64,000 nt of DNA from an uncultured Myxococcales bacterium (GCA_903919145.1 CAIXGW010000157.1:1-64000); one strand, 5' to 3'. Shown: positions 1 to 64,000, counted from the first letter of the stretch. Notes: a model not told the origin generated them from the sequence alone. Numbers and translations: made by a program.

Positions 1-1467
1 CGGATTGCAGCTATCGGTGGTGCAGGGGTTCTTGTCGTCGCAGGTCGGCGCACCGCCAGAGCACTTGCCCTGGCTGCACACATCGTTCTGGGTGCATTGG
101 TTGCCATCGTCGCACAGGCCAGTGGTCGGGGTCGAAGTGCACCCGCTGTTGGGGACGCAGCTGTCGTCGGTGCAGAGGTTGCCGTCGTCGCATTCTTTGG
201 GCGAGCCCTGGCAGCTCTTGGCAAAGCAAGAATCGCCTGAAGTGCAGGGGTTGCCGTCGTCGCAGGCGCCCGACAGCGAGGTGTAGGTGCAGCCCTTGCT
301 GGAGCTGCAGCTGTCGCCAGTGCACGGGTTGTTGTCATCGCAGTTGATGACGTTGCCAAGGCAGTTGCCTCCAGAGCAGGCGTCGTTGTTGGTGCAGCCG
401 TCGTTGTCGTTGCAGCTCACCGAATTGTACTTGCTAGAGCAGCCCTTGTCTGGGGCGCAGGCGTTGTCTGTGCAGGCGTTGGCGTCGTCGCAATTGACGC
501 TGGGAAGGAAGTTCTCTCCGCCCGGGGCACACACAAAGAAGCTCTGGGCCGAGCCGCAGCCGTTGGTGGTGCAAATCGGTTGCTTGCACTGGCGGTTGCT
601 GCCGCACACCTTGCCCACCGGGCAGTCCTCTGCGGTCAGGCAGTCGACACAGTAGCCGAGGTCGGCGTCGCAGACCTTGTCGCATTCCTTGCTGCTGGAG
701 CACGGTTTGGCGGCAAAGCACTTGTTGGCCATGCACGCAAACCCTGCGCCGCAGTCGCCTGGCACGTTGCAGTCCACGCATGCGCCCACCGTCTTGCTGC
801 ACACCTGCTTGGTCGCTTTGCAGTCGACGTCAGATTTGCAGCTCGGCGCGGCGACGCACTGCTCGCCAATGCAAGCCTTGCCGCTGCCGGGGCAGTCGCT
901 GCTGGTCAGACAGGCCACGCAGCTGCGGGTGGCACCATTGCAGACACCTGTTTTGCATGGATTTTTGGCATCGCAAGGGCTGGCTTGCAGGACGCAGCCG
1001 GCCACCTTGGCGTGGCTGCACTTGCCGCCTGCGCAGCTGTCGGTGGTGCAGGAGTCGCCGTCATTGCAGTCGCTGGCCTTGCTGCATGCGGATTGAACGG
1101 CGTCTTTGCCGCCGGAATCGCCAGCGGTGTCGCTGCTGGCCGCATCGCTGCCCGCAGTGTCGCCGCTCGGGCCGTCAGACAAGGCCGAGTCGGCGACGCT
1201 GCCGTCTTGCGGGCCACTGTCAGCGCCGCTGCCGTCTTCTGCCGTGGTCAGGTCGCCCACGCCGTCGGCGCCGGCATCCTGCACAAAGTAGAAGCCAGAA
1301 TTGACGCTGCCGCTTGGCGAAGTGCACGCCGGCGTCAGCGCCAGTGCCGCGGCGGCGAGCCACAGCCACTGCCGCCGAGATCGGCTGGGTCCACGCTTGT
1401 TGTCGCCCTGGGCGGTGCCTTGCGGCAGCTCTGCGGTCCGTGCCAGTGCATCAATGCCTGCCCCCAT
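1..1467 (-). CDS. Cys-rich repeat lipoprotein, C-terminus beyond window edge (partial)
   Basis: An open frame of 489 codons runs to the first base of the window without a stop, so the C-terminus lies outside. The N-terminus has a twin-Arg-containing basic stretch, a hydrophobic segment and a lipobox ending LTPAC, which indicates an exported lipoprotein. After the lipidated Cys comes a linker of about 75 residues rich in Asp, Gly, Ser and Ala. Then follow two kinds of Cys-rich repeat: first modules of the SxxDCPxGxxC...CVxC kind (roughly nt 990-600), then DGNxCTxxDxC modules that continue to the edge. The start is uncertain: in-frame ATGs lie at 1497, 1485 and 1467, in a Gly/Met-rich stretch with no clear ribosome binding site, and an in-frame stop lies about 35 bases above the first. 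The larger Cys-rich lipoprotein ends about 100 bases upstream on the same strand, so the two may be cotranscribed. The function is unknown; surface display is an inference. Confidence 0.85.
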   Translation of the reverse strand, partial: MGAGIDALARTAELPQGTAQGDNKRGPSRSRRQWLWLAAAALALTPACTSPSGSVNSGFYFVQDAGADGVGDLTTAEDGSGADSGPQDGSVADSALSDGPSGDTAGSDAASSDTAGDSGGKDAVQSACSKASDCNDGDSCTTDSCAGGKCSHAKVAGCVLQASPCDAKNPCKTGVCNGATRSCVACLTSSDCPGSGKACIGEQCVAAPSCKSDVDCKATKQVCSKTVGACVDCNVPGDCGAGFACMANKCFAAKPCSSSKECDKVCDADLGYCVDCLTAEDCPVGKVCGSNRQCKQPICTTNGCGSAQSFFVCAPGGENFLPSVNCDDANACTDNACAPDKGCSSKYNSVSCNDNDGCTNNDACSGGNCLGNVINCDDNNPCTGDSCSSSKGCTYTSLSGACDDGNPCTSGDSCFAKSCQGSPKECDDGNLCTDDSCVPNSGCTSTPTTGLCDDGNQCTQNDVCSQGKCSGGAPTCDDKNPCTTDSCNP

Positions 1468-1567
1468 TCCGATACCCCAACCCATGCCGATACCCATACC
1501 GACCCCATGCCGAAACGCCCGCGCCCGTGCGTCTTTCGCCGCCGTTCACCCTGCCGCGAGCCGACCG

Positions 1568-4500
1568 CTAGGGCCGCTGCGCCACCGGATAGCCCACGCA
1601 AAACCCTGACTCCGCCCCTACATCGGCGGGCTGGCTGCATTTTTGCGACCGCGGCCGCCGCAGGGAGACCCGCGACCAGTCGGCGGCGTTGTCATTGCTG
1701 TCTTTGCCCGCCCCGGCAAAGAACACTCCGCTAAAGGGGTCGGCGATCTCGGCCTTGCCCCCCACCACAGCCAGGCGCCGCAGCGCCCCGCCCTGACCCG
1801 TAGAGCATATCTTGGAAACCTGGGTCGCAACAGAGGTCTTGCCCTCGCCGTCATTGGCCTTGGCAGCGCCCCAGGCCAGCCGATCCAGCTCGCCGTTGCC
1901 CCAAGAGTAGCTGCCCTGCAGGCGCGCGAGGCGCACGGCTCCAGCGGTGCCATCCATGTTCCACGGCACGGCGCTCAGGTAGTCCGGCGGCGGCAGCGTG
2001 CCGTCGTGTTGGGCGGGCGCCAGCAAGTAGTAGGAGTAGGGAGCGACGCCGCCACTCAGCGGCTTCTTCTTGACGTCGCTGTCCGTCACCGTCTTCCAGC
2101 TGGTGCTAGAGGTGCCCTGGACCTGCAGGACCAGCGCATCGGTGATCTGCTTGACACCATTGACGGTCTCTAGCTTGGCTAGCTGGATGGTGCTGGGCGA
2201 AGGGTTGTAAAGCACCACGTACTCGTTGGCGGCTGGAATCAGCGCCTGGCCGTTCTGGTCGGTGGCTTGGCCGCCCTCGGTCGTCACTTCGGCAAGCAGC
2301 AGCTTCAGATCGCAGGCGCCCGTCTTGGGGTTGCAGCCAAGGCCCAGGTCGCAAGGCACGCCGCACAGAGGATCAATGCACAGCTGACTGCCGCTGGTGG
2401 CAAAGTTGCAGACAAGGCCCGCCGGGCAGGTGCCACTGCACGCCGGCTCATACACGCCGGACCCCAGGGACTGCGGCGACGGCTCGCTGACCACAAAGTC
2501 CACACTGTCATTGGCAGAATCTGCAGCATTGCCAGCCAGATCGTCGCCACCTCCAGGCGCCATGGTGCTGCTCTTGGACGTGGGCTTGGCCTTGCGCTCC
2601 AGCGACTGGCCCAGCTTGGGCTCCACTGCGGCCTTGTACATCGGCCCGGTCGAGGCGTTGGAGTAGGCCTTGGCGTTGCCCCAGCCCATCAGGTCGACTT
2701 CGGCATCGCTGGCGGGGTCCCACAGCCGCAGCGCGCCGCCCTTGGCCTCTACCATCGCCACCGGCACCACCACGTCGGTCTGGCCGTGGGTGCGCGCCCA
2801 CGACTGGGTCGCCACCACCAAGTAGCGCTTGGGCGGCAGCACCGTGCCAGCGGGCAAAGTGCTCAGGGTCACGATCCACGGGGTGTACGGCTCGTTCTCT
2901 GCGTTTTTGCGCTGTAGCTTCCAGCCGCTGGCGTTGATGGTCTTGGCCGAAGCGTTGTACAGCTCAATGTACTGCTCGCCATCGGCGCCAAAGTACACTT
3001 CGCTGACCAGGACGGTGCCCAGAGGATCCGGGACGCACTGGGCCAGGCCTTGTCCGCACACCTTGCCGGGCCCGCAGGCCGTGGCTGCACTGGCGCCAAA
3101 GGACTTGCATTCCAGATCCTCGGTGCACGAGTCTGCACCGGCTTTGAAGTTGCAGACCTTGGTCACGCCGCAGTAGCCACCGCATGCGGGCTCGTACTTG
3201 CCACTGCTTTGCGACTGCGGCTCTGGCCACCAGCGCACCACAAAATCCTCGGCGTCGCTGTCGGTGTCCTTGCTGTTGCCCGCCAACCACTCGGCCTTGT
3301 GCTGGTACATGGTGTTGGCGTCCGAAAGGGCCGTCGCCTTGCGCTCTACCGAGGCAAACCGCGGCCACGCTTCCTGGCTGGCATCGATGGGAGAGAGTCC
3401 CTTGGGCACCTGGGCCGGCTGGCCGTCGTGCCACGCCACCCGGTCGTGCTCCAGCTGGTGCAGAGGATCGCGCAGCCGCAGCTGCAGGTGGCGCTTGGAA
3501 TCTGTCAAGCAGTCCGCCGCGGATTCCGGGCTGGCCAGCGCCATCTCCAGGTCCAAGGTGGGCGACGCGGTGTCGGTAAGGACGCCGTTTTGCAGCAGGG
3601 TACTGCGCGAAAACAGCGCATAGCCCTTGGGAGCCAGCAGCGCTCCGGGCTTGCCCTTGGCCAACACCGTCCAGGCGGCCTTGGGCTGTGCGTCCAGCGG
3701 GCGCGCCTCAAGCTGGAATTCCTCAAGCTTGGCAAACTTGTCGGTGGGGTTGTAGATCTCCACCCAGTCGTCGTTGGGATCGCCCGCGGTTCCCAGATAG
3801 ATCTCGCTGATCAGCACGTGGGCGCCGCCCTTGAACTCGCAAACGGGCTGGTCCGTGCTGGAGCACGCTGCAAAAGACCCGCAATCGCCCGTTGTCTTGG
3901 CGTTGATGCAGCCGCTGCCGGCCTTGCAGCTGTCCGCCGTGCACACGTTCTCGTCGTCGCAGGTGTTGGGCTGGCCCTTGCACACCGCGTTGGCGCAGGT
4001 GTCCTTTTCGGTGCAGGCGTCCTGGTCATCGCAACCGGCAGTCGAGTCGCTGTGGGTGCAGCCGGCCTTGGGCTCGCAGGCGTCGGTGGTGCAAGAGTTG
4101 CCGTCGTCGCAGCCGGTCTCAGTCCCCGGGGCGCACAGGCCGACCTGGCACAAGTCATTGCCAGTGCAGGCATTTCCGTCGTCGCAGGCCTTGCCGTTGA
4201 GGGGGACCTTCTGCTCGCAGCCCAGCGAACTGCCCACCTGCGCGGACGTCGCTGTTGGATTGCACGGGATCTCAATGCACGGGTTGTCTGAGGTGCAGGT
4301 CTTGGCAGCGCCGCCATCGCACTTGCCAAAACCGCTGCAGCCATCTTGGGTCATGCCAGCTTTGCCGAGATCACCGGTGCATGCGTTGCCGTCGTCGCAG
4401 CTGGTGCCCTTGTCGGCGGCGAGGTAGGTACAGCCCAGGCCCTTGTCACAAGAGTCCACCGTGCAAGGGTTTTTGTCGTCACACGTACCGGGCTTGCCCA

Positions 4501-6868
4501 CGCAGTAGCCACCTGTGCAGACCTCATCGGTGGTGCACAGCGATCCGTCGTCGCAGGGCAGCTTGTCTACGGCGCTGCCATCGTGTTTGCAGGCCTCGGC
4601 GGTGGTGGCGGCGCTCTCGTCGCAGCTGTCTGAGGTGCAGGCCAGGCCGTCGCTGCAGGGGTTGTCATCGCCGCTGCACTGACCCTTGAGGCAGCGGTCG
4701 AGCACGCTGCAGTACAGCCCGTCATCGCAGGGGCTGTTCTCTGGCAGGCTGGCGGTAGAGCACTGGCCAGTCAAGGGGTTGCAGGCCGTCAGCAAGCAAG
4801 GCTTCTTGGCATCGCCGGCGCAGGCGGGCACTTTGTCGCCGTCGTACTTGCAGCTGTTGTTGTTGGTGTCGCAGTACCACATGCCCTTGCACTTGTCGGC
4901 CGCGGCTACAGCGGTGCAGTCGTCGTCGGACTTGCAGCTGCACAGGTTGGGGCCGGGCTGGCACAGGCCGTTTTGGCACTGGTCGGGGCCGCTGCAGCCG
5001 TCGCCGTCGTTGCACGGAGCGGTCGTAGGCGCGCTGACGCAGCCAAACAGCGGCGAGCACGAGTCGGCGGTGCACGGGTTGCCGTCATTGCAGACCACCG
5101 CGAACTTGCCCTTGCAGACGCCGGCGCTGTCGCAGGAGTCGCCCAGGGTGCACGCGTCGCCATCCTGGCAGAGCAGGCCTGCCTGCTGGTTGACGGAATT
5201 GCACTTGCCCGTCGCCGGATCGCAGCTGTTGAGGCTGCACGGCGTGCTGGGGGGGCACTGAACTACCGAGCTGGCGGCGATCTGGCAGGCGCCGCCGATG
5301 CACTTGAGGGTGCCGTTGCACAGGTTGGCGTCGTTCTTGGCCGTGCAGTCGGCGTCGCTGGCGCAGGTGCAGCTGCTCTGCATCTCGCCCTTGCACTGGC
5401 CATCGATACACAAGTCACCTATCGTACAGGAGTTTCCGTCATCACACAGGTAGACCACCGCCTTGTGCTGGCAGCCCTTCTTGGCGTCGCAGCTGTCTGA
5501 CGTGCACAGGTTGTTGTCGTCGCAAGAGCGCTTTCCACCGCTGCCGATGCACTGACCGCCTTGGCACTGATCGGCCACAGAGCAGGCGTCGCCGTCGCTG
5601 CAGGCGCTGCCGTTGGTCGCTGGCTTCTTCTCGCAAGCGCCGTTCTTGGGGTTGCATTGGTTGACCAGGCAGGCCGTGTCGCCCGTCGGATCGCAAAGAA
5701 TGCTGCCGACCTTGTCGAACCAGACCACGCTGTTGCTGTCGGTCACGCAGGTGCCAGAGACGCACTTGACCTCGCCGTTGCACAGGTTGCCGTCGTCAAA
5801 GGCCAAACAGTCTGAGGCTTTGTTGCACTCGCACTTGTTCACCGACCCCGGCTTGCACTTGCCGTAGTAGCAGGCGTCTTCGTCGGTGCAGGCGTTGCCA
5901 TCGTTGCACGGCGTGTCATTCTTGGCGTTGGTGGTCACGCAGCCCTTCACCGGGTCGCACGAGGTGATGGTGCAGTGCTGACCGTCCTTGTCAGCGCAGG
6001 TCTTGGTCCAGCCCTGGCAGACGCCTTTGTGGCAGCTGTCTCCGTCCGAGCAGGCGTTGCCATCGGTGCACGCCACGCCGTCTTGATCGGCGACGTACTG
6101 GCAGGCCTTTGAGCCGCCAGCGCCGGCCACGCAGCGCAGCAGCTGGCAGGACTTGTTGGGGCCGACGCAGTCGTCATCGGTCTTGCACGGGTCTTTTTCG
6201 CCGGCCACCGGCAGGACCAGGCCATCGGGCAAGTAGATCGCCCCGCCCGCCGAGCTGTCGCCGTCGCCGGGCAGTACATCCCATTGGGCTTCTGGGGGAA
6301 TCGGTACAGAGGCGCCATCGGCCAAGAGGATCGCGTCGGGCAGCAGCGGCGGTCCCAGGTCGGGCGCGGTGTCGATCACTTCTGCATCGTCACTCTGCAG
6401 ATCGGGCAGTTCGTCGCCATCGCTGCCGGTCTCGGCATCGGCAGGTTCCTGGTCATCGACTTCGGCGGCGCTGGCGTCCCCCTGGTCTGAGCCATTGGAA
6501 TCCTGAGAGTCTTTGCTGTCGGGCTGGGTGTCGACCTTGACCTCGGCCTTGGCGTCGCCATCGGCTGCGTCGGCGCCTTTGGCGTCTTGGCTGGTGTCGC
6601 CGACTGCGGCGTCGCTGCATTGGGCGGCGGGCGGCTCTAGTGAGCACGGGTCTGGGCAGAAGTCCTGAGCGGGGTCGTCGACGCACGGGCAGCCTTCGCC
6701 GTAGGGTTCGTCGTCGCAGGGGTCAGCAAAAACCGTGTCCGGCTTTGGTTTCTCTGTTCCAATGCCCAGAACTTCGCAGCCACAGAGCGCGACAGCCAGC
6801 GTCAGCCAGACGCCGCAGAGCAGCCAGCGGCGGTTGGCGAAGATGGGTCGATGTTGGGCTTGGGGCAT
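1568..6868 (-). CDS. Large Cys-rich repeat lipoprotein with three C-terminal lamin-tail-like domains
   Basis: 1766 residues. Basic residues and a hydrophobic segment lead to a lipobox with Cys31 (LCGC), followed by an acidic Asp/Ala/Ser linker to about residue 170. Residues of roughly 220-1010 hold about 19 modules of the C-x(5)-CT-x(3-4)-C type (for example CDDGNACTGNDLC), spaced by GKC/GxC turns. The C-terminal 700 residues differ: three segments beginning VLISEIYLG, VLVSEVYFG and LLLAEVTTE, each followed by an E-x-YN(P/A) strand, match the lamin tail domain (LTD) pattern. They start near residues 1017, 1283 and 1523 and are separated by short Cys-containing linkers (YEPAC...). LTDs in bacterial exported proteins are associated with surface or nuclease proteins, but no nuclease motif is seen here. 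The start is the ATG before the signal peptide. It is transcribed divergently from secA. An adhesion, matrix or structural role is inference. Confidence 0.9.
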   Translation of the reverse strand: MPQAQHRPIFANRRWLLCGVWLTLAVALCGCEVLGIGTEKPKPDTVFADPCDDEPYGEGCPCVDDPAQDFCPDPCSLEPPAAQCSDAAVGDTSQDAKGADAADGDAKAEVKVDTQPDSKDSQDSNGSDQGDASAAEVDDQEPADAETGSDGDELPDLQSDDAEVIDTAPDLGPPLLPDAILLADGASVPIPPEAQWDVLPGDGDSSAGGAIYLPDGLVLPVAGEKDPCKTDDDCVGPNKSCQLLRCVAGAGGSKACQYVADQDGVACTDGNACSDGDSCHKGVCQGWTKTCADKDGQHCTITSCDPVKGCVTTNAKNDTPCNDGNACTDEDACYYGKCKPGSVNKCECNKASDCLAFDDGNLCNGEVKCVSGTCVTDSNSVVWFDKVGSILCDPTGDTACLVNQCNPKNGACEKKPATNGSACSDGDACSVADQCQGGQCIGSGGKRSCDDNNLCTSDSCDAKKGCQHKAVVYLCDDGNSCTIGDLCIDGQCKGEMQSSCTCASDADCTAKNDANLCNGTLKCIGGACQIAASSVVQCPPSTPCSLNSCDPATGKCNSVNQQAGLLCQDGDACTLGDSCDSAGVCKGKFAVVCNDGNPCTADSCSPLFGCVSAPTTAPCNDGDGCSGPDQCQNGLCQPGPNLCSCKSDDDCTAVAAADKCKGMWYCDTNNNSCKYDGDKVPACAGDAKKPCLLTACNPLTGQCSTASLPENSPCDDGLYCSVLDRCLKGQCSGDDNPCSDGLACTSDSCDESAATTAEACKHDGSAVDKLPCDDGSLCTTDEVCTGGYCVGKPGTCDDKNPCTVDSCDKGLGCTYLAADKGTSCDDGNACTGDLGKAGMTQDGCSGFGKCDGGAAKTCTSDNPCIEIPCNPTATSAQVGSSLGCEQKVPLNGKACDDGNACTGNDLCQVGLCAPGTETGCDDGNSCTTDACEPKAGCTHSDSTAGCDDQDACTEKDTCANAVCKGQPNTCDDENVCTADSCKAGSGCINAKTTGDCGSFAACSSTDQPVCEFKGGAHVLISEIYLGTAGDPNDDWVEIYNPTDKFAKLEEFQLEARPLDAQPKAAWTVLAKGKPGALLAPKGYALFSRSTLLQNGVLTDTASPTLDLEMALASPESAADCLTDSKRHLQLRLRDPLHQLEHDRVAWHDGQPAQVPKGLSPIDASQEAWPRFASVERKATALSDANTMYQHKAEWLAGNSKDTDSDAEDFVVRWWPEPQSQSSGKYEPACGGYCGVTKVCNFKAGADSCTEDLECKSFGASAATACGPGKVCGQGLAQCVPDPLGTVLVSEVYFGADGEQYIELYNASAKTINASGWKLQRKNAENEPYTPWIVTLSTLPAGTVLPPKRYLVVATQSWARTHGQTDVVVPVAMVEAKGGALRLWDPASDAEVDLMGWGNAKAYSNASTGPMYKAAVEPKLGQSLERKAKPTSKSSTMAPGGGDDLAGNAADSANDSVDFVVSEPSPQSLGSGVYEPACSGTCPAGLVCNFATSGSQLCIDPLCGVPCDLGLGCNPKTGACDLKLLLAEVTTEGGQATDQNGQALIPAANEYVVLYNPSPSTIQLAKLETVNGVKQITDALVLQVQGTSSTSWKTVTDSDVKKKPLSGGVAPYSYYLLAPAQHDGTLPPPDYLSAVPWNMDGTAGAVRLARLQGSYSWGNGELDRLAWGAAKANDGEGKTSVATQVSKICSTGQGGALRRLAVVGGKAEIADPFSGVFFAGAGKDSNDNAADWSRVSLRRPRSQKCSQPADVGAESGFCVGYPVAQRP

Positions 6869-7235
6869 GGTGGATTCCTCAGGAACGCTGATCCCCTACG
6901 TTACCGAGTTCAGGGCTGCTTGGGCAAGCGACGAGCGCACCGGCCCGTGGCATTTTTGCAGCGCCCGCTGACCCCGCGGAATAGGCGCACGCACTTTGCA
7001 CCGGGGCTGGTCCGCCGCGCTCTCTGCGATATCGCGTGCCTGCGCCGGGTTGCCAAGGGCCCATGGCCTGGCCTTTGGCGGTCTGCGGCGGGCCTGGGGA
7101 CCGTCTAGCGAAGCCCCGCTGCCAGGGGCGCGCCGCGGGAAGTATGGCAAGACACCTTGCGGAGGCAAGCTCCTGATCCTACCCTATTGCGTTTCGCGAT
7201 ACGGCCCTTCGTTCGCAATCACCGTAGGAAGATCC
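6869..7235. other. Divergent intergenic region between Cys-rich lipoprotein and secA
   Basis: These 367 bases separate two divergent genes and should carry both promoters. No convincing sigma-70 pair could be read by eye. A short inverted repeat, ATTGCG at 7186-7191 and CGCAAT at 7214-7219, sits just upstream of the secA ribosome binding site. Open frames crossing the region have no ribosome binding site or recognisable product. Confidence 0.4.
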
Positions 7236-10200
7236 ATGTGGCAAAAGCTCCTGGCCAAAGCGTTCGGCACCAAGAACGAGCGCGAACTCAAGAAAATCCG
7301 CCCGGTGGTCGAGCAGATCAATGCGCTTGAACCGCGGATCAAAGGCCTGGACGACGACGCCCTGCGAGCCATGACCGGGACATTCAAGGAAAAGCTGTCT
7401 CGCGGCGCCACCTTGGATGACATCCTGCCGGAAGCTTTTGCGGTCACCAGAGAGGCCGCCTGGCGCACCCTGGGTCAGCGCCACTATGACGTGCAGATGA
7501 TCGGCGGCTACGCGCTGCACAAGGGCACCATTGCCGAGATGCGCACCGGCGAAGGCAAGACCCTGGTTGCCACCCTGCCGGCCTACCTTAATGCCCTGAC
7601 AGGCAAAGGTGTCCACGTCGTCACGGTCAACGACTACCTGGCCCAGCGCGACGGCGAGTGGATGGGCAAAGTCTACGGCTTTCTGGGCCTGTCTACGGGT
7701 GTGGTCACGACCAACGTCGACGAGTACAAGCGCCGCGGCGCCTACCTGTCGGACATCACCTACGGGCAGAACAACGAGCTTGGGTTTGACTACCTGCGCG
7801 ACAACATGAAGTACTCGCTAGAAGAGTACGTGCACCGCTACCTGCCCACGGCCCACGATGCCAAAGCCGACAAGCTGCTGCACTTCGCCATTGTCGACGA
7901 AGTGGACTCGATCCTGATTGACGAAGCCCGCACCCCGCTCATCATCTCTGGCCGCGGCGAAGACACCACCGAGCCCTACATCCGCGCCAACGCTATCGTC
8001 GCGTTCCTCAAGCGAGAGCTGGACTACATCACCGACGAGAAAGCCCACTCGGTGTCGCTGACCGAGTCAGGGGTCGACAAAGTAGAAGCCCGCCTTAAGA
8101 TCGACAACTTGTACGATGCCGAGCACATGCACTGGGTGCACTACATCCACGCGGCGCTCAAGGCCCACACGTTGTTCCGGCTTGGGGTCAACTATCTGAT
8201 TGAGGAAGGCAAGGTTGTTATCATCGACGAGCACACCGGCCGCAAGATGCCCGGGCGGCGCTGGTCCGATGGCATCCACCAGTCGATTGAGGCCAAGGAA
8301 GGCGTCAAGGTCCAAGAAGAATCGCAGACTTTGGCCACGGTCACGTTTCAGAACTACTTCCGCATGTACGAGAAGCTGTGCGGCATGACCGGCACGGCTG
8401 AGACCGAGGCCGAGGAATTCAGCAACATCTACAAGCTTGACTGCCTGGTCATCCCCACCAACCGCACGATCAAGCGCGTCGATCACGAAGACGTGGTCTA
8501 CAAGACCGAGCGGGCCAAGTTCAAGCAGGTCATCGAGCACATCAAGGAGGCCCATGAGAAGGGCCAGCCGGTGCTCGTCGGCACCATCTCTGTAGAGAAG
8601 TCAGAGTTCTTGGCCGACCTGCTCAAAGAAGTGGGCATTCCGCACAACGTCTTGAACGCCAAGCAGCACGCCCGAGAGGCCGACATCGTGGCCCAGGCCG
8701 GCCGGCTGGGCGCGGTGACGATTTCGACCAACATGGCCGGCCGCGGCACCGACATTCTGCTGGGCGGCAATCCAGAGCTGCTTGCCCGCTCTGAGGTTTT
8801 TGGCGGCGGTCGCGTCCACGAGGCCTTCAACGAGCACGACCCGCAGTATATCGAGACCCTGGCGCGCCTGAAGGTGCAGTGCGCCGAAGAGAAGCAGCAG
8901 GTGCTGGCAGCCGGCGGCTTGCTCATTCTGGGCACAGAGCGGCACGAGTCGCGGCGCATCGACAACCAGCTGCGCGGTCGCGCCGGCCGGCAGGGCGATC
9001 CCGGCGAGTCGCAGTTCTACCTGTCTCTGGACGACGACTTGATGCGGATCTTTGGCGGCGATCGCGTCCGCAAGATCATGGAGTTCCTGCGCATCCCCGA
9101 GGATGAGCCGATCATCGCCAGCTCGGTCACCAATGCCATTGGCGATGCGCAGAAGCGCCTGGAAGGTCAGCACTTTGACTCACGCAAGAACGTGCTTGAG
9201 TACGACGACGTGATGAACCTGCAGCGCAAGGCCATCTACGCGCTGCGCCGGCGGGTGCTGTCCTCTCAAGACACCTCGGAATTGGTCCGCACCGCCGTTG
9301 GCGAGCAGGTCTTCCGGCTGGTCGACAAGTACTGCCCCCAGGGCAGCAATTCCCTGGACTGGAAGCTGGATGACCTGGAAGACGAGCTAGAGCAGACCTT
9401 CAAGGAAGAGATCGACCTGGAAGAGGTGCCCCGCGACTTTGAGACGCTGCAGCACAGCATCGACAAGTTCTTGCAGAGCGAATACGCCGAGCGGCGCAAG
9501 CGATTGGTCGATCAGATCATCCACACCATGGACCACGACGAGACCAGCGAAGGCGAGGCCGCCGCCCGCGAGCAGGCTGAGCAGCAGTGGGCCTACTTTG
9601 AGCGCGAGGCCTACCTGCGCGGCATCGACACCCACTGGCGCGAGCACCTGCGGATCATGGACGGCCTCAAAGAAGGCGTGTACTTGGAGGCCTACGCCCA
9701 GAAGGATCCCAAGCTCATCTACAAGAAGCAGGGCTACGAGCTGTTCAAGCAGATGATCGAGCGCATTGAAGTGCAGGTCGTAGAGCAGATGTTCCAGGTC
9801 GAGGTCAAGTCCGCGGCCGAGGTAGAGCAGCTGCGCAAGCAGGCTGAGAAGCGGCGCGCCCTGGCTCGCCAGGCCCTGCAAGAGCAGCATGCTTCGGCCA
9901 GCTTGCACGACGAGGCAGTGGAGCACGAGGGCCCAGAGGTCGCCGCCGCGCGCATGGCTGCGGTGCAGGCCCAGATGCAAGCCCAGCTGCAGGCCCAGAT
10001 GGCCCAGATGGCGCCAGAGCGGATTGCCCAGCTTCAGAAGCGCGCCGAGAGGATGCAGCAGCGGGCCTCGCAGGCTGTGCAGGCCTATGCGGCGCGCAAG
10101 GCGGGCTCAGAGGGACCCGCCCCGGCTGCGCCTGCGGCTCACGGGCCTTCGCCGCAGCAGCGCGCCCTGGCCGCCGCCCACTCGGCGCTGCCCCCAGAGC

Positions 10201-10397
10201 TGGCGGGCGATCCCGACATCGACGCCGCGCTGGCCGAAGCGGCCTTGCTGCCGACCACTGCCGAAGCCCCGGCCAAGGTAGAGACGTTCCGCCGCGAGCG
10301 CCCCAAGATCGGCCGCAACGACCCGTGCTGGTGTGGCAGTGGCCAGAAGTACAAGAAGTGCCACATGACGGCGGACGAAGCCGCGCACCCGGCCTGA
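7236..10397 (+). CDS. secA: Preprotein translocase ATPase SecA
   Basis: 1053 residues. SecA is the cytoplasmic motor that pushes unfolded preproteins through SecYEG. The chosen ATG follows AGGAAGA with good spacing; a longer in-frame extension to 6996 has no SecA character. Visible landmarks are the Walker A motif GEGKT at residues 105-109, the [19 protein letters not shown] block, the GRGTDI and [13 protein letters not shown] helicase motifs, and the C-terminal zinc knuckle CWC...CH (Cys1031, Cys1033, Cys1042, His1043). The protein is about 150 residues longer than E. coli SecA. The excess is a Gln/Met/Ala-rich helical stretch (about residues 875-1020) between the core and the zinc knuckle. 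It stands alone, divergent from a large exported lipoprotein; no other Sec gene is in the window. Confidence 0.98.
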
Positions 10398-10876
10398 CGC
10401 TGGTCGGCGTCGTGCGGGGTGGGCCCCAGAAGACGCCAGAACAATCCGGCAACTGCTTAGAAGACGCCTGAGCGGCGATGCTGTTCGGTGCCAGCCAAAG
10501 TCCTTGCGCTGACCCCTCAAACGGCACAAGGTTCCGCTGTAGCGCCACGCATTGGCCTCCAGCAAGACTCGGCAAGCGCGGCGTCTCTCCGGACCACCCG
10601 CTGGGGTCTTGCGCTGTGTGGCTGATCGCGCTTGAATCGCCTGTTTGCAGCGTGTGCCTGAATCGCATGAGACGTCGGGGCGTCCAACAGCGGGCAGCGC
10701 CATCGCAGGTCGTGCCACGCTGGCGGGACCGCAAACGCAGCGCGGGCCCGGACCGGGTTGTCTGATGCGGGGGTTGATGGCTCCTGCCAAAGGGTTTTGA
10801 CGTACCTTGCATCCGGGCCGTGTCGGCATCCGCCAGCGCCTGCAGGTTCAGGGTATCCGTGGGGGGGCAAAGCGGC
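10398..10876. other. Intergenic region, no gene seen
   Basis: These 479 bases between secA and the protein kinase gene hold only short unsupported frames on both strands. I see no clear terminator; a weak GACGC/GCGTC hairpin lies right after the secA stop. The promoter of the kinase gene is presumably here. Confidence 0.4.
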
Positions 10877-12601
10877 GTGCCAGAAATTCTGGGAGATCGC
10901 TATGAGTTGATGGAGCGCGTGGGCGATGGCGGCATGGCTACGGTCTACCGCGCCACCGACCTGCAGCTGCGCCGCGACGTGGCGATCAAGGTCATGCACC
11001 CCCACCTGGCGGCCCGGCAGGACGCCCGCAACCGCTTTAGCCGCGAAGCCCAGAACATCGCCCGGCTCAAGCATCCCAACATCGTTGACGTCTACGATTT
11101 TTCAGTCAGCAGTGACGAAACGTCTTTTATTGTCACTGAGTTTGTTCATGGTGAGACGGTGTCTGCCTACACGGCGGCCCACGGTCCGTTCATGCCGCAG
11201 GCGGCGGCGCTGATTGGCCACGCGATCGCCGGGGCGCTGGTCCACGCCCACGCGGCGGGAATTGTTCACCGCGACATCAAGCCAGACAACCTCATGGTCT
11301 CGCGCGATGGTCAGGTCAAGCTGATGGACTTTGGCATCGCTACAGCGGTCGACATGGAAGGGATGACGGCGACAGGTGCCATCGTCGGCTCGCCGGCCCA
11401 CATGGCCCCCGAGCAGATAGAGGGCGACGAACTGGACCACCGCTGCGACATCTTTGCCCTGGGTATTGTTCTGTACTTTCTGGTCACTCGCCGCCTGCCC
11501 TTTGCCGCAGCCAATGCCCATGCGCTGTTCCGCCAGATCCTGGAAGGCCAGTTTGAGCTGCCCAGCCGCCACAACCCTCAAGTCGACCGCCAGTTTGAGG
11601 CCATCGTGCTGCAGTGCATGGCCCGCCACAAGGCCGACCGCTACGCCACCGCAGTGGATCTGCAGACGGCCTTGCAGGGGTACCTGCGGCAGTTTCGCAT
11701 CAGCGACGTGGCCACGCTGCTGCCGCGGTTTCTGCAACAGCCAGAAGTCTTTCAGTACGACCTCAAGCCCGGCGTGGTGCGCTACTGGACCGACGAAGGG
11801 ACGCGGCTGGCCGCCGCCGGGCAGCTGGCGCTGGCGATCGACGGCTTCAACCGCGCCTTGGCCATCGACCCCGACGCGGACGCCCCCAAGAAGGCCTTGA
11901 CCAACTTGACGTCGCGCAGCCGACGGCGCAAGCGCTTGGCGCGGGTGGCTTGGATCGTCGCCAGCGGGCTGTTGGTCGCTGGGCTGGCTACCGCGGTGCA
12001 TCGCAGCAATGTCAACCAGAGAGCCCAGGCCAAGGCCGGAGAGCTGCGCGACGGAGTGGCCCGCGGCGCGCCGACGCCCGTTCCAGAGCGCGCGCCGCGC
12101 TGGCCAGATTCGCCGCCGCCGCCCAAGGCGGAACCGCTTGCGCCTCCAGCAGATCTGTCGACTGAGCCGCCGCAGGGGCCCACGCCGACCGTGGCCATTG
12201 ACGGGCCGCTAAGCGTTCAGACCAAGCCAGAGACGCCCGTGCATGGGCAACGGCCCGTCCGCAAAGTCCCCACCATCGACCTGCGCACCCTGGGCAAGAC
12301 GCCGGTGGCCGAAGGCACGCTGACGCCGCTGCAACAGCCCGAACCGCTGGAAGTGGTGCAGGTAGACGTGGTGCTGTCTTGCGTGCCGCCCTCGGCCCAC
12401 TTGCTGTTTCGCGGCCGCGACTATCCTGGCGTGGCGATGCTCAAGCTGGAGCCTGGCAGCTACTCGTTTGAGTGCCAGTTTACGACCACGTGCAAGGAGT
12501 GCTCGCCCCTGCGCGTGCCCTTTAGCATCTCGCGCAAAGACGCCGCCACTGGGGCGCCGCGGCGCTTCTTTCGCGGGCTGGAGACCGACGCGCCGCGCTA
12601 G
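10877..12601 (+). CDS. Membrane Ser/Thr protein kinase (Hanks type)
   Basis: 574 residues from the GTG at 10877, which follows a G-rich stretch and places the kinase fold at the N-terminus; an in-frame GTG at 10820 would add 19 residues. The kinase domain (about residues 8-270) has the glycine loop (Gly16-Val23), Lys38 (AIKVM), an alpha-C Glu57, the catalytic HRDIKPDN (131-138), DFG (151-153) and an APEQ motif, so it should be active. It is followed by a short TPR-like helical region, one transmembrane segment (VAWIVASGLLVAGLATAV), a Pro-rich linker and a C-terminal domain resembling PEGA (VVLSCVPPSAHLLFRGRDYP) that would be periplasmic. The topology is a cytoplasmic kinase with an envelope sensor domain. 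Its substrates are unknown; an FHA protein lies about 40 kb away in the window, but a link is not shown. Confidence 0.93.
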   Translation: MPEILGDRYELMERVGDGGMATVYRATDLQLRRDVAIKVMHPHLAARQDARNRFSREAQNIARLKHPNIVDVYDFSVSSDETSFIVTEFVHGETVSAYTAAHGPFMPQAAALIGHAIAGALVHAHAAGIVHRDIKPDNLMVSRDGQVKLMDFGIATAVDMEGMTATGAIVGSPAHMAPEQIEGDELDHRCDIFALGIVLYFLVTRRLPFAAANAHALFRQILEGQFELPSRHNPQVDRQFEAIVLQCMARHKADRYATAVDLQTALQGYLRQFRISDVATLLPRFLQQPEVFQYDLKPGVVRYWTDEGTRLAAAGQLALAIDGFNRALAIDPDADAPKKALTNLTSRSRRRKRLARVAWIVASGLLVAGLATAVHRSNVNQRAQAKAGELRDGVARGAPTPVPERAPRWPDSPPPPKAEPLAPPADLSTEPPQGPTPTVAIDGPLSVQTKPETPVHGQRPVRKVPTIDLRTLGKTPVAEGTLTPLQQPEPLEVVQVDVVLSCVPPSAHLLFRGRDYPGVAMLKLEPGSYSFECQFTTTCKECSPLRVPFSISRKDAATGAPRRFFRGLETDAPR

Positions 12602-12708
12602 AGATTGGTTAGAAAGCTATAGTGTCAATTGTTTGGCCACGGGCCGCGGCGTCTGATCCGCCAAGCTACCACGGCCGATTCCGGTCAACAGCTCAAGCTG
12701 GAATTGTC

Positions 12709-13200
12709 CTAGGCGCGGTTGGGCACGTGCGCCTTGGCCAGACGCTGCCGTCGGCGCTCTAGGGCCTGTTCCTGATGCAGGCGATCGGCGTCGTTGTCCA
12801 CCACCAGCGGTGGCACAGGCAGGGGATGGCCGCGCTCATCCACGGCCACAAAGACCACATAGGCGGTGTTGGCGTGTTCGCGCGGCTCGTCATAGCGCTC
12901 GCGCCAGACGTCGACGCGAATCTCCATCGACGTGCGACCGACATAGCACAAGCGCGCGACAACGTTGACGATATCGCCAAGGCGAACTGGCGTGATGAAG
13001 TGGACGTCGTCAAACGCGACTGTGACAGCCGTGCACCTGGCGTGGCGGCCGGCGCAGATGCCAGCGGCGATGTCGATCCAAGAGAGGATCGTGCCGCCAA
13101 AGCAGGTGCCCACCGCATTGGTGTGCTGCGGCAACACCAGCTCGGTCATGGTGGTGGTCGATTCATCGGGATGGCGGGCGCTGGGGGGATTGTCTGTCAT
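12709..13200 (-). CDS. Acyl-CoA thioesterase, hot-dog fold
   Basis: 163 residues. The HTNAVGTCFGGTILSWID block and the following VTVAFDDVHFITPVRLGDIV block match the single hot-dog acyl-CoA thioesterases of the YciA/ACOT type, which hydrolyse acyl-CoA to free acid and CoA. The Asp in SWID lies at the expected catalytic position. Further hot-dog strands (YVGRTSMEIRVDVW and TAYVVFVAVDERG) complete the fold, and the charged tail ends in an Arg-rich helix. The ATG at 13200 starts the conserved part; an upstream in-frame extension (to 13608) reads antisense to the HEAT-repeat gene and is not used. It is convergent with the kinase gene. Substrate chain length cannot be read from the sequence. Confidence 0.88.
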   Translation of the reverse strand: MTDNPPSARHPDESTTTMTELVLPQHTNAVGTCFGGTILSWIDIAAGICAGRHARCTAVTVAFDDVHFITPVRLGDIVNVVARLCYVGRTSMEIRVDVWRERYDEPREHANTAYVVFVAVDERGHPLPVPPLVVDNDADRLHQEQALERRRQRLAKAHVPNRA

Positions 13201-13332
13201 GCGCCACAGCCTACCTTGGTTTGACGCGCCGGGCCACACCCGGATGGGTGGGTGCGTCTGCAGCGCGCCCGGCGCTGGACAGATCGGCTGCAGTGGGGTA
13301 TCTGCCGTGCTTTGGTAGACCGCGAGGTGCTG

Positions 13333-14067
13333 ATGTCTTCTGCTCTGATCCACCGCGACCTGGCCCTGACCGACCCCGACCTGGTGGCCAATGGCCTGCG
13401 GCGCTTGGTCCGCTGGCTGAGCCCAGACACGGTGACCAACCAACGACCCGCCGAGTTTGCCCAGCGCCGCGCCGAGCTGGCTGATCTGGAGCCGCGCCTG
13501 CTGGAGCTCTCTGCCAGCCCCGACGCTGTGCTGCGCGAGCTGGCTTCGGACGCCCTGGGAGCCTTCCTGGGCGACGCGGCGCTGGAGAGGCTGCTGTTGT
13601 TGGCCCAAGACCCCGAAGAGCGCGTGCGTGCCTCTGCAGTGGGCGCGCTAGAAGGCTGGCCAGACGAGCCCCGGGCCCGTGGCCTGCTGTTGGCCTCGGC
13701 TGCCGCTGGCCACTGGACGGTGCGGATGCGGGCCACCCGGGCGCTGCAGGCCTACACCGGTGTCGACGTCATTGAAGTCTTGATGGAAAGCCTGCTGGAT
13801 CCAGACAGCTATGTCCGGCTCGCTGCCGCTGACAGCCTGCGCCGCCGCGACGCCTCCCTGTTCCGCGAGCGCCTGCGCCAATTGGCAGACTACCAAGCTC
13901 CCCACCACCTGGACGCCGCCATTGACCTGATGGGCGATGTGGGCACTGCCGAAGATGCCAAATTTCTCAGCAAAGTCGGAGGGTGGTTCAACCTGTCGCA
14001 GCCCGCCTTCATCCGCCAGTGGGCCCGCAAGTCGGCGCGCAAGATCCGCACGCGCTTGGGCGAGTAG
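13333..14067 (+). CDS. HEAT-repeat protein
   Basis: 244 residues, starting at an ATG preceded by GAGGTG with good spacing. The protein is nearly all helical and made of degenerate HEAT or PBS-lyase-like repeats, for example DAVLRELASDALGAFLGDAAL, PEERVRASAVGALEGWPDEP and DSYVRLAAADSLRRRD. No signal peptide or membrane segment is present, so it should be cytoplasmic. Such repeats form scaffolds for protein-protein contacts; no enzyme motif is seen. The stop lies 15 bases before the DedA gene, suggesting one transcript. Confidence 0.8.
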   Translation: MSSALIHRDLALTDPDLVANGLRRLVRWLSPDTVTNQRPAEFAQRRAELADLEPRLLELSASPDAVLRELASDALGAFLGDAALERLLLLAQDPEERVRASAVGALEGWPDEPRARGLLLASAAAGHWTVRMRATRALQAYTGVDVIEVLMESLLDPDSYVRLAAADSLRRRDASLFRERLRQLADYQAPHHLDAAIDLMGDVGTAEDAKFLSKVGGWFNLSQPAFIRQWARKSARKIRTRLGE

Positions 14068-14082
14068 CCAAGGGGCTTGATT

Positions 14083-14823
14083 ATGGAAATACTTGCAACT
14101 ACCGGGTTTGGGCTTGTGCAGGCCGCATTGGCGGTGCCAGCGTTGGGCGGCATCCTGCCCGATTTCACCATGATTACAAGCTGGCTCAGCGGCATGGACC
14201 TCTACACGGTGTGGGCCATCGCCTTTGGCATCTTGCTGCTGTGCGGTTTTGGACTGCCGATTCCAGAGGACATCACGTTGGTGGCCGTGGGCTACATGAC
14301 GTACTTCCTCAATGCCGATGGGCACTACGGTGACCCGCGGCTGCTGGTGGCGTTGGCAACCGCCGTTGGCCTTGCGGGTGTGCTGATCGGCGACGCCACT
14401 ATGTTTACCCTGGGGGCACGCCTGGGCGGACGGCTGATGCACCGCCGGCCCTTCAGCAGCATCCTGGGCAGCGGTCGGCGCGAGAAAGCGGTGGAATTTC
14501 TGCAGGCCAAGGGGCCGCAGGTGCTGTTTTCGGCGCGCTTTATGCCCGGGTTGCGCTCGGTGGTCTTCTTTACCAGCGGCACCCTGGGCATCCGCTTGAG
14601 GACGTTCCTGTTTTTTGACGGTTTGGCGGCGCTGTTGTCGGTGCCGGCGCTGATCCTGTCTTCGTGGTATTTTGGCGAGCAAATCCAGGACGTGATCAAG
14701 TACGCGCAGAAGAGCGAGCAGGGCATCTTGGTGATCATCTTGCTGCTGGGCGGCGGCGCCGGCTTGAAGTACTGGCTCAAGCGCCGCAAGGAAGCCCAGG
14801 AGCAGCTCCAGCCCCCTACTTGA
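14083..14823 (+). CDS. DedA/SNARE-associated family membrane protein
   Basis: 246 residues. The start is the ATG at 14083, about eight bases after AGGGG. Several transmembrane segments are visible. The family signature is present: FGLPIPEDITL near the N-terminus and FSARFMPGLRSVVFFTSGTLG in the middle, where the Arg and Pro-Gly residues are conserved. DedA proteins are polytopic inner-membrane proteins implicated in lipid (undecaprenyl phosphate or phospholipid) flipping and envelope homeostasis. It is probably cotranscribed with the HEAT protein. Its 3' end overlaps the convergent aminotransferase gene by 8 bases. A second DedA protein lies at 55366-56031. Confidence 0.9.
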   Translation: MEILATTGFGLVQAALAVPALGGILPDFTMITSWLSGMDLYTVWAIAFGILLLCGFGLPIPEDITLVAVGYMTYFLNADGHYGDPRLLVALATAVGLAGVLIGDATMFTLGARLGGRLMHRRPFSSILGSGRREKAVEFLQAKGPQVLFSARFMPGLRSVVFFTSGTLGIRLRTFLFFDGLAALLSVPALILSSWYFGEQIQDVIKYAQKSEQGILVIILLLGGGAGLKYWLKRRKEAQEQLQPPT

Positions 14824-16048
14824 GGGTACCTGGGTAGGCCTGCAGGGCGGCGCGCAGGATCTCGCAAGACCGCTGCAATTTGGCGACCTCTAGCACGTAG
14901 GCTGCCCGCACTTCTTGTTTGCCCAAGCCAGGCGTGGCGTAGAAGCCATCGGCGGGAGCCAGCATCACCGTGGCGCCGTCCAGGTCGAATTGCTCGAGCA
15001 AGAAGATGCAGAACCGCTCGGCGTCATCCACCGGCAGCTGCACTACCAGGTAGAAGGCCCCTTGCGGCGTGCGCGCCGAGACGCCAGCAATGGTGCTCAA
15101 GCCGGCCACCAGTGCATCGCGGCGGCGCTTGTACTCGGCGGTCACGGCAGCCAGCTCGCTGGCCGGTGTGGCCAGGGCAGCCTGAGCCGCCAGCATGTCG
15201 ACCACCGGCGGTGACAGGCGGGCCTGGGCAAACTTGACGATGGCCGCCCTTATCGCCGCATTGCGAGTCACCAAGCAGCCGACGCGGGCGCCACACGCCG
15301 AATAGCGCTTGGACACTGAGTCGACCATGATCGCGCACTCGGCCAAGCCGGGTTGGGTCAGCACACTTGGCGAGGTGCTGCCGCCTTCGCGGATCGCCTC
15401 GTCATAGACAAAGTCGCGATAGACCTCGTCGCAGATGAAGTACACACCGCGGCGCAGGCAGACGTCGCCGATGGCGCGCAGCTGGGCTGAAGACAGCACT
15501 GCGCCGGTGGGATTGCCTGGACTGGAAAGCACGATCGCCTTGGTCCGCGGGCCCAGAGCTGCCTCTACCTGCTCGGCGCTCAAGGCAAATCCTTCTGCCC
15601 CATAGGTGGTCACCGGCTTGATTTGGACGGATAGCAGATATGCAAACCCTTGATAATTTGGGTAGTAGGGCTCGGCGACCAGCAGTTCATCACCGGGGTC
15701 GCACGTCGCCGCTATGGCAAAAAGCAGGGCTTCGGAGCCACCGGTGGTCACCACGATATCGGCGGGACTGATGGCCGGGCCGCCGCGAGCTGCGCCAAGG
15801 TCGTTGTAGTAGCCGGCAAGGGCCTGCCGGTAGGCCAGGCTTCCCTCGGATGCGCCATAGGCCAACACTTTGTCTTCAAAGCTGTGATAAGCCGCGATGA
15901 CGGTGCGCGGCGTAGCCACGTCAGGCTGGCCGATGTTGAGGTGGAGCACCTCCAGGCCGCGCTGCTTGGCCCGATCGGCGTAGGGGGTCAGGCGGCGGAT
16001 CGGCGAAGCGGGAGCGGAAGTGCCGCGCTGCGAAGGAACAAAGGTCAT
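14816..16048 (-). CDS. PLP-dependent class I/II aminotransferase
   Basis: 410 residues. Fold-type I aminotransferase landmarks are in order: LNIGQPDVATP near the N-terminus, the TTGGSEALLFAI cofactor-binding turn, SSPGNPTGAV with the conserved Asn, CDEVYRDFVYD with the PLP Asp and Tyr, and VDSVSKRYSACGARVG with the Schiff-base Lys. A C-terminal Arg for the substrate carboxylate is expected near KQEVRAAYV. The family converts amino acids to 2-oxo acids; aspartate, or a tyrosine/aromatic or branched substrate, is possible and cannot be decided here. The ATG at 16048 is chosen because the motif-bearing part begins soon after; further upstream codons are unsupported. Confidence 0.9.
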   Translation of the reverse strand: MTFVPSQRGTSAPASPIRRLTPYADRAKQRGLEVLHLNIGQPDVATPRTVIAAYHSFEDKVLAYGASEGSLAYRQALAGYYNDLGAARGGPAISPADIVVTTGGSEALLFAIAATCDPGDELLVAEPYYPNYQGFAYLLSVQIKPVTTYGAEGFALSAEQVEAALGPRTKAIVLSSPGNPTGAVLSSAQLRAIGDVCLRRGVYFICDEVYRDFVYDEAIREGGSTSPSVLTQPGLAECAIMVDSVSKRYSACGARVGCLVTRNAAIRAAIVKFAQARLSPPVVDMLAAQAALATPASELAAVTAEYKRRRDALVAGLSTIAGVSARTPQGAFYLVVQLPVDDAERFCIFLLEQFDLDGATVMLAPADGFYATPGLGKQEVRAAYVLEVAKLQRSCEILRAALQAYPGTLK

Positions 16049-16130
16049 AGGGGTCTCGCATGGGCAGAGAGAAGGGCGCGGCGCTGGCTTAAGCGTGCCC
16101 GCGGGGCTTGGGCGCGAGCCAGTGCGCAAA

Positions 16131-16565
16131 TCAGTCGGTGGGGCGGCGCAGGCTCTGGACAAAGGCGACCAGGTCGCGGCGGAGGTCAAAGTGGAGGCGG
16201 ACCATGGCTTTGGCTGTGGTGCCCTCGCTCAGCGTGCCCCACAGGGTAGTTGCGGTGTAGATGGGACGCATCAGGCTGGGGTGCTTGGCGCCGCTGAAGT
16301 GAAAAGTTTGGCCGTTGTCGCCTTGCATGGTGAACAAGTAGGTCACGTGGCGCGGCTGCCGCAGCTGGATCCGCAGCACGCCGGTGATCGGCCGCTGGGT
16401 CGCCAGCTTCTCAAATGTGGCGGTGCCGCTCAGCTCGGCTTCGATGACATCCTGCCATCCGGTTGGCCGGCGCAGCTTGACGTGGACGGCGACTTCGCAA
16501 ACCCGCGTCACTTCTGGTTGATCCACCTCAAAGTAGCTGCCCCGCAATGTCTCTACGAACACCAT
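16131..16565 (-). CDS. Conserved-looking hypothetical protein, coupled to the DsbA-like gene
   Basis: 144 residues. The ATG at 16565 lies two bases after the stop of the upstream gene, so translation is probably coupled. No signal peptide or membrane segment is seen. The beta-rich sequence with FHFSGAKHPSL and TLWGTLSEG near the middle reminds me of an accessory domain fused to some large GMC oxidoreductases in actinobacteria and myxobacteria. That is memory-based and weak. It has no cysteine-pair motif, so it is probably not another thioredoxin-like protein. Confidence 0.6.
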   Translation of the reverse strand: MVFVETLRGSYFEVDQPEVTRVCEVAVHVKLRRPTGWQDVIEAELSGTATFEKLATQRPITGVLRIQLRQPRHVTYLFTMQGDNGQTFHFSGAKHPSLMRPIYTATTLWGTLSEGTTAKAMVRLHFDLRRDLVAFVQSLRRPTD

Positions 16566-16567
16566 GC

Positions 16568-18478
16568 TCACGGCGCCTCCTGGGCGACGCCGGCAAACCC
16601 TGCTGTGGGCTGCGCCGACGCCTGTCTGGCGGCGAAGCGCAGCGCTCTCTCGAGGCGTGCTTCGTCCAGGGGCCCAGTGTACAACCGACCGGCCAAGAAG
16701 ATCACGGGCTCGTCTCCCAGGTCCGTGCGCTGGTGCAGGCCGCGCAACAGCGCTTGCACCGCAGCAGGCGCGGTGCGCCGCTGGGCCTGCTGCCATGCCG
16801 TCGCGGCGATCCCCAGCGTCTTGGCGGTCCACAGGTGCAGCGCTTGCCCCTGCAGCTTGCCAGGGACCGGGAGGTCGAACAGGGCTTGTACGGCTGGCAA
16901 CGTCTTGCCCAAGGTCGCCGCCGTCAACAGCACTTCGGTGCCGGCTGAGTCCCGCTGGCCGCGTCCGGGCAGCGCGGCCACGCGCACGATACCAGCCGCT
17001 GCGGTGGGCGCCGTCCAGCGCTTGAGCATGTACCAGGCGGCGCGCGACGCCGGGCTGGCAAAATCGACCAGCAGCAGCACCTCGGGGCCGGCGGAGCCGA
17101 CCTTGGGCAACCCAGACAAGTCGCCTAGGTCTATGGGTTCTTGCAAGTCGAGCTCGGCGTCCTGCCGCCACCGGCCATCGCGCACCAGCAGGCCATAGGC
17201 GCCGGTCGGACTGCCCGCCGCCAGAAACAGCTGCCGCTCGCCCGCCAGGGCCGCCGACCAGCCGCCGTCTCCCACCAGGCCCAACCACCTGCGGCCATGG
17301 ATGAACACCGCTCCAGGGCCGGCGTCAATGTGCTGGGCCTGAGCGACCAGCGCGTGCAGCTGCGCCGTCGGCTCGGGCTGGGCCACCAAGGCCGCCAGCT
17401 TGGCGCTGCTCAGGCCCAAGGCGCTTGCCGACGCCAAGATGTCGCTGTCTTTCCAGGCGCGGTCGCTGGGCAGGGCCGCCAGCGCCTTGCCGGCCAGCGG
17501 GCCCAGCGCTTGGGCGGTGGCAGCCCACCACAGGGCCAGCTTCTGCGACGAACCAGCCGATCCCGGGATGACCCGCACGACCAGCCTCTCTCCGCTGTCG
17601 GCTTGCCATTGGCGCAGCTGGCCTAGCTGGGCAACCGTCCATGGCCGCTGGCCATCGACATAGACCACCGCCGTCACGGCTGCATCGGCAGGCCCGAGCG
17701 CCAGATCGCCGGGAAGCAGCTCGACCCGGTAGCGCTGGCCCAGCCACCCCTGGGTCGCCGCGGGGGCCGGGGCCGGGCCAAACCGGGCCAAGCGCAGGGC
17801 ATCCATTGCCGCCAGGAATTCGGGCTGTCCCAGCGCCACGGCGGCGCGCTCCAGGTCGGCGGGCTCGGGCAGCTGGGCGGCCAGCTGGCCCATCCGCCGA
17901 GCCGCCACTGCCAGATGCTGCTGCAAGACAGGCACGGAAGGCACGCCGCCAAGGCCACGTCCAGCGATCAGCGCAGAAGGGGTCGCTTGCACGCCAAAGG
18001 CCAGCGCAGCCTGCTTCTCGCGCTGCAGGCCGGCCGCCGTGGTCTGGGCGCGCAGATCGCGCTCAAACGCCGGTAGGTCAAGGCCGGCAGTGACCGCGGC
18101 GGCCAGCAGCCCGGGCTCGTCGAGCTGGGCTTGCAGCAGCACGGCATCGACGTAGCGCAGCTCAGCGCCCTGTAGTCGGGCTGCCAACGCCGCCTGACCC
18201 GCCAAGGCGGCCTGGGGATGGCGTGACAGAGGCAGGTGATGCAAGACCAATGGGGCGCCGGCAGCTTCTGTCCAAGCGCGATAGACAGGCCAGGCGCGGC
18301 GGCTGTGTGGGCATTCCAAGTCTAGGATCAGGCGGACTGTAGCGCTGGTGCGGAGCGCAGGGCCTGACGCTTGGCCAGTAGGCAAGGCTGGCGTTGGTTG
18401 CGCCGCCCACGCTGCGCCGGCCGTCCATGCGGCGGTGGCCACCAGTACCGCGGCCGACCAGCGGCGCAAGTCTATCAC
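16568..18478 (-). CDS. Exported triple thioredoxin-fold protein with a degenerate active site
   Basis: 636 residues with a cleavable signal peptide (hydrophobic stretch ending AGAAWAA). Domain 1 (about residues 45-210) is DsbA-like: LILDLECPHS with Cys56, helical insert, then a cis-Pro site in VQATPSALI. Two further segments keep the thioredoxin beta-alpha start (AVTAVVYVDG near residue 270, VLLLVDFASPASRAAW near residue 465) but have no Cys. Cys56 is the only cysteine I find in the whole mature protein, so classical dithiol oxidation is impossible. The single CxxS thiol could at most form a mixed disulfide. The size and three-part layout mirror the gene directly upstream, from which it probably arose by duplication. 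A chaperone or thiol-trapping role is conjecture. Confidence 0.8.
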   Translation of the reverse strand: MIDLRRWSAAVLVATAAWTAGAAWAAQPTPALPTGQASGPALRTSATVRLILDLECPHSRRAWPVYRAWTEAAGAPLVLHHLPLSRHPQAALAGQAALAARLQGAELRYVDAVLLQAQLDEPGLLAAAVTAGLDLPAFERDLRAQTTAAGLQREKQAALAFGVQATPSALIAGRGLGGVPSVPVLQQHLAVAARRMGQLAAQLPEPADLERAAVALGQPEFLAAMDALRLARFGPAPAPAATQGWLGQRYRVELLPGDLALGPADAAVTAVVYVDGQRPWTVAQLGQLRQWQADSGERLVVRVIPGSAGSSQKLALWWAATAQALGPLAGKALAALPSDRAWKDSDILASASALGLSSAKLAALVAQPEPTAQLHALVAQAQHIDAGPGAVFIHGRRWLGLVGDGGWSAALAGERQLFLAAGSPTGAYGLLVRDGRWRQDAELDLQEPIDLGDLSGLPKVGSAGPEVLLLVDFASPASRAAWYMLKRWTAPTAAAGIVRVAALPGRGQRDSAGTEVLLTAATLGKTLPAVQALFDLPVPGKLQGQALHLWTAKTLGIAATAWQQAQRRTAPAAVQALLRGLHQRTDLGDEPVIFLAGRLYTGPLDEARLERALRFAARQASAQPTAGFAGVAQEAP

Positions 18479-18666
18479 GACGGCCTAGAAGCCTGTCGGG
18501 CGAAGGCTGCAGCCCGCGGCTAATGCATTCAAACTATTGGACCGACCAGGGACCACCGCCAGGCTCCTAGCGCGCTCGTCTTGTAAGCGCCCGGTCAGGC
18601 GAAAGATTGGTATTCACAGCCAATCGTTGTTGCCCGACTGAAGAAATGCAAACTGATGAGGAGCCA

Positions 18667-18684
18667 GGCGGGTACTGTCCCGCC
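18667..18684 (-). terminator. GC hairpin after the triple-DsbA gene
   Basis: GGCGGG (18667-18672) and CCCGCC (18679-18684) can pair around a six-base loop just past the stop at 18691. No U-run follows, so it is a terminator candidate only. Confidence 0.35.
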
Positions 18685-18690
18685 AAGCGC

Positions 18691-20736
18691 CTAGCCACCG
18701 CCGAGCAGCCGCTTGATTGCCACCCGGAAGGTGTTGGCAGAGAAGCCGGTCTGGGGCATGAACAGGTGGCCATTGATGAACACGGTTGGGGTGCCGCGCA
18801 CGCCCAGCTCTCCGCCGAGCTTGCCGTGGATGTCCACGGTGGCGGCATGGCGGCCGTCTTCCAGGGCGGCCTTGAGCTTCTTGAGGTCCATGCCAGCCTG
18901 CTTGGCCCGCTCCATCAGGGTGCCTTCTTCCAGCTTGTCGTTGTTGGCCATGACGGCCTTGTGGAACTCCCAGAACTTGCCCTGCACCTGGGCTTCCTGG
19001 CCGGCTTCGGCAAACTTCTTGGCCAGCGGGTGGATCTTGTCTAGCGGGAAGTCGACCCAGACGATCTTGAGGCGGCCCGGCATCTCTTGCTCCAGCTCGC
19101 GCAAGTGCGGGTCGAGCCGGGCGGAGAAGGGGCACTGAAAGTCCTGGAAGGTCACGATCTCAATCGACGCGCCAGCTCCACCGCGGCTGGGGGCAGTCGC
19201 CGGCAGCTCGATCTTCTTGGCTTCTGGCGCCAGCGACTCCAGCAGCAGGCCTTTGGCGGTGATCGTCTCAAAGACTTTGTCTGGCGCTACGCCGCTGCGA
19301 ACCAGTTCCTGGGCCGCCAGAACTTCGGCGTCAATCAGCTTCTTGAGCAAGCCCTCTTCGCGCGCACCCGTCAGCTTCTTGCCGTTGATGAACAAGATCG
19401 GCGTGCCGCGGGCAGACAGGGCCAGGGCCTGCTCAGCGTCTGCCTCGATGCGCGGCTTGGCGCCGTGAGCCGCCAGGGCGGTAGCAAACTGCGCTTTGTC
19501 CAGGCCGATGGTGGTGGCCGCGCTGGCCAGGCCAACAGCGCCGAGATTGTGCTGGTTCTTCAGCACGAAATCGTGCATCTCCCAGAACTTGCCCTGGGTA
19601 CGTGCGGCCTCTAGCGCTTCGGCTGCGCCAATGGCGTTGGCGTGGGTGGCTCCCGGGTTGTGCTTGAACACCAGCCGGAGCTTGCCCTGGTAGTCGTCAA
19701 CCAATTTGCGCATCACCGGCTGCATCTTGGCGCAGTAGGGGCACTCCATGTCTTCAAACATCACCACGGTGACCAGCGCCGTGTCGGGCCCCAGCCGCGG
19801 GTCGTCTTGGCGGATTTGCACGCGCCAGATGGCATCGACGTCGGTCGCCACGGCGGTGGTCGGCTGGCCACCCAGCTGTACGGCTGCGGCGCCGCCGCCG
19901 GCGGGGTTGATCTCGGCGGACTCGACCCCAGAAGTGCGGGTCGCCGGCGTGGGCAGCGGCACTTCGGGCGGGGTCTGGCCTTCCAGCACGTACTTGATGT
20001 AATCCGGAGCGCTCTTGGGGTTGGCCGCGCCAACCACAGCCTTCATCAGCGATACTGAGGGCGTGCCGGCGGCCAGCAGTGCGTCAGAGCGCGATTTTTC
20101 TTCGGCGATCTTCTTGTCCCAGAATTCGGGCGGCTGCACACCCAGCAGCAGGGCGCCGTTGATCAGAAACGACGGAGTACCGGTGGCCCCAAAGGTCTTG
20201 GCCAAGCTTAGGTCGCGGGCGACCACCTTGGCGGACTCTGGGCTGTCGAGGTCGGCGGCAAATTTCTTGGCGTCGATGCCTGCGCCCGCTGCCCACGCCA
20301 GCATCGACTCGCGGCCGACGTTCTTGGCCTCCATCATGCTCTCATAGAACTTGAAGAATGCCTTCTGCTTGTGCGCAGCCACGGCGCCGCGAGCCGCCAG
20401 CAAGGCGCCGGGGTGCACGGCCATTGGCAGGTTCAGGAAGCGCAGCCGCACGGTGTCTTTGTGCTTGTCTGCCAGCTCGAGCAGCGCTTTGGCGTGGCCG
20501 CGGGTGTAGGGGCACTCAAAGTCGATGAAAGCCAGAATATCGACCTTGGGCGCCACAGCTCCGCGCTCCGGGGCGTCAAAAAGCGCAGCTGCGGCGGTGA
20601 TCTTCTCAGAGCTGGTGCGCTTGCAGGCGCTGGTGGCAGACGCGGCCACGGCGACCGCAATGGCCATGGTCATCCAACGCGAGGTGTATCGTCCGCCGCG
20701 CGGGCGGCCAGCTGGGGCAAAGGGCGCGATTGGCAT
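18691..20736 (-). CDS. Lipoprotein with three tandem DsbA-like thioredoxin domains
   Basis: 681 residues from the ATG at 20736 (AGGAG upstream); a longer frame to 20943 lacks support. The signal ends in a lipobox SATSAC with Cys38. Three DsbA/DsbG-like domains follow, each with an active-site helix and a distant cis-Pro loop: Cys75 in CPYT with GTPSFLING, Cys332 and Cys335 in CPYC with GTPILFING, and Cys535 in CPFS with GTPTVFING. Only the middle domain keeps the dithiol. DsbA-like proteins oxidise or isomerise disulfides in the periplasm; C-x-x-S/T sites can bind substrate through a mixed disulfide. The neighbouring downstream gene encodes a cysteine-poor relative of the same layout. Membrane anchoring plus the abundance of Cys-rich lipoproteins nearby makes these a plausible substrate class (inference). 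Confidence 0.9.
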   Translation of the reverse strand: MPIAPFAPAGRPRGGRYTSRWMTMAIAVAVAASATSACKRTSSEKITAAAALFDAPERGAVAPKVDILAFIDFECPYTRGHAKALLELADKHKDTVRLRFLNLPMAVHPGALLAARGAVAAHKQKAFFKFYESMMEAKNVGRESMLAWAAGAGIDAKKFAADLDSPESAKVVARDLSLAKTFGATGTPSFLINGALLLGVQPPEFWDKKIAEEKSRSDALLAAGTPSVSLMKAVVGAANPKSAPDYIKYVLEGQTPPEVPLPTPATRTSGVESAEINPAGGGAAAVQLGGQPTTAVATDVDAIWRVQIRQDDPRLGPDTALVTVVMFEDMECPYCAKMQPVMRKLVDDYQGKLRLVFKHNPGATHANAIGAAEALEAARTQGKFWEMHDFVLKNQHNLGAVGLASAATTIGLDKAQFATALAAHGAKPRIEADAEQALALSARGTPILFINGKKLTGAREEGLLKKLIDAEVLAAQELVRSGVAPDKVFETITAKGLLLESLAPEAKKIELPATAPSRGGAGASIEIVTFQDFQCPFSARLDPHLRELEQEMPGRLKIVWVDFPLDKIHPLAKKFAEAGQEAQVQGKFWEFHKAVMANNDKLEEGTLMERAKQAGMDLKKLKAALEDGRHAATVDIHGKLGGELGVRGTPTVFINGHLFMPQTGFSANTFRVAIKRLLGGG

Positions 20737-21016
20737 CGTGGAGGGACTCCTGGGTGACGGTGCACCTGAGGGACTGGCTGGCAGTGCGGAAAGGACTGTC
20801 TCTCCGACTCTGTCAGCCGCCAAGCTGGCTTGCTGGTCCGGCCTATCCTGGCATGGTGGTCTGAACGCTGGTTTGCGGGTCTCAACCCTCGGCAGCTCAG
20901 CCTGGGATAAGGAAGCGGCGCCAAAGGCCCCGGTCCGGCACAAGCGCTACAGGGTAGGAGCATGACCTCGGAGAATCAAGGCTGCACCCTCAACTTCTTG
21001 CGGTCCGCCGGCGGCG

Positions 21017-22369
21017 CTACGGTTCCTGCCCTGAGCTGCCGCGGCGCAACTGCCGCCACAGGGCCAAGCGCTCGGCAATGCGCGCCTCGTGGCCGTTGCG
21101 GGTCGGCGCATAGAATTCGGCGTGGCGCAGCGCCTCAGGCAGATAGCCCTGATCGTTGAAGCCGCCGTCGGCGTGCGGGTCGCGGTAGCCTTGGCCCCAG
21201 CCCAGCGCCTTGTCCACCGAGCTGGAGGGATTGCGCAGGTGATCTGGCACCGGCAGAGTCCCCCATCGCTCTACCGCCTGCTGCGCCAGCCCCAGCCCCA
21301 GGTAGCTCGCCTTGGACTTGGCGGCGCATGCCAAATAGGTCGTGGCCTGGGCCAGCGCCAGCCGTGACTCCGGCAGTCCGCACAGCTCGTGGGCCTGTGA
21401 CGCTGCAATGGCCACCTGAAGGGCCTGGGGATCGGCGTTGGACACGTCTTCCGAGGCAAAGATCACCAGCCGCCTGCAGATAAAGCGCGGGTCCTCTCCG
21501 GCTTCCAGCATCCGCGCCAGCCAATACAGGGCAGCGTCTGGGTCGGAGCCGCGCAGCGACTTGATAAAGGCTGAGACCACCTGGTAGTGCTCGTCGCCCT
21601 GGCGGTCGTAGCGGGGGCCTTTGCGCAGGGGCGCCCGGTGGAGCAGCTGCAGGTCGATCATCGGGGCAAGCGTATGATCCTGCTTGCATTGCTCCAGAAG
21701 CGGCTCGGCGGCGGCCTCCAGTAGCGTCAGGGCTCGCCGGGCGTCGCCATCGGCCTGGGCGACCAGGTGCTGCAGTGCCTCAGGGTCCACCTGCAGCCCG
21801 GTGCCACCGTAGCCGCGCGGATCGGCCAGCGTCCGCTCGAGCACCAGCTCAATCTCGGCGGGACCCAGCGGCTCCAACACGACCAACACGCAGCGGCTCA
21901 GCAGGGCCGCCGTCAGCGAATGCCCTGGATTCTCTGTGGTAGCGCCAATCAGGCTCAGCGTCCCGGACTCGACATGGGGCAGCAGCGCGTCTTGCTGTGG
22001 CCGGCCCCAGCGATGGATTTCATCGACAAAACAAACGGTTTTCTCTCCGCGCCGCCCGGCTGCCTGGGCTTCTGCCACCAGCTCGCGCAGCTGCTGCACG
22101 CCATCCAGTACGGCCGACAGGGCCGCAAAGCGAGCCTGGCTGTGGCGCGCCACCACCCGCGCCAGGGTGGTTTTGCCGACGCCCGGCGGCCCCCACAGCA
22201 ACAGAGACGGCAGCCGATCGGACTGCAGCGCCTTGCGCACAAAGCCTTCTGGGCCGAGCCACAGCTGCTGGCCCACCACCTCGTCTAGGGTGCGCGGGCG
22301 CATTCGCTCGGCCAGGGGCGCTCGCGGGGTCTGGTCAAACAGGTCGGGCAGTCTTTTGGCTAGGGCCAC
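21017..22369 (-). CDS. rarA: Replication-associated recombination AAA+ ATPase RarA (MgsA)
   Basis: 450 residues, the usual length. It starts at a GTG preceded by GGAG. Walker A GPPGVGKT lies at residues 60-67, Walker B with the family DEIHRW block near residue 116, sensor 1 in IGATTENPG and an arginine finger in LLSRC. The C-terminal part carries the tetramerisation region (ISAFIKS-like VVSAFIKSLRGSDPDAALYW) and the YLPEALRH block typical of RarA. The protein acts at stalled replication forks. The usual DEIHRFNKxQQD is DEIHRWGRPQQD here, a minor variation. The universal stress protein gene lies 25 bases upstream on the same strand. Confidence 0.95.
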   Translation of the reverse strand: MALAKRLPDLFDQTPRAPLAERMRPRTLDEVVGQQLWLGPEGFVRKALQSDRLPSLLLWGPPGVGKTTLARVVARHSQARFAALSAVLDGVQQLRELVAEAQAAGRRGEKTVCFVDEIHRWGRPQQDALLPHVESGTLSLIGATTENPGHSLTAALLSRCVLVVLEPLGPAEIELVLERTLADPRGYGGTGLQVDPEALQHLVAQADGDARRALTLLEAAAEPLLEQCKQDHTLAPMIDLQLLHRAPLRKGPRYDRQGDEHYQVVSAFIKSLRGSDPDAALYWLARMLEAGEDPRFICRRLVIFASEDVSNADPQALQVAIAASQAHELCGLPESRLALAQATTYLACAAKSKASYLGLGLAQQAVERWGTLPVPDHLRNPSSSVDKALGWGQGYRDPHADGGFNDQGYLPEALRHAEFYAPTRNGHEARIAERLALWRQLRRGSSGQEP

Positions 22370-22394
22370 GCTGGCTCCAAGATGGACGGATTCT

Positions 22395-23318
22395 TCAGCG
22401 CTTGCGCGAGGTCCAGTCAGGCCTGGTCGTCAACACCGGGCAGCGGGCGTGCTTGATCACGTGCTCGGCCATCGACCCCAGCACGGTGTTGCGCACCTGG
22501 TCGCGGCCGATCGCCGGGACCACAATCGCGTCGGCGCCAACCCGGTCGACGTAGCTCATCACGGCCGAGCCGGGCTTGTTGTCCTCTAGCAGCTGCCAGA
22601 AGGCCGGCACCCGGGTGATCTGGTGGGCAGCGTTGGACAAGCGGGCCTGCAGCCGCGAGCGGATCTGGTACTGCATGTCCTTGGGCAGCAGGATCTCGCC
22701 TTCCGGCGTGGCCAGCGTCTGAGCCTGCGCCGGCTGGACCACGTCTACTACCTCCAGCTTGCCACCGACTTCTGAGGCAAATTCCTCTGCGGCCAGCAGC
22801 AAACCCTGCCACTCATCTGAAAAATCAATGGGATGGACAATGCGCTCAAAGCCGCGCCAGCTCTCCATTCGCGAGGCGAACCGCTCGTTGACGGACATGA
22901 CCGGCACCTGCGCATCGCGGATCAGCCGAGCCGTGGGCGACCCCAGCACGCGGCCAGTAAACTCGTGCTGCCCTTCGGTGGCCACCACGGCCAGATCGGC
23001 CTGCAGCTCCGCCAGAACGTCGACGGCAAGCTCAAAAGTCGAGCCTACGCGGGCGTCGATCTCGGCGTGTACCCCCAGGGCGGCAAGCTCGCGTTGGTAC
23101 TGCAGTAGCGTGGGCATGGCGCGCGCCCGATCGGCGTCGTCGATCACTTGCCGCATCCGCGCCGCTTCGCCGTCCAGGTAGAACAGCTCGCTGGAGCCGC
23201 GAAAAGCGTGAAAAATGGTGACTCTGGAGCCCAGCGTTTGCGCAGTGACCGCCAACGGCTTGAAGGCCAGGCGGGTGACCTCGGTGAGATCCGTCAGCAA
23301 CACGATGTGATCGAACAC
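22395..23318 (-). CDS. Tandem universal stress protein (two Usp domains)
   Basis: 307 residues from the GTG at 23318, which follows GAGG at five bases and begins VFDHIVLLTDLTE, a typical Usp N-terminus; an in-frame GTG at 23351 would add 11 residues. Domain 1 (about 1-140) ends with the VLGSPTARLIRDAQVPVM variant of the nucleotide-binding G-x(2)-G-x(9)-G-(S/T) motif. Domain 2 (about 155-305) begins FERIVHPIDFSDEW and has VLGSMAEHVIKHARCPVL near its end. Usp proteins are cytoplasmic and help stress survival; ATP binding varies by subfamily. The gene is probably cotranscribed with rarA. Confidence 0.9.
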   Translation of the reverse strand: MFDHIVLLTDLTEVTRLAFKPLAVTAQTLGSRVTIFHAFRGSSELFYLDGEAARMRQVIDDADRARAMPTLLQYQRELAALGVHAEIDARVGSTFELAVDVLAELQADLAVVATEGQHEFTGRVLGSPTARLIRDAQVPVMSVNERFASRMESWRGFERIVHPIDFSDEWQGLLLAAEEFASEVGGKLEVVDVVQPAQAQTLATPEGEILLPKDMQYQIRSRLQARLSNAAHQITRVPAFWQLLEDNKPGSAVMSYVDRVGADAIVVPAIGRDQVRNTVLGSMAEHVIKHARCPVLTTRPDWTSRKR

Positions 23319-23577
23319 GGTAACCTCGGTGCGGCGTGCGGGCAGCGGCACGGTCGTAGTTGCAGAACCTACGGCGCCGCCAAGGTATCGTCAAGCACTG
23401 GCTACAGACGCCGCCCAGGCGAGCCGGGTCCAGAATGCCGGCAAGCTCCTGGAACCGCGTCGTTGTTGCGCTCGCGTTGACAATAGCTTCTCAGGAAAGG
23501 TACAACGCTACTCGCGGTTGGGCCCACGTTGGCATTGGCCTGCCGAAAATCCGAACTGGTTGTCCTGGAGGTTGCGT

Positions 23578-23829
23578 ATGAAGTTGAACATGTTGGCTGG
23601 TATGGCGCTTGTAGTTGCTGCTTTCGTTTCGGGGTGCTCTTCCGCTCCCGCCAAAGAGACTCCGGCTCCGACGGCCGGCTGCACCAGCGACGACCAGTGC
23701 GCCGGGGCGGGCCCCTGCGGCAAGTGCGTTTCCGGTAGCTGCCAGAACGTGTTTGGCCCAGAGTGCTGCAACAAAGACGATGACTGCGGCAACCCCGCCC
23801 TGCGCTGTCGCGGCAATCGCTGCAAGTAG
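23578..23829 (+). CDS. Small Cys-rich lipoprotein
   Basis: 83 residues. GGAGG ends six bases before the ATG, a strong ribosome binding site. A short hydrophobic segment leads to a lipobox VSGC (Cys20). The mature 64 residues contain about ten more cysteines in the pattern CTSDDQC...CGKCVSGSC...CCNKDDDC...CRGNRC, similar to the Cys-rich insert of the Pal-like protein 270 bases downstream. A disulfide-stabilised mini-domain on the cell envelope is likely; the partner is unknown. Confidence 0.82.
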   Translation: MKLNMLAGMALVVAAFVSGCSSAPAKETPAPTAGCTSDDQCAGAGPCGKCVSGSCQNVFGPECCNKDDDCGNPALRCRGNRCK

Positions 23830-23843
23830 TTAGCGCCAGTCCA

Positions 23844-23874
23844 TTGGCACAGGTCGGGTTCTGACCCGAGCCAA
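23844..23874 (+). terminator. Hairpin downstream of the small lipoprotein gene
   Basis: TTGGC (23844-23848) pairs with GCCAA (23870-23874), and TCGGGT (23854-23859) with ACCCGA (23864-23869) around a four-base loop. It begins 15 bases after the stop. No U-run follows, so termination is only possible. Confidence 0.4.
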
Positions 23875-24094
23875 GGGCTGCAAGTGTGGAGTCCAAGCCT
23901 TGTTTCAGGTTGGTGCAGTCCATCGACCGGCGAGCGAGGCTGGGCGGCTTACATCTTGCGCCAGTGGCGCCGGCCCTCGTCCAGCCTTGCTGGAGGAGCG
24001 TAGCCGGCGCTGCTGGCGCAAAGTTCATGGATTCGCTGCCCCCAGACAAGAATCCGTCCCAAGCCGAGCGCCGATGCTGCGCCGGAGGCTGATC

Positions 24095-24961
24095 ATGATG
24101 ACCATTTTGCACAGCGTCCTTGCCCAGTTGGCACCTCTCAGCCGCAGCTCCGCGGTCACCAAGCGTGCTGGGTGGTCCATGGCAGCCATGGCCGCCTTTG
24201 GTTTGTTGGTGGCTCTGACCAGCGGCTGCGGGCCTTCCTACCCCAACTGCAGCGGAGACGAAGGGTGCAAATCCAAAGGTGAATTCTGCCTGGACAACAA
24301 GTGTGCCCAGTGCCGGACGGACAACCACTGCCCCGGCGCCGACACCGACAAATGCGTCACCTGCCAGACCGGCGCCTGCGGCCGCAAAGCCGATTGCTGC
24401 AGCTCCAACCTGGACTGCGGCGCCGGCAAGAAATGCGACACGGCTGCCAACAAGTGCGTTGCCCAGTGCGCGGCCGACACCGACTGCCCCGCGGGTCAGA
24501 AGTGCGCCGCTGGCGCTTGCCAGGCCCCTGCGGCGGCAGTAGGCGATGGCTCAGGCTGCAAGAGCGACGGCGAGTGCGGCTCTGGCCTGAAGTGCAAAGA
24601 CGGCAAGTGCTTGGACGCCGCCGGCCAGTGCGGCTTTGCGCCCATCTTCTTTAGCTTCAATGAGTACGCGCTGACCGACGCGGCCCAGAACGGCCTGTCA
24701 GCCAACCTCAAGTGCTTCAAAGAGAAGCCGGTCTCCAGCATCACCGTAGAAGGCCACTGCGACGAGCGCGGCACTGACGCTTACAACATGGAGCTTGGCA
24801 CCAAGCGCGCCAAGGTGGTCAAGGACTACCTGCAGTCGTCCCTGGCCAAGGTCAAGGTCAAGACCATGTCCTACGGCAAGACCAAGCCGGCCTGCTCTGA
24901 GGACAACGAAGACTGCTGGGGCAAGAACCGCCGCGCCGAGTTCAAGGTCTCTGAGAAGTGA
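24095..24961 (+). CDS. Pal-like OmpA-domain lipoprotein with Cys-rich insert
   Basis: 288 residues. GGAGG precedes the ATG by six bases. The lipobox is LTSGC. Between the lipid anchor and the OmpA domain lies an insert of about 130 residues with roughly 24 cysteines (SGDEGCKSKGEFC, CVTCQTGACG, CPAGQKCAAGAC, CGSGLKCKDGKC). The C-terminal OmpA-like domain has IFFSFNEYALT, VEGHCDERGTDAYNMELGTKRA and NRRAEFKV, matching Pal, which binds peptidoglycan diaminopimelate and anchors the outer membrane. The Asp and Arg ligands of the binding loop are present. The following gene is a CpoB-like protein, which supports a Tol-Pal-type setting, although no tol gene is in the window. The Cys-rich spacer is unusual for Pal. 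Confidence 0.9.
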   Translation: MMTILHSVLAQLAPLSRSSAVTKRAGWSMAAMAAFGLLVALTSGCGPSYPNCSGDEGCKSKGEFCLDNKCAQCRTDNHCPGADTDKCVTCQTGACGRKADCCSSNLDCGAGKKCDTAANKCVAQCAADTDCPAGQKCAAGACQAPAAAVGDGSGCKSDGECGSGLKCKDGKCLDAAGQCGFAPIFFSFNEYALTDAAQNGLSANLKCFKEKPVSSITVEGHCDERGTDAYNMELGTKRAKVVKDYLQSSLAKVKVKTMSYGKTKPACSEDNEDCWGKNRRAEFKVSEK

Positions 24962-24984
24962 GCCGATCACAGGAAGGCGCGCCG

Positions 24985-26046
24985 ATGCGTACATCAGGTC
25001 TTCGTGGCCACCAGCTGCCCCTGCAACTGCTGCTGTTGCCTGCCCTTGGCTTGATGACCGGCTGCTTGGCAACCCGCGCGCAGGTCGTTGATCTAGAAGA
25101 CCGACTGGTCAAGGTAGAGAAGGCCCACGCCGGCTACCTGGTCAACGCCGACCGCGAGACCAAGCGCCTGCAGACCTTGGCCACCCAAGTAGAAGAGTCC
25201 AACGCCCAGCTGCGCGAGTCGCTGGCGCGATCCGGGGCCAAGCTAGGTGACTTTGAGACCAAGGTAGCCAAGCTGCGCGGCGAGCTTGAAGTCGTGATCC
25301 ACCGGCTGGACACAGTAGAAAAGACTGGCGGCGGCGCGGCGGTGCTGGTGAGCGACGTGCGGCGCCGGCTGGATCAGCTGATCGCCGATCTGCGCGACCG
25401 CGCCGGCATTGCGATCTTGGCGCTGCCGGCGGACCTGCCCGTCGATGCCGATGGGTTTGCCAAGCTGGCAGATGCCAAGCTCGCTGCTGGGGATGTGCGC
25501 ACGGCCGCGGCGGTGGCCAGCGAGTGCCAGAAGCGCTTTGCCAACACCGAGGCGGCGGGGCAGTGCGGCATTGTTCAGGCGCGAATTGCCCTTCAGGAAC
25601 AACGGTACGCCGACGCTACGCGGATTCTGCAAGCCGTTCACGACAGCTTGGCTGGCAAGCCCGTCCCGGTCGTCGGCCAAGCCTTGCTGGAGATCGCCAA
25701 GATTCTAGAGATCCAAGGTCGCTGCGCCAACGCGCAAAAGGTCTTGAAGTACGTGCTGTCAGACTTGCCCAAGGTTCCGGCAGCCAAGGCCGCGCGTGAA
25801 TTGCTGGCCAGCTCGGCTGCCCGTTGCAAAGAGGGCGTTGGCGCTGCCGGCAAGCCCGCCGCGGATGCCAGCAAGCCGGCTGAAGGAGCCGCTCCGGCCG
25901 AGCCAGAGCCGGCTGCCCCGACAGGCCCGGCCAAGCCGGAAGCGACGGACAAGCCAGAGGGGCCAGCGACTTCTGCGCCCACCGGCGGATCGGCCAAGGA
26001 CCGGCGCGGTGGCAAGCCGTCTGACGTTCCCCATGCTGAGCAATAG
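24985..26046 (+). CDS. CpoB/YbgF-like lipoprotein with coiled coil and TPR region
   Basis: 353 residues. The ATG at 24985 follows AGGAAGG by seven bases; a GTG overlapping the upstream stop is less likely. The lipobox is LMTGC. Residues of about 35-150 form a coiled coil (LEDRLVKVEKAHAGYL onward), then comes a TPR-like helical region (YADATRILQAVHD, GRCANAQKVLKYVLSDLP) and a low-complexity Pro/Ala/Glu/Lys tail. This layout resembles YbgF/CpoB, which links peptidoglycan synthesis with outer-membrane constriction, but E. coli CpoB is not lipidated. The gap to the Pal-like gene is 23 bases, so the two form an operon. Confidence 0.78.
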   Translation: MRTSGLRGHQLPLQLLLLPALGLMTGCLATRAQVVDLEDRLVKVEKAHAGYLVNADRETKRLQTLATQVEESNAQLRESLARSGAKLGDFETKVAKLRGELEVVIHRLDTVEKTGGGAAVLVSDVRRRLDQLIADLRDRAGIAILALPADLPVDADGFAKLADAKLAAGDVRTAAAVASECQKRFANTEAAGQCGIVQARIALQEQRYADATRILQAVHDSLAGKPVPVVGQALLEIAKILEIQGRCANAQKVLKYVLSDLPKVPAAKAARELLASSAARCKEGVGAAGKPAADASKPAEGAAPAEPEPAAPTGPAKPEATDKPEGPATSAPTGGSAKDRRGGKPSDVPHAEQ

Positions 26047-26189
26047 GTAAGGGACCGTGCAAAATCTAGCCGATTTTCCTCGGTTTCCTTTGCCTGCTGG
26101 ATGGGTCGCAAGTGCTCGCCGCCTTTTGGGTTGGTCGCACTGCTCCGCGAGTGGTGTTGGCAACTCATCTCTACACGAGCCCTAAGCGC

Positions 26190-28145
26190 ATGTCGGCTGC
26201 CCACGTCTACAACGGGCCTTGGCGGGTCATCGTCGTCGGCGGCGGCCACGCTGGCTGCGAGGCGGCTTTGGCCTGCGCCCGCAGCGGGCTGGAGACCCTG
26301 CTGCTGACTCAAAATGTCGACCGCATTGGCTGGATGTCCTGCAATCCATCGATTGGCGGCGTGGGCAAGTCGCACCTGGTGGCTGAGATCGATGCTCTGG
26401 GCGGCGAGATGGCTGTAGCAGCCGACGCATCCAGCGTGCAGTCCAAGTGGCTGAACGACTCGCGCGGTGCGGCCGTGCGGGCGCTGCGGGCCCAGTGCGA
26501 CAAGCTGGCCTACGCCACCGCCATGCGCCAGACCGTGGAGGCGCAGCCGCAGTTGCACGTCAAGCAAGCCGATGTGGCGCGCCTGCTGGTCGACGGCGGC
26601 CAGCTGACTGGCGTAGCGACCAAGAACGGCTTGGCCTACACCGCTGAGGTGGTCATCCTGACGGCGGGCACCTTTCTAGACGCAGTGCTGCACACCGGCC
26701 TCCAGGCCCAGGCCGGCGGCCGCGCCGGTGATGCTCCTTCGCACGGCTTGGGCGCGCAGATGCGCGAACTTGGCGTGGTGACGCTGCGCCACAAGACCGG
26801 CACCTGCCCGCGGCTTGACGGTCGCACCATTGACTACAGCCGGCTGGAGGCGGACCCGGGCCTGGAGCCGCCGCCGCAGATGTCTTTGCGCTCCAAGGGG
26901 ATCGCTCAGCGGCAGATGCCGTGTCACATCGCCTATACCACCGAGCGCACCCACCAGCTGATCCGCGACAACCTGGGCCGCTCGCCGATGTTCACCGGCG
27001 TCATAGAGGGCCGCGGCCCGCGCTATTGCCCGTCGATTGAAGACAAAGTGGTGCGGTTTGCCCACCACGACCGCCACTACCTGTTCTTGGAGCGAGAGGG
27101 CTGGCAAACCCAAGAGGTCTATGTCAGCGGCCTGTCGACCTCGCTGCCCGCCGATGTGCAGATCGACATGGTCAGAAGCATCGCAGGCCTAGAGGGCGCG
27201 GAGATCGTGCGCTTTGGCTATGCGGTGGAGTATGACGCGATCGATGCGCGCCAGCTGGGCCGCGATCTGATGCTGCCGCAGCTGCCAGGGCTGTACCTGG
27301 CCGGGCAGGTCAATGGCACCTCAGGCTATGAGGAAGCAGCGGCCCAAGGGCTGCTGGCGGGCATCAACGCGGCGGCGCGGCTGCTGGGCAAGCCCCCGGT
27401 GATTTTTGGCCGCGACCAGGCCTATTTGGGTGTGCTGGTCGACGATCTGGTGACCCAAGGCAATGCCGAGCCCTACCGGATGTTTACCTCCAGGGCAGAG
27501 CATCGCCTTGAGTTGCGCTGCAGCAATGCCGACTTGCGCTTGACGCCCCTGGGCCGACAGCTGGGCCTGGTGGGTGACGCACACTGGCACGCCGTTCAGG
27601 GGCGAATCGCCCGGCTGGAGCGGACCCGGCAGGTCTTGGCGCAGAGGATTGTCCGGCCGACGCGCGAAGAAATGCCCTTTGTTGAGGCGATTGGTGCAGG
27701 TACGCTGGTGACGACGGCGACTCTCAAGCAGATCGCCTGCCGATCCGGTGCGGAGTGGCACCACTTGGATCCGTGGCTGCCGGCCGATCTGCGCAGCGGG
27801 CCAGACTGCACGCTCAGCGACCAGGATGTGGCAGAACTGCTGACCGAAGCCCGCTATGCTGGCTATATTGAACGCGAAGCGCGGCGGCTGGAGCGCACCA
27901 ACCGCCACGACCAGTGGTTGATTCCGACCGACCTCGACTACCGCCAGGTGGGCGGCCTATCGGCCGAGGCCACGGAAAAACTGCAGCAAGTGCGCCCAGA
28001 AACCCTGGGGCAGGCGGCGCGAATTCCCGGAGTGACGCCAGCCGCGGTACAGGCGATTGCCTTTGTGCTGCGCTCCCTGCAGCGGCGGCGCGGTCCCAAG
28101 GCCGGAGGTGAGCCGCCTGAATTCCCAGAGGAACCGCTACCTTGA
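26190..28145 (+). CDS. mnmG: tRNA uridine-5-carboxymethylaminomethyl modification protein MnmG (GidA)
   Basis: 651 residues. MnmG with MnmE modifies U34 of certain tRNAs using FAD, methylene-THF, NADH and glycine. The FAD-binding GGGHAG lies at residues 17-22, and the family blocks MSCNPSIGGVGKSHLVAEID, DSRGAAVRALRAQCDK, GQVNGTSGYEEAAAQG and MFTSRAEHRLELRCSNAD are all present, including the catalytic Cys regions. The C-terminal tail is short and Arg-rich. The ATG at 26190 gives the normal N-terminus; an upstream GTG extension is unsupported. The 3' end overlaps the convergent DUF4442 gene by 9 bases. MnmE and RsmG are not nearby. Confidence 0.96.
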   Translation: MSAAHVYNGPWRVIVVGGGHAGCEAALACARSGLETLLLTQNVDRIGWMSCNPSIGGVGKSHLVAEIDALGGEMAVAADASSVQSKWLNDSRGAAVRALRAQCDKLAYATAMRQTVEAQPQLHVKQADVARLLVDGGQLTGVATKNGLAYTAEVVILTAGTFLDAVLHTGLQAQAGGRAGDAPSHGLGAQMRELGVVTLRHKTGTCPRLDGRTIDYSRLEADPGLEPPPQMSLRSKGIAQRQMPCHIAYTTERTHQLIRDNLGRSPMFTGVIEGRGPRYCPSIEDKVVRFAHHDRHYLFLEREGWQTQEVYVSGLSTSLPADVQIDMVRSIAGLEGAEIVRFGYAVEYDAIDARQLGRDLMLPQLPGLYLAGQVNGTSGYEEAAAQGLLAGINAAARLLGKPPVIFGRDQAYLGVLVDDLVTQGNAEPYRMFTSRAEHRLELRCSNADLRLTPLGRQLGLVGDAHWHAVQGRIARLERTRQVLAQRIVRPTREEMPFVEAIGAGTLVTTATLKQIACRSGAEWHHLDPWLPADLRSGPDCTLSDQDVAELLTEARYAGYIEREARRLERTNRHDQWLIPTDLDYRQVGGLSAEATEKLQQVRPETLGQAARIPGVTPAAVQAIAFVLRSLQRRRGPKAGGEPPEFPEEPLP

Positions 28146-28805
28146 ACCGCCGCGGCGCCGTCCCGCTCCCTTGAGCCGGACCGACAGGCGCCGGTGGACG
28201 ATGGCCACCACCTCGCCCTTGTCGCCTAGGATCACCGCGTCAAATGTCGGCTCGGCCTTGCCAAACTCGGCAACTTCACGGCGCACTGCTTCCACCTGGG
28301 CTTCGCTGAGCTCAATGTCGGCGCTCACGGCGCCGCGTCCAGGCTTGCGGTACTGGATTGACGCAGCTTTGTCCCACACCACGTAGCCAGGGCCAAGCCG
28401 GGTCATCAGCAGGATCATTGCAAAGGGATCGACCATCGAATACAGCGACCCGCCGTACTGCGAGCCGACCCAGTTGCGGTTCCAGGGATACAGGCCCATC
28501 TGCACCCGCAGCCGCGACAGATCGTCCGCAACCTCGCTCACGCGGATGCCAGCCCCCACAAACGGCGGCCACACGTTGAGGGCGCGCAGCAGCCGTGCGG
28601 TACCCGCTGGCCCCATCGACTGGGTCCAATCGCGCATGGGCTTTTGCGGCAGACCCCGGAGCTCGCCCAAAATTAGCTGGGCTTGAGCCAACTTCTCGGC
28701 CGCGGCCGGCAGCGACTCCAGCGCCAGCGCCGTTACCGCGGCCTTGGCGGTGGCCACGCTACTGGGAGATAGGGCGGGCAGCTTCCATCCAAAGGGCAGG
28801 GCCAT
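28137..28805 (-). CDS. DUF4442 hot-dog-fold protein (thioesterase-like)
   Basis: 222 residues. The block VSEVADDLSRLRVQMGLYPWNRNWVG, then GGSLYSMVDPFAMILLM, VVWDKAASIQYRKPGRG and a C-terminal VHRRLSVRL strand, is the pattern of DUF4442, a hot-dog fold related to PaaI thioesterases. An N-terminal helical part of about 60 residues precedes it. No signal peptide is seen. Enzyme activity is not established for most of the family. The ATG is at 28805; the gene converges on mnmG. Confidence 0.78.
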   Translation of the reverse strand: MALPFGWKLPALSPSSVATAKAAVTALALESLPAAAEKLAQAQLILGELRGLPQKPMRDWTQSMGPAGTARLLRALNVWPPFVGAGIRVSEVADDLSRLRVQMGLYPWNRNWVGSQYGGSLYSMVDPFAMILLMTRLGPGYVVWDKAASIQYRKPGRGAVSADIELSEAQVEAVRREVAEFGKAEPTFDAVILGDKGEVVAIVHRRLSVRLKGAGRRRGGSR

Positions 28806-28962
28806 GTCAAGCTCCGGCGGCGTCGGTAGCGCCGACAGCGGCAGGATGATGGCTCAGCCCCGTAGGTTCGTCCACCCGCGGCGTCAACGGGCTGCTGGTG
28901 GCTGCGGCTAGCTCTGCATGTCGTGGGCTGTAGGGGGCTGGCGGCCAAGAACCCCATGGATC

Positions 28963-30033
28963 CTAGGGGGGCCAAGCGCGTCCGGCATACTTCTTCGGTT
29001 CGGCTAGCAGGGCCTTGCAGTCAATGGGCTCGGCAAGGGGCCGCCACAGCAGGGTCTCGGCGGGTTTGCCCTGCAGCGGCTTGACGTTGTTCTTGGTCAC
29101 CAGCAGGCTCAGGCTGGCGGCGATGACCACCTGTTCGGTCTGCACGATGGGTTCGGCCGCAACCGTGCCATCGGCCTGAACTGCGCCAGTCCAGTTGGTC
29201 TTGCTGCGCTGAGCCACCTGGATGTTCTGCTTGCCCAGCAAAGAGTTGTCGATGTGGATGGTCGCTCCGGGCTGACCGTCTTTGTCGCTGTCGATGACCG
29301 CGGCGTGGCCCTTTTCTCCCAAGGCGGGCATCGAGCCGGTGTAGCCGCTTTTGAGGCCAATGACCTGGAGTTCCTCAGCTTGAGTCCACTGAGCACCCTG
29401 GCGGGCCATAGCGCTCTCCTGCACCGGAATTGAAGACAGAAAGGCCGCGCTGTATAGCGTCTTGGTGCTGAAATTGGCGGTCGTCTGCATGGCGCACGGC
29501 TGGTGCCAGCGGCTGCCGCTGTTGCCGTTCCACAGGACCTTGACCAGCCCCAGGGTGTGGGTGCGCTGCTCGGCCCAGCTGTCGCCAAAGGGCGAGGGGT
29601 CCTGCAGCTGCTGGGCAGTCTCTAACCAGCTGACAAAGTACTGTTCTTCCGGTCCCTGGGCCGTGTCACCGCCCGAAGCATCCGTTGCGGCATCGGCTGC
29701 GACATCGCTTGCCGCCGTCGAGTCAGCGTCGGCGGAGAACCCGTCGGCATCGGCGACCGCGGTGTCACCGGTGCTGGCGTCTGACGTCGCCGCATCGGAG
29801 CTGCCGGCGCCGCCGTCTGACCAGCGGCCGCCATCGCTGCCTGGGCCGCCACTGTCGCCGGCCGCGCTATCGGAATTGCCGCCGGAAGTGTCGCCGCCGT
29901 CTAGCCAAAATGGCGTGGGAGCCGGGCCTCCCAGATCCGCGTCTTCGCCGCAGCCTAGCCCAGCCCAGGCCAACGCGACAGCCGCGATGCGCTTGGTGGT
30001 CCGGCTGCCGTTTGGCGCAGTGCGCTGCCCCAT
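28963..30033 (-). CDS. Acidic-linker lipoprotein of unknown function
   Basis: 356 residues. The ATG at 30033 follows AAGGAGG. Signal RIAAVALAWAGLGC provides the lipobox. About 110 residues rich in Asp, Ala, Ser and Gly follow, the same kind of linker as in the giant Cys-rich lipoproteins. The C-terminal 230 residues form a compact domain (EEQYFVSWLETAQQL onward, with WHQPCAMQTTANFSTKTLYS and AAVIDSDKDGQPGATIHID) that I do not recognise. The DxDxDG stretch in it could bind calcium. It has only three cysteines. It lies 73 bases downstream of the HAD gene and is probably in the lgt transcript. Confidence 0.8.
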   Translation of the reverse strand: MGQRTAPNGSRTTKRIAAVALAWAGLGCGEDADLGGPAPTPFWLDGGDTSGGNSDSAAGDSGGPGSDGGRWSDGGAGSSDAATSDASTGDTAVADADGFSADADSTAASDVAADAATDASGGDTAQGPEEQYFVSWLETAQQLQDPSPFGDSWAEQRTHTLGLVKVLWNGNSGSRWHQPCAMQTTANFSTKTLYSAAFLSSIPVQESAMARQGAQWTQAEELQVIGLKSGYTGSMPALGEKGHAAVIDSDKDGQPGATIHIDNSLLGKQNIQVAQRSKTNWTGAVQADGTVAAEPIVQTEQVVIAASLSLLVTKNNVKPLQGKPAETLLWRPLAEPIDCKALLAEPKKYAGRAWPP

Positions 30034-30106
30034 GGGCCTGCCTCCTTGGGCCTTCAAGCGGCCCTTCCCATAACAAGATGAGCGGCCGCACCTGAAGGAT
30101 GCGGGC

Positions 30107-30865
30107 TCACGAGCGGGCATCGACCAACGCTTGGGCCAGCTCGCGCCAGCCTTGGGCGGACGGACCTACCCGTACGCTGGGCCTGTGGCGCAGCAATGGC
30201 CACACCTTTTCTGCGTCGGCGGTGCCCACCTGCAGGCCAAAGCGACCGGCTACCCATAGCCCCTCGTCGTTGGCTGCGTCGCCCACTGCAGCGACTTGGT
30301 TGGGGTCAACACCCTCACCAAGCAATACCTGCAGGGCGCCTGCGCCCTTGTCTGGCGCGGTGACCGTCAGGTGAATGTGCACACTGGACCAGGTGAGCTG
30401 CAGGCCCAAGGCTTCCGCTTCCGTCCTAAGGTGTTGCAGCTGGCCCTCTGTGCGGCCGGCGCGCTCCCAGGCCTGATCGGTCAGGCGCGCAAAAGAGCAA
30501 GGTGCCAGCTGCCAGGGGCCGGCGTGCCTGCCCAGCACCTGCGCAGCCGCCGCCAGCTGGCCCGGATCAATCGGCGCGCGCAGCGGCGTCAGGGGCTCAT
30601 CTGGCACAACCAGGATGCCGCCATTCTCCGCGATACCTCGAGCAATTCCTGGCAGATAGCGCACCAGCCCCAGCAGCTCACCAGCGGACCGCCCGGTGCA
30701 CGGCAGGACTTCGATGCCGGCGTCGCGCAGGCGGGGCAGCCACTCGACCACGTCGGCCGGGATGCGGCCGCGGCTGGTCATCGTGCCGTCGATGTCCGTC
30801 AGAAGAACGCGAATCTGGGCCAATGTGTGGCGATTTACCTCGGCCAACGGCTGCCAATCGGGCAC
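30107..30865 (-). CDS. HAD-superfamily hydrolase (Cof / type IIB-like phosphatase)
   Basis: 252 residues from a GTG. Motif I is LLTDIDGTMT (nucleophile Asp and acid/base Asp), motif II the Thr of PCTGRS, motif III a Lys around APDKGAGALQVLL, and motif IV GDAANDEGLW. The cap between motifs II and III is of the C2 type. This resembles Cof-like, sucrose-phosphate or mannosyl-3-phosphoglycerate phosphatases; the substrate is unknown. A stop-to-start gap of 17 bases from lgt indicates an operon. Confidence 0.88.
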   Translation of the reverse strand: MPDWQPLAEVNRHTLAQIRVLLTDIDGTMTSRGRIPADVVEWLPRLRDAGIEVLPCTGRSAGELLGLVRYLPGIARGIAENGGILVVPDEPLTPLRAPIDPGQLAAAAQVLGRHAGPWQLAPCSFARLTDQAWERAGRTEGQLQHLRTEAEALGLQLTWSSVHIHLTVTAPDKGAGALQVLLGEGVDPNQVAAVGDAANDEGLWVAGRFGLQVGTADAEKVWPLLRHRPSVRVGPSAQGWRELAQALVDARS

Positions 30866-30882
30866 AGGAAACCTCGCTGCGT

Positions 30883-31779
30883 TCAGGCCTTGCTCGGGGC
30901 CTTGAGCGGATCCGCCGTGGGCGTGGGGATCGAAAACGCCTCTTTGGGTTGCTTCAGCGCGCGGTAAACCAGCACTACGCCAAAGAGCACCAGCGGCAAG
31001 CTCAGGTATTGGCCGGTGGTAAAGGTCAGGCCCATGGCCTGCTCTAGCGTGCCCAGAAATCCCTCTGTGCGCAGCTGCTCGTCTTGGAACTCTTTGAAGT
31101 TCTCTAGGAAGAACCGCTGGCCAAAGTAGGCTATCAGGAACACCCCGGCAAAGAAGCCAGAGCCGGCCCGCCGCACGTCCTTCTTTTCCAAGAAGGTCAG
31201 CAAAGCGTAGGTGGTCAGGCCCATCAGGAACTCATAGAACTGGCTTGGGTGGCGAGGGGCGCACTCGGCCAAGCGCTCCATCCTGCAGTAGCGCACAAAC
31301 TCAACGCCCCACGGCACGTCGGTCACGCGGCCGACGATCTCTGAGTTGAAGAAGTTGCCCAGCCGCACCCCGCCCGCGGCGATGGCAATGGCGGGGGCCA
31401 GGTAGTCGCCGACTCTGGCCCAGGTCTTGCCGTATTTTCGGGCGAACAGCCAAAGGGCCAAGATCAGGCCCACAGTGGCGCCGTGCGAGGCCAAGCCGCC
31501 TTTCCAGAATTTGATGATTTCCACGGGGTTGGCCAGGTAGGTCTTGTATTCGTAGAAGAACACGTGGCCCAGCCGGGCGCCACCGACCACGGCGATGACA
31601 CCCCACCACAGGAACTGCTCGGCAAAGTCTACGGATTCTCCGTTCTTGAGCGCCTGCCGCCGCCAGATGGCAAAGCCGGTGTAGATGGTCGCGGCGAACA
31701 GCACGCCGTAATAGCGAATCTGCAGCGGCCCAAGGTCGAGCAGAATCGGATTCATGTCCCAATGGATCGAGGCCAGCAT
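30883..31779 (-). CDS. lgt: Prolipoprotein diacylglyceryl transferase
   Basis: 298 residues, polytopic. Lgt transfers diacylglycerol from phosphatidylglycerol to the lipobox cysteine of preprolipoproteins at the inner membrane. The signatures are IRYYGVLFA near the N-terminus, LASHGATVGLILAL (catalytic His region), GGVRLGNFFNSEIVGR (the Lgt motif with the essential Arg) and RHPSQFYEFLMG. The C-terminus has the remaining transmembrane helices and a short polar tail. GGAG precedes the ATG. Every acidic-linker and Cys-rich lipoprotein in the window depends on this enzyme. Confidence 0.97.
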   Translation of the reverse strand: MLASIHWDMNPILLDLGPLQIRYYGVLFAATIYTGFAIWRRQALKNGESVDFAEQFLWWGVIAVVGGARLGHVFFYEYKTYLANPVEIIKFWKGGLASHGATVGLILALWLFARKYGKTWARVGDYLAPAIAIAAGGVRLGNFFNSEIVGRVTDVPWGVEFVRYCRMERLAECAPRHPSQFYEFLMGLTTYALLTFLEKKDVRRAGSGFFAGVFLIAYFGQRFFLENFKEFQDEQLRTEGFLGTLEQAMGLTFTTGQYLSLPLVLFGVVLVYRALKQPKEAFSIPTPTADPLKAPSKA

Positions 31780-31840
31780 AGAACTCCAGGTGCAACGGAC
31801 GGTAAGAGCAGGGATCAGTCAGGCGCTGCGCGGACTGGCG

Positions 31841-33256
31841 CTAGGCTCGCCCAGCATAGAAAACGCGCATCACTTCCACCATGTCAGCCAGGTCGCTTGC
31901 ACCGCAAGTCTCCGCCGCAGAGTGCATGGCCCACATGGGCAAACCGACGTCGACCACCCGCGTGGCCAGCTGGGCCGAGGTGATGGGGCCGATGGTAGTG
32001 CCGCACGCCATGTCCTGCTTGACCACGTAGTCCTGCAGGCGCACTTCGGCAGCTTCGCACAGCGCGGCAAAAACTGCGCCCGTTTCGCCGGTGGTGGCGT
32101 AGCGGTCGCTGGCATTGGCCTTGAGCACCGGCCCCTGGTTGATGCGCGGCGCGTGGTTCTTGTCGTGCATGTCTGCGTAGTTGGGGTGAACGGCGTGGGC
32201 CATGTCGGCGCTGATGCAGAAGCTGTGGGCAAAGGCTTGCTCGGCGTCGTCGCGGCTGTCAGTGTCGGGGTGCTGGCGGGCGATGCGCAGCAGCACGTCT
32301 CGCAGGAAGCTGGAGGCCGCGCCCGAAGAAGTCAGAGAGCCGGTCTCCTCGGCGTCAAAGAACGCGGCCACGCGGGTCCGCACCGTGTTGCTGCGGCCGT
32401 GCAGAGAGGCCACCAAGCCCTCCAGCGCGCACCAGACCATGGCCAAGTCGTCGTGGCGGGCGCCGACCACCAAAGAGCGATCCAGGCCCACCCGCTGCGG
32501 CGCCTGGGCACTGACAAAATGCAGGTCAAAGCCGTCCAGCTCGGCAAAATCGACCCCGGCGCGCTGGGCCAGGCGGGCCAGCACGGCGTTGGCGTCGCCG
32601 TCTCCACTGGCCACAATGGCGTTGAGCATGGTCTGCGGGTTGATGGCGCCCTTGTCATTCTTCTCGCGGTCCAGGTGGATCGCCAAGTCCGGGATCAGCC
32701 CCACCGGCTCGTCCAGATGGACCAAGCGCTTGACCATGACCGGTAGGCCGGTGATCTCGTGCAGCCGCGGTCGGCCGTGCTTGTCTCGCAGGGCGTGGTA
32801 GACCGCTCCGGCCAGCGCCAGCGGCCGGTCGAGCCAGGCCCGGCGGATCAAGCCGCCGTGGAACTGCGTGGTCAGCTGCGTCACACCTGCTGATTGAGAC
32901 AAGGGATTGAGGCGCAGGCGCAGGTCTGGGCTGTCGGTGTGGGCGCCCACCAGGGCGTAGCCGGCGCGGACGGGCGACCGCTCGCCGACCACTACGGCAA
33001 TCACGCTTTTGCCGTCTGGGTGGACTACGTAGCGGCGCTCTCCAGGCACCACGGGCAGTCTTGCGCCGTAGTCCCAAGCCTCAAAGCCATTTTCGGCCAA
33101 GCGCTCTGTTACGGCGACCACCGCGTGGTGAGGCGTGGGGGAGCGGCGCAGCCATTGGATATAGCGGTCAGCCGGTTCCGGTTCCTGGCCGGCCAGCAGC
33201 GGCGCGGCAGCGCCCAGGGCTTGGGCAACGGGCTTGACGGATTTGGCTCTGGCCAT
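31841..33256 (-). CDS. M18 family aminopeptidase
   Basis: 471 residues. This is a cytosolic dizinc metallopeptidase that removes N-terminal acidic or hydrophobic residues. Metal and active-site blocks are all visible: GAHTDSPDLRLR, QFHGGLIRRAWLDRPLALAG, FFDAEETGSLTSSGA, SADMAHAVHPNYADMHD and WAMHSAAETCGASD. The N-terminal extension of about 30 residues (ARAKSVKPVAQALG) is longer than in E. coli-type relatives. No signal peptide is present. The closest named group is the bacterial PepC/ApeB-like M18 enzymes, but which one cannot be told. It is divergent from the OPT transporter gene. Confidence 0.93.
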   Translation of the reverse strand: MARAKSVKPVAQALGAAAPLLAGQEPEPADRYIQWLRRSPTPHHAVVAVTERLAENGFEAWDYGARLPVVPGERRYVVHPDGKSVIAVVVGERSPVRAGYALVGAHTDSPDLRLRLNPLSQSAGVTQLTTQFHGGLIRRAWLDRPLALAGAVYHALRDKHGRPRLHEITGLPVMVKRLVHLDEPVGLIPDLAIHLDREKNDKGAINPQTMLNAIVASGDGDANAVLARLAQRAGVDFAELDGFDLHFVSAQAPQRVGLDRSLVVGARHDDLAMVWCALEGLVASLHGRSNTVRTRVAAFFDAEETGSLTSSGAASSFLRDVLLRIARQHPDTDSRDDAEQAFAHSFCISADMAHAVHPNYADMHDKNHAPRINQGPVLKANASDRYATTGETGAVFAALCEAAEVRLQDYVVKQDMACGTTIGPITSAQLATRVVDVGLPMWAMHSAAETCGASDLADMVEVMRVFYAGRA

Positions 33257-33401
33257 AAAGAATCCCCTCGGCAGTGCTGCCGCAAAAGCACCACAAGATA
33301 ACCCCGCCGCCTTAGCGTGTCATCCCACCCCCGCGGCGAAAGCGCCAGTTCTCGTGCGATCTGCTGTCGGCCATGCTACAAACGGCGAAACCGAGGTGAA
33401 C

Positions 33402-35333
33402 ATGGCCCCTTCCGCTGCAACCGATTCCAAGCAACCGCATGATCTCAGGCCTGAAGATGTGGCCGGTGCCCCTCTGGATGCCAGCGTGGTGCCGCCCCCG
33501 CCGGCGGACGATGCCCCGGTAGAGCACCACGACCGCTGGTGGCTCGACCACGTCTACCAGGGCAATCGCCAGCGCCAGCTGACTTTTCGCGCGGTGCTGA
33601 CCGGCTGCCTGCTGGGCGGTGTGATGTCCATCTCTAATCTTTACGTAGGATTGAAGATCGGTTGGGGCTTGGGCGTGGCCATCACAGCAGCCGTGCTGGC
33701 CTTTACCTTGTTTACGCTAGTAGAGCGCGTTTTTGGCACCACCCCTGAGCGCCACTTTACCCTGCTGGAAAACAACACCATGCAGACGGCGGCTTCCGCG
33801 GCGGGCTACATGTCCTCTGCGGGCCTGGTGTCGGCGATTCCGGCCCTGTTCATGGTTAGCAAGTTTCAGCTGTCGCTGGGTCAGATGATGGTTTGGGTCA
33901 GCGCCATCTCCTTGCTGGGCATCGTCGCGGCGATTCCAGTCAAGAGAAAACTTATCAATCAAGAGCGCTTGCGTTTCCCGTCAGGCATTGCGGCCGCAGA
34001 GACCCTGCGCAGCCTGCACGCTGAAGGCAGCGAAGGCACGGTCAAGGGCACGGCGCTGGCGATTGGCGGCGCTTTGGGCGGCGTGCTGGCCTTCATCAGA
34101 GAGGGCCTGAAGTGGCTACCCGACAAGCTGCCCCTGTTCGGTCAGCCGCTTGCCCTGCGCACTGTGGCCTTTGAGCCGTCTCTGGTCATGATTGGCGCCG
34201 GCGCCTTGATGGGCGTGCGCGTGACCTTCTGGATGTTCTTGGCGGGCTTGCTGTCGCGGTGGTTCTTGGCCGACTGGCTGTTTGATCAAGGCTTTATTGA
34301 CTGCGGCAAGCTCAAGCCGGGCGCTGTCTGCGACCACGACCACCTGACCTATGGCCCTATCAACGCTTGGACCTTGTGGCCGGGCGTGGCGCTGATGGTG
34401 ACCCACTCGCTGACAGCGCTGGCCATGCAGGCGCCGTCGATGATCGCCGGATTCAAGAAGACCCTGGGCGGCGCCAAGGAAGACACCACTGATCCGCGCC
34501 TTGCAGCCGTAGAAGTTCCGATGTCTTGGTTCTTCATAGGCCTATTGGTGGCCGGTGGCGCGTGCGTCTACCTGCAGGCTGCCTGGTTTGCCATCCCAGT
34601 GCAGTGGGGCATCCTGGCGGTCCTCTTGTCTTTGGTGCTGGCGTTTGTGGCGGCGCGCTCCTTGGGCGAGACCGACACCAACCCGGTCGGCTCGATGGGC
34701 AAGGTCACCCAGCTGGTGTTTGGCGGGGTCATGAGCGGCCAGATCAACGCCAACCTGCTGGCGGCCAACGTCACTGCCGGTGCTGCTTCGCACGCTGGCG
34801 ACCTGCTGACCGACATGAAGGCAGGCTATCTGGTGGGCGCTCGCCCGCGCTACCAGGTGATTGCCCAGGTGTTTGGCGTGTTTGTCGGAGCAGTCTTTGC
34901 CTCGGCTGCCTATGTCTACTTGGTGGACCCCAACGAGCTTGGTGGCGAGAAGTGGCCCGCCCCCGCGGCGATGGTCTGGGCCAAGGTGGCAGAGTTGTTG
35001 TCCAAGGGCATTGGCAACATGGAGCACCACAAACTGCTGGCTATTGAGTGGGCGGCTGGGATTGGCGCTTCACTGGCCATCTTGGAGACGCAGGTGCCGG
35101 CCAAGGTGCGGCGGTGGATGCCTTCGGTGTCCGGCGTCGGCATTGCGATGACCGTGGGCTTTACCAGCAGTTTTTCGATGTTCTTGGGTGCCTGCCTGGC
35201 CTGGGCGGTTCAGAAGGCCAAGCCACACCTTGCCGAGCGCTACACGGTGGTGGTCAGCTCTGGGCTCATCGCCGGCGAGACGCTGATGGCCGTGGCGTTG
35301 ATCGCCTATGGCGTGATCAGCGGCAAGATGTAG
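33402..35333 (+). CDS. OPT family oligopeptide transporter
   Basis: 643 residues. GAGGTGAAC directly precedes the ATG. After a polar N-terminus of about 60 residues there are some 14-16 hydrophobic segments. Family patterns include SISNLYVGLKIGWGLGV, TLLENNTMQTAASAAGYMSSAGL, INQERLRFPSGIAAAETLRSLH and NANLLAANVTAGAASHAGDLL with the conserved Lys of TDMKAGYLVGARPRYQ. OPT proteins import small peptides or peptide-like metal chelates with protons. The adjacent divergent M18 aminopeptidase could degrade imported peptides (inference from position). Confidence 0.93.
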   Translation: MAPSAATDSKQPHDLRPEDVAGAPLDASVVPPPPADDAPVEHHDRWWLDHVYQGNRQRQLTFRAVLTGCLLGGVMSISNLYVGLKIGWGLGVAITAAVLAFTLFTLVERVFGTTPERHFTLLENNTMQTAASAAGYMSSAGLVSAIPALFMVSKFQLSLGQMMVWVSAISLLGIVAAIPVKRKLINQERLRFPSGIAAAETLRSLHAEGSEGTVKGTALAIGGALGGVLAFIREGLKWLPDKLPLFGQPLALRTVAFEPSLVMIGAGALMGVRVTFWMFLAGLLSRWFLADWLFDQGFIDCGKLKPGAVCDHDHLTYGPINAWTLWPGVALMVTHSLTALAMQAPSMIAGFKKTLGGAKEDTTDPRLAAVEVPMSWFFIGLLVAGGACVYLQAAWFAIPVQWGILAVLLSLVLAFVAARSLGETDTNPVGSMGKVTQLVFGGVMSGQINANLLAANVTAGAASHAGDLLTDMKAGYLVGARPRYQVIAQVFGVFVGAVFASAAYVYLVDPNELGGEKWPAPAAMVWAKVAELLSKGIGNMEHHKLLAIEWAAGIGASLAILETQVPAKVRRWMPSVSGVGIAMTVGFTSSFSMFLGACLAWAVQKAKPHLAERYTVVVSSGLIAGETLMAVALIAYGVISGKM

Positions 35334-35364
35334 CCCCGCTGTAGCTGCCATCGCCAAAAAGCAA

Positions 35365-35396
35365 GGCGGCGACCCTGGAACTCCGGGGTCGCCGCC
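35365..35396 (-). terminator. Strong intrinsic terminator between rpmB and the OPT gene
   Basis: GGCGGCGACCC (35365-35375) pairs perfectly with GGGTCGCCGCC (35386-35396) around a ten-base loop. Read on the minus strand, the stem is followed within a few bases by CTTTTTGG, so the U-run serves rpmB. On the plus strand it lies 31 bases past the OPT stop but lacks a U-run, so it may stop that transcript less well. Confidence 0.8.
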
Positions 35397-35412
35397 AACG
35401 AACAGTGCAAGT

Positions 35413-35465
35413 CTAAGGTGCAGATCTAAGGTGCAGGCCAAAGGTGCAGGCCAAAGGTGCAGCAA
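35413..35465. repeat. 13-bp tandem repeat, four copies
   Basis: The 9-mer AAGGTGCAG begins at 35415, 35428, 35441 and 35454, a perfect 13-base period. Spacers are TCT/GCC variants, and a degraded copy precedes it. It lies in the 3' untranslated region of rpmB, before the terminator. It is too short and spacer-free for a CRISPR array. Confidence 0.85.
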
Positions 35466-35506
35466 ACCCTGCCACCCGGTCGGCGGCAAGGTGTGCCTGC
35501 GATCGG

Positions 35507-35764
35507 CTAGACCAGTGCGGTGTCCGCGTCGACCGTCACAATGTCGATGCCGTTCTTCTGGCAGAAGTTGACGAAGCCGAGCTTGGCAATGCTGCGCAAG
35601 GCCCGGGTCGACAGGCGAATCCGCACGAACTGACTCAGCTCCGGCACCCACAGCCGCTTGTACTGCAGGTTGGGCAACTGGCGCATCTTGGTCTTGGCGT
35701 TCGAGTGGCTCACCCGGTTGCCGACCAGCGGGCGCTTACCGGTGATGGTGCAAATGCGGGACAT
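35507..35764 (-). CDS. rpmB: 50S ribosomal protein L28
   Basis: 85 residues, close to the usual 60-80 of the family. The N-terminus MSRICTITGKRPLVGNRVSHSNAKT carries the typical GKxPxxGNxVSHSNxKTKR pattern, and the rest (KRLWVPELSQFVRIRLSTRALRSI) fits L28. The first Cys may belong to the CxxC-type zinc form, but the second CxxC pair is missing, so it is the zinc-free type. GGAG lies upstream of the ATG. A longer frame to 35920 has no L28 character. The usual partner rpmG is absent here. Confidence 0.97.
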   Translation of the reverse strand: MSRICTITGKRPLVGNRVSHSNAKTKMRQLPNLQYKRLWVPELSQFVRIRLSTRALRSIAKLGFVNFCQKNGIDIVTVDADTALV

Positions 35765-35945
35765 GGGGTCGCTCCAAGGGTCGGCTTCAATAGGCCTGAA
35801 ATCGGTGTGTAGGTCCCGGCAGCGCTGTTGGGGCGTTGCCTGGAAGTACCCGGCTGCGCTTAGCGGCCTTAGCCACTGGCGAGGTTGCGGCGGCAAAGGG
35901 CAACCGCAACGGGGCCGCAAGTGTACGGAGCGTGGGCCCTATCTG

Positions 35946-38900
35946 TCAAGGCGAGACGCCTGCCTGCGCGCCGTCTATCGACACCGGTCCCAGCACCGGC
36001 CGGGCTTGCGCGGCCACAGGTGGATGAAACCACGTCAGGGCCGGGCCTGTCCACACGTTCTGCAGGTTAGCTTGGACCACTGCGGCGCTGCTCACCAGCT
36101 GGGCTGCGGCCTGCACTGACCAGGCAAACCCATTGCCAAACAGATAGATACCCGTTACCAGTGCCGAGCCGCCGTGCAGGACAACCCCGGCGCGGCTGTT
36201 GCCGGCGACCACGGCATGGGCCAGAGTGGCCTCCAGGCAGTCGATGAGCAAGAGCCCGTCAGCGGCCAGATCGACAGAGCCCGGAATCGCCGCCGCCTGA
36301 GAGCCGATCAGGGCGGTGCGCTCGACGGCAACCACAGCCGCTTGGGCCACCACTGCCGCCCCGCGGTGCCCCTTGATCTGGCAGCCCCACAGCTCCAGCG
36401 ACCCGCCCGCAGCCAGAATACCTTGGCCCGCCGTGCCATCGCTCAGTGGCTGAGTCGCCGTCACGGCGGCACCAACTAGCGTCAACTGCCCGTAGTCGCT
36501 GTAGATGCTGTGGTGGCGCTGCCCAGAAATTGCCGCGCCTGTCAGCTGAGCCTTGGCACCTACCACCGCCAAGCCCAAGCCGCGGGCCCCTTGGCTCGCT
36601 TCTGCTGCCGTCTGGTCGAGGCGAAGGTCATACGCCGTCAAGGCAGAGCTGCTGCCGGCCACAAGAATAGCGATATCTTTGTTATTTTGCAGGCGCGCGC
36701 CGCGGACCTGGGCCTTGGCCCCGCCGATGACTTGAAGGGCTCTGCCGCCCTGCAGGGTAACGGGTTCCTCCAGGGTGCCGTCGATCACCAGGTCGGCTAG
36801 GTCGGCCACTGTGCCGGTGTGGGCGACCGAAAGGGCCACGTCGCGGTTGCGGCTCAGACGCACTCTCTGCAGCTGGACCTTGGCCTTGGCGCTGATCTCC
36901 AAGCCGCGGCCGTGGGGCGGGGCGGCGCCGCTGGGCAGCACAGCCACGGGCAGCGTCTGATCGATCCACAGGTCGCTTCCGCTGAGCTCGGCGGCGTAGA
37001 CGCTAAGGCCGGCATCGCGGGCTTGCAGGATCGTCAAGCCATCGACGGTCAGCTTGGCGCCTGCTTCGGCGGCAACTCCTCTGCCCATCAGCAGATCGCT
37101 CTGTCTGGGACCTGTCTCGGTGATCCACACTTGGGTCAGGGCCAGCTGGCTGTTGGCTCCAGAGACGGCCACGGCCAGCTCGCGCGCGCCGCTGATGTGG
37201 GCGTTGGTCAGCTGGGCCTGAGCACCGCCTTGAACCTGAATAGCGCGGCCACCGCCGCCATCGCTGGCTCTGGGCAGCATTGCCGCAATGATGTTGCCGC
37301 CCGTTGTTGGCGAGCCTAGCTGCAGCGTGGCGCCGGCGCCGTCGACCAGGACTCCCACATCGCGGTTGCCGTAGATCAGCGCACTGCCCAGCTGCAATTT
37401 GCCTTTGGAGCTGACCTGGATGCCGCGGCCCAAGGTCAGATTGGCCAAGGGTGCGGTGTAGTCGATCACCAGTTGCAGGGCCACGGCGCTGGCGCCATCG
37501 GAGATCCACAGCCCTACGGCGTGGTTGCCAGAGAGGCGCACCCCGGCGAGCTGGGCTGAAGCGCCTTCTGCCACCAGTATACCGTAGCCGCCCGTCGCGT
37601 CCTTGGCACTGGGCAGGGTGGCCAGGATGTCCAGCCCCTGCAGCGTGGCATGGCTGCCCTTGCCTGCGATGCCAGCGCCCGTCTTGCGATTGCCTTGCAG
37701 CCGAGACTGGCTGACCGTCGCCGTGCCACCGTCTTCGACCCACAGCCCGTAGCCGTGGCTCTGGTCACTGGCGCCGGGTAGCGTATCGCGAATGACCAGG
37801 CGCTCGCCCTCCAGCGCCGATCCACTGCCGGAGACCAAGATACCGCGGCTGCGATTGCCGTCGACGAGGCAGGCCGTGAGGTGCAACGCGCCGCCGTGCT
37901 GCGCGCGCAGGCCGTCGCCGTTGGTCTGGTTCGGAGAGGGCAGCGTCCCCTCTACCACGCAGTTCAGCAGGCGGACTTCCGAGCCTGCGCCCCAGCTCAA
38001 AGCGCCCATGCCTTGGTTGCCGCTGATCCGGCCGTGGTCCAGGGAGATGTGACCGCCACCGGTGGCCAGCAGGCCTTGGCCGCCTTCGCCGCTGCTGGTC
38101 AAGGCCTTGGTACCGCCAATCCACGCGCGGCTGAAGAGGACCGAGCTGCCCGGATCAAAGGCGGCGATCGCGGCAGAAGAGGAGCCGAGGATGCGGATGC
38201 CCTGGCCGGTGGCGGTGGCCGCCTCTGCCAACAGGATGCCGTAGCCGCCTTTGCCGCTGGCGCTGGGCTTGGTGCCGGTGATCACCAAGTCGGTCAGGGT
38301 GGCGGTGGCCGCGCCGGCCAGACTCAGGGCGCGGTCGGCGGCGTCTTGGATGCGCACCTGCAGCAGGCCGATGCTGCCCTGATCGACCTGGATGCCGCGC
38401 TGCGCCGCCGAGACCAGCAGCTGCTGGGCTGTGCAGCCACTGCAGAGCAGGGAGGCTGCGCTGCCGCCCTGGAGGTGGACTCTCTTGATCGCCGCGCCGC
38501 TGCCCGCCGTCACGGGGTACTCGCCGCCGGCCAGCGTGACACCTTCTAGGGTGCCGCTGAGAGACAGGGTGGTCCCTGGCTTGTTGTCGGCAGCCACCAG
38601 CTTGGTCAAGCTGGCGCAGCGGCCGAGGATGGTCACCCCGGCGGGCACCACAGTCTTGCCTGGAGGCAACGCGTGGCTTCCAGCGGCCAAGGCAATGATC
38701 ACCTTGGCCATGCCGGCCGACTTTGCCGCAGCCAGGGCTTGGGCCAGGGTGGCAAACGGCGCGGCCTGGGTGCCCTGGGGTTCTGCGCCGGCCTGGCTAT
38801 CGACAAACCAGTGGCCAGGAGCGTCGGCGACGTCAGCATAGGGCGCTGCGGCGCAGTCGGCGGGGTCGGGGGCGCAGGTCGGCACGGCATCGGTCGAGGC

Positions 38901-39755
38901 GACAAAGCCGGGCGGGCACCACGGTGGCAGGGCGTCACTTTCCTTGATGCACGCCCCAGCCGCGCTTTTGGCCTGGCCGACTGGGCAGCCGCCGCAAGCC
39001 GGCTGCGCCTGGTCTTCGGCTTGGCATAGCTTCAGGTCCGCTTGTGGCGCCAAGGGCAGCGGCGGGGTGACGTGCAGCGAGGCCGGAGGCGCCAGCGCCG
39101 GAGAAGGCGCTTCTGGGAGTCCCGCTGCGGCCAGCCCACCGCCGGGCAGATGCACCGCCGCCCCTGCCGCCCGGCACGCCGCACCTTCTGGCACTTGGCC
39201 GGCAGGGCAAATCGCCCCAGACAGCGCTTCGGCCGCGGTGCAAGCGCGGGGCACGGCGCTGCAGCCGGCGGAACCGGCACTGCACGGCTGGCCGGCAGCG
39301 TTGCTCCAGTCGGCACACCACTTGGGGGCACAGTTGGCCGGGTCCGGACATTCTGGCAGGGAGAAGCTCTGGCAGGCCTTGGCCAGCTGATCCCAGCCTT
39401 GGCTGGGCGGGCAGCAGCTGCCGTCGGGCTTGGCCGAGGCGCCGCCACACGCCAGGGCGACCGCGCGTGGCTGGGGCGCCGTGGCGCCGTCGCTGCCAAT
39501 GGCTACCGCATCGGCACTGCCGACCAGCGCATCCCAGCTTGGCAATTCGCCGACGGCGGCATCGGCGTCGTCATACCAGCCCCCCGGGTTGTAGGTCTTG
39601 GCGTCCAGGCCACCACCGGCGCCAGTGGCGCGGCGACTGCCGTCGCAGCCGGGCGCGCACGCCAGCAGAGCCAAGGCCATCGCCAAGGCTGCACAGAAGA
39701 TTAAGGACCGGTTATCAGCCGGATCGCGAGGGTGGAGCGCGGTAGAAGCCATCAT
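35946..39755 (-). CDS. Lipoprotein with Cys-rich N-terminus and long right-handed parallel beta-helix
   Basis: 1269 residues from the first of two adjacent ATGs at 39755. The signal has a lipobox LLAC (Cys33). Residues of about 80-330 contain a Cys-containing segment (CCPPSQGW, CPDPANCAPKWC, CSAGSAGC, CGGCPVGQAK). From about residue 360 a DUF1565/pectin-lyase-like start is visible (HWFVDSQAGAEPQGTQAAPFATLAQALAAA-type block), then about 800 residues of G-x-L/I-V-x(n)-N/S-rich rungs such as GRISGNQGMGALSWGAGSEV and ADGGTATVSQSRLQGNR. These are PbH1 right-handed beta-helix repeats. Such proteins are typically surface-exposed adhesins or polysaccharide-binding proteins; no lyase catalytic residues could be assigned. 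It is divergent from an MBL-fold gene. Confidence 0.88.
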   Translation of the reverse strand: MMASTALHPRDPADNRSLIFCAALAMALALLACAPGCDGSRRATGAGGGLDAKTYNPGGWYDDADAAVGELPSWDALVGSADAVAIGSDGATAPQPRAVALACGGASAKPDGSCCPPSQGWDQLAKACQSFSLPECPDPANCAPKWCADWSNAAGQPCSAGSAGCSAVPRACTAAEALSGAICPAGQVPEGAACRAAGAAVHLPGGGLAAAGLPEAPSPALAPPASLHVTPPLPLAPQADLKLCQAEDQAQPACGGCPVGQAKSAAGACIKESDALPPWCPPGFVASTDAVPTCAPDPADCAAAPYADVADAPGHWFVDSQAGAEPQGTQAAPFATLAQALAAAKSAGMAKVIIALAAGSHALPPGKTVVPAGVTILGRCASLTKLVAADNKPGTTLSLSGTLEGVTLAGGEYPVTAGSGAAIKRVHLQGGSAASLLCSGCTAQQLLVSAAQRGIQVDQGSIGLLQVRIQDAADRALSLAGAATATLTDLVITGTKPSASGKGGYGILLAEAATATGQGIRILGSSSAAIAAFDPGSSVLFSRAWIGGTKALTSSGEGGQGLLATGGGHISLDHGRISGNQGMGALSWGAGSEVRLLNCVVEGTLPSPNQTNGDGLRAQHGGALHLTACLVDGNRSRGILVSGSGSALEGERLVIRDTLPGASDQSHGYGLWVEDGGTATVSQSRLQGNRKTGAGIAGKGSHATLQGLDILATLPSAKDATGGYGILVAEGASAQLAGVRLSGNHAVGLWISDGASAVALQLVIDYTAPLANLTLGRGIQVSSKGKLQLGSALIYGNRDVGVLVDGAGATLQLGSPTTGGNIIAAMLPRASDGGGGRAIQVQGGAQAQLTNAHISGARELAVAVSGANSQLALTQVWITETGPRQSDLLMGRGVAAEAGAKLTVDGLTILQARDAGLSVYAAELSGSDLWIDQTLPVAVLPSGAAPPHGRGLEISAKAKVQLQRVRLSRNRDVALSVAHTGTVADLADLVIDGTLEEPVTLQGGRALQVIGGAKAQVRGARLQNNKDIAILVAGSSSALTAYDLRLDQTAAEASQGARGLGLAVVGAKAQLTGAAISGQRHHSIYSDYGQLTLVGAAVTATQPLSDGTAGQGILAAGGSLELWGCQIKGHRGAAVVAQAAVVAVERTALIGSQAAAIPGSVDLAADGLLLIDCLEATLAHAVVAGNSRAGVVLHGGSALVTGIYLFGNGFAWSVQAAAQLVSSAAVVQANLQNVWTGPALTWFHPPVAAQARPVLGPVSIDGAQAGVSP

Positions 39756-39830
39756 CTGGCATACTCTGCGCAATGCCGCCCGTTCGCGCAAGATCTGGCG
39801 GCCACTCGCGGTGGCATTTGGGGGGCAAAC

Positions 39831-40763
39831 ATGGCAGATCAGGTCGGCAAGGCGCAGCGGCTGACGTACAGACAGTGGCGGGCGGCCCTGGCCAGTGCCG
39901 GTGCCCACCAAGAGGCGGCGGGGCTGGTGCGGCTTTCCCTGCCAACCCCGACGCTGCCGCCCGCCTCGAGCACCAATCACTGGCTGGTCGGCTGGAATCC
40001 GATGGTCGTGGTCGACCCATCGTCGCCGGACCGCCGGGCCCAGCTGCGCTTGTGCGAGCTGGTCCAAGCGGCGCGGTCCGCGGGCGCCGACCCCCAGGCC
40101 CTGCTGCTGACGCACCACCACCTGGACCACAGCGGCGCCGCTGCCGATCTGGCGGCCGCGCTGCAGCTGCCGGTGATCTGCCATGCCCAAACCGTCCCGC
40201 TGCTGCCGCCAGCGGTGACCGTGGCCCGGATGGTGGCCGACGGCCAGGAGGTCGCGCGCAATGCCGATGGTGCGCCATGGGTTGCGCTGCACACGCCGGG
40301 GCACGCCCCTGGCCATTTGGTGCTGCACCAGCCGCAGAGTGGCTGGGTGGTGGCGGGTGATCTGGTGGCGGGCGTCGGCACCATTCTGGTGGATCCCCGC
40401 GACGGCGATATGGGCCAGTACATGGCCAGCTTAGCTCTGGTTGAAGGGCTGCTGCCCACAGCGTTGGCGCCCGCCCATGGGCCGGTCTTGCCCGACGCGG
40501 TCGCAGTGCTGCGCCACTACCAAGCGCATCGCCGGCAGAGAGAGCTCAAGATCCTCAGCGCTCTCCATGCCAAACCGCAGCCACCGGCCGATCTGCTGCC
40601 GCTTGCCTACGGCGACGTGACGCGGATGGCCTGGCCGTTGGCCTTGCGGGCGATGGTGGCGCACCTGATCCACCTGCAGCAGCAGGGGTTGGCGCGGCCC
40701 ACAGACACCGGCTGGGTGGCGGAGCCCTTGAGCGAAGCGGTGCCGAGGCCACCGCTGGCGTAG
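39831..40763 (+). CDS. Metallo-beta-lactamase-fold hydrolase (LACTB2/glyoxalase II-like)
   Basis: 310 residues. GGGGGGCAAAC precedes the ATG. Motif 2 is THHHLDHSGAA, motif 3 is HTPGHAPGHLVLH, motif 4 is VAGDLVAGVGT and motif 5 is LAPAHGPVL, the full dinuclear-metal set of the superfamily. A C-terminal helical winged domain (ELKILSALHAKPQPPADLLPL) matches the LACTB2-like subgroup. These enzymes act as hydrolases on thioesters, esters or RNA; the substrate is unknown. No signal peptide is present. Confidence 0.9.
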   Translation: MADQVGKAQRLTYRQWRAALASAGAHQEAAGLVRLSLPTPTLPPASSTNHWLVGWNPMVVVDPSSPDRRAQLRLCELVQAARSAGADPQALLLTHHHLDHSGAAADLAAALQLPVICHAQTVPLLPPAVTVARMVADGQEVARNADGAPWVALHTPGHAPGHLVLHQPQSGWVVAGDLVAGVGTILVDPRDGDMGQYMASLALVEGLLPTALAPAHGPVLPDAVAVLRHYQAHRRQRELKILSALHAKPQPPADLLPLAYGDVTRMAWPLALRAMVAHLIHLQQQGLARPTDTGWVAEPLSEAVPRPPLA

Positions 40764-40862
40764 CCGGTTAGACCTAGCCCCTGCGCAGTGAGCCCGCAAC
40801 GGCGAGCTTGGCGACCTGCTTGCCGGCCCAAGGTCAGCCAACCTGGTCCGCCTGCTGGAGGA

Positions 40863-42278
40863 CTACGTATTTAATTCAGTAGGTTTGGCCAATGGCAGGG
40901 CCCCGGGCCGCAGCGGAGGGGCCCAGCCGCGGGCGGGCGGCGTCACTGGCTCGGCGGCCTTGGTAGGGGCCGGAGGTTGCTTGCGGCCTTTGGAAATGCG
41001 CAGGAAAGAGTGCGGCAAGATGAAAGCAAGCCACAGCCAGCCGCGGTACGGCTCTGGATAGGCCGTCAGGGCCACAGCTGTAGACAGCGCGCCGCTGGCA
41101 ATGGCCGCCGTGAGCATGGGATACCTGGAGCCGCTGATCGCCCTGAACCCAGCAACTAGCGCTGAACCAATGGCAATTAGAAAAACCAGCCCGGCCAGCA
41201 GCCCATAAGCGACCGGGACTGACAGGTAGGCGTTGTGCAGCGCCGTAGCCATACCTGTATAGTGATTGGCATTTTCTGTGGAGAAGCCTGATGTGCCAAT
41301 GCCCACCAGGGGGTGCTGCTCCAGCAAGGCGAAGGCGATGGGCAGCTGGTCCAGACGGCCGGAGGTCACGTCGGACTTGTTGATGTCCAGCGTGGCGCCG
41401 CGGGCCAGACCGGCGGGCTCAAGAACGCGGGTCTGAAAAGATGCGGGCGCAAAGTACATGAGCATCGCAAACCCGGCGACCACCAGGCCGCCGCCGACCA
41501 GTTTGCCGCGCAGCGAGCGCGCACCCGCCAGCGTGACCACGGTCAAGCTGATCACGACGGCCACAGCGCCAGTGCGCGACGCAGAGCCCACCAAGCTCAG
41601 GGCTCCCAGCAGGGAGCCGACCGCAGCCACCGCCCGGTGCCAAAGCTTGAAGTCGCGCTCAAACATCACCGCCGCGGCGACCGGCATCATCCGCCCCAGG
41701 TGCATGCCAAGCACGTTGGGTTCGCCGGCCAGGCCAGAGACGCGGATCTGCTCAAGCGCCATGCTTCCCCAATCCATCTCAGCGGCCGCGCTACCTGCCA
41801 TCAACAGCAGGTTGGCGACAATTGCCAGAGCGATGAGGCGTAGGTCCCTATCGGTGTTGAGGATGGCATTGACCAAGGTGCCGATGACCAGCGCGCCAGC
41901 CAGGTTGACCACGGGATTGACCAGCGCCTGATAAGGGGTGGCCATTTCTGCAATGATCACCAACAGCACCATCGCGGCCATTGGCACCAGGTACATCTTG
42001 GGCGGGGTCAGGTCGCGCCACCGGCCGCGGTAGTGCCAGGCAGCGGCGACGATGGCGATCGGAGTGGCGATGATAAACGGCGTCAAGAACGTGCCGGGGA
42101 TGCCGATGGGGATGGTGGGCAGGATCGAATAGGCCAGGATCAACGCGCGGTAGTCGCGCATGACCAGCCACAGCATCACGGCAGAGGCCAGGCCACCAAC
42201 CACCAGCGCCGCGTTGTCTGTGACCAAGGCGGCTATTGCCACCAACGCCAAGGCCACAGCCATCAGGACGGTCCGCAT
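40863..42278 (-). CDS. O-antigen ligase/polymerase-like membrane protein (Wzy/WaaL type)
   Basis: 471 residues with about 11-12 transmembrane segments. The central loop and following block EQHPLVGIGTSGFSTENANHYTG and ALHNAYLSVPVAYGL fit the Wzy_C/O-antigen ligase signature (H-P-x-x-G-x-G, then H-N-x-Y). Such proteins join or polymerise surface polysaccharide on the periplasmic side. A cytoplasmic-looking Pro-rich tail of about 45 residues follows the last helix. The ATG lies three bases after the stop of the upstream DUF4139 gene, so the genes are coupled. No other polysaccharide gene is in the window. Confidence 0.85.
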   Translation of the reverse strand: MRTVLMAVALALVAIAALVTDNAALVVGGLASAVMLWLVMRDYRALILAYSILPTIPIGIPGTFLTPFIIATPIAIVAAAWHYRGRWRDLTPPKMYLVPMAAMVLLVIIAEMATPYQALVNPVVNLAGALVIGTLVNAILNTDRDLRLIALAIVANLLLMAGSAAAEMDWGSMALEQIRVSGLAGEPNVLGMHLGRMMPVAAAVMFERDFKLWHRAVAAVGSLLGALSLVGSASRTGAVAVVISLTVVTLAGARSLRGKLVGGGLVVAGFAMLMYFAPASFQTRVLEPAGLARGATLDINKSDVTSGRLDQLPIAFALLEQHPLVGIGTSGFSTENANHYTGMATALHNAYLSVPVAYGLLAGLVFLIAIGSALVAGFRAISGSRYPMLTAAIASGALSTAVALTAYPEPYRGWLWLAFILPHSFLRISKGRKQPPAPTKAAEPVTPPARGWAPPLRPGALPLAKPTELNT

Positions 42279-42281
42279 GAT

Positions 42282-44423
42282 CTACTTGAGCTCCAGCTTG
42301 CCGAGCAATTGGCGCATTCTTTCCTGCAATTCTGCCGTGCGAACTTGGTGTTCGACGATGCGCTTGGCGACCTCGGCGGCCTTGCGCGACGCATCATCCA
42401 GCTGGCCAATCAGCTTCTTGCGCAGATCGGCCGACACAGCGCCGGGCGGCAGGGCGTCCAGATTGCCCTGGATGCGCTGCTGTTCGCGGTCCAAGGTCCC
42501 ACGCTGCTGGCTGAGGTTGTCGATATCCTGGGCTATCTTGGCCAGCTCTTCTTGGTGGGCCAGCAGCTCGCGGATTGGCCCGGCGATGACCTCTTCTGGC
42601 TTGCTGTTGTCCAGATAGTAGCGCAAGGCGTTGACCACTGGGGCGGTGAGCCCGGCTTCCACCATGGAGACCGGTGACTGTTCCACCACCGAAACGCTGG
42701 CCGTGGCTTTGGCTGGGACCAGCACGGGGACAAAGAAGTCCTCTCCGGCCTTGACCATTTCCTTTGGCGGATGGACCAAATCCATGCCACCGGTGCGCTG
42801 CAGCCTGACGTACGCCTGGCTTGGCTGGTCGCGGTTGGACTCCAGGCGAATCGTGCGGGTGTGGACGCGCTTGCCCTGCAGGTGGATGCGCCCGCTGATG
42901 ATGCGGACCAAGCGCAGCTCATCGGTGCGGTGCTCGGCCTGCAGCTGCAGGGCAAAGCCGCTCTCTCTGGCGTAGGGTACAAACGCCGTCTCATCTTTGC
43001 CGACGCGGCCAATGAAGCCCTCGCCGGCAAAAGTTCCTTCTACATACAAGGTGATTGGCCCGGCTTCCAGGGCGGACTCCTTGCCGTTGCGCAGCAGGAC
43101 CGCGCGAAAGGGCGGCTGGTTGCTGTAGGGCTCGCGAAACAGGAAGACATCGCGCCCTTCGATCTTGCGCGACACGATGTTGATCAGCGCCGCCGACCGA
43201 TCCGGCACGGTGACCGGCCGCTGGGCCTGGTAGGCGTAAAGAGCGCCGACTTCCTTGCCAACCACCAGCGCCTCAGCTTGGCGGGCGGCCGCGTCGCGGC
43301 GCTGCTGCTGCTCTTGCTGGATCGACTCGGCAGACCGGCCAGCTGGACGCGGCGCCGCGGCCGGACCATAAGCCCTTTGGGCGGCCGCTGGCTTGCCTGG
43401 CCTGGCGCCGCTCTTCTTGGCCTCTTTGGCTTGGACCTCTTCCTCGCCGTCGTAGCCAGCAGCTTCGGCCATGGGCGGAGCCGGTTCCGGAGGGGGAGAG
43501 GCCTCGTAGCCCACGTCAGACTCTGGCGGCGCCTCGGCGACCTGGGGCAGCCGCGCCGACAGGTCTGGCCGCGGAACCCGATGGGGCGCGTGCAGATTGT
43601 AGCGAAACGACAGCGGCGAGCCTACCACCAAGGTCAAGTCCACGTCTTTCCATGCCTCGCCCGACACGTTGTCGACGATGGCCCAGCCCTGCAGCGTCAC
43701 TCCCTTGTCGCCGTCGACCCAGGCGCGGTAAGCCGGCCGCCACACCGGCACCTCGTGGATGTAGGAAACCAGCAGGTCGTGGCTGCCGTCATCGGCCAGG
43801 CGCACCTGCACCGCCACCGGCTTCCACTGGCCGTCGCGGCGGGCGATATCCATGGACTGCTGCAGACCTGCTGCAAGCGCGCGATCGACAATGAACACTT
43901 GGCGAATGCCCGCCACTGGCACGGTGGTCAAGGTGCCGTCTTCGCCAATGAGCGTGAGCATCAGCCCTTCTTCCAGCTTGCCTTCTGGGCCGTGGACCTG
44001 GCCGCGCTCTACCCCCACGACCTTGCCGGCCATGCGCCCATCGCGGCCATCGACCTCCACCGCGGCGCCGCGCAGGACCGAAAGCACGGTCTGCAATCCC
44101 TTGGCATTGCGCACTTCTTGCGGAAGGTGAGCGGCTGCCTCGTCGCCCGACCGCTCTACCGGCAAGCTGACCGATGACGCGACGCTACCCGACAAGTCGA
44201 GCACTGTCAGCGACTTCAGCACATCGTTGATCTGATCGGGCCGGACGCGCAGCTCCAGGTCGCGGCCGCTGATGGTGCCGCGGCGTTCAAAATAGCCCAC
44301 GCCGTTTTGGTAGAGCACCACTTTGGTCACTCGCAGCTCTGCCGCCGGCTCCACGATTTGCGAGCCAGCGCAGCCGCTTGCCGCGGTCAGCAGCGTTGCC
44401 GCGATCAGCGTTGCTTGGCGCAT
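42282..44423 (-). CDS. DUF4139-domain lipoprotein
   Basis: 713 residues from the ATG at 44423, which gives a compact lipoprotein signal (TLLTAASGC, Cys18); in-frame ATGs at 44459 and further up would lengthen it. Residues of about 25-290 are the DUF4140/DUF4139-like N-terminal part (VTKVVLYQNGVGYFERRG, then VPVWRPAYRAWVDG). A Pro/Glu/Ala/Gln-rich linker follows (about 300-400), then the DUF4139 C-terminal barrel (AALINIVSRKIEGRDVFLFRE, PITLYVEGTFAGEGFIGRV). A helical coil (EELAKIAQDIDNLSQQRGTLDREQ-type) ends the protein. The family includes mucoidy-inhibitor-like proteins of unknown biochemical role. It is probably anchored in the envelope and translated with the O-antigen-ligase-like gene. 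Confidence 0.82.
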   Translation of the reverse strand: MRQATLIAATLLTAASGCAGSQIVEPAAELRVTKVVLYQNGVGYFERRGTISGRDLELRVRPDQINDVLKSLTVLDLSGSVASSVSLPVERSGDEAAAHLPQEVRNAKGLQTVLSVLRGAAVEVDGRDGRMAGKVVGVERGQVHGPEGKLEEGLMLTLIGEDGTLTTVPVAGIRQVFIVDRALAAGLQQSMDIARRDGQWKPVAVQVRLADDGSHDLLVSYIHEVPVWRPAYRAWVDGDKGVTLQGWAIVDNVSGEAWKDVDLTLVVGSPLSFRYNLHAPHRVPRPDLSARLPQVAEAPPESDVGYEASPPPEPAPPMAEAAGYDGEEEVQAKEAKKSGARPGKPAAAQRAYGPAAAPRPAGRSAESIQQEQQQRRDAAARQAEALVVGKEVGALYAYQAQRPVTVPDRSAALINIVSRKIEGRDVFLFREPYSNQPPFRAVLLRNGKESALEAGPITLYVEGTFAGEGFIGRVGKDETAFVPYARESGFALQLQAEHRTDELRLVRIISGRIHLQGKRVHTRTIRLESNRDQPSQAYVRLQRTGGMDLVHPPKEMVKAGEDFFVPVLVPAKATASVSVVEQSPVSMVEAGLTAPVVNALRYYLDNSKPEEVIAGPIRELLAHQEELAKIAQDIDNLSQQRGTLDREQQRIQGNLDALPPGAVSADLRKKLIGQLDDASRKAAEVAKRIVEHQVRTAELQERMRQLLGKLELK

Positions 44424-44624
44424 TCTCAGCCGGCGACACCCCAATAGAGTCGGAAACATGGCCACGGCCAATCCTTCAGGCAGCGGGCAACCGCCTTGGA
44501 CATCATCGCGGTTCACGGGAATTGGTGCAACCCAGGCCGGCCAGCGCGGTTTGGCGAACCGGCCGCGGGTACAGCGAGCCGGGACCCGGCGAAAACACCT
44601 CGCCGAGCCCCAGCCAGCTCTTGG

Positions 44625-47600
44625 CTACTGCAAAGCCGCGCAGCCCGTGCACAGCGTGCTGTAGGTCGCCAGCTCGCACTTGATGATCTTGCTGCCAGAC
44701 AGGCACGTCGATGCGGCGTTGAAGGTCTTGGTGCAGCCAGTCGTCGGGTTGCACGCGTCGATGGTGCAGGCGCAGCCATCGTTGCAGACAACCTTGACGA
44801 GGCCGGCCGTGCACTTGCTAAGGACGCACTTGTCTCCGCTGGTGCACTTGTTGCCGTCGTCGCAGGGCAGCGAGTTGGGCGTGATAACGCACTTGCCGGC
44901 GGTGTCGCAGGCGTCGGTGGTGCAGACATTGCCGTCATCGCAAGGCGTGGTGGCCTTGGGGGTGCACTTGCCAGCTACGCAGATGTCGCCGGTCGTGCAG
45001 TTGTTGCCATCGCTGCAGGCGGGGCCGCTGGCTGCCGCAAAGCTGCAGGTTCCGCTGGGGGCGGTGCAGCTGTCGGTGGTGCAGGGGTTGTTGTCGGTGC
45101 AGAGCTTGGGCTTGCCCGGCAGGCACTTGCCCAGCGAGCAGAGGTCGCCCGTCGTGCAGCCGTTGCCGTCATCGCAGGCGTCCAGGTTGTTGGTGTGGAT
45201 GCAGGCTCCTGTGAGCGTATTGCAGGAGTCGGTGGTGCACGGGTTCTTGTCATCGCAGTCTTTGGCCACGCCGCCGCACTTGCCGTTGGCGCAGGCGTCG
45301 GGCGAGGTGCACAAGTTCTTGTCGTCGCAGACGGCCTGGTTGCTGGTCCAGGTGCAGGTACCGGTGGCCGCGGTGCAGCCGTCGGTGGTGCAGAGGTTGC
45401 CGTCGCTGCAGTTCTTGGCGAGGCCCGCCTTGCAAGCGCCAGCCGAGCAGGCGTCATTGAGCGTGCACTTGTTGCCGTCTTCGCAGCCCAGGGTGTTGGG
45501 CTCGCTGACGCAGCCCTTGGTTGCCGCGCACAAGTCGGTGGTGCACAGGTTGCCGTCGTTGCAGTTGGGAGGGGAGCTGCCAATGCACTTGCCGACCACA
45601 CAGCTGTCTACCGTGGTGCACAGGCTGCCGTCCGAGCAGGGCGTGGCGTTGAGCGCCTTGTAGACGCACAGACCGGTGGCAATGTTGCACGAGTCGACCG
45701 TGCAGTCGTTCTTGTCATCGCAGTTGACCACCAGGCCGGGGATGCACTGGCCATTGGTGCAGGCATCGTTGGCGGTGCACAGGTTGCCATCTTCGCACTT
45801 GCCGGCCGCGGCCTTGTTGACGCACTTGCCGGTCGCAGCGTCGCAGGAATCGGCGGTGCAGACGTTCTTGTCGTCGCAGTTGGTCGTGCTGACCGGGGTG
45901 CACTTGCCGTTGGCACAACCGTCGCCAGCGGTGCACTCGTTGTTGTCGTTGCAGGGCAGGGTGTTGGGCGAGATGAGGCACCCGCTGGCGGGCTGACACG
46001 CGTCAGTCGTGCAGATGTTGTTGTCATTGCAGATCACCACAGAGCCGGTGCAGTTGCCCAGGGCGCACTTGTCGCCAGTGGTGCAGGCGTTGCCGTCGGT
46101 GCAGAGCTTGCCGTCCAGTACCGAGCTGAAGGTGCAGGTGCCTTTGCCGGCGACGATAGCGCAGGTGCCGATCTGGCAAACATTGGTGGTGACGCACTGG
46201 GTGCTGCTGGTGCAGCCGCAGCCGGTAGCGACGCCGACGCACTTGCCCAAGCTGCACTTGTCGCCGGTGGTGCAGGCGATGCCGTCATTGCACAGCGCGG
46301 TCGAGTTGCCCTGGAACAGGCACTGGCCGGTCGAGGGGCTGCACAGGTCGTCGGTGCAGGGGTTGTTGTCGTTGCAGTTGGTCGTGGTCTTGGGCGTGCA
46401 CTTGCCGGCGGCGCAGACTTCGCTGAGGGTGCACAGGTTGTTGTCGTTGCAGGGCAGGGTATTGACGGCAAAGATGCAGGCGCCAGTCGAGGTATTGCAG
46501 CTGTCGGTCGTGCACGGGTTGTTGTCGTTGCACGCCGTGGCCGTGCCGGTGCAGACGCCGGCGTTGCAGGTGTCCTTGCCGGTGCACAGCAAGCCGTCGT
46601 TGCACGGCGAGGTATTGTTCAGGAACTGGCACTTGCCGCTGGTGGGCACGCAGCTGTCGGTGGTGCAGCCGTTGCTGTCATTGCAGGTCACCGCGGGCTT
46701 GCCAATGCACTTGCCGGCGCTGCAGGAGTCGCCAGCGGTGCACAGGCTCTTGTCATCGCAGGGCAGGGTGTTGGCGACCTGGCTGCACTTGCCGGTCAGC
46801 TTGTCACAGCTGTCATTGGTGCAGGCATTGCCGTCGTCGCAGTTGACGCTGGCGGCGCCCACGCACTTGCCAGAGACGCAGGCATCGGGGCTGGTGCAGG
46901 CGTCGCCGTCATTGCAGGTGCCGGCGGCCGAGGCGTAGGTGCACAAGCCAGTGCCGCTATTGCAGGTGTCGGCGGTGCAGACGTTGCCGTCGTCGCAGTT
47001 CTTCTTGCCAGTGGGGGTGCACTTGCCGGCGCCGCAGGTGTCGCCGGTGGTGCAGGCATCGCCGTCCGAGCAGGCCGTGGTCAGGTTGACAAAGGCGCAC
47101 AGGCCGGTGGCAGCCACGCAGCTGTCGGCGGTGCAAGCGTTGCCGTCGTCGCACTTCTTGGCGATGCCCAGGCACTTGCCGGCCACGCAGCCGTCGGTCG
47201 CCGTGCACAGGTTGTTGTCATCGCAGCCACCGCTGATGTTGGTAAAGAGGCACTTGCCGGTGGCCTTGTCGCAGCTGTCGACGGTGCAAGGATTCTTGTC
47301 ATCGCAGCCCACGGTCTTGGGCACGCAGGCGCCGGCCGTGCTGCAGATGCCGCCGGTGGTGCAGAGGTTGCCATCGTCGCAGGCCACGCCAGAGGTGACC
47401 TTGTGGACGCAAACGCCGGTCACGCAGGCATCGGCGGTGCAAGGGTTGTTGTCATTGCAGACAATCGCGGCGTTGGCAGTGGTACACGGGCAGCTCTGCA
47501 CGCCGGCCTGGCAGGCGCCGTCTTTGCAGGTGTCACCCTTGCTGCAGCTGTTGCCGTCCTCGCAAGGCAGGCTGTTGTTGGCAAAAGTGCAGTTGCCGGT

Positions 47601-50600
47601 CTTGGCGTCGCAGGCATCGGTGGTGCAGAGGCTGCCGTCTTCGCAGTTCTTGGCGGTTCCGCCGCAGGTGCCGGCTTTGCAGACGTCGCCGGCGGTGCAG
47701 GCTGAGTCATCATTGCACGGAGCAGTGTTGGGCGCATTGACGCACTTGCCGGTGGCGCCGTCGCACTTGTCGTCGGTGCAGGGGTTCTTGTCGTCGCAGC
47801 TCTGCAGGGTGCCCGGCTTGCACAAGCCGCTGGCGCAGAGGTCGCCCACGGTGCACAGGTTGCCGTCGGAGCACAGCTCGGTGTTGGGCAGGGCGACGCA
47901 CAGGCCGGACTTGTTGTCGCAGCTGTCGGTCGTGCAGGGGTTGTTGTCGTTGCAGGCCAGCTGCGGGCCGGCCACGCACTTGCCGGTGGTGCAAGCGTCG
48001 TTGACGGTGCAGGGGTTGCCATCGCTGCACGAGCCGGCGGCCGGGGTAAAGACGCAGTCGCCCGTCTTGGCGCTGCAGCTGTCGGAAGTGCAGACATTGC
48101 TGTCGGTGCAGGCCTTGGGCTTGCCGGCGGTGCACAGCTTGTTGTTGCAGAGATCGGCCAGGGTGCAGGCATTGCCGTCTTCGCAGGGCGCGCCGTTGTT
48201 GGTGGTGTAGGTGCAGCCGAGCTTGGCATCACAGGCGTCTTTGGTGCATGGGTTCTTGTCATCGCAAGAGAGCAGAGCTCCGGCGGTGCACTTGCCGTCT
48301 TTGCACAAGTCGTTGGCGGTGCAGACGTTGCTGTCGGCATTGCAGGGCTTGCCCTCGTCGGTGGGCTTGGCGCCGCACTTGCCGGTGACGCCGTCGCACT
48401 GGTTGCTGATGCAGGCCGCCGTGCTGGGCGGGCAGGTCACCACTGTGGCGGCGTTGACCTTGCAGGCAAAGGGCATGGCCGACTTGTCGCACACCAGGGT
48501 GCCGTTGCAGAGGTTGCCGTCTTCCAGGCCCTTGCAGTCCGAGTCCGCTTGGCAAGCGCAGGAATTGGTGCCGGCGGTGCACTTGCCGTCTTTGCAGGCG
48601 TCGTTGGCGGTGCAGGCGCTGCCGTCTTCGCAAGGCGCGTCGTTGTTGGCGTGGGTGCAGCCGGTGTTGGGGTCGCAACCGTCTGTGGTGCAGGGGTTCT
48701 TGTCATCACAGGCCACCGTCGGGTCGCTGGCCAGGCCGGCGCAGCTGCCGTTGACGCACTCGTCAAATTCGGTGCAGGCGTTGCCGTCGCTGCAGGGGGC
48801 CTGGGTGTTCTTGTGCTGGCAACCGGTCTCACCGTCGCAAGCATCGATGGTGCAAGGATTTTTGTCATCGCAGTCGATTGGCGCGCCGTCACAGCCTTTG
48901 GCGGTGCAGACTTCGGCTTCGGTGCAGGCGCTGTCATCGTCGCAGCTGGCGCCGATGGCCTTGGGCGACAAGGCGCAAGAGCCATCCAGCGGGTTGCAGG
49001 TGGCCGAGGCGCACGGATCGGTGCTGGTGCAGACCTTGGGCGCGCCGGCGGTGCACTTGCCGCCCGAGCACTTGTCAGCCGTGGTGCACAGGTCGCCGTC
49101 TTCGCAGCTGGCCGTGTCGTCGGCCGTAGTGGTGCAGCCGGTAGCGGCATCGCAGGCGTCGTCCGTGCACGGATTGTTGTCATTGCAGTTGATCGCGGTG
49201 CCGGTGCACTTGCCGGCCTTGCAGGCGTCGCCGCTGGTGCAGACAGAGCCGTCTTGGCACTCGGTCCCGTCGGCGAAGCCAGTGCTGGCGCACTTGCCGC
49301 TGCTCTTGTCGCAGCTGTCAGCGGTGCAGGGGTCGTTGTCGTTGCAGTCCAGCAGGACACCGGCCTCGCAGGCGCCGGCGACGCATTTGTCAGCGGCTGT
49401 GCAGGCATTGCCGTCGGCATCGCAGGTGGTGTCGTCGGCTACGTTGGTCGACTTGCAGCCGCTGGCCGGATCGCAGGCGTCGCTGGTGCAGGCATTGTTG
49501 TCATTGCAGGACTTTTCTTTGCCACCGCTGCAAGCCCCGTCTTTGCAGGCGTCGCCTTCGGTGCAGCCGTTGCCATCGCTGCACTGGGCGTCGGCGGGAG
49601 CGTTGACGCAGCCGCCCTTGACCGGGTCGCAGCTGTCGGCAGTGCAGGGATTGCCGTCGGCGCAGGTTTGCTCGTCGGTCTGGCCGTCGCAGTCGTTGTC
49701 CTGGCCGTCGCACAGGTCCGGGGTAGGGGTGCCCGCTGAGCACTGGCTGAGGCCGCCGGCTCCGCAGCTGCGCTTGCCGCTGCAGGTGCCGGCTTCGTTG
49801 CCGATGCTGCAAGTGGTCGACATCGCAGCGGCAATCGCTTGGTCGCTGCACTTGCAGGTGCCCGGGGCGGTGGCGCCGGCCTTGTCTGGAGCTGCCACGC
49901 AGCGCATGGCCTTGGTTGCGGTGCTGTCTGCCATCTCCAAGCAAGCCAAGCCAGCGGCGCACTTGTCGTCAGCGCCGCACTTGGGCGCGCAGAACGAGCC
50001 GGCCTCGGCGCTGTACTGAATGCACGCAGAATCGGCGCCACATTCGCTGTCGGCCGTACAGGGGTTGCAGGCGGTGCCGGTCAGTGCCGTGCCGTCGGGC
50101 GAGGCGATGTCGGCATCGGGGCTGCCGGTGCCGTCTTGACCCGTAGCGTCGCCGCTCGCGTCATCGGCGGCCGCGTCTGAAGACCCGCCATCGTCGGTGC
50201 CGGCGTCGGAGCCCGTGCTGTCCTGATCGGTGCCGGAGGTATCCTGATCGGTTCCTGCGGCGTCCTGATCGGTGCCAGCAGCGTCTTGATCGGTGCCAGC
50301 AGCGTCTTGATCGGTGCCCGCGGCGTCCTTGTCGGTGCCGGTGGCGTCCTGATCGGTGCCGGCGGCGTCCTTGTCGGTGCCGGTGGTGTCCTGGTCGGTG
50401 CCGGCGTCTTTGTCAGTGCCGGTACTGTCTTGATCGGTGCCCGCAGCGTCCTTGTCGGTCGCCGAGGTGTCCAGATCGGTGCCATCCGCTGTAGTGCCGT
50501 CGGTGCCGGCTGCGGTATCCGTGCCTGGGCTGCCGTCTTGCGAGTCACTGGCGGCGGTGTCCGTCGGGTCCACTGCGTCGCCGGCGTTGAGGTCCGCGAC

Positions 50601-50750
50601 TGCGGCGTCGGTGCTTGTGTCGCTTTGCGAAGGTTCTGTCCCTTCAGAAGCGGTGTCGCCGCAGCTCGCCAGAGCCACCACCAGGGCCCCTAGCGCAAGG
50701 TACCCAGCGTGACGAAGAGAGCTTCTACAGAAATTCCTCGACAAATTCAT
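44625..50750 (-). CDS. Giant Cys-rich repeat lipoprotein with about 59 alternating modules
   Basis: 2041 residues. AGGAAAGTC precedes the ATG at 50750, and a lipobox VALASC places the lipid on Cys30. Residues of about 31-210 form an acidic Asp/Ala/Thr/Ser linker, including eleven TGTD(Q/K)DxA heptads. A Cys segment (CNPCTADSECG, CADGLACL-type) and a DGQDNDCDGQTDE MopE-like calcium-binding motif precede the repeats. By eye about 59 modules follow, alternating between a C-x(5)-C-TxDS-C form ending TGxC and a C-x(5)-C-TxxDx-C form ending GKC. Each has four cysteines. The C-terminus ends in TLCTGCAALQ with no sorting signal. Exported, heavily disulfide-bonded and rod-like is the likely nature; adhesion or surface-layer function is inference. 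Confidence 0.9.
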   Translation of the reverse strand: MNLSRNFCRSSLRHAGYLALGALVVALASCGDTASEGTEPSQSDTSTDAAVADLNAGDAVDPTDTAASDSQDGSPGTDTAAGTDGTTADGTDLDTSATDKDAAGTDQDSTGTDKDAGTDQDTTGTDKDAAGTDQDATGTDKDAAGTDQDAAGTDQDAAGTDQDAAGTDQDTSGTDQDSTGSDAGTDDGGSSDAAADDASGDATGQDGTGSPDADIASPDGTALTGTACNPCTADSECGADSACIQYSAEAGSFCAPKCGADDKCAAGLACLEMADSTATKAMRCVAAPDKAGATAPGTCKCSDQAIAAAMSTTCSIGNEAGTCSGKRSCGAGGLSQCSAGTPTPDLCDGQDNDCDGQTDEQTCADGNPCTADSCDPVKGGCVNAPADAQCSDGNGCTEGDACKDGACSGGKEKSCNDNNACTSDACDPASGCKSTNVADDTTCDADGNACTAADKCVAGACEAGVLLDCNDNDPCTADSCDKSSGKCASTGFADGTECQDGSVCTSGDACKAGKCTGTAINCNDNNPCTDDACDAATGCTTTADDTASCEDGDLCTTADKCSGGKCTAGAPKVCTSTDPCASATCNPLDGSCALSPKAIGASCDDDSACTEAEVCTAKGCDGAPIDCDDKNPCTIDACDGETGCQHKNTQAPCSDGNACTEFDECVNGSCAGLASDPTVACDDKNPCTTDGCDPNTGCTHANNDAPCEDGSACTANDACKDGKCTAGTNSCACQADSDCKGLEDGNLCNGTLVCDKSAMPFACKVNAATVVTCPPSTAACISNQCDGVTGKCGAKPTDEGKPCNADSNVCTANDLCKDGKCTAGALLSCDDKNPCTKDACDAKLGCTYTTNNGAPCEDGNACTLADLCNNKLCTAGKPKACTDSNVCTSDSCSAKTGDCVFTPAAGSCSDGNPCTVNDACTTGKCVAGPQLACNDNNPCTTDSCDNKSGLCVALPNTELCSDGNLCTVGDLCASGLCKPGTLQSCDDKNPCTDDKCDGATGKCVNAPNTAPCNDDSACTAGDVCKAGTCGGTAKNCEDGSLCTTDACDAKTGNCTFANNSLPCEDGNSCSKGDTCKDGACQAGVQSCPCTTANAAIVCNDNNPCTADACVTGVCVHKVTSGVACDDGNLCTTGGICSTAGACVPKTVGCDDKNPCTVDSCDKATGKCLFTNISGGCDDNNLCTATDGCVAGKCLGIAKKCDDGNACTADSCVAATGLCAFVNLTTACSDGDACTTGDTCGAGKCTPTGKKNCDDGNVCTADTCNSGTGLCTYASAAGTCNDGDACTSPDACVSGKCVGAASVNCDDGNACTNDSCDKLTGKCSQVANTLPCDDKSLCTAGDSCSAGKCIGKPAVTCNDSNGCTTDSCVPTSGKCQFLNNTSPCNDGLLCTGKDTCNAGVCTGTATACNDNNPCTTDSCNTSTGACIFAVNTLPCNDNNLCTLSEVCAAGKCTPKTTTNCNDNNPCTDDLCSPSTGQCLFQGNSTALCNDGIACTTGDKCSLGKCVGVATGCGCTSSTQCVTTNVCQIGTCAIVAGKGTCTFSSVLDGKLCTDGNACTTGDKCALGNCTGSVVICNDNNICTTDACQPASGCLISPNTLPCNDNNECTAGDGCANGKCTPVSTTNCDDKNVCTADSCDAATGKCVNKAAAGKCEDGNLCTANDACTNGQCIPGLVVNCDDKNDCTVDSCNIATGLCVYKALNATPCSDGSLCTTVDSCVVGKCIGSSPPNCNDGNLCTTDLCAATKGCVSEPNTLGCEDGNKCTLNDACSAGACKAGLAKNCSDGNLCTTDGCTAATGTCTWTSNQAVCDDKNLCTSPDACANGKCGGVAKDCDDKNPCTTDSCNTLTGACIHTNNLDACDDGNGCTTGDLCSLGKCLPGKPKLCTDNNPCTTDSCTAPSGTCSFAAASGPACSDGNNCTTGDICVAGKCTPKATTPCDDGNVCTTDACDTAGKCVITPNSLPCDDGNKCTSGDKCVLSKCTAGLVKVVCNDGCACTIDACNPTTGCTKTFNAASTCLSGSKIIKCELATYSTLCTGCAALQ
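44703..49700 (-). repeat. Cys-rich two-module coding repeat array
   Basis: Within the giant lipoprotein the modules CDDKNPCTTDSC (A) and CSDGNLCTTGDLC (B) alternate over about 5 kb. The A-B pair is about 50 residues (150 bases). Copies diverge at synonymous and spacer positions, so this is an old, frame-preserving coding repeat. Confidence 0.85.
50213..50461 (-). repeat. 21-bp minisatellite coding TGTD(Q/K)DxA heptads
   Basis: On the plus strand the unit reads like GTGCCAGCAGCGTCTTGATC. Eleven copies encode GTDQDAA, GTDKDAA, GTDQDTT or GTDQDST. One copy is six residues long. The array spans residues of about 97-180 of the giant lipoprotein. Confidence 0.88.
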
Positions 50751-50955
50751 GACTTTCCTCGTCTGACTGGCGGCGTTTGAAAGCGCAGATAGGTGCGTCA
50801 CTACAATTTCGCCATTGTGGCCATCTTGGCGCGCACAATCAAGGCCCCGGTCTACTGACGGGGCGGCCGCGCCCCAGCGGGCCCTTGCGGAAATTGGCCA
50901 TAGCGGCCGACAATCTGCGCGACGCGGCCGCATGGCGCAGCGGCAAGGCGGCCTC

Positions 50956-51420
50956 ATGACAGTAGCCCCGCAGCAGCAGCGGTTGATTGACGCCATGAGC
51001 GGAACGTGGCTGGGCGAGCTGCGCTCCTATCCCTCGCCCTGGGACCCGGCGGGGGGGCTGGCCATTGGCCGCACCCAAGCCCGCGCGGCCCTGGGGGGCG
51101 CCATCGTAGTCAGCGACTACGCCGAAGAGCGCGATGGTTTTGTCTCCTTCCGCGGTCACGGCGTCTACAGCTGGGATGTACTGCACAGCTGCTATCGGAT
51201 GTATTGGTTTGACTCTGTGCAGCCTTCGCCGCTGCTGCTGCCGGCTACCGGCCACTGGCTAAGCGACGAACTGGTCTTTGAGGTCGCCACGGACGTCGCC
51301 CAGCACCGCTACACCTACAAGTTTCTGGAGCCCGGCTACTACATCTTTCGGATCGACCTGCAGCGCGCTGGTCAGCCGTGGCAGACCTTTGCCCAGGGCG
51401 ACTACGTCCGGCAGGGGTAG
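50956..51420 (+). CDS. DUF1579 family protein
   Basis: 154 residues. The start at 50956 follows AAGGCGG; an ATG at 50932 in the same frame is an alternative. The sequence LIDAMSGTWLGELRSYPSPWDP, with SRGxGVYSWD-like and DELVFEVATDVAQHRYTYKF blocks, matches DUF1579, a lipocalin-like beta-barrel family of unknown function. No signal peptide is seen. It is divergent from the giant lipoprotein and convergent with pdxH. Confidence 0.75.
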   Translation: MTVAPQQQRLIDAMSGTWLGELRSYPSPWDPAGGLAIGRTQARAALGGAIVVSDYAEERDGFVSFRGHGVYSWDVLHSCYRMYWFDSVQPSPLLLPATGHWLSDELVFEVATDVAQHRYTYKFLEPGYYIFRIDLQRAGQPWQTFAQGDYVRQG

Positions 51421-51443
51421 GTAGCGGCGGCGCTAGCCCCTAT

Positions 51444-51476
51444 GGCCCCTATGGCTGGATCGGCCCTCAAGGGGCC
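51444..51476. terminator. Inverted repeat between convergent genes
   Basis: GGCCCCT (51444-51450) and AGGGGCC (51470-51476) can pair across a 19-base loop between DUF1579 and pdxH, overlapping the pdxH 3' end. A direct repeat CCCCTATGG overlaps the left arm. There is no U-run, so only a possible terminator. Confidence 0.35.
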
Positions 51477-52111
51477 AGCCGCTGCTTGAGCCAGCCGCTT
51501 TCGGTCGCGGTAAAACAGACGCGATCGTGAAGCCGGTTGGGCCGGCCCTGCCAGAATTCGACCCGCCGTGGCCGCAGCAGCCAGCCGCCCCAGTGGGGCG
51601 GGCGCTCGACGCTGCGGTCGGCAAACAAGCGCTCGGCCTCTGCAAAGCGCTGGTCCAGGGCGCGACGATCCTCCAGCACTTCGCTTTGCGGCGATGCCCA
51701 AGCGGCCAGTTGGCTGTCGCGTGGTCGGCTGGCAAAGTAGAGATCGGCGGCATGGTCAGCTAGCGGCATCGCCTGCCCTTCGGCGCGCACTTGGCGCTGC
51801 AGGCTGGGCCACCAAAAGCACAAGGCGGCTCGCCCGGTTGCACTCAGGGCCTGGCCCTTGGCGCTTTGGTGGTTGGTGTAGAAGGTAAACCCAGTCTCGT
51901 CAAAGCCTTTGAGCAGGACGATCCGCGCGCTTGGCCAGCCGTCGGCGCCTACCGTAGCTAGATTGACGGCGTTGGCCTCTGGTTCGCCGGCGCTCTGGGC
52001 TTGATCGAGCCATTGGTCAAAGAGAGGCCACGGCGTGTCGGGGCAGGCGTGCTCGTCAAGCTGGGCCAGGCTGTAGTCGCGGCGCCAGTGGGCAGTCGGG
52101 TGCAAGGTCAT
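51467..52111 (-). CDS. pdxH: Pyridoxamine 5'-phosphate oxidase
   Basis: 214 residues, the usual length. PdxH oxidises pyridoxine or pyridoxamine 5'-phosphate to PLP with FMN. Seen are RRDYSLAQLDE at the N-terminus, ARIVLLKGFDETGFTFYTNHQSAKG (FMN-binding loop), AALCFWWPSLQRQVRAEGQA, SQLAAWASPQSEVL and the C-terminal WGGWLLRPRRVEFWQGRPNRLHDR block with the catalytic Arg and His. The ATG at 52111 matches the family start. PLP made here would serve the aminotransferase elsewhere in the window, among many enzymes. Confidence 0.96.
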   Translation of the reverse strand: MTLHPTAHWRRDYSLAQLDEHACPDTPWPLFDQWLDQAQSAGEPEANAVNLATVGADGWPSARIVLLKGFDETGFTFYTNHQSAKGQALSATGRAALCFWWPSLQRQVRAEGQAMPLADHAADLYFASRPRDSQLAAWASPQSEVLEDRRALDQRFAEAERLFADRSVERPPHWGGWLLRPRRVEFWQGRPNRLHDRVCFTATESGWLKQRLAP

Positions 52112-52380
52112 GGAGTCCTTTACGGCGCAGCAAGGCAAGAATGGCCAGGGCAGGGCGTCAGCGCGGCAGGCGAGTCCGGCACCGAATCGCCGCTGCCGCC
52201 GCGCCGTCGCGAGAGAACTGGCGCAGAACCGGTCAGGCCTTCAAGTCAATTCAGCGGATACGGCCCGACCACTTGCGCGCCGCAGGCGTCTCAGCATACT
52301 CTAGGCGCGCTGGAATCACACGGCTGCAACATACGGCTGCGCTGTTTGTAGAACACTGGACGACTATCGCTGGAGTTGGC

Positions 52381-52782
52381 ATGTCGGGTGTTGGGCGAGT
52401 CGGCGATACCACTGGGCAAATGTTTAAGGACATTGGCGCCCTTACCGGCGAAAATGAGATACCCGTCATCCCGGTGCAAGACCTCTCTCGCCCTTGCGTG
52501 CTTCAGCAGGTACGCGGACCGCAGGCTCCGCAGCTGTTTGAGCTCGTCAAGGATGTCCTGATTGTTGGCCGCGCCGAAGACGCCGACATCCGCGTGCCCT
52601 CGACTTCGCTTTCGCGCAGGCACCTGCGGCTGGAGCGCGGCCAGGGCACCTACCGCGCCATCGACCTGGACAGTGCCAACGGCTTGTACCTCAACGAGGT
52701 GCGAGTCCACTCGGCCGTGCTACGCGATGGAGACAATCTTCAGCTGGGCAATGCCGTGTTTCTGTTTCACGAGGGCAAGTAG
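52381..52782 (+). CDS. FHA-domain protein
   Basis: 133 residues. GGAG precedes the ATG. A short N-terminal tail of about 40 residues leads into an FHA domain: VLIVGRAEDADIRVPSTSLSRRHLRLE, then IDLDSANGLYLNEVRV and DGDNLQLGNAVFLF. The phosphothreonine-binding Arg, Ser, Arg, His and Asn residues of the fold are in place, so it should bind phosphothreonine peptides. That suggests a partner Ser/Thr kinase; one lies at 10877-12601 but this pairing is not shown. It is followed 102 bases later by an MBL-fold gene. Confidence 0.93.
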   Translation: MSGVGRVGDTTGQMFKDIGALTGENEIPVIPVQDLSRPCVLQQVRGPQAPQLFELVKDVLIVGRAEDADIRVPSTSLSRRHLRLERGQGTYRAIDLDSANGLYLNEVRVHSAVLRDGDNLQLGNAVFLFHEGK

Positions 52783-52884
52783 CTGCAACTGCCGCGCGAC
52801 TTGCCTGGCCGGCCGGTCCAGCGCTCTTGCAGGCAGCCCTGGGTTTGACTGGCCGACCTCGCGGTCGCAAATGAGGGCAGCGCG

Positions 52885-53771
<887 letters not shown>

Positions 53772-53772
<1 letters not shown>

Positions 53773-53826
53773 TACCCCAAACCCGAAGTTCGTTCAGGGT
53801 TCCGGAACGGACACGGTTTGGGGTAC
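53772..53826. terminator. Perfect 12-bp inverted repeat after the MBL-fold gene
   Basis: GTACCCCAAACC (53772-53783) is perfectly complementary to GGTTTGGGGTAC (53815-53826) with a 31-base loop that itself holds the palindrome GTTCCGGAAC (53799-53808). It begins on the stop codon. A second hairpin, CCGGGT/ACCCGG at 53870-53884, follows. No U-run is present, so it may be a terminator or an operator. Confidence 0.5.
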
Positions 53827-53913
53827 GGAAAAGGACCCAGCAGTAGTAGCCAAGACCTGTGAACAAGAACCGGGTGCAACCCGGATCGAGTTAACGGTTT
53901 TGGATACTAGCGT

Positions 53914-55191
53914 ATGGACGCCTCGCTCAAGCGCGGGCCGCCCCGTCGCCCAGGCTTGCTGGTGCGCGTAGAGACCCAGTGCTTGGGGGCGCGGTGGCTG
54001 GGCGAGGTGCGCGCTCTTTGCGTGGCGACCGGGCTGGCTGCGCTGTTGAGCGCCGCCGCCGCCCAAGCGCTTGGGCCAACTCTGGAATTTTACGAGGGGC
54101 CGGTCAACAGCTCGCAGCGGGTGGTGGGGCTTGGAGGAGCCTTTGCCGCCGTGGCCGAGGGCGCCGAAGCGCATCTGGTCAACCCAGCGGCGTTTGCGTT
54201 GCGGCCGCTTTTTGCCAAAAAGCGCTGGTTTGACTGGGACGTTGGCATGTCGGTCTTTTCAGGGCTGGGGGCCAGCGTCAACCTGGACCAGAACCGCCTG
54301 GGGGCTCGGGCCGACTCAGCGCGCTTGAGCCAGATCGGCTTCAACCTCAAATTTGGCAGACTGGGCGTGGGCTTTCACATGCGCAGCCAGGACTATGCGC
54401 TGCGGGTCACCCCCAGGGAGCGCCTGCCAGCCACCTTTGACTTGCAGCAGTCTTTTGGCGGCTTTGGGCTGGCCTACGCCCTGGGCGATGGCGAGTGGGT
54501 GCTGGGCACCGTGATGGGCCTGGGCACGGGCCAGCTGTCGCATTCCAGCGGTTCGGCCGAGCTGCGCTTGGGATCGCCCCTTGGATTTCACAACTTCGGT
54601 TTTGTCCACGCGCCTCGCGGCGAGCGGTGGCGAATCGGCGGCTCCTTACAGCTGCCCGTGGTCCTGCGCCCTGAGGATCTGCAGGGCGATCCCGTGACTC
54701 CGCCGGAAACCCTGGGCAATCGCGCGACCCCTGGGGCGATCTTGCTGCCGTGGCAGGCGGCCATGGGGCTGGCTTGGATGTGGGGGCGACGGCCGCTCAA
54801 CCAGCTGCCCGGGTACCTGGAGCCGGCAGGCAGCCCGTCGGCGGTGGCCCGCGACTATGTGTTGGCCACCGCCGACTTGGTGCTCACTGGGCCCGGCAAT
54901 GGCGCGGTTGGCGTGCAGCCCTACCTGGCCGGCCTGTCGGCGCCAATAGGCCGCATCGGCACACCCAGCGTGCGGGCCGGGGTAGAGAGCGAAGTGCTGG
55001 CCAATCGCCTGGTGCTCCGCGGCGGCAGCTACTTTGAGCCGAGCCGTTACCAGGGCAGCTTGGGCCGGGTCCACGCAACCGGCGGCGCCGATGTGCGGCT
55101 GACCTGGGGCTGGGATTGGCGCATCACTTGGTGCTTCGACATTGCCCAAGGCTACGTCAACTCCGCGTTTGGCCTAGGCCTTTGGCATTGA
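53914..55191 (+). CDS. Outer-membrane beta-barrel protein
   Basis: 425 residues. A long N-terminus has a hydrophobic signal core (LAALLSAAAAQALG) followed by YEGPVNSSQRVVGLGGAFAAVAEGAEA, the start of a FadL- or PorV-like outer-membrane protein fold. The rest alternates polar and aromatic residues (FGRLGVGFHMRSQDYAL, VLGTVMGLGTGQLSH, NSAFGLGLWH) and ends in a C-terminal aromatic-like strand typical of barrels. The PEP-like VNPAAFALRP block near the start also fits PorV/UPF0164-type barrels. Function in transport is unknown. The ATG at 53914 has no clear ribosome binding site. Confidence 0.75.
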   Translation: MDASLKRGPPRRPGLLVRVETQCLGARWLGEVRALCVATGLAALLSAAAAQALGPTLEFYEGPVNSSQRVVGLGGAFAAVAEGAEAHLVNPAAFALRPLFAKKRWFDWDVGMSVFSGLGASVNLDQNRLGARADSARLSQIGFNLKFGRLGVGFHMRSQDYALRVTPRERLPATFDLQQSFGGFGLAYALGDGEWVLGTVMGLGTGQLSHSSGSAELRLGSPLGFHNFGFVHAPRGERWRIGGSLQLPVVLRPEDLQGDPVTPPETLGNRATPGAILLPWQAAMGLAWMWGRRPLNQLPGYLEPAGSPSAVARDYVLATADLVLTGPGNGAVGVQPYLAGLSAPIGRIGTPSVRAGVESEVLANRLVLRGGSYFEPSRYQGSLGRVHATGGADVRLTWGWDWRITWCFDIAQGYVNSAFGLGLWH

Positions 55192-55365
55192 TGCGCCTGG
55201 CCGGCGTTGGGCGGAAGGGGCCGCTGCCCAGGGGCTGAGCGACGCCTCGCCGCGCGAGCCGCCGGGCGTAGGACCTTGCGGCAGCAGTGGCAAGCTTGCG
55301 CCGCTGTCGCCGCGCCGTTACCCTTTGCGACCTTTGCGCGCCCGGCGCGCCCCAACGGACGGCCA

Positions 55366-56031
55366 ATGCTGCACGACCTGATCGCCTGGTACTTTGAGCG
55401 CACCCTGGAGTTTGGCTATCTAGGCGTGGCCGCCATGATGGCGCTTGAGTCGACCATTGTGCCCATCCCCAGCGAAGTCATTATTCCCCCAGCGGCCTAC
55501 TGGGCTGCCCAGGGCAAGCTCGACTACGCGGGCGTGGTCCTGGCGGGCACGGTGGGCTCAGTGGTCGGCGCCCTGCTGATGTACCTGGCCTCCAAGTACC
55601 TGGGGCGGCCGCTGCTGATCCGCTACGGGCGCTTTGTGCGCATCACGCCAGACAAAATCGAGGCGGCTGAGCGCTTTGTGGCCCGCTATGAGACGGGCGG
55701 CATCTTCTTTGCTCGGCTGCTGCCAGTGGTCCGCCACTTGATCGGCATCCCAGCTGGCCTTGTGCGCATGCCATTGGGTCCCTATCTCCTGATGACGACT
55801 CTGGGATCAGCAACGTGGTGCGCTGTGTTGACGTGGTTTGGCGCCGCCGTGCTTGGCGACCAGCCCAACCTGATCAAAGACCCGGACGCGCTGCTGCACG
55901 TCTTGAAGGCCAAGTCGCTGGTCATTGGCGCTGCGGTGCTGGTGCTGGCCGTGGCCTACGTGCTGGTGGTGCGAATGACCCGCAAGGAAGAGTCCCCATC
56001 CGCGCTTGGTGGCGACACGCCGCAGCAATGA
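55366..56031 (+). CDS. DedA/SNARE-associated family membrane protein (second copy)
   Basis: 221 residues with about five hydrophobic segments. MMALESTIVPIPSEVIIPPAAYWAAQG carries the acidic E and P-x-P-S-E of the family, and FFARLLPVVRHLIGIPAGLVRMP the conserved Arg and Gly-x-Pro-x-Gly. Family members act in inner-membrane lipid homeostasis. It is more canonical than the DedA at 14083-14823, and the two share little sequence beyond the motifs. The ATG at 55366 has a weak upstream ribosome binding site. Confidence 0.92.
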   Translation: MLHDLIAWYFERTLEFGYLGVAAMMALESTIVPIPSEVIIPPAAYWAAQGKLDYAGVVLAGTVGSVVGALLMYLASKYLGRPLLIRYGRFVRITPDKIEAAERFVARYETGGIFFARLLPVVRHLIGIPAGLVRMPLGPYLLMTTLGSATWCAVLTWFGAAVLGDQPNLIKDPDALLHVLKAKSLVIGAAVLVLAVAYVLVVRMTRKEESPSALGGDTPQQ

Positions 56032-56143
56032 CCCGGCGGCGGCACCCAGGACCCGCGAACAAGGGCCGCCTGCAACCCGGACCTAACTAGCAGGTTGAGG
56101 CACCCGCAGCGGCGCCCAGCTACAAGGCTGACAGGCCAGAAGT

Positions 56144-57757
56144 CTAGCGCTTGCCCGGCTTTGCTGCGGCCTTGGCTTCCGCCAACAAGCTGCGCAGCCA
56201 CGGCTCGGCCTGGTCCAGTGTCCAGCCAGTCCCCTTGTGGATGCCGCGCAGCCGGCCCTGGTGGTCGACAACCAGAAAAGTCGGGACACTCTCAGTTTCA
56301 AGCACTTCCATGGCATCTGGCCCGACCCAAGCCACCGCTGGTCCGCCGGCAAGCTGGTCCTTGACGTAGTCCTCCAGCGCCTGCTCATCGCGATCAATGC
56401 TGGCTGCCACCACCACCAGCCCGTCAGCGGCCAAGCGCGCGTGCAGTTCTGCCACCTGCGGCGCCGTAGCTCGGCACGGTCCACACCACGTCGCCCACAC
56501 GTCAATGAAAAGCACCTTGCCGGCAAGGGTTTCCGGCGCCTTGGCCATGCCGAACCAGCGGGTTACTTGCAGGGGCGGCAGGCCCTGGCCGATGCGCGGA
56601 TCCTGGGCCCAGTCCAGAGCGGGGGCCGGGGCAGCTGGGGGCGCCTTGGCCGTGAGCTGCAGCTGGGTAGGGGCCCCGTCGCTGGCCAGAGGCTCTGCTG
56701 GCGCCACCAATTCAAAGGAAAAGGACACGTCGCGGCCGGTGCCGGCAACGGCCGGTGCCAGCGACACCACCCGATAGCGGCCCTTGGGAACGCTGAAGGC
56801 GACCAGGCCCTTGTCGTCGCTGACGGCGGTCTTGGTGTCCAGGGTGACCCCGCCTTCGTCGCCGAGCTTGAGGGCAAGGCGGGCCTTGGCGACCGGCTTT
56901 CCCGCAGAGGTCAGCTGCAGGCTCAGCTGGGCGGGGCCTTGCCAATTCTGGGTTTTGCGGGTGGCTGCCGCCCGCGGCTTGACCAGGGTTGGCCAGGGCG
57001 GCGCCACAGCCAGCCAGTCGCCCGCGGGCTCATGTACGGGCAGGTTGCTGGAGGTCACCCACACCGCACCGTCAGCCTGGGCGCGCAATTCAAGCTTCCA
57101 ATCAGCCAGTTGAAGGGTAGCTCCCTCTTTGGGGTCCACGGCAATCAGGCCCTGGCCACTGGTCGCCGCTGGCCCTCCGAGCGGCTGCTGCAGCGGTGCC
57201 GACCGCCAGACGTAGCGCAGCGGCTTGCCGGCGACCGCGGTCTCGCTGAACTGCACTCCCAAGTTGAGCTGGGCGCCACTCGAAAGGAGGGCAAAACCAC
57301 TGCCGACCGCCATTGGCGCCTTGGCTTGGCCGGGAAACATCCGGTCCAGCAGCTCGCGGACCACCACCATGCTGAGGTTGCCGGCGCCGCGCCGGACTTC
57401 AATTTCACAAGAAGTCCCGGGCTTGCCGCGCACGTGCTCGGCGACTTCGGGGACTTTGGCGCCGGCAGGCACCGCCCAGGTGTCAACGCGCAGCAGCTGG
57501 TCGCCTGGCTGCAGCCCGGCGCGATTGGCTGGGCCGCCGGCGACAATTTGCTGGCAGAACACGCCGTTGGCCTTGGCCTCAAGGACCAGACCTACGCCGC
57601 CCTGGCCCTGCTCTTTGGGCTTGGGCTGCGCGGCCACAAACGGCCAGCGCGGCGACGGCGGCACCGGCGCGGGCTTGACGGGCTCGGCCAGCACCACCGC
57701 GGTCAGGGGAGGGAGGGTACAGAGGAAGACGGCGGCGAGGAGGCGATGGTATAGCAT
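56144..57757 (-). CDS. Exported PDZ and TlpA/thioredoxin-domain fusion protein
   Basis: 537 residues with a signal peptide (LLAAVFLCTLPPLTAVVLA). A PDZ domain (about residues 50-120) contains GGVGLVLEAKANGVFC and GGPANRAGLQPGDQLLRVD. A middle beta-rich region with SAGKPVAKARLALKLGDEGG and GLVAFSVPKGRYRVVSLAP resembles a carboxypeptidase regulatory-like fold. The C-terminal domain (about 395-525) is TlpA/AhpC-like: LFIDVWATWCGPCRATAPQ with Cys425 and Cys428 as the redox pair and ESVPTFLVVD as the cis-Pro loop. It is probably a periplasmic thiol-disulfide reductase with a protein-binding PDZ module. It starts 10 bases after the response-regulator stop, so both are in one transcript. Confidence 0.88.
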   Translation of the reverse strand: MLYHRLLAAVFLCTLPPLTAVVLAEPVKPAPVPPSPRWPFVAAQPKPKEQGQGGVGLVLEAKANGVFCQQIVAGGPANRAGLQPGDQLLRVDTWAVPAGAKVPEVAEHVRGKPGTSCEIEVRRGAGNLSMVVVRELLDRMFPGQAKAPMAVGSGFALLSSGAQLNLGVQFSETAVAGKPLRYVWRSAPLQQPLGGPAATSGQGLIAVDPKEGATLQLADWKLELRAQADGAVWVTSSNLPVHEPAGDWLAVAPPWPTLVKPRAAATRKTQNWQGPAQLSLQLTSAGKPVAKARLALKLGDEGGVTLDTKTAVSDDKGLVAFSVPKGRYRVVSLAPAVAGTGRDVSFSFELVAPAEPLASDGAPTQLQLTAKAPPAAPAPALDWAQDPRIGQGLPPLQVTRWFGMAKAPETLAGKVLFIDVWATWCGPCRATAPQVAELHARLAADGLVVVAASIDRDEQALEDYVKDQLAGGPAVAWVGPDAMEVLETESVPTFLVVDHQGRLRGIHKGTGWTLDQAEPWLRSLLAEAKAAAKPGKR

Positions 57758-57767
57758 TGGCAGCAGC

Positions 57768-58244
57768 CTAGGGACTCGGCGGCTCTGGGTCAACTGGCTT
57801 AGTGGCCCCGGGGGCAAAGGGTGGCGCTGCGGCCTGAACGACTGCCCGAATTGCGGCCCGCAACTCCGCTATGTCAAAGGGCTTCGCCAGAATCGGCCGG
57901 CCAGTGGCCCGCAAGCGGTCTTCAGCTTCGCCGGCCCATACCCCGCCCGTCACAAAGACCATTCGTTCGGCTTGCGCGGGGCGGCTGGCCGCCAGGGCTT
58001 CAAACAGCGCAAAGCCAGACAGCTCGGGCATATTTACGTCGGTCACAACGGCATCAAAGAACTCGGTCTGCAGCAACCGCAGCGCTGCGGCGGCGCTGAC
58101 CTCGATGCGGACGGCGTGCTCGCCCGCCAGCACCCGCTGCAGGATGCTGGCCACCAGCGGGTCGTCGTCGACTACCAGCACGGCAGCGCGCCGGGTAGCC
58201 TCGGTCAGCGCTGGAGCGGTCGGCGGATCGGGGCTTTCCGGCAT
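57768..58244 (-). CDS. Single-domain response regulator
   Basis: 158 residues. GGAGG ends four bases before the ATG at 58244. The receiver domain has the acidic pocket VVDDDP (Asp26-Asp28), the phospho-acceptor Asp69 in VTDVNMPELSG, the Thr of VFVTGG and the Lys of ILAKPF. Beyond it only a short Pro/Ala-rich tail remains, so there is no DNA-binding output; it probably acts by protein contact. It is flanked by a lipoprotein upstream and a PDZ-thioredoxin gene downstream. The nearest histidine kinase is at 61271-63205. Confidence 0.92.
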   Translation of the reverse strand: MPESPDPPTAPALTEATRRAAVLVVDDDPLVASILQRVLAGEHAVRIEVSAAAALRLLQTEFFDAVVTDVNMPELSGFALFEALAASRPAQAERMVFVTGGVWAGEAEDRLRATGRPILAKPFDIAELRAAIRAVVQAAAPPFAPGATKPVDPEPPSP

Positions 58245-58287
58245 CCTACCTCCGCCGGCTGACGCCAGGCCGCTATCAGCTGGGCAG

Positions 58288-59253
58288 CTATTTGGCCTTT
58301 GGCGCGGCCTTTGCCTCGATCGGGGCGACCTGGCCAATGGCGACGGTGAACGGCTCTTTGGTCTGGGCGCCGTCGGCCTTGACCTCGATGCGGGTGCCCA
58401 GCACCTTGGTCACCTTGGCCGGATAGACTTGGCCAACCCACGGCACTTCGACGGCCTGGCCGACCTTGAGGGCCGGCTTGAGCGGGATCGGCCGCAAATC
58501 GCTCTTGGCCACCGAGCGCACCCGCTGGCTGAACTGGCGCACCAGCCAGTTGTCGCCGGACTCGGCCACCAGCAACACCAACTCGTCGCGCGACTGCACA
58601 CCCTTGGCAAACGCAAAATTGCCAGCCTGCAGGCCCTCTTTCTGGCGTGTGACTTCGCGTGGACTCAACACCTTGACCAGCTGGCTCTCTTGCCAGTTGT
58701 CGGGGAGATCGGTGTAGCGAACGGTGATCTTGTCGCCTTCGACCTTTTGCACCATGGCGTGCTTGAGCTCGCTGGCCCACTCGGCCAGCACCAGGTCGCC
58801 GACTTTGACTTCGCCGGCCTGGCTGCCCGCGGCAATGACAAAAAGCCCGGTCGTCTTGAAAGACCCGCCCGCCAGCTCTTTGATGGTGATCACATCGCCC
58901 TTGGCATCGCCGACGTCGTGGGCGAACAACCGGTAGGGCTTGGTCGCGTCGCCGTAGCTGCGGTCCTTGCCCTGGGTCAGGACGAAGACGCGGTCGCCGT
59001 CTTTGAGCGCTGCGCCGCGGGCCGGAAGGTTCCAGGCGTTCTTGGTGGGATCGGGCTCGGCGTCGGCGGGCGTCGCAGCCGCTGGGGCGGCGGCTGCCGA
59101 CGCCTCGGCGGCTTGACCCACGGCGCCAGCTGCGGTCGCGGCAACCTCGGCCGGCTTTTCTGCCGGCTTGACCTCGGCTTCCTTCTTCTTGCAGCCCCAG
59201 GACCACAGCGCGGCCGTCGCCACCAGTACCACTGCCAAACGGTATTGCTTCAT
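58288..59253 (-). CDS. Lipoprotein with SH3/Tudor-like beta repeats
   Basis: 321 residues from the ATG at 59253, preceded by GGGGAAG. The lipobox is LWSWGC (Cys21), followed by a Lys/Glu/Ala/Pro linker. Two or three beta modules with a V-G-x-x-V-x-V/A-x-W pattern are visible (VGDLVLAEWASELKHAMVQKV, VGQAVEVPWVGQVYPAKVTKV), resembling SH3 or Tudor barrels. The N-terminal half has GDRVFVLTQGKDRS. No enzyme motif is seen. The gene is 43 bases upstream of the response regulator. Confidence 0.75.
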   Translation of the reverse strand: MKQYRLAVVLVATAALWSWGCKKKEAEVKPAEKPAEVAATAAGAVGQAAEASAAAAPAAATPADAEPDPTKNAWNLPARGAALKDGDRVFVLTQGKDRSYGDATKPYRLFAHDVGDAKGDVITIKELAGGSFKTTGLFVIAAGSQAGEVKVGDLVLAEWASELKHAMVQKVEGDKITVRYTDLPDNWQESQLVKVLSPREVTRQKEGLQAGNFAFAKGVQSRDELVLLVAESGDNWLVRQFSQRVRSVAKSDLRPIPLKPALKVGQAVEVPWVGQVYPAKVTKVLGTRIEVKADGAQTKEPFTVAIGQVAPIEAKAAPKAK

Positions 59254-59316
59254 CGATCTTCCCCCGCAAGCGACCACGCCCTTGCGCCTACACAGCTGAT
59301 TCTTGGCTATCTTGGC

Positions 59317-60024
59317 CTAGAATCTGTCGATTTTCCAGGTGCCGCCTTCCTCTACCAGGATGCAGCGCAACTCGGTGCCGTCGGCGGCGGTCAGCGTAGC
59401 CTGGACTTTGCCGTCGTCCTGGTCCTGCAGAGCGATGGCCGGCGGCGGTCCGGTCAACACCGGCACGTACTTGTCGGCATGGCGCCAAAAACGCTCTGAG
59501 TACTTGGTCTCGATCTCGCCGATGTTGCCGGCAAAGCGTTGGCTGGCCACGGCCTTGAGAGCTGAGAAATCATGGCTCTTTAGGGCAGGTGCGGCTTGGG
59601 CCAGCGTCTTGCGGATGGCCCGCAGCTTCAGCTCAGGGCCCACCACTCCCGCCGCGGCGTCATCTTTGACCTGGGCGAGCACGCCTTCGCGGGTGCGCGC
59701 GGCCATGGCGTCCGTTGGCGGCAGGGCCCGCAGGCGGCGCTTGCCGATGCCAGCGTCGCCCGTCGCCGTGGGCGAGCGACCGGGGGCAGACGGCACGGCG
59801 TTGGCCTTGGCTGCGACAGCCTGTGGGCGCAGGCCAAGCTGCGGCCCCACCACGGCAGTGGTGGTCGAGCCGTAGGCTGCCGGCAAGCAGCGCCCCGGCT
59901 CACTGGCGCAGTCGACGGGCTCAGAGCACGCCGCCAGGGCCCAAGGTGCTGCCAAGGCCAGCCACACCTGCCGGGGGCCAGAACCCCGCCTCAGGCTGAT
60001 CCACTGCTGCGCGCGCTGCGCCAT
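59317..60024 (-). CDS. Small lipoprotein with NTF2-like C-terminus
   Basis: 235 residues. GGAGGG precedes the ATG at 60024. The signal is relatively long, with APWALAAC as lipobox. An Ala/Pro/Thr-rich middle with a basic patch is followed by about 110 residues beginning KSHDFSALKAVASQRF and ending CILVEEGGTWKIDRF, the pattern of an NTF2-like or DUF4878-type ligand-binding fold. Its partner is unknown. A short hairpin (CGCAAG/CTTGCG near 59265-59286) lies between it and the next lipoprotein. Confidence 0.72.
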   Translation of the reverse strand: MAQRAQQWISLRRGSGPRQVWLALAAPWALAACSEPVDCASEPGRCLPAAYGSTTTAVVGPQLGLRPQAVAAKANAVPSAPGRSPTATGDAGIGKRRLRALPPTDAMAARTREGVLAQVKDDAAAGVVGPELKLRAIRKTLAQAAPALKSHDFSALKAVASQRFAGNIGEIETKYSERFWRHADKYVPVLTGPPPAIALQDQDDGKVQATLTAADGTELRCILVEEGGTWKIDRF

Positions 60025-60132
60025 GAGCCCTCCGCTGGCCGTCGGGGGCAACGACCCCTCTAGGTCTCTGCCCCCCAAGCCAAGAACTGTGTTGATTCCA
60101 GCCAGTGCCGGTGGCCGCCAGGATCGCTCCGA

Positions 60133-60699
60133 TCAGGCGCGAACGATGGTCACTTTGTTGATGTTGACCGGCGTGCGCGGGCGGTCGTTCTTGTCGACCG
60201 GGACCTTGGCGATCGCCATGACCACATCAAGCCCTTCAATGACTTCGCCAAACACCGAGTGGCGGTTGTCCAGGTGCGGCGTGGGTGCCACGGTCACAAA
60301 GAACTGGCTGCCGTTGGTGCCGGGACCGGAGTTGGCCATCGACAGGATGCCCGGCTTGGAGTGCCGAAGGGTCGGATGGAATTCGTCGCCGAACTGCCAG
60401 CCTGGGCCACCGGTGCCCTCGCCCTTGGGGCAGCCGCCCTGCAGCATGAAGCCGTCGATGACGCGGTGGAACAGCAGCCCGTCGTAGTAAGGACGGGTCT
60501 CATCCTTGCCAGTCAGCGGGTTGCGCCAGGCAACCGTGCCTTCGGCCAGTTGGATGAAGTTGGTCACGGTCTGCGGCGCGCGGTCGACGAACAGCTGCAC
60601 GCGAAATTTGCCGAGCGTGGTGTCGAAGTCGGCGTAGACCGTCTTGGCGGTCTCCAAAGGGGCGATGGTCTTGAGGGGCTTCTTGCCAAAGAACGACAT
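60133..60699 (-). CDS. Cyclophilin-type peptidyl-prolyl cis-trans isomerase
   Basis: 188 residues. GGAG precedes the ATG at 60699 by seven bases. The active-site blocks FHRVIDGFMLQGGCP, NSGPGTNGSQFFVTVAPTPHLD and HSVFGEVIEGLDVV are all present, with the catalytic Arg, Phe, Met/Gln and His. The isomerase speeds Pro peptide-bond rotation during folding. No signal peptide is seen, so it is cytoplasmic like the PpiB type; a lysine/acid N-terminal extension of about 20 residues precedes the domain. Confidence 0.95.
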   Translation of the reverse strand: MSFFGKKPLKTIAPLETAKTVYADFDTTLGKFRVQLFVDRAPQTVTNFIQLAEGTVAWRNPLTGKDETRPYYDGLLFHRVIDGFMLQGGCPKGEGTGGPGWQFGDEFHPTLRHSKPGILSMANSGPGTNGSQFFVTVAPTPHLDNRHSVFGEVIEGLDVVMAIAKVPVDKNDRPRTPVNINKVTIVRA

Positions 60700-60814
60700 A
60701 GCGAAACTCCGCGGCCTGCCTAACGGCCAAGGGGCCAACAGTGTAGAGGGTGCGGACGCTCTGCCGCAAGCTGCCCAGAAGCCCGCCATCTGGCTGCGGG
60801 CCCCAGCGGGTCGG

Positions 60815-61117
60815 CTACTTCAAGACGTAGACGCGCTCGCCGTTGCGGAGCATGCCAAGCTCATTGCGAATCGTCTGAATGCGCACATCGGCGCGACTGG
60901 CAAAGGCATCAGCGCGGGCCTGCAGCTCTTGGTGGCGCGACTGGGCTTCGGCCAGCTGGCTGCGCAGTCGCTTGAGCTCCGCCTTGCGGTCGTCAGCTGG
61001 GCTGGGCGCGGTAAAGGCGTGCATCAGGCCGACCACACACACGCCGGCGAAGGCCACGTAGACCGCGGTCTTGCCCAGCGTCCAGACAATTTTCAACCCT
61101 TGGCGCAGCCAGCCCAT
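60815..61117 (-). CDS. FtsB/DivIC-like septum-formation protein
   Basis: 100 residues. The ATG at 61117 is directly preceded by GGAGGGG, a very strong ribosome binding site; a GTG at 61132 is an alternative. A single transmembrane segment (AVYVAFAGVCVVGLMHAF) is followed by a coiled coil (LKRLRSQLAEAQSRHQELQA) and then IRNELGMLRNGERVYVL, the layout and tail of FtsB/DivIC, which act with FtsL and FtsQ at the division septum. The length fits. The gene lies alone between the histidine kinase and the cyclophilin gene, so the call rests on topology and tail motif. Confidence 0.75.
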   Translation of the reverse strand: MGWLRQGLKIVWTLGKTAVYVAFAGVCVVGLMHAFTAPSPADDRKAELKRLRSQLAEAQSRHQELQARADAFASRADVRIQTIRNELGMLRNGERVYVLK

Positions 61118-61158
61118 TGGCCCCTCCAGCACAGGGCTCAGAGGCTAGCTTGCAGCGT

Positions 61159-61260
61159 GATCGCGTCCAGTTTTTGATTGGTTGCCCACCTGACCGGCGA
61201 TCGCGACCAGCGTGAGATCGCAAGAGAGATCGCGACTTGGACGATCGCGGCGATGATCGC
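61159..61260. repeat. Cluster of six GATCGC sites
   Basis: GATCGC begins at 61159, 61199, 61216, 61228, 61243 and 61255, all on one strand, with spacings of 40, 17, 12, 15 and 12 bases. One lies in the palindrome GCGATCGC at 61197. The cluster sits upstream of the FtsB-like gene and beyond the 3' end of the histidine kinase, so it may be promoter-associated. The function is unknown. Confidence 0.7.
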
Positions 61261-61270
61261 CGTGGGCCAG

Positions 61271-63205
61271 CTAAGGCGGCAGCTGAGCGGGCGGGGCGGC
61301 TAAAGACATGTCTTGATTATAGATTCTCTCTGAGTTGCGCCGGCCCTGGTTGTCGCGGGTGATGCGCATCTCAAAAGTTGCGCCGCCGCCAGGCGTCTCG
61401 CGGTAGGCGACGTCGCCGCCGTGCGCCATGGCCACCCGCCGCACCATCGCCAGGCCAATGCCGGTGCCGTCTTTCTTGCCGTGCGAAGCAAAGGCCTCAA
61501 ACAGGCGGTGTTGGAATTCGCGCGGCACGCCGGGGCCGTTGTCCTCTGCGGTCAGGACCAGCTGGTCGCCCTCTGAGGCCAACGTCATGGCAAAGCGCTT
61601 GCGCGGCGGTGCAGGCTGTGCTGGCTCTGGGCTTGGGGCGGCCTCGCCGTCATGGGCCAAGCGCGGTGGCTGGGCCGCGTCCATCGCATCAAACGCATCT
61701 CTGGCATTGCGCGCCAAATTGACTAGCGCCCGTAGTACCTTGTTCAGGTCAAAGCGGCCAAACCCGCGGTCCTCGCAGCGCACTTCCCACAGCACGTGGG
61801 CCCCCTCAAACACACTGGTCAGGGCGGCGCGCAGTTCTTCGGCCATATCGGGAATCAGCACCTTGCGCAGCAGCAGGTCCCGGTCGCCGCGGGCAAAGCT
61901 CAGCACCTCGCGGGTCATTTCGGTCATCTTGGCCAGCTGGGCCAGCACCAAGTCGGCCAACTGGGCGCGCTCGGCAGCATCATCTTCTAGCTTGAGCAGC
62001 TGCACGTAGCCCGAAGCGACTGTGACCGGAGTCTTGAGGTCGTGGAGCACCGCTGACAGCGCCGAGCCGATGGCCGCCAAGCGATCCTGCCGGTCCACCT
62101 GCTGGCGAGCCATCCGCTGGCCCAAAGCGTGGCCGACCTGATCGGCAGACAGCTCGACCACCCGCTCTTGCGGCAAGGTCAAGCTGGCGTGGCCTCCCGG
62201 GCGCCAGTACACCGCCATCGCTCCCACCAGGCTGTCATCGCGCTCTAGGGGCACGCACAGGCCCGCTGCGGGCACCCAGGGCAGCTGCTCTTCCGCCGCC
62301 AGTTGGGCCAGCTCGGCACAGCCCAGCTCACAGGGGTTGTAGCGCTGCGGTGAAGAAAATAGCTTTCCCATCAAACCTTTAGCTGACGGCAGCTGCAGCA
62401 GCTCAAAGCCATCGGGCCCGGTAGAGCGGTACACAATGAGACCACCGGCTTCGCAGCGTACAGCCACTTCCAGCAGGTCGGCGTCCAGCGTGCTCATGAT
62501 CCGCTCCATGACACCGCGCACCGCTTCATCCAGCGTGGCCGAGCGCGCAGCTTCGCGCTCCAGGTCGTAGAGCATGTCGATCTCGCGCACCCGGTTGGCC
62601 AAGTCGTGGCGGGCGGCGACCAATTCCTTGTTGTTGGCGGCTAGTTTCTCTGCCAGGCGGGCGTTGACAATCGAGATCGCTGCCATGGAAAGGATGGTCG
62701 CCAACAATTCTTCATCGGCGACGCTGAACCACCCGCCATTCTTGTTCAACACCTGGGCGACCGCCACCAGGTTGTCTTCGCGGTCGAGCACCGGCTGGCA
62801 CAACATCGAGCGCGTGCGGTAGCCGTTTTCCAAGTCCCAGCTGGCGTCAAAGCGGGCGTCCTGATAGGCGTCTTTGACATTGACGGTCCGGCGGGTCTGC
62901 GCAACCCAGCCGGCTATGCCTTGACCGTAGTGCAGGCGGATCTGCCTGATCGGTCCGCCCACCGCAATCGAGGTCAGGCACTCTTCGGTGTCGTCTACCA
63001 GGTAGAGGGTCGCTCGATCGGCATCGACGGCCTGGCGCACTGCGGCCAACACTTCATTGAGCAATTCCGCAAGCGACATGGGCGCAGACAGGGCTCGCGC
63101 CACCTTGGCCACGGCGGCAAGGCGCGGGTCGCGCTCGCTATTGGCGGCTTTGGAACTCACGGCGCAGTGCTCCGTTTCCCGCGAGTGCAGGCACGCTGCT
63201 AGCAT
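61271..63205 (-). CDS. Soluble histidine kinase with two GAF domains
   Basis: 644 residues, no transmembrane segment. GAF 1 (about residues 30-185) has VDADRATLYLVDDTEECLTS and GQGIAGWVAQTRRTVNVKDAYQD. A helical linker (about 185-230) joins GAF 2 (to about 375). The HisKA domain has the phospho-acceptor His388 in LHDLKTPVTVASGYVQLL. The ATPase domain has the N box NLARNARDA near residue 500, DNGPGVP near 558 and GTGIGLAMVRRVAMAHGG near 583. All catalytic residues look present. GAF 1 resembles the cyclic-nucleotide/small-ligand type; the ligand is unknown. The start is an ATG at 63205; a GTG 22 codons inside is an alternative. The response regulator at 57768-58244 is a possible partner. Confidence 0.92.
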   Translation of the reverse strand: MLAACLHSRETEHCAVSSKAANSERDPRLAAVAKVARALSAPMSLAELLNEVLAAVRQAVDADRATLYLVDDTEECLTSIAVGGPIRQIRLHYGQGIAGWVAQTRRTVNVKDAYQDARFDASWDLENGYRTRSMLCQPVLDREDNLVAVAQVLNKNGGWFSVADEELLATILSMAAISIVNARLAEKLAANNKELVAARHDLANRVREIDMLYDLEREAARSATLDEAVRGVMERIMSTLDADLLEVAVRCEAGGLIVYRSTGPDGFELLQLPSAKGLMGKLFSSPQRYNPCELGCAELAQLAAEEQLPWVPAAGLCVPLERDDSLVGAMAVYWRPGGHASLTLPQERVVELSADQVGHALGQRMARQQVDRQDRLAAIGSALSAVLHDLKTPVTVASGYVQLLKLEDDAAERAQLADLVLAQLAKMTEMTREVLSFARGDRDLLLRKVLIPDMAEELRAALTSVFEGAHVLWEVRCEDRGFGRFDLNKVLRALVNLARNARDAFDAMDAAQPPRLAHDGEAAPSPEPAQPAPPRKRFAMTLASEGDQLVLTAEDNGPGVPREFQHRLFEAFASHGKKDGTGIGLAMVRRVAMAHGGDVAYRETPGGGATFEMRITRDNQGRRNSERIYNQDMSLAAPPAQLPP

Positions 63206-63366
63206 GGACGCTATGGATGAGTGCCGTCAAGGCTGGTCTATCCGCTTGGAAATAGGACAGGTATTGGCGCGCAGCTGGGCTGCAATCGTCCGAGCCTTGC
63301 AAGCCTAGCCGCGCAAGGGCCAAACTGCGCAGCTGGCCTGCCGTGGCTGTGTTTGGGGGATGGGCA

Positions 63367-64000
63367 ATGGGTTTGGTGTTGTCAGCACTGCGAGAGCGTT
63401 CGATGGGCTTGCCAGTGGGCGCCTATCCGCTGCCGTCTTGCGCTTCGGCTGGCGATGGCGAGCGCCTGGGCGAATTGCTGGCTGCCGGGCTGGATGCCGC
63501 TTCGCTGACGGTGCCGTGGGCCGCCTGCCAAGCGCGCTTTTGGCGGGACCGCGACCGAACACGGCGGATTGTGGCGGTGGTCCACGACATTCCGGGCAAC
63601 GCCGCCGACGCCACCGTAGAAGGCCGGCTGGCCGCTTTGGGGGCCCAGGCGGTGGTGGCGTGCGGCGTCAACGCCGACAACCTGGCCCAGGATCGCCACA
63701 AACGGGCGGTTCAGGCTGCAGCGGATGTCCTTCAAGACGTCTTCAGCGAGCCCGAGCACCCCCTGGCCCTGGCCGGGTTGGCCGCGGCCCAGCTGCACCT
63801 GCTGGCGACCTACTGCGACACCGTGCTGGAGCTGGAGCGCCTTGTAGAGGCGGTGGTGGCCACAGCGCTGGCCAGCGGCGAATTGCCGGTCCCAGAGGAC
63901 CGCTGGCAGGCCGCCGCCTGGCGGGCTCTGGCGGAGGCGCTAGAGGCCAAGATTGCTCAGGTGGCTGCGGCGGCCCGCCCCGATGCCATTGCGGCGCTGC
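63367..64000 (+). CDS. Unrecognised protein, C-terminus beyond window edge (partial)
   Basis: An open frame of 211 codons runs to the last base of the window without a stop. It begins at the ATG at 63367, behind GGGGGATGGGC. No signal peptide or membrane segment is present; the sequence is Ala/Leu-rich and helical. The first third (IVAVVHDIPGNAADATVEGRL and ALGAQAVVACGVNADNLAQD) looks like an alternating beta-alpha fold. The rest is a run of amphipathic helices (QLHLLATYCDTVLELERLVEAVV). I do not recognise the family. It is divergent from the histidine kinase. Confidence 0.7.
   Translation, partial: MGLVLSALRERSMGLPVGAYPLPSCASAGDGERLGELLAAGLDAASLTVPWAACQARFWRDRDRTRRIVAVVHDIPGNAADATVEGRLAALGAQAVVACGVNADNLAQDRHKRAVQAAADVLQDVFSEPEHPLALAGLAAAQLHLLATYCDTVLELERLVEAVVATALASGELPVPEDRWQAAAWRALAEALEAKIAQVAAAARPDAIAAL

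Follow-up and report, generated by a model that had tools for sequence, protein, structure and literature searches.

The window, a stretch of 64,000 nucleotides from an uncultured Myxococcales bacterium, encodes a giant lipoprotein that is probably anchored by lipid at the outer surface and the bulk of which is probably a covalently stapled rod. Two types of four-cysteine module alternate along this protein, and the cysteines that disappear together from such modules indicate one disulfide within A modules and one from each module to the next. The gene and its parts are arranged as follows.

44625..50750, minus strand: giant lipoprotein gene, 2041 aa; ATG at 50750 with the RBS-like sequence GAGGAAAG just upstream
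50661..50750, minus strand: predicted signal peptide and lipobox LAS-C (Cys30), read from the sequence by inspection
50070..50660, minus strand: Thr/Asp-rich low-complexity tether, aa 31-227, with GTDQDAA repeats (from sequence)
49665..50069, minus strand: N-terminal cysteine-rich stretch, aa 228-362, with a MopE-like motif CDGQDNDCDGQTDE at its end (Cu-binding_MopE, E=3e-4, below the curated cut-off)
44733..49664, minus strand: array at aa 363-2006 in which A (PF00526-like) and B modules take turns, 61 in number, with one further module of a third type (cysteine spacing, profile match, AlphaFold2)
48435..48560, minus strand: third-type module, aa 731-772, CxC leader, short helix and hairpin (sequence; AlphaFold2 pLDDT 94.7)
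47460..47492, minus strand: CxC leader CPCTTANAAIV, preceding the A module at aa 1098 (from sequence)
46197..46220, minus strand: CxC leader CGCTSSTQ, preceding the A module at aa 1519 and the source of a false BBB in a naive parse (from sequence)
44625..44732, minus strand: C-terminal cap, aa 2007-2041 (35 residues), with four more cysteines, and the stop codon (from sequence)

The gene limits given in the first-pass annotation are correct, as translation starts at the ATG that follows GAGGAAAG, and a longer ORF reaching 50996 is an upstream extension. By inspection, the lipobox lies at residue 30 behind a hydrophobic stretch, which predicts lipidation. The MopE profile (PF11617) scores 21.4 bits on the protein against a curated cut-off of 27. 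The array of this protein is not fused to a binding-type domain of the NHL, SBBP, MAM or Lamin Tail kind.

When modules are parsed by cysteine spacing only (A, C-x5-C-x4-C-x5/6-C; B, C-x5-C-x5-C-x4-C), the giant lipoprotein has 29 A and 31 B modules, 60 in all, in the order ABAB. The nearly unbroken alternation originally noted is confirmed, with 57 of the 59 transitions alternating compared with a maximum of 45 in 20,000 shuffles, none of which reached 57, and a random order of A and B is thereby ruled out. The parse shows an apparent break, BBB at aa 1487-1550, but this is an artefact of the leader CGCTSSTQ, which stands before a regular A module (C VTTNV C QIGT C AIVAGKGT C). The array is ended by an A module at aa 1989-2006, giving a total of 61, and is unbroken except for the single third-type module inserted at aa 731-772. 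The order of the roughly 59 modules, or 29 units, first described therefore stands, with the count corrected to 61 modules and the insert, or about 30 A-B pairs; the earlier reading had missed the third module type and two CxC leaders. The same alternation had been reported for the 1766-residue protein encoded at 1568-6868, where it is present in 20 of 21 transitions, a value reached by 2 of 20,000 shuffles. At the DNA level, only five 24-mers are repeated within the 4.9 kb of the array, and similarity between modules is independent of lag. Such near-absence of repetition rules out recent tandem expansion as the cause of the regularity and, with the lag-independent similarity, is consistent with the phase having been kept while the module sequences diverged.

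From 1120 strict pairs in 120 ORFs, the consensus of A is C-[DN]-D-G-N-P-C-T-x-D-x-C-D-P-x-x-G-C and that of B is C-D-D-G-N-A-C-T-x-G-D-x-C-x-x-G-x-C. The first half is common to both; C3 is placed differently in the two and is followed by a different hairpin. Two types are real, as proposed from their spacing, but the endings TGxC and GKC given for them are not present in all A and all B modules, respectively; the robust markers are T-x-D-x-C in A and T-x-G-D-x-C in B, together with the position of the Gly ahead of C4. The Asp residues of both types are 92-98% conserved. A modules belong to the Pfam family Dicty_CTDC (PF00526), to which single modules match with 35.1 and 36.4 bits (cut-off 27), and the profile matches 28 stretches over the whole giant lipoprotein (E=1e-100). 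Three B modules were tested against PF00526 and all fell under the cut-off of 27, one without a match and two with 18.1 and 11.6 bits. The third type, CxC-x5-C-x8-C-x5-C-x4/8-C, has one copy in the giant lipoprotein array and is repeated in the 1766-residue protein and in relatives.

Alternation extends beyond the window. In this genome, neighboring strict modules alternate in 94.7% of cases in 51 ORFs, at loci selected with the A profile alone, and the figure for same-family relatives is 98.3%; a value of 97% obtained from genome-contig loci is biased, as these were retrieved with an ABABAB query. The giant proteins of sister families within the class are A-rich, with 190 AA, 95 AB or BA and no BB neighbors (33% alternating), and as these families build A-A-A-A arrays, the A-B pair is not obligatory. 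Two architectures exist, alternating and A-rich, and B-B neighbors are rare or absent in both. Alternation could be a neutral relic, with an ancestral A-B dimer duplicated many times and no need for an A beside a B. Retention of the A-B register in many arrays is consistent with this, as are the 305-residue higher-order repeats in L082 and L129, which document that duplication of larger blocks does occur. We regard this as less likely than not, as the modules of the window array are old, with almost no DNA identity and lag-independent similarity, and yet are in perfect phase, and as A-A is common in the sister families where B-B is absent, which suggests a constraint on the neighbors of B.

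AlphaFold2 modeling of three A-B pairs, using 87 aligned in-register segments, predicted one beta-hairpin per module (pLDDT 96.3, pTM 0.70), long in A (8-13/18-23) and short in B (39-41/44-46). A segment containing the third-type module was predicted (pLDDT 94.7) to have a short helix ahead of the hairpin.

Cysteines that are bonded to each other should vanish together, and losses were surveyed on this basis in ~5,100 modules. Within array interiors, A modules have lost both C1 and C4 23 times and C1 alone at most 4 times (Fisher p ~3e-37, with orthologs and paralogs included); the double losses are spread over at least 7 separate proteins, so that independent events are fewer than 23. Single losses of C1 or C4 counted by regular expression are upper bounds, as frame-shifted matches and long loops between C3 and C4 raise the counts. 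Overall, 29 double losses of C1 and C4 were observed with 2.6 expected, and the replacements are often Val, Ile, Tyr or Leu, as exemplified by V-DDNNACTTDSCDPKTGK-I and Y-DDNNRCTEDYCDRSTGQ-W. Joint loss of C2(i) and C3(i+1) occurs in two proteins, L156 and L146, with 0.009 expected, and a third case, in L011, was read by eye; joint loss of C3(i) and C2(i+1) was never found in the modules surveyed. The leaders conform to the same direction. Where C2 has been lost before a leader, the leader has one cysteine rather than two in 4 of 5 cases, as compared with 0 of 209 with C2 retained (p=6e-8; the latter count follows reclassification of seven misparses by inspection), and L144/L145 and L147 provide further examples. 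Arrays that start after a stretch with no other cysteines have a single-cysteine leader in 12 of 16 cases, the L116 array starts without a leader and has a first module that lacks C3, and terminal modules can lack C2 (L120, L075). There are exceptions, with C2 lost without an evident partner loss in L101, L048 and at aa 1566 of L146, several losses of C3 that leave C2(i-1) in place, and 17 array ends that keep C2 with no cysteine downstream.

Taken as a whole, co-loss indicates a C1-C4 disulfide within A modules and a C2(i)-C3(i+1) disulfide between neighbors. Double loss of C1 and C4 was not found in B modules inside arrays, and C1-C4 pairing in B is assigned by elimination; an outgoing C2 bond from B modules is indicated in L156, L146, L043 and L057. 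The first-pass annotation proposed a fixed disulfide topology in a linear array, which these losses support, and named identical pairing of A and B as grounds for rejecting its reading; such pairing is now probable, given that the staple from C2(i) to the next module starts from both types and with C1-C4 seen only for A. The A-B pair of about 50 residues and eight cysteines, originally considered the real unit, remains the unit of the sequence grammar in this lineage, but is not a closed disulfide unit as the C2(i)-C3(i+1) bonds would cross every module boundary, including those between pairs.

The leader data were initially read as C2(i)-C1(i+1) and C3-C4 pairing, a reading dropped on the basis of the C1/C4 and C2/C3 co-losses. 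That arrangement, in which C3-C4 would be a cross-strand bond inside the module and C2(i)-C1(i+1) would join neighbors, would also result in a stapled rod. In the AlphaFold strand assignment, C3 and C4 face each other on the hairpin strands (A 12/19, B 40/45), the strand layout alone also permits C3-C4 across the hairpin with C2(i) near C1(i+1), and the first cysteine of a CxC leader occupies the place of a regular C1. We nevertheless consider it improbable, as C1 vanishes with C4 and not with C2(i-1), C2(i) vanishes with C3(i+1), and the leaderless first module of L116 lacks C3 and not C1.

With C1-C4 and C2(i)-C3(i+1) pairing, each module of ~25 residues would be one small beta-hairpin closed by C1-C4, and the C2 of each would be bonded to the C3 of the following module, placing a disulfide over every boundary. 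A and B would then be variants of one module, with C3 shifted by one residue and hairpins of different length. CxC leaders would bridge into inserted modules, the first cysteine bonded to the previous C2 and the second to the module's own C3, leaving the chain of staples unbroken, and single-cysteine leaders would serve as caps where an array begins. A module lacking C2 followed by a single-cysteine leader would constitute a natural break in the A-rich proteins of the sister families. The giant lipoprotein retains C2 and C3 in all its modules and has two cysteines in each of its three leaders, and so no hinge is predicted; its 60-odd modules, without break or hinge, are predicted to form one stiff filament tethered by the lipidated N-terminus and the disordered Thr/Asp linker. 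We infer these exact bonds, the rigidity, the surface location and use as a stalk, adhesin or matrix fibre, and the giant lipoprotein may itself be a fibre or an adhesin. That the arrays are instead storage proteins for copper or calcium, with reduced cysteines or Asp ligands, might be argued from the conserved Asp residues of both modules and the weak, putatively metal-binding MopE motif upstream of the array, but is very improbable given a predicted exported lipoprotein and cysteines that vanish in specific pairs with hydrophobic replacements, which fits disulfides and not metal clusters, and calcium on the Asp residues could in any case coexist with a disulfide rod.

Arrays of this type are abundant in the genome (7.0 Mb, 404 contigs), in which at least 66 open frames have strong PF00526 matches among the best 150 matches listed. 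Three are in the window, the giant lipoprotein gene and the following two.

3905..6169, minus strand: second array, covering aa 234-988 in the protein of 1766 aa (1568-6868); A and B alternate in it, third-type modules recur, and Lamin Tail Domains come after it (profile match, cysteine spacing)
43..492, minus strand: third CTDC-type array, in an ORF cut by the left window edge (stop-to-stop ORF from about 1545; profile match)

In other proteins of the genome, arrays are fused to NHL propellers, beta-propeller (SBBP) repeats, InhA-like MAM domains and Lamin Tail Domains, consistent with arrays functioning as spacers that hold out binding domains. PF00526-type arrays are matched in 52 of 53 genomes searched as relatives, and in a sample of the phylum, at E<=1e-8, in 22 of 22 listed genomes of the class as compared with 16 of 91 others; the named relatives that carry them are mostly uncultured Myxococcales or Deltaproteobacteria assemblies. 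A mobile origin of the arrays was considered and rejected, as there was no match among phage or plasmid records and only one remote viral contig matched.

In one bacterial class, dozens of genes in each genome are given over to such arrays, and their sequence grammar of alternation, caps and breaks is suggested to be readable as stiffness and hinge positions. A description of the A-B alternation or of a disulfide plan for PF00526 was not found in a literature search. Tentatively, and short of an even chance, these observations may together amount to a previously undescribed grammar for a self-stapling rod built from two variants of a hairpin module, in which B may not follow B and leaders act as caps or splices, that is used by at least 60 genes in one genome and has a disulfide plan in common with amoebozoan matrix and adhesion proteins (Dictyostelium CTDC, Entamoeba lectin) through common descent, gene transfer or convergence.

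Among known systems, the kin-recognition receptor TraA of Myxococcus is likewise located at a myxobacterial surface and contains tandem repeats rich in cysteine (TIGR04201), for which some resemblance to PF00526 was noted in 2012 and a rigid stalk was proposed (PMC3325183). A PA14 domain and a MYXO-CTERM were not found in the window proteins, and the NCBIfam profile TIGR04201 had no match at E<=1 in either the 2041-aa or the 1766-aa protein. PF00526 is known from extracellular-matrix and signal proteins of Dictyostelium, such as EcmA/EcmB, PsiA and PsiF (PMC4931340), which likewise have secreted tandem cysteine-rich repeats, and A modules score above the curated cut-off of this family. The family model is, however, of A type only, with the A-B alternation, leaders and third module outside it, and the host protein here is predicted to be a bacterial lipoprotein. 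A solved structure of a PF00526 member was not found in the searches made.

Foldseek comparison with the PDB returned the heavy chain of the Entamoeba Gal/GalNAc lectin as the weak top match of both models (E=0.03, probability 0.63, and 0.05); neither model had a significant match (E 0.03-0.4, TM below 0.3). A sequence search of the PDB did not match this lectin and provided no case for homology to any PDB protein, a weak fibrillin match (E=1.3) being chance-like and an ice-binding protein match low-complexity. The arc and arm structure of the E. histolytica heavy chain was reported in 2026 (PDB 9gja/9gjb/9gjc; PMC12948311). As described in the available text of that report, the arm has pseudo-domains of 20-35 residues with four cysteines, in which C1-C4 is internal and C2 and C3 are bonded to neighbors, 'rigidifying the arrangement', and absent inter-domain bonds are suggested to permit flexibility (PMC12948311). 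The co-loss pairing was inferred before the comparison with this structure was made. The pseudo-domains of the arm are three-stranded, its fold scores are weak and its sequence has no detected similarity, and the same available text reports no A/B alternation and has C2 bonded to the neighbor on the N-terminal side and C3 to that on the C-terminal side, the reverse of the direction proposed here (PMC12948311). The arm as described there and the rod proposed here would nevertheless share small four-cysteine beta modules, the same class of disulfide topology and an elongated arm. Co-loss provides a specific topology, open to experimental test, for a repeat found in bacteria as well as in matrix proteins of slime moulds, and links the PF00526-type repeat to the recently solved arm of an amoebic adhesin.

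In the source genome of the window, strong matches to Dicty_CTDC (Pfam PF00526) occur in at least 66 open frames, the longest of 3554 residues, and this is a striking expansion of the family. Another locus of the same genome, L126, is a 2406-residue frame in which long non-array stretches are interspersed between arrays; the single stretch tested is an NHL beta-propeller, and at the array ends the second module cysteine (C2) is present and no cysteine follows it downstream. Array loci L082 and L129 have many tandem copies of a higher-order repeat of ~305 residues, composed of several A-B pairs and one third-type module, the longer form with a CxC leader.

Sister families have giant A-rich (AAAA) proteins (L149, L144, L145 and L147) in which C1 and C4 are recurrently lost together, often with Val, Ile, Tyr or Trp as the substitute, and in which the staple chain of proposed C2(i)-C3(i+1) disulfides has apparent breaks. 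Typical A-B arrays are present in L028 (contig CAMDBH010000066.1), from a MAG assembly labelled Klebsiella pneumoniae; either the bin or this label is probably wrong.

Two entries in the window lie opposite or near the cysteine-rich lipoprotein gene:

44496-50019, plus strand: long ORFs of 1069, 309, 423 and 602 aa, opposite the lipoprotein array
56144-57817, minus strand: PDZ and thioredoxin-like protein, near the lipoprotein gene

The plus-strand ORFs look like antisense shadows of the array codon pattern and are unlikely to be genes. The PDZ/thioredoxin-like protein offers a possible tie to disulfide formation.
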